Positions 1 through 6,156 of a stretch of DNA of 6,156 bases are shown here, piece after piece (position 1 is the first letter of the stretch; each line of letters opens with the position of its first letter). The position numbers and the translations under genes are program-made. Source of the stretch: Oscillospiraceae bacterium. GTDB taxonomy: Bacteria; Bacillota; Clostridia; Oscillospirales; Oscillospiraceae. Below the pieces are notes generated by a model. That model did not search any database and was not told the DNA's origin. It saw only the letters and a program-made list of their open reading frames with translations. The stretch covers positions 1-6,156 of the forward strand of contig JAITGH010000100.1 in the NCBI GenBank assembly GCA_031280855.1. The letters are read 5' to 3'.

Positions 1-793
1 AGTCGAACGCGCCCGGTTCCGCCTGGATAGTAGCGTCAGCGTACTGCACTCCGTCGATGTCGCGCAAGACCTTGCGAACCGAATCCTGCGGTCCCGCGAT
101 GCGTACCGTAAGTTTCCGATCGCCGGTTATCAGCGCGCTTAGGTTATCAGGGCGATCGTCCGCGACGATTTGACCGTTATTGATAACCAGTACGCGTTCA
201 CAGATTGCGGAGACCTCTTGCAGGATGTGCGTACTTAGTATGATCGTGCGGTTCTTACCGAGGTTCTTGATCACGTTGCGGATCTCGATGATCTGCTTGG
301 GATCGAGTCCGACGGTAGGCTCGTCCATTACGAGTACCTCCGGATTCCCAATGAGAGCCTGCGCCAGTCCGACGCGCTGTTTATAGCCCTTCGACAGATT
401 CTTAATCAGCCGCCGATAGTGATCCGTAACGCCGACGAGTTCGCAGATCTCTGACAAGTGCTCCCGACGCTTCACGCCCGATACAAGCTTGAGTTCGAAG
501 ATGAAGTTAAGGTATTCCTCAACGGTCATGTCGAGATACAACGGCGGTTGCTCGGGAAGGTAGCCGATCTTCTTCTTCGCGGTCATCGGATCTTCGAGGA
601 CGTCCACACCGCCGATATACGCCGCTCCGCTGTCTGCGCTAAGGTATCCGGTAACTATGTTCATCGTCGTAGTCTTCCCTGCTCCATTCGGACCGAGGAA
701 TCCGACGATCTCGCCCTCGCCGATAGAGAACGATATTCGGTCTATGCCACGCTTCTTCCCATATGTTTTGGTCAGCGCGGATACTTCAATCAT
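1..793 (-). CDS. ABC transporter ATP-binding protein (C-terminus outside window)
   Basis: This is the nucleotide-binding subunit of an ABC exporter of the ABC-2/NatA/GldA type. It would hydrolyse ATP on the cytoplasmic face for a membrane partner that probably lies beyond the left edge. The 264 visible residues contain Walker A GPNGAGKTT (about 34-42), a Q-loop at LPEQPP (about 79-84), the signature LSKGYKQR (133-140), Walker B LVMDEP (154-159), a D-loop GLDP and the switch histidine in STH (187-189). After about residue 220 a C-terminal extension begins (GDRKLTVRIAG...), as in many Clostridia drug or gliding-type ATPases. The ATG at 791-793 is chosen because GGTGAGGTG (802-810 on the complement) sits 8 nt upstream and no in-frame start with a better site is seen. 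The reading frame stays open to base 1, so the gene is partial. The substrate cannot be inferred. Family assignment is firm. Confidence 0.96.
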   Translation of the reverse strand, partial: MIEVSALTKTYGKKRGIDRISFSIGEGEIVGFLGPNGAGKTTTMNIVTGYLSADSGAAYIGGVDVLEDPMTAKKKIGYLPEQPPLYLDMTVEEYLNFIFELKLVSGVKRREHLSEICELVGVTDHYRRLIKNLSKGYKQRVGLAQALIGNPEVLVMDEPTVGLDPKQIIEIRNVIKNLGKNRTIILSTHILQEVSAICERVLVINNGQIVADDRPDNLSALITGDRKLTVRIAGPQDSVRKVLRDIDGVQYADATIQAEPGAFD

Positions 794-815
794 AAGTTTC
801 TCACCTCACCGCTAT

Positions 816-844
816 ATTATATCACAACTTCGTAACACTTGCAA
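816..844 (-). promoter_or_regulatory. sigma-A promoter of the ABC ATPase gene
   Basis: Read on the minus strand, a -35 box TTGCAA (839-844) is followed by a 17-bp spacer and a perfect -10 TATAAT (816-821). A run of seven A (complement of 847-853) lies 2 bp upstream of the -35 and resembles a proximal UP element. The predicted start near 809 falls inside the Shine-Dalgarno stretch, which leaves a leader of only about 16 nt. Confidence 0.85.
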
Positions 845-913
845 GCTTTTTTTCACGATTTAGCTCCGCGCACAATTTGTTTACAATTAGACGAACGATA
901 TACCGTCAACGCG

Positions 914-943
914 TTCACACTTCTGCGGCTGAGCACATACGAT
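914..943 (+). promoter_or_regulatory. candidate promoter of the amidase_6 gene
   Basis: TTCACA (914-919) and TACGAT (938-943) are separated by 18 bp. They match the sigma-A hexamers at 5/6 and 4/6 positions. Transcription would begin near 950 and give a leader of about 43 nt to the ATG at 993. The boxes are weak. A second, poorer option uses TATACC near 899-904. Confidence 0.35.
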
Positions 944-992
944 GGAGAAAGGCAGAGCGCGACCACACCCCCATATAAAGGAGCTGACGACC

Positions 993-1463
993 ATGCCGTA
1001 TAATCCCGCCGCCGCCATCGCCTACGCTCATCGCTGGGCGTTTGCGAGGAATCCCCGTCACGCCGATTTCAGCGACCTCGGCGGAGACTGCACCAACTTT
1101 ATCTCCCAATGCCTCAACGCCGGAGGATTCGCGATGAACTACACGCCCAACTCCGGTTGGTTCTACACGTCGCTTGACTCGCGTTCACCATCTTGGAGCG
1201 GCGTCGAGGAGCTGTACGCGTTCGCAATCTCCAATCGCGGCGACGGACCTCAAGCCGTGGTCGGCGAACCGACGCAAGTTCAGCCGGGCGACGTCATTCA
1301 GCTAAGCTTCGACGGAACCGCGTTCGCGCACTCACTTTTCGTCGTTGGGCACGACGCGTCCGGAACTCCGCTTGTCGCGACTCATACATATGACAGCGAT
1401 AATCGTCCGCTTTCCAGCTACATGTACAGCAAGGCAAGAGCGATGCTGTTCAATCGCGAGTAA
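993..1463 (+). CDS. amidase_6 domain protein (putative Cys/His hydrolase)
   Basis: This 156-residue protein is essentially one amidase_6 domain (PF12671-type). The domain is usually found at the C-terminus of larger Bacillota proteins and is thought to be a papain-like-fold amide hydrolase. Family hallmarks run in order: YNPAAAIAYAHRWA near the start, GGDCTNFISQC (30-40) with the presumed nucleophile Cys33, NSGWFY and SPSWSGVEELY in the middle, PGDVIQL (98-104), AHSLFVVG (112-119) with the presumed catalytic His113, then ATHTYD (129-134) and RPLSSY. The start at 993 is chosen because AAGGAG (978-983) lies 9 nt upstream and the family homology begins at residue 2. An in-frame ATG at 942 would add 17 unrelated residues and overlaps the candidate -10. 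No signal peptide or membrane segment is seen, so the protein is either cytoplasmic or exported in an unrecognised way. It is probably monocistronic and ends at a strong hairpin. Substrate unknown. Confidence 0.9.
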   Translation: MPYNPAAAIAYAHRWAFARNPRHADFSDLGGDCTNFISQCLNAGGFAMNYTPNSGWFYTSLDSRSPSWSGVEELYAFAISNRGDGPQAVVGEPTQVQPGDVIQLSFDGTAFAHSLFVVGHDASGTPLVATHTYDSDNRPLSSYMYSKARAMLFNRE

Positions 1464-1472
1464 CCTCACGGA

Positions 1473-1502
1473 GAAGCCGTCCCCTGCGTGGAGGACGGCT
1501 TC
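1473..1502. terminator. perfect 10-bp hairpin between convergent genes
   Basis: GAAGCCGTCC (1473-1482) and GGACGGCTTC (1493-1502) pair perfectly around a 10-nt loop. The hairpin lies 9 nt after the amidase stop and 14 nt after the stop of the opposing gene. It can therefore serve both transcripts. No clear T-tract follows on either strand, so it may act as an end-protecting or Rho-assisted structure rather than a classic intrinsic terminator. Confidence 0.65.
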
Positions 1503-1516
1503 GTAAGTGCCGCACT

Positions 1517-2596
1517 CTACGAGCCGTAACGCTCTCGAGACGCTTGGTACAGTGCGGCGCGGTACGCGGGCGTCAACACCGACGCGCCGTACGCGTTGAG
1601 ATACGACGGCTTCTTCGGATCGCAGAACTTGCCGGCGTACTCCTTTGCGGCCGCAATTTGATCGGACTCGGAGGTCTCCGCCGCATTGAACAACGTCGGA
1701 GTTACTCCGACAAGGATCTTATCGCCGTAAAGCTCATAGATCTTGTGGGTGTCGTTCATCAGCTGACCGCCCCAACTGTCCCATCCGGCGGCAATGAAGT
1801 TCGGAACCTGCTTCAAGGCCTGTCCGCAACTGTGCAGCTCGCAAAACTTGCCTTGCGCGTGCAGATAATCCGTAACCTTGCGCATCGCGGGGACAATCAC
1901 TTCGCCCGCAAGCACCGGTGAGAAGAACGTCTCTTTCTGCGAACCCCAATCGTCGTGGATGCAGAAGCCGTCAATCTCCGGGAAGTACTCCAGGTATTTC
2001 GCGAAGATCTTGATGTACTGGTCGCTTAACGCGTTGAAAAGCTCCTTGACCGCATCGACCTGATCTTCGTCGACCATTGCGAATGCGGCGTTCTCGAACT
2101 CCATAAACGAGATCAGCCGTTCGAACCACCCGTTAAGGAACCAGCACACGACGTACTTGTCTCCGGCCAGGAACTCCGCGTTTGCCTGTCTCGCGCCCTC
2201 CCAGTCCCATTTGTCGATGTCCGGCCACTTGAGCTTAGTTTTCCACTCGTTCGCGTCGGAGAGGAACGGCTCGCCGGGACGAACCATCGAGCCGCCGACT
2301 TGAGGAACGTACTCCCACTCGATACCGAACATGTCGGGACCTCCGCCCGAGCCGTCCAATCGACCGGTGCCGTCGATAACGAACGCTCTCGCGATGTTAT
2401 CCGGGTTTACCCTCGGTGAGAACATCGTGGATTCAAGCCCCGTGATCTGCCAGATCGGCTCACGGCGATACAGCGCTCTCATCCCTTCGCGCATCGTAAC
2501 CGGGAACGCGTACGCGGGCGTTCCTGCACCGCCCATGAAACCGGGGGTTTCGCTTACGACCGTAAGCTCTTTCGGGTCAAACTTCGGGATTGCCAT
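1517..2596 (-). CDS. URO-D superfamily protein, MtaA/CmuA-like putative methyltransferase
   Basis: This 359-residue protein belongs to the uroporphyrinogen decarboxylase (URO-D) superfamily. It falls in the branch that includes corrinoid-dependent methyltransferases and many uncharacterised demethylases of anaerobes. Visible marks are VTMREGMRALYRREP near residues 33-47, FCIHDDWGSQ (211-220), ELHSCG (253-258), GWDSWGGQ and GVTPTL (297-302). His255-X-Cys257 with Cys325 further on fits the HxC...C zinc set that activates a thiol or corrinoid methyl acceptor in MtaA-type enzymes. Cys325 as third ligand is my inference. True HemE N-terminal motifs (the RQAGR region) are absent, so a heme-pathway role is unlikely. 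The ATG at 2596 has AAGGAGG 8 nt upstream. An in-frame upstream ATG near 2623 would start with MNVHKEEII, which encodes the ribosome site itself. No corrinoid-protein or partner gene is adjacent, so the methyl donor and acceptor cannot be named. Confidence 0.9.
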   Translation of the reverse strand: MAIPKFDPKELTVVSETPGFMGGAGTPAYAFPVTMREGMRALYRREPIWQITGLESTMFSPRVNPDNIARAFVIDGTGRLDGSGGGPDMFGIEWEYVPQVGGSMVRPGEPFLSDANEWKTKLKWPDIDKWDWEGARQANAEFLAGDKYVVCWFLNGWFERLISFMEFENAAFAMVDEDQVDAVKELFNALSDQYIKIFAKYLEYFPEIDGFCIHDDWGSQKETFFSPVLAGEVIVPAMRKVTDYLHAQGKFCELHSCGQALKQVPNFIAAGWDSWGGQLMNDTHKIYELYGDKILVGVTPTLFNAAETSESDQIAAAKEYAGKFCDPKKPSYLNAYGASVLTPAYRAALYQASRERYGS

Positions 2597-2610
2597 TATG
2601 ATTTCCTCCT

Positions 2611-2624
2611 TGTGAACATTCACA
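2611..2624. promoter_or_regulatory. 14-bp palindrome in the URO-D gene leader (operator candidate)
   Basis: TGTGAACATTCACA is a dyad with 6-bp arms around two central bases. It lies about +10 to +23 from the predicted start and overlaps the first base of the Shine-Dalgarno AAGGAGG. It resembles a CRP/FNR-family half-site pair (TGTGA...TCACA), but the spacing is 4 bp rather than the 6 bp of CRP. The regulator is therefore unassigned. In mRNA it could fold only a weak 5-bp hairpin. Confidence 0.5.
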
Positions 2625-2639
2625 TATTATCCAACTAAC

Positions 2640-2667
2640 ATTATAAACCTTTTGTGCGAAATGTCAA
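2640..2667 (-). promoter_or_regulatory. strong sigma-A promoter of the URO-D family gene
   Basis: On the minus strand a perfect TTGACA (2662-2667) precedes a perfect TATAAT (2640-2645) with a 16-bp spacer. Seven consecutive A (complement of 2671-2677) lie 3 bp upstream of the -35, like a proximal UP element. Transcription should begin near 2633, which gives a leader of about 37 nt. Confidence 0.9.
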
Positions 2668-2715
2668 CTATTTTTTTGATCATCGGTTACTTCACGGTAC
2701 GCATACAGGATAGAA

Positions 2716-2729
2716 TTTAGTTAACTAAA
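2716..2729. promoter_or_regulatory. perfect 14-bp palindrome, operator candidate
   Basis: TTTAGTTAACTAAA is fully self-complementary with no spacer, which is typical of a homodimer binding site rather than an RNA hairpin. It sits about 50 bp upstream of the URO-D -35 box and about 90 bp upstream of the -10 of the opposite gene. Either promoter could be served. MarR-type regulators often bind such AT-rich perfect dyads, but the family cannot be assigned from the site alone. Confidence 0.5.
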
Positions 2730-2745
2730 GCCCTAAAGAATCCGC

Positions 2746-2780
2746 GAAGTTAACCGATAATAATATTATGTTAATGCTTC
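2746..2780. promoter_or_regulatory. nested imperfect dyad in divergent region
   Basis: GAAGTTAAC (2746-2754) is mirrored by GTTAATGCTTC (2770-2780) with a 2-nt offset. The centre contains the smaller palindrome ATAATATTAT. The left arm also mirrors ATCGGTTACTT at 2682-2692, allowing one base gap. The repeated GTTAA core links it to the palindrome at 2716-2729, which suggests a cluster of sites for one regulator. Confidence 0.4.
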
Positions 2781-2817
2781 GGTAATTATGTTGACCACTC
2801 GTTCATACGGAGTACGG

Positions 2818-2826
2818 TGACATAAT
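2818..2826 (+). promoter_or_regulatory. extended -10 element for the plus-strand unit
   Basis: TGACATAAT fits the TGnTATAAT extended -10 form with one mismatch. No good -35 lies at 16-18 bp upstream; a TTGACC at 2791-2796 is too far away. Transcription would start near 2833 and give a leader of about 37 nt to the ATG at 2870. Confidence 0.45.
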
Positions 2827-2869
2827 ACGGAGCGGCAGGATACGTCTAAACATCAGGAGGGTATGTCAC

Positions 2870-3067
2870 ATGGAGGTAATACGGCGCACGGCGACCGCCG
2901 CCTACTCCACCGCCGCCAAACTTCTGGAGGCTGCCGGAAGTACAATGGAGGCTACCGTTGATTCCACGGGCGCTACGTCGATTGAGAACGTCGGGATCCA
3001 AGTTTGGTGGATGACCGGAACGATTCTCTTGGACAAGCAACTTGGACATGTTGACGTTTTGGTTTAG
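2870..3067 (+). CDS. 65-residue orphan protein
   Basis: I do not recognise this protein. It is 65 residues long with a short basic start (MEVIRR), an Ala/Thr/Ser-rich stretch likely to be helical (TAAYSTAAKLLEAAG), a quasi-repeated EAxGST/EATVDST segment, and a more hydrophobic C-terminal half containing GIQVWWMTG and HVDVLV. No signal peptide, cysteine or metal motif is seen. Support for coding is the AGGAGG (2855-2860) 9 nt before the ATG, an extended -10 upstream, and a hairpin starting 2 nt after the stop. An alternative ATG at 2863 is only 2 nt from the ribosome site and yields a short peptide that stops near 2960. An internal ATG at 2945 (Met26) has GGAAG 4 nt upstream and could give a 40-residue form. 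It lies 54 nt before the alkyltransferase gene on the same strand and may be its leader gene. Function unknown. Confidence 0.55.
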   Translation: MEVIRRTATAAYSTAAKLLEAAGSTMEATVDSTGATSIENVGIQVWWMTGTILLDKQLGHVDVLV

Positions 3068-3068
3068 C

Positions 3069-3105
3069 CGAGCATACCGGGGAGTCCGCTCCCCGGTATG
3101 GCTCG
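3069..3105 (+). terminator. long GC-rich hairpin between the orphan gene and the alkyltransferase gene
   Basis: ATACCGGGGAG (3074-3084) pairs perfectly with CTCCCCGGTAT (3089-3099) around a TCCG loop. CGAGC (3069-3073) and GCTCG (3101-3105) extend the stem across one bulged G. It begins 2 nt after the stop codon of the orphan gene. No T-tract follows, so it may terminate, attenuate or simply protect the upstream message. The next gene starts 17 nt later. Confidence 0.7.
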
Positions 3106-3121
3106 TTGAGTCGGTACGCCG

Positions 3122-3430
3122 ATGAGCACATTCAGTGACAACGTCCGCAAAATCGTCACCGCGATTCCGTACGGCAAGGTTATGAGCTACGGTCAAGTCG
3201 CTGCGCTTGCGGGTAATCCGCGGTCATCTCGCGTCGTGGGCTGGGTCATGCACGCCAACGACGACTACAGGAAACTTCCGTGTTACCGCGTCGTCTTCAA
3301 GGACGGCTCGTTGCCCGAGGGTTACGTTTTCGGCGGCGCGGAAGTCCAGCGCAATCTCCTCGCGGCGGAGGGTGTTACCTTCACGCCCGATGGTAAAGTA
3401 GATTTAGCCTTACACTCCGCAATCTCCTAA
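3122..3430 (+). CDS. MGMT-family alkyltransferase-like protein with PCYR active site
   Basis: This 102-residue protein is a single C-terminal-type domain of O6-alkylguanine-DNA alkyltransferases (MGMT/Ogt), or of the short alkyltransferase-like proteins that recognise alkylated guanine. Family marks are IPYGKVMSYGQVAALAG (15-31), the arginine finger Arg37 in SSRVVGW, HAN (44-46), LPCYRVV (52-58) with acceptor Cys54, then GYVFGG and LLAAEGV with Glu83. The usual His after the cysteine, part of the Cys-His-Glu activation network, is Tyr55 (codon TAC). The Cys is retained, unlike ATL proteins of the E. coli YbaZ type, which carry Trp there. Whether it transfers alkyl groups or only binds lesions is open. 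The ATG at 3122 has no convincing Shine-Dalgarno (only GAG at 3108-3110) and follows a large hairpin. No separate promoter is visible, so read-through or coupling from the upstream gene is likely. Confidence 0.9.
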   Translation: MSTFSDNVRKIVTAIPYGKVMSYGQVAALAGNPRSSRVVGWVMHANDDYRKLPCYRVVFKDGSLPEGYVFGGAEVQRNLLAAEGVTFTPDGKVDLALHSAIS

Positions 3431-3434
3431 CGTC

Positions 3435-3448
3435 AAGCCGAGCGGCTT
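3435..3448. terminator. small hairpin between convergent genes
   Basis: AAGCC (3435-3439) and GGCTT (3444-3448) pair around a GAGC loop. The hairpin starts 5 nt after the alkyltransferase stop and lies about 33 nt past the stop of the opposing SLH gene. The stem is short and only TTTA follows, so it is a weak bidirectional terminator candidate. Confidence 0.4.
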
Positions 3449-3480
3449 TACACGCTGCACTTCCCTGCCCCGAGTCCAAG

Positions 3481-4623
3481 CTAGCGCGGCGGCATCCCGA
3501 TTGCTCGCAGCACGCGGTACAATAGCACGCAAGCCTCCGCACGCGTTGCGCCCGATTGTGGTTCATAGCGCAAGTCTGCGGTGCCCTCAATTAGCCCGGC
3601 GCGGTATAGCGTCCTGATCGCTCCGACCGCGTACTCGGACGCGGCGTCAATATCTTCCGTAAGCATGAACGGGCGCACGGGCTCAAGCCAGTAACCTTTC
3701 GCGGCAAGCGCACGTAATAACATGACCGCCATCTGCTCTCGCGTCACGGGTTCCGCCGGACGGAACTCCCCATTCGGGTACCCGACCACGATCCCCAACT
3801 TCGCAAGCGTCGTAACGTCGGCGTAGAACCAATCGTCCGGCGTAACGTCGGAGAACGCAGCACTGTGCGAGCCCGCAATATCCGGAAGTGATAGCGCGAC
3901 CGCCATGAACCGCGCAAATTGCGCCCGAGTTAGTTGCGCGTTCGGTGCGAACTTGCCGTCGCCGACTCCCATGATGCCGTAGAACGTCGCGAAGTACTCG
4001 ATCTCCTTGCGCGCCCACTCTGCGTCTCCAAGGTCGCTGAACGTCACTTTGGACGGAGTCGAATCCCCCGTAGGCTCGGATTCATCGCTGTCGCCGTTAT
4101 CGGTGGAGTAACCGCCGCCGCTCGAGCCGCCGGATCCGGTCGGGCTCGGAGTAGCCGACGGCGCAGGCGACGTGTCCGGCGGCGGGGGCTCAATCTTGCT
4201 CAACGCCGTGCTCATGCTGAACAGCTCTGTATCAATCTGGTCGCCGCTATCTAGCAAACGGTAGGCATAGCGATGGGCGACGTTCAACTCGGCGAGCGAG
4301 CTTTCGAGACCACGCACCCTAATCACACCAACGATTAGGGTGCCTGCGTCGTATGCGTTCATATTGGTGAACAGACCAAGCCACACTCCGTCAGCCGTAG
4401 TTTTATGGACTACCCTGCCGCCTACGTCCGCATTGAACTCGACGAACTCGCAATCGGCGGGAAGCTCCACGAAGAACTCGAGCCCTGCCGCACTACCATC
4501 CAGCGTAACTTCAAGCTTGAATTCTACCGATTCGGACGCTCGAGCGACCATTGAGACAAGTGCGGCGATCGCAATCATCAAGATCGCCGCGCTTACCGAT
4601 CGCCGCAGACTAGTCCGCGCCAT
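3481..4623 (-). CDS. secreted protein with cohesin-like domain and three SLH repeats
   Basis: This 380-residue wall-anchored protein has a signal peptide (basic MARTSLRR, hydrophobic core to about residue 25, cleavage probably after Ala29 in ARA-SES). Residues 31-142 form a beta-rich domain, with AGLEFFVELP and GTLIVGVIRV strands resembling a diverged cohesin fold. A Pro/Ser/Thr/Gly linker spans about 145-193. Three SLH repeats follow at about 194-245, 257-306 and 321-373, carrying the motifs TRAQ, TREQ and TRAE. SLH triplets bind pyruvylated secondary cell-wall polymer, so the C-terminus should anchor the protein to the wall. The ATG at 4623 is chosen because the signal peptide begins there. 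A TTG at 4653 would add ten non-signal residues. The start overlaps the end of the upstream gene by 14 nt and has no close Shine-Dalgarno (AAGGGG is 16 nt away), which points to translational coupling. The SLH call is firm; the cohesin-like call is tentative. Confidence 0.9.
   Translation of the reverse strand: MARTSLRRSVSAAILMIAIAALVSMVARASESVEFKLEVTLDGSAAGLEFFVELPADCEFVEFNADVGGRVVHKTTADGVWLGLFTNMNAYDAGTLIVGVIRVRGLESSLAELNVAHRYAYRLLDSGDQIDTELFSMSTALSKIEPPPPDTSPAPSATPSPTGSGGSSGGGYSTDNGDSDESEPTGDSTPSKVTFSDLGDAEWARKEIEYFATFYGIMGVGDGKFAPNAQLTRAQFARFMAVALSLPDIAGSHSAAFSDVTPDDWFYADVTTLAKLGIVVGYPNGEFRPAEPVTREQMAVMLLRALAAKGYWLEPVRPFMLTEDIDAASEYAVGAIRTLYRAGLIEGTADLRYEPQSGATRAEACVLLYRVLRAIGMPPR
4314..4343. 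repeat. intragenic 11-bp perfect inverted repeat
   Basis: GCACCCTAATC (4314-4324) and GATTAGGGTGC (4333-4343) are exact reverse complements around an 8-nt loop. They lie inside the sequence encoding the N-terminal domain of the SLH protein (residues about 94-103, around TLIVGVIRV). The right arm's complement includes an AGG arginine codon, while CGN codons are usual here. It could form a stable mRNA hairpin or be chance. Confidence 0.6.
4562..4606. repeat. GCGGCGATC-type direct and inverted repeats in signal-peptide codons
   Basis: GCGGCGATC (4562-4570) is the exact inverse of GATCGCCGC, which occurs twice, at 4582-4590 and 4598-4606. The two pairings are mutually exclusive hairpins beginning about 17 nt into the SLH gene message. 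The alternating Ala/Ile/Arg codons of the signal peptide could explain the repeats without a regulatory role. Confidence 0.5.
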
Positions 4624-6156
4624 CGTCGGAGGTGTCAATCCCCTTGCTCTCAAATGCGGCCAAGAGAAGTAGACAATCTTTGATTGTAATCACGTTGTCG
4701 GAATCCCAATCCGCAGGTTTTGCACTCGACCACAAGGCATCGGACGAGGTCACGCGGTACCAGCTTTGAAGTGTCGCAATATCGGCGAGCGACAGAACGT
4801 TATCGTTATTCAGGTCGAGATTCGGCGCGTAGTCCGAGATTCCATCGGTTATCGTGATGCTCGCGGCGGCAGTAGTAATCTCGCACTTCGCGTCAGCGCC
4901 GTCGCCTACTGCGGCAATTACGGCGATCGTTGCGGATTTCAGCGTGACGGTTGCCGAGTCGGCTGTCGAGCCATCAAGTACGCGGAAACGTAAATACAGC
5001 ACGGAATCTTCCGATTCATCGGAAGCGAACGCACCCAATAGTGATACGTAGTCCGAACTCATCTGACCCGCCGTCACGGTAGCGGTGCCGCCTGATTCGC
5101 TTGCCGTCAGCACCGTGAACGGACTCGCTGTTTCCGCGTACTCGAAATCAAGCACGTCCGGGTTAAACTCGAACTTCATCGAGAGATTCGCGATCGACGG
5201 CTTATCAGTCAGCAATACCTTGAATAGTACGGTGCTGCCGCGGGTTAACACGGAGTTAGCCGGAGGCATGATCTTTGCGTTCGCATTGTTCGGAATAATT
5301 GTCGGAGATTTTACGGTACTCGCGGCTTTTGTTAGATTCAGCGCGGCATCACGCAGCATAGCGGTCGCGTCGCTAACCATGGCTGCGGTAGCGTCGGCAT
5401 TCGCAAGAACGAGCTCGGCAGCATTATACGCGGACTCGAACGCCGTCCACGACTGCGTATCGTATCGCCCGTCGCCGTTACCGCCGTTGATGAACGGTTC
5501 CGCACGGTCTAACGCGAGCTCGAGTTCGAACTTATCGACCGCCGCGCCTATCGGAGGTTCCGGCGGAAGCTCCGGCTCGAACTCTTCGTCGTCAACGGCG
5601 ATATACGCGCCTTGTGGCGAAATCGAGTACTGCTTACCACTAAGCGTGAACGTCGCCAAATCGCCGGGAACCTTGACAATCGCGAGCTCTCCCGCCGCCA
5701 GCGTCAACGTGTTCTCAGACGCGGAGCCGCCCGAGACCGACGCGCATCCCGGCTTCGTCAAAAGGTCGAGCGTCAGCGTCGCTCCAACCTCCGAATATAG
5801 CGCTACGCAGCGTGACGTGTCGCCTTCAACCCCGAAAAACACGGGGATCGGCGAGTCTCCGGTTTGCGCAGTTATGGTGCCGTATTGACCGGAATAAGTT
5901 CCGTTTTCGCGAATGAACCCAATTGCAGTCTCAAAGTGCTGAATGACGACTTCCCCCTCTGGGACGTTGGGAACAATCGTCGCGACGCCGTTTTGCAGTG
6001 TGAGTCCGGTTTCAATTTCATTAACGTTCACCGCGATGCCGGAACCCGAAACCGGCGAGATCGGCAGCAGCGTTATGCTGACCGTTCCGACTGCGTTCGC
6101 GGCAATCAAGCGGGTCACGAAAACAGCGACGACTACAACCAGCAGGGAAAACGTCG
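4610..6156 (-). CDS. exported FIVAR / cohesin-like / dockerin protein (N-terminus outside window)
   Basis: The frame is open to the right edge. The 12 codons before the GTG at 6118 read TFSLLVVVVAVF, the hydrophobic core of a signal peptide. The real start is therefore outside the window and the GTG is internal. Counting from that GTG as residue 1, about 10-170 is an unrecognised beta-rich domain, followed by an acidic Pro/Glu linker (176-190). A FIVAR-like helical domain lies at about 194-265 (SWTAFESAYNAAELVLANAD). A cohesin-like domain at about 289-402 contains SIANLSMKFEFNPDVLDF and SVLYLRFRVL. A dockerin lies at about 435-490. Its two Ca loops carry Asp435, Asn437, Asp439, Asp446 and Asp470, Asp472, Asp474, Asp481. 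Dockerins bind cohesins of scaffold or anchoring proteins, so this protein could both accept and donate such contacts. It precedes the SLH gene, overlapping it by 14 nt, in one operon. Its promoter is outside the window. Confidence 0.88.
   Translation of the reverse strand, partial: TFSLLVVVVAVFVTRLIAANAVGTVSITLLPISPVSGSGIAVNVNEIETGLTLQNGVATIVPNVPEGEVVIQHFETAIGFIRENGTYSGQYGTITAQTGDSPIPVFFGVEGDTSRCVALYSEVGATLTLDLLTKPGCASVSGGSASENTLTLAAGELAIVKVPGDLATFTLSGKQYSISPQGAYIAVDDEEFEPELPPEPPIGAAVDKFELELALDRAEPFINGGNGDGRYDTQSWTAFESAYNAAELVLANADATAAMVSDATAMLRDAALNLTKAASTVKSPTIIPNNANAKIMPPANSVLTRGSTVLFKVLLTDKPSIANLSMKFEFNPDVLDFEYAETASPFTVLTASESGGTATVTAGQMSSDYVSLLGAFASDESEDSVLYLRFRVLDGSTADSATVTLKSATIAVIAAVGDGADAKCEITTAAASITITDGISDYAPNLDLNNDNVLSLADIATLQSWYRVTSSDALWSSAKPADWDSDNVITIKDCLLLLAAFESKGIDTSDDGAD
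4649..4816 (-). other. dockerin-coding segment with two intact Ca-binding repeats
   Basis: Both repeats fit the DxNxD...D / DxDxD...D pattern with all acidic ligands present. The usual Gly at loop position 6 is Asn in both copies. Positions 10-11, which often set partner specificity, are Leu-Ala and Ile-Lys rather than the Ser/Thr pairs of classical cellulosomal type I dockerins. The spacer between repeats (SWYRVTSSDALWSSAKPA) is long. Confidence 0.85.
4913..5254 (-). other. cohesin-like domain-coding segment
   Basis: A roughly 114-residue beta-sandwich pattern opens with STVLFKVLLTDKPSIANLSM. It continues with the strand FEFNPDVLDFEYAE, the acidic turn ASDESEDSVLYLRFRVL and a closing strand SATVTLKSATIAV. 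This order is characteristic of cohesin domains (PF00963-like). The binding partner cannot be read from the sequence. Confidence 0.7.

What the first reader, a model, noticed from the sequence alone, without database searches (positions are those of the whole stretch)
3481..6156. Two-gene surface module: cohesin-like/dockerin protein coupled to a cohesin-like/SLH protein
Two overlapping genes encode a secreted protein carrying both a cohesin-like module and a dockerin, and an SLH-anchored protein whose N-terminal domain also looks cohesin-like. No enzyme module is visible in either. If the dockerin of the first binds the N-terminal domain of the second, or its own cohesin-like domain, the pair would form an anchored and possibly self-polymerising scaffold. 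That differs from enzyme-loaded cellulosomes. Domain identities are from established families; the pairing is inference.
Basis: partly seen in the sequence, partly recalled or inferred. Interest (0 to 1): 0.72.

Follow-up and report, generated by a model that had tools for sequence, protein, structure and literature searches.

The report
Enzyme-free cohesin–dockerin surface docking pair
Two overlapping genes in an uncultured bacterium encode a secreted protein with a cohesin and a dockerin and a cell-wall-anchoring (SLH) protein predicted to carry a second, divergent cohesin, so the first would likely dock onto the second and form a surface assembly in which no enzyme part is visible.

Summary
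P0001 (window 4610-6154, minus strand, start cut by the contig end) has a beta-rich N-terminal region, FIVAR, a cohesin and a C-terminal dockerin. P0002 (3481-4623, 14-bp overlap) has an N-terminal domain, a linker and three SLH repeats. P0001's cohesin passes Pfam's cut-off; its dockerin has two calcium loops, kept in the genus (one substitution, D to N, in G002). P0002's N-domain matches no Pfam cohesin, but its predicted fold ranks cohesins first, and it links by profile to cohesin-SLH proteins of another genus that lie beside phosphatase-FIVAR-dockerin genes. Both protein types occur in 5 of 6 genus genomes, neither in the sixth; they are adjacent in 2. In 60 cohesin loci of the family, 15 of 21 cohesin-SLH genes have a tight dockerin neighbour, against 19 of 414 other ORFs. 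So the pair is an enzyme-free version of a recurrent dockerin / anchored-cohesin unit, likely secreted ligand plus surface receptor. Docking, self-polymerisation and cargo are untested. Monovalent cohesin-dockerin adaptors plus SLH scaffoldins are already described for Paenibacillus guangzhouensis (PMC11557425). New variant of a known kind.

The parts
4610..6154 (-). P0001 gene: secreted FIVAR-cohesin-dockerin protein, 514 aa visible, 5' end missing at the contig edge
5579..6154 (-). N-terminal region of P0001: hydrophobic signal-like stretch, then a beta-rich region of unknown family, shared by genus relatives
   Evidence: no Pfam hit for the window copy; three single-member weak hits among relatives
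5336..5464 (-). FIVAR domain (Pfam PF07554, E 4.4e-6, 27.7 bits, just under its cut-off of 29.2), residues 231-273
4841..5269 (-). cohesin of P0001, residues 296-438
4640..4837 (-). dockerin of P0001, residues 440-505, two calcium loops, next to the cohesin with a very short linker
3481..4623 (-). P0002 gene: signal-like N-terminus, N-domain, linker, three SLH repeats, 380 aa; overlaps P0001 by 14 bases
4195..4533 (-). N-terminal domain of P0002, residues about 31-143, predicted divergent cohesin fold
3499..4047 (-). three SLH repeats of P0002, residues about 193-375

Best explanation
P0001 and P0002 form a two-gene module in which P0002 is an SLH protein whose N-terminal domain is predicted to be a divergent cohesin, and the dockerin of secreted P0001 would likely dock into that domain, so that P0001 would be held on the cell surface. 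Shown: the cohesin, FIVAR and dockerin of P0001, the SLH repeats of P0002, the gene overlap, co-occurrence of the two protein types in the genus, and a CsaB gene (recalled: it pyruvylates the wall polymer that SLH repeats bind) in the same genome. Inferred: that P0002's N-domain is a working cohesin; that P0001's dockerin binds it with calcium; that P0001's own cohesin, which has no other detectable dockerin partner in the window genome or in the 91%-complete relative G001, takes up a second P0001 (a short chain) or a dockerin protein from elsewhere. The displayed function would lie in P0001's N-terminal beta-rich region and FIVAR domain, probably adhesion or substrate contact rather than catalysis.
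Against: P0002's N-domain has no Pfam cohesin match in 5 of 5 members; direct profile comparison gives 0.4%, 1.4-2.7% and 3.3-6.3%; its scores against the cohesin model are within the range of shuffled sequences. No Foldseek match reaches E 0.001. The AF2 model is single-sequence and the other four of five models have pLDDT 54-37. In 3 of 5 genus genomes the two genes lie on different contigs and no SLH gene was seen next to the P0001-type gene. G000 is 64% complete and G004 84%, so absences are soft; G005, which has the pair, gave no pyruvyl-transferase match (72% complete). No interface was modelled.
Confidence: 0.6

Rival explanations
1. Cis closure: the dockerin of P0001 folds back on its own cohesin, making a locked C-terminal unit; P0002 is an unrelated surface protein.
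For: Cohesin and dockerin lie side by side in one chain in all 5 genus members.
Against: The linker is very short: cohesin and dockerin model ends are 0-4 residues apart in the 5 genus members, and 25 of 39 cohesin-then-dockerin pairs in the 74 loci scanned are within 10 residues, which should hinder folding back (inference; no coordinates tested). Dockerin genes sit beside cohesin-SLH genes far more often than beside other ORFs, including proteins with a dockerin and no detected cohesin of their own.
Confidence: 0.15
2. P0002's N-domain is a carbohydrate- or ligand-binding beta-sandwich of similar fold, not a dockerin receptor; the two genes share only secretion and timing.
For: No direct cohesin match; cellulose-binding modules, YcnI and integrin domains also appear lower in the fold lists.
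Against: Cohesins lead both fold lists; transitive profile link to cohesin-SLH anchors beside dockerin genes; co-occurrence with the dockerin protein.
Confidence: 0.15
3. Open adaptor: P0001 is a monovalent adaptor scaffoldin whose cohesin recruits dockerin enzymes, encoded elsewhere in the genome or by neighbours. This can be true together with docking to P0002.
For: Cohesin+dockerin is the architecture of adaptor scaffoldins; G002, G003 and G005 have 4, 6 and 4 dockerin matches in all, their P0001-type ones included; G004, which lacks the pair, encodes a dockerin protein that by eye reads like a metallophosphatase. Scavenging of foreign dockerins was suggested for P. guangzhouensis.
Against: No other dockerin detected in G000 or in 91%-complete G001. 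Most other G003 and G005 dockerins seen are of a different sequence type, read by eye.
Confidence: 0.25

Closest known systems
Monovalent cohesin-dockerin adaptors plus SLH-anchoring scaffoldins of Paenibacillus guangzhouensis (PMC11557425, section 15)
   Same: Single cohesin-dockerin pair per secreted protein, SLH-anchored cohesin proteins as possible docking sites, few other dockerins
   Different: There 28 adaptors, many with a glycoside hydrolase, and five anchors in one genome; here one adaptor and one anchor found, overlapping genes, no enzyme visible, and an anchor domain too divergent for Pfam Cohesin
Archaeoglobus fulgidus non-cellulosomal cohesin-dockerin proteins (PDB 2xdh; PMC9012536, passages, says archaeal versions bind, citing Bayer 1999 and Haimovitz 2008, not read; the neighbouring pair AF2375/AF2376 is recalled)
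   Same: A small set outside any cellulosome; 2xdh is among the closest folds to the P0002 N-domain
   Different: Archaeal; no SLH anchor or FIVAR recalled
Clostridium perfringens cohesin-like modules of secreted glycoside hydrolases (PDB 2jh2, 2w1n, 2o4e, 2vo8; a FIVAR-dockerin partner in the same species is recalled)
   Same: Closest cohesin folds to the P0002 N-domain by Foldseek; FIVAR next to a dockerin (recalled)
   Different: Attached to glycoside hydrolases, no SLH receptor named in the rows seen; here no enzyme
Cellulosomal anchoring scaffoldins such as OlpA of C. thermocellum (architecture recalled; its cohesin 3ul4 is rank 22)
   Same: One cohesin plus SLH repeats as cell-surface receptor
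   Different: No dockerin enzymes and no multi-cohesin scaffoldin detected in this genome (64% complete)

Membership tests
Cohesin (P0001 residues 296-438) | Significant match to the cohesin profile | tested here: met
   PF00963 25.1 bits against cut-off 24.1 for the isolated piece; 41.7 bits and 97.1% against cohesins outside the genus
Cohesin (P0001 residues 296-438) | Binds a dockerin | not testable with these tools
   No complex prediction tool; single-chain model too poor
Dockerin (P0001 residues 440-505) | Two F-hand-like calcium loops with acidic residues at positions 1 and 12, separated by a helix | tested here: met
   Both loops complete in the window sequence; in relatives the second loop is invariant and the first has N at position 1 in G002. 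The helix was not tested
Dockerin (P0001 residues 440-505) | Match to Pfam Dockerin_1 | tested here: inconclusive
   Window copy not matched; 4 of 5 genus members matched at E <= 1, best 2.6e-4
Cohesin (P0002 N-domain) | Direct match to the cohesin profile | tested here: not met
   0 of 5 members in Pfam; hhalign 0.4-6.3%
Cohesin (P0002 N-domain) | Nine-strand cohesin fold | tested here: inconclusive
   Moderate single-sequence model; cohesins rank first
Cohesin (P0002 N-domain) | Linked to cohesins through intermediate sequences | tested here: met
   P0002-N profile to G102/G177 (hhalign 81.6%); G102/G177 to a cohesin model built without them 31-33 bits
SLH-anchored surface protein (P0002) | SLH repeats and a pyruvylation enzyme in the genome | tested here: met
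   Three SLH; CsaB TIGR03609 221.5 bits against 213.1 in G000
Cellulosome | Multi-cohesin scaffoldin | tested here: not met
   One cohesin match in G000 (genome 64% complete)
Cellulosome | Dockerin-bearing plant-cell-wall enzymes | tested here: not met
   The only dockerin detected in G000 is that of P0001 (genome 64% complete); no enzyme domain in P0001

The most novel reading that the evidence does not exclude
A minimal self-building surface fibre: a single dockerin recognises two cohesins, the anchored one in P0002 and the one in P0001 itself, so P0001 docks to the wall and then adds further P0001 units head to tail, making an enzyme-free cohesin-dockerin filament that displays its N-terminal domain.
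Probability: 0.2. Interest if true: 0.8.

Novelty: new variant of a known kind. Interest (0 to 1): 0.5.

Why it matters
Cohesins and dockerins are known mainly for loading enzymes on cellulosomes; their function elsewhere was called not known in a 2017 review (PMC5244752, passage). A genome with one detectable dockerin and two cohesin-type domains (G001, 91% complete) is close to the smallest set in which the question 'what do these modules do without enzymes?' can be tested with two proteins. The survey also shows that dockerin genes next to cohesin-SLH genes are a recurrent unit in this bacterial family, and that an anchor's cohesin-type domain can be too divergent for Pfam, so such receptors are probably under-counted.

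Tried and rejected
Protein searches against 5.8 billion proteins with P0002 residues 1-150, P0001 and the 5-member alignment found no relative beyond the window's own proteins, save two weak hits (P0004 E 6.8e-5, 2% of the query covered; P0005 E 3.1e-4, 9%) (in 14 and 45 only the 7993 best candidates were scored), so no permitted alignment was available for structure prediction. The genome-contig search gave 4 loci, all matching the SLH part only. Sequence search of solved structures with the cohesin+dockerin profile gave weak dockerin matches (2y3n E 0.0011; 3kcp, 2b59, 5g5d_B at 0.012-0.037; EF-hand proteins interleaved) and one cohesin chain (5g5d_A, E 0.47); with the P0002 N-domain none. 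The AF2 model of the cohesin-dockerin piece was poor (pLDDT 45) and not used. Two further weak hits of the P0002-N profile in the own genome (C115, C24; E 0.008 and 0.012) lie in unrelated-looking frames and were taken as chance. Pooling P0002 N-domains with G102/G177 gave a weaker cohesin match (22.8%) than G102/G177 alone (91.9%) or with G011 added (88.4%), and the four-member anchor set matched P0002-N at only 47.3%; the pooled scores are not used as proof.

My first profile comparison of P0001's cohesin (98.7-98.9%) was partly circular: the 100-row cohesin set held the five genus cohesins themselves. Repeated without any row of the genus it gives 97.1%, E 7e-11, and with the 18 Pfam seeds alone 96.8%; all five genus members stay above the shuffled controls, the weakest narrowly with the seed model (9.6 bits against 7.1).

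Survey limits: 60 stretches picked by hand from the better-scoring places (47 genomes of the 80 with a match); 3 of 60 gave no cohesin or dockerin ORF (L123, L135, L141); ORFs were taken greedily by length; several loci share a genus; a domain counted at E <= 1e-3 in models trained on these same loci. Only 43 of 66 dockerin ORFs hold a strict two-loop motif, against 1 of 467 other ORFs. The Fisher value (3e-14 for cohesin-SLH) is therefore only indicative.

Rejected: cellulosome (no enzymes, no multi-cohesin protein detected in this 64% genome); chance frames (relatives in 4 other genomes). Promoter scan: 4 weak matches (1.2 expected), no terminator; no weight given. Peer 2009 (PMC3035643) is not held and was not read.
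Full report
What is there. The window is the whole contig C127 of an incomplete genome (G000, 1.28 Mb, 212 contigs, 64% complete). Two minus-strand frames overlap by 14 bases: P0001 (4610-6154, its start lost at the contig edge) and P0002 (3481-4623). P0001 carries a signal-like hydrophobic stretch, a beta-rich region with no Pfam family shared among relatives, FIVAR, cohesin and dockerin. P0002 has a signal-like N-terminus, a domain of about 115 residues, a Pro/Ser/Gly linker and three SLH repeats.

Cohesin and dockerin of P0001. A whole-protein Pfam scan shows neither, and the Pfam searches of the own genome with Dockerin_1 and Cohesin are empty. Cut out, the cohesin passes Pfam's cut-off (25.1 bits against 24.1); at E <= 1, 5 of 5 genus members match Cohesin and 4 of 5 match Dockerin_1. 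Against 88 cohesins of the family from outside the genus, the window cohesin scores 41.7 bits, the other four 22-31, the best of the shuffled controls 10.0; the profile comparison gives 97.1%, E 7e-11 (the higher figure was partly circular). The dockerin has two canonical calcium loops; across five members the second loop keeps all its D positions, the first has N for D at position 1 in G002, and a Y-R...W..A stretch between them is invariant. The cohesin and dockerin models end within 0-4 residues of each other in all five.

Distribution. In 60 genomes searched, the own one included, matches over most of P0001 lie only in the genus: G000, G001, G002, G003, G005, not G004; three further matches, all in G058, cover the FIVAR region alone. 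The P0002 type is found in the same five genomes and not in G004 (there G003 at E 2.4e-15 and G002 at 1.9e-8 were not in the model); four of the five align along their whole length, SLH part included, while G005's copy is cut by a contig end, so its SLH part is not seen. The genes touch in G000 and G005 and lie on different contigs in G001, G002 and G003, with no SLH gene next to the P0001-type gene. With broader models (A10, A11, which include the window's and G005's own copies), G000 and G001 have one dockerin and one cohesin each, both in the P0001-type protein; G002, G003, G004 and G005 have 4, 6, 2 and 4 dockerin matches and 6, 2, 4 and 2 cohesin matches. The cohesin model did not find the P0002-type domains, so other divergent cohesins may be missed.

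A family-wide arrangement. Pfam Cohesin occurs in 80 of 300 genomes of the family. In 60 stretches picked from that list (47 genomes, 30 genera), my own cohesin, dockerin and SLH models give 34 cohesin+dockerin, 31 dockerin, 22 cohesin, 21 cohesin+SLH, 10 SLH, 1 cohesin+dockerin+SLH and 414 other ORFs. A dockerin-bearing gene lies within 300 bp on the same strand for 15 of 21 cohesin+SLH, 15 of 22 cohesin, 6 of 10 SLH and 19 of 414 other ORFs; by genus 13 of 16, 11 of 15 and 4 of 7. With only the 43 of 66 dockerins that hold a strict two-loop motif the figures are 8 of 21, 10 of 22, 4 of 10 and 10 of 414. Outside the survey the same order is seen in G011 (phosphatase-dockerin, then an SLH protein) and a related one in G005 C238 (FIVAR-Cna-cohesin-dockerin, then a small protein with a C-terminal membrane stretch and no Pfam match). 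So dockerin / anchored-cohesin gene pairs are a recurrent unit of this family, some with an enzyme; the window genus has a version without a visible enzyme.

Mechanism. The most economical reading is ligand and receptor: P0001 secreted, its dockerin taken up by the P0002 N-domain, P0002 held by SLH on a pyruvylated wall polymer (CsaB present in G000). Shown are the parts, their genomic coupling and the anchoring enzyme; inferred is the binding. The free cohesin of P0001 has no other detected dockerin partner in G000 or G001, which leaves chain growth, cis closure or foreign dockerins; the very short linker argues against cis closure (inference). I give chain growth 0.2.

Known ground. PMC11557425 (abstract, outline and section 15 read) describes 28 monovalent cohesin-dockerin adaptors and five SLH-anchoring scaffoldins in P. 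guangzhouensis and suggests that they could dock to give a surface distinct from conventional cellulosomes; it also raises scavenging. PMC9012536 (passages) says that archaeal versions bind, that earlier-known archaea lacked multi-cohesin scaffoldins, and that some ANME archaea have proteins with a dockerin and several cohesins. PMC5244752 (passages) says that the function outside cellulosomes is not known. PMC12484212 (passages) gives the roles of anchoring and adaptor scaffoldins. PMC9705933 and PMC6394049 (passages) only use the A. fulgidus pair as a tool. Seven full-text searches (listed 20 of 47, 13 of 13, 22 of 22, 2 of 2, 0 of 0, 7 of 7, 12 of 17) showed no title or abstract start on this pair; only open-licence papers are held. 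The concept is therefore known; the enzyme-free, overlapping, one-adaptor-one-anchor form with a divergent anchor domain is the new variant.

Changes after re-checking: the first profile figure for the P0001 cohesin was replaced by a non-circular one, the strict-motif recount of the survey was added, and the substitution in G002's first loop is now stated.

Noticed in passing
window 3122-3430 (+): Small MGMT-type DNA-binding-domain protein (PF01035, E 2.9e-25), 102 aa, convergent with P0002.
   Followed up: no
window 1517-2623 (-): A 368-aa protein with no Pfam match at E <= 1 that by eye resembles uroporphyrinogen decarboxylase / corrinoid methyltransferase-like proteins.
   Followed up: no
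window 942-1463 (+): Amidase_6 protein (PF12671, E 8.1e-39) near the surface pair.
   Followed up: no
L169 2996-5494 and 5582-6805; L170 2870-5347 and 5435-6691; L057 2846-5686 and 5724-7562: Purple-acid-phosphatase-type proteins ending in a dockerin, each followed at once by an SLH protein: what looks like a phosphatase display unit in two other genera.
   Followed up: partly
L132 1819-12015 (G004): The one genus member without the pair has a four-gene locus: SLH protein, metallophosphatase-like (by eye) dockerin protein, cohesin-dockerin protein, two-cohesin SLH protein.
   Followed up: partly
L186 134-1372 and 1486-1779 (G005 C205): Another dockerin end followed by a cohesin-SLH protein in the same genus.
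   Followed up: no
L020 8329-11181 (G001) and L050 772-3312 (G003): Where it is not linked to the cohesin-dockerin gene, the P0002-type gene follows a gene that by eye encodes an AMP-forming ligase in both genomes.
   Followed up: no
L180, L182, L185, L188 (G003): G003 has dockerins of another sequence type (YRxK-like after the first loop) on a leucine-rich-repeat-like and other proteins, unlike the window's type (by eye).
   Followed up: no
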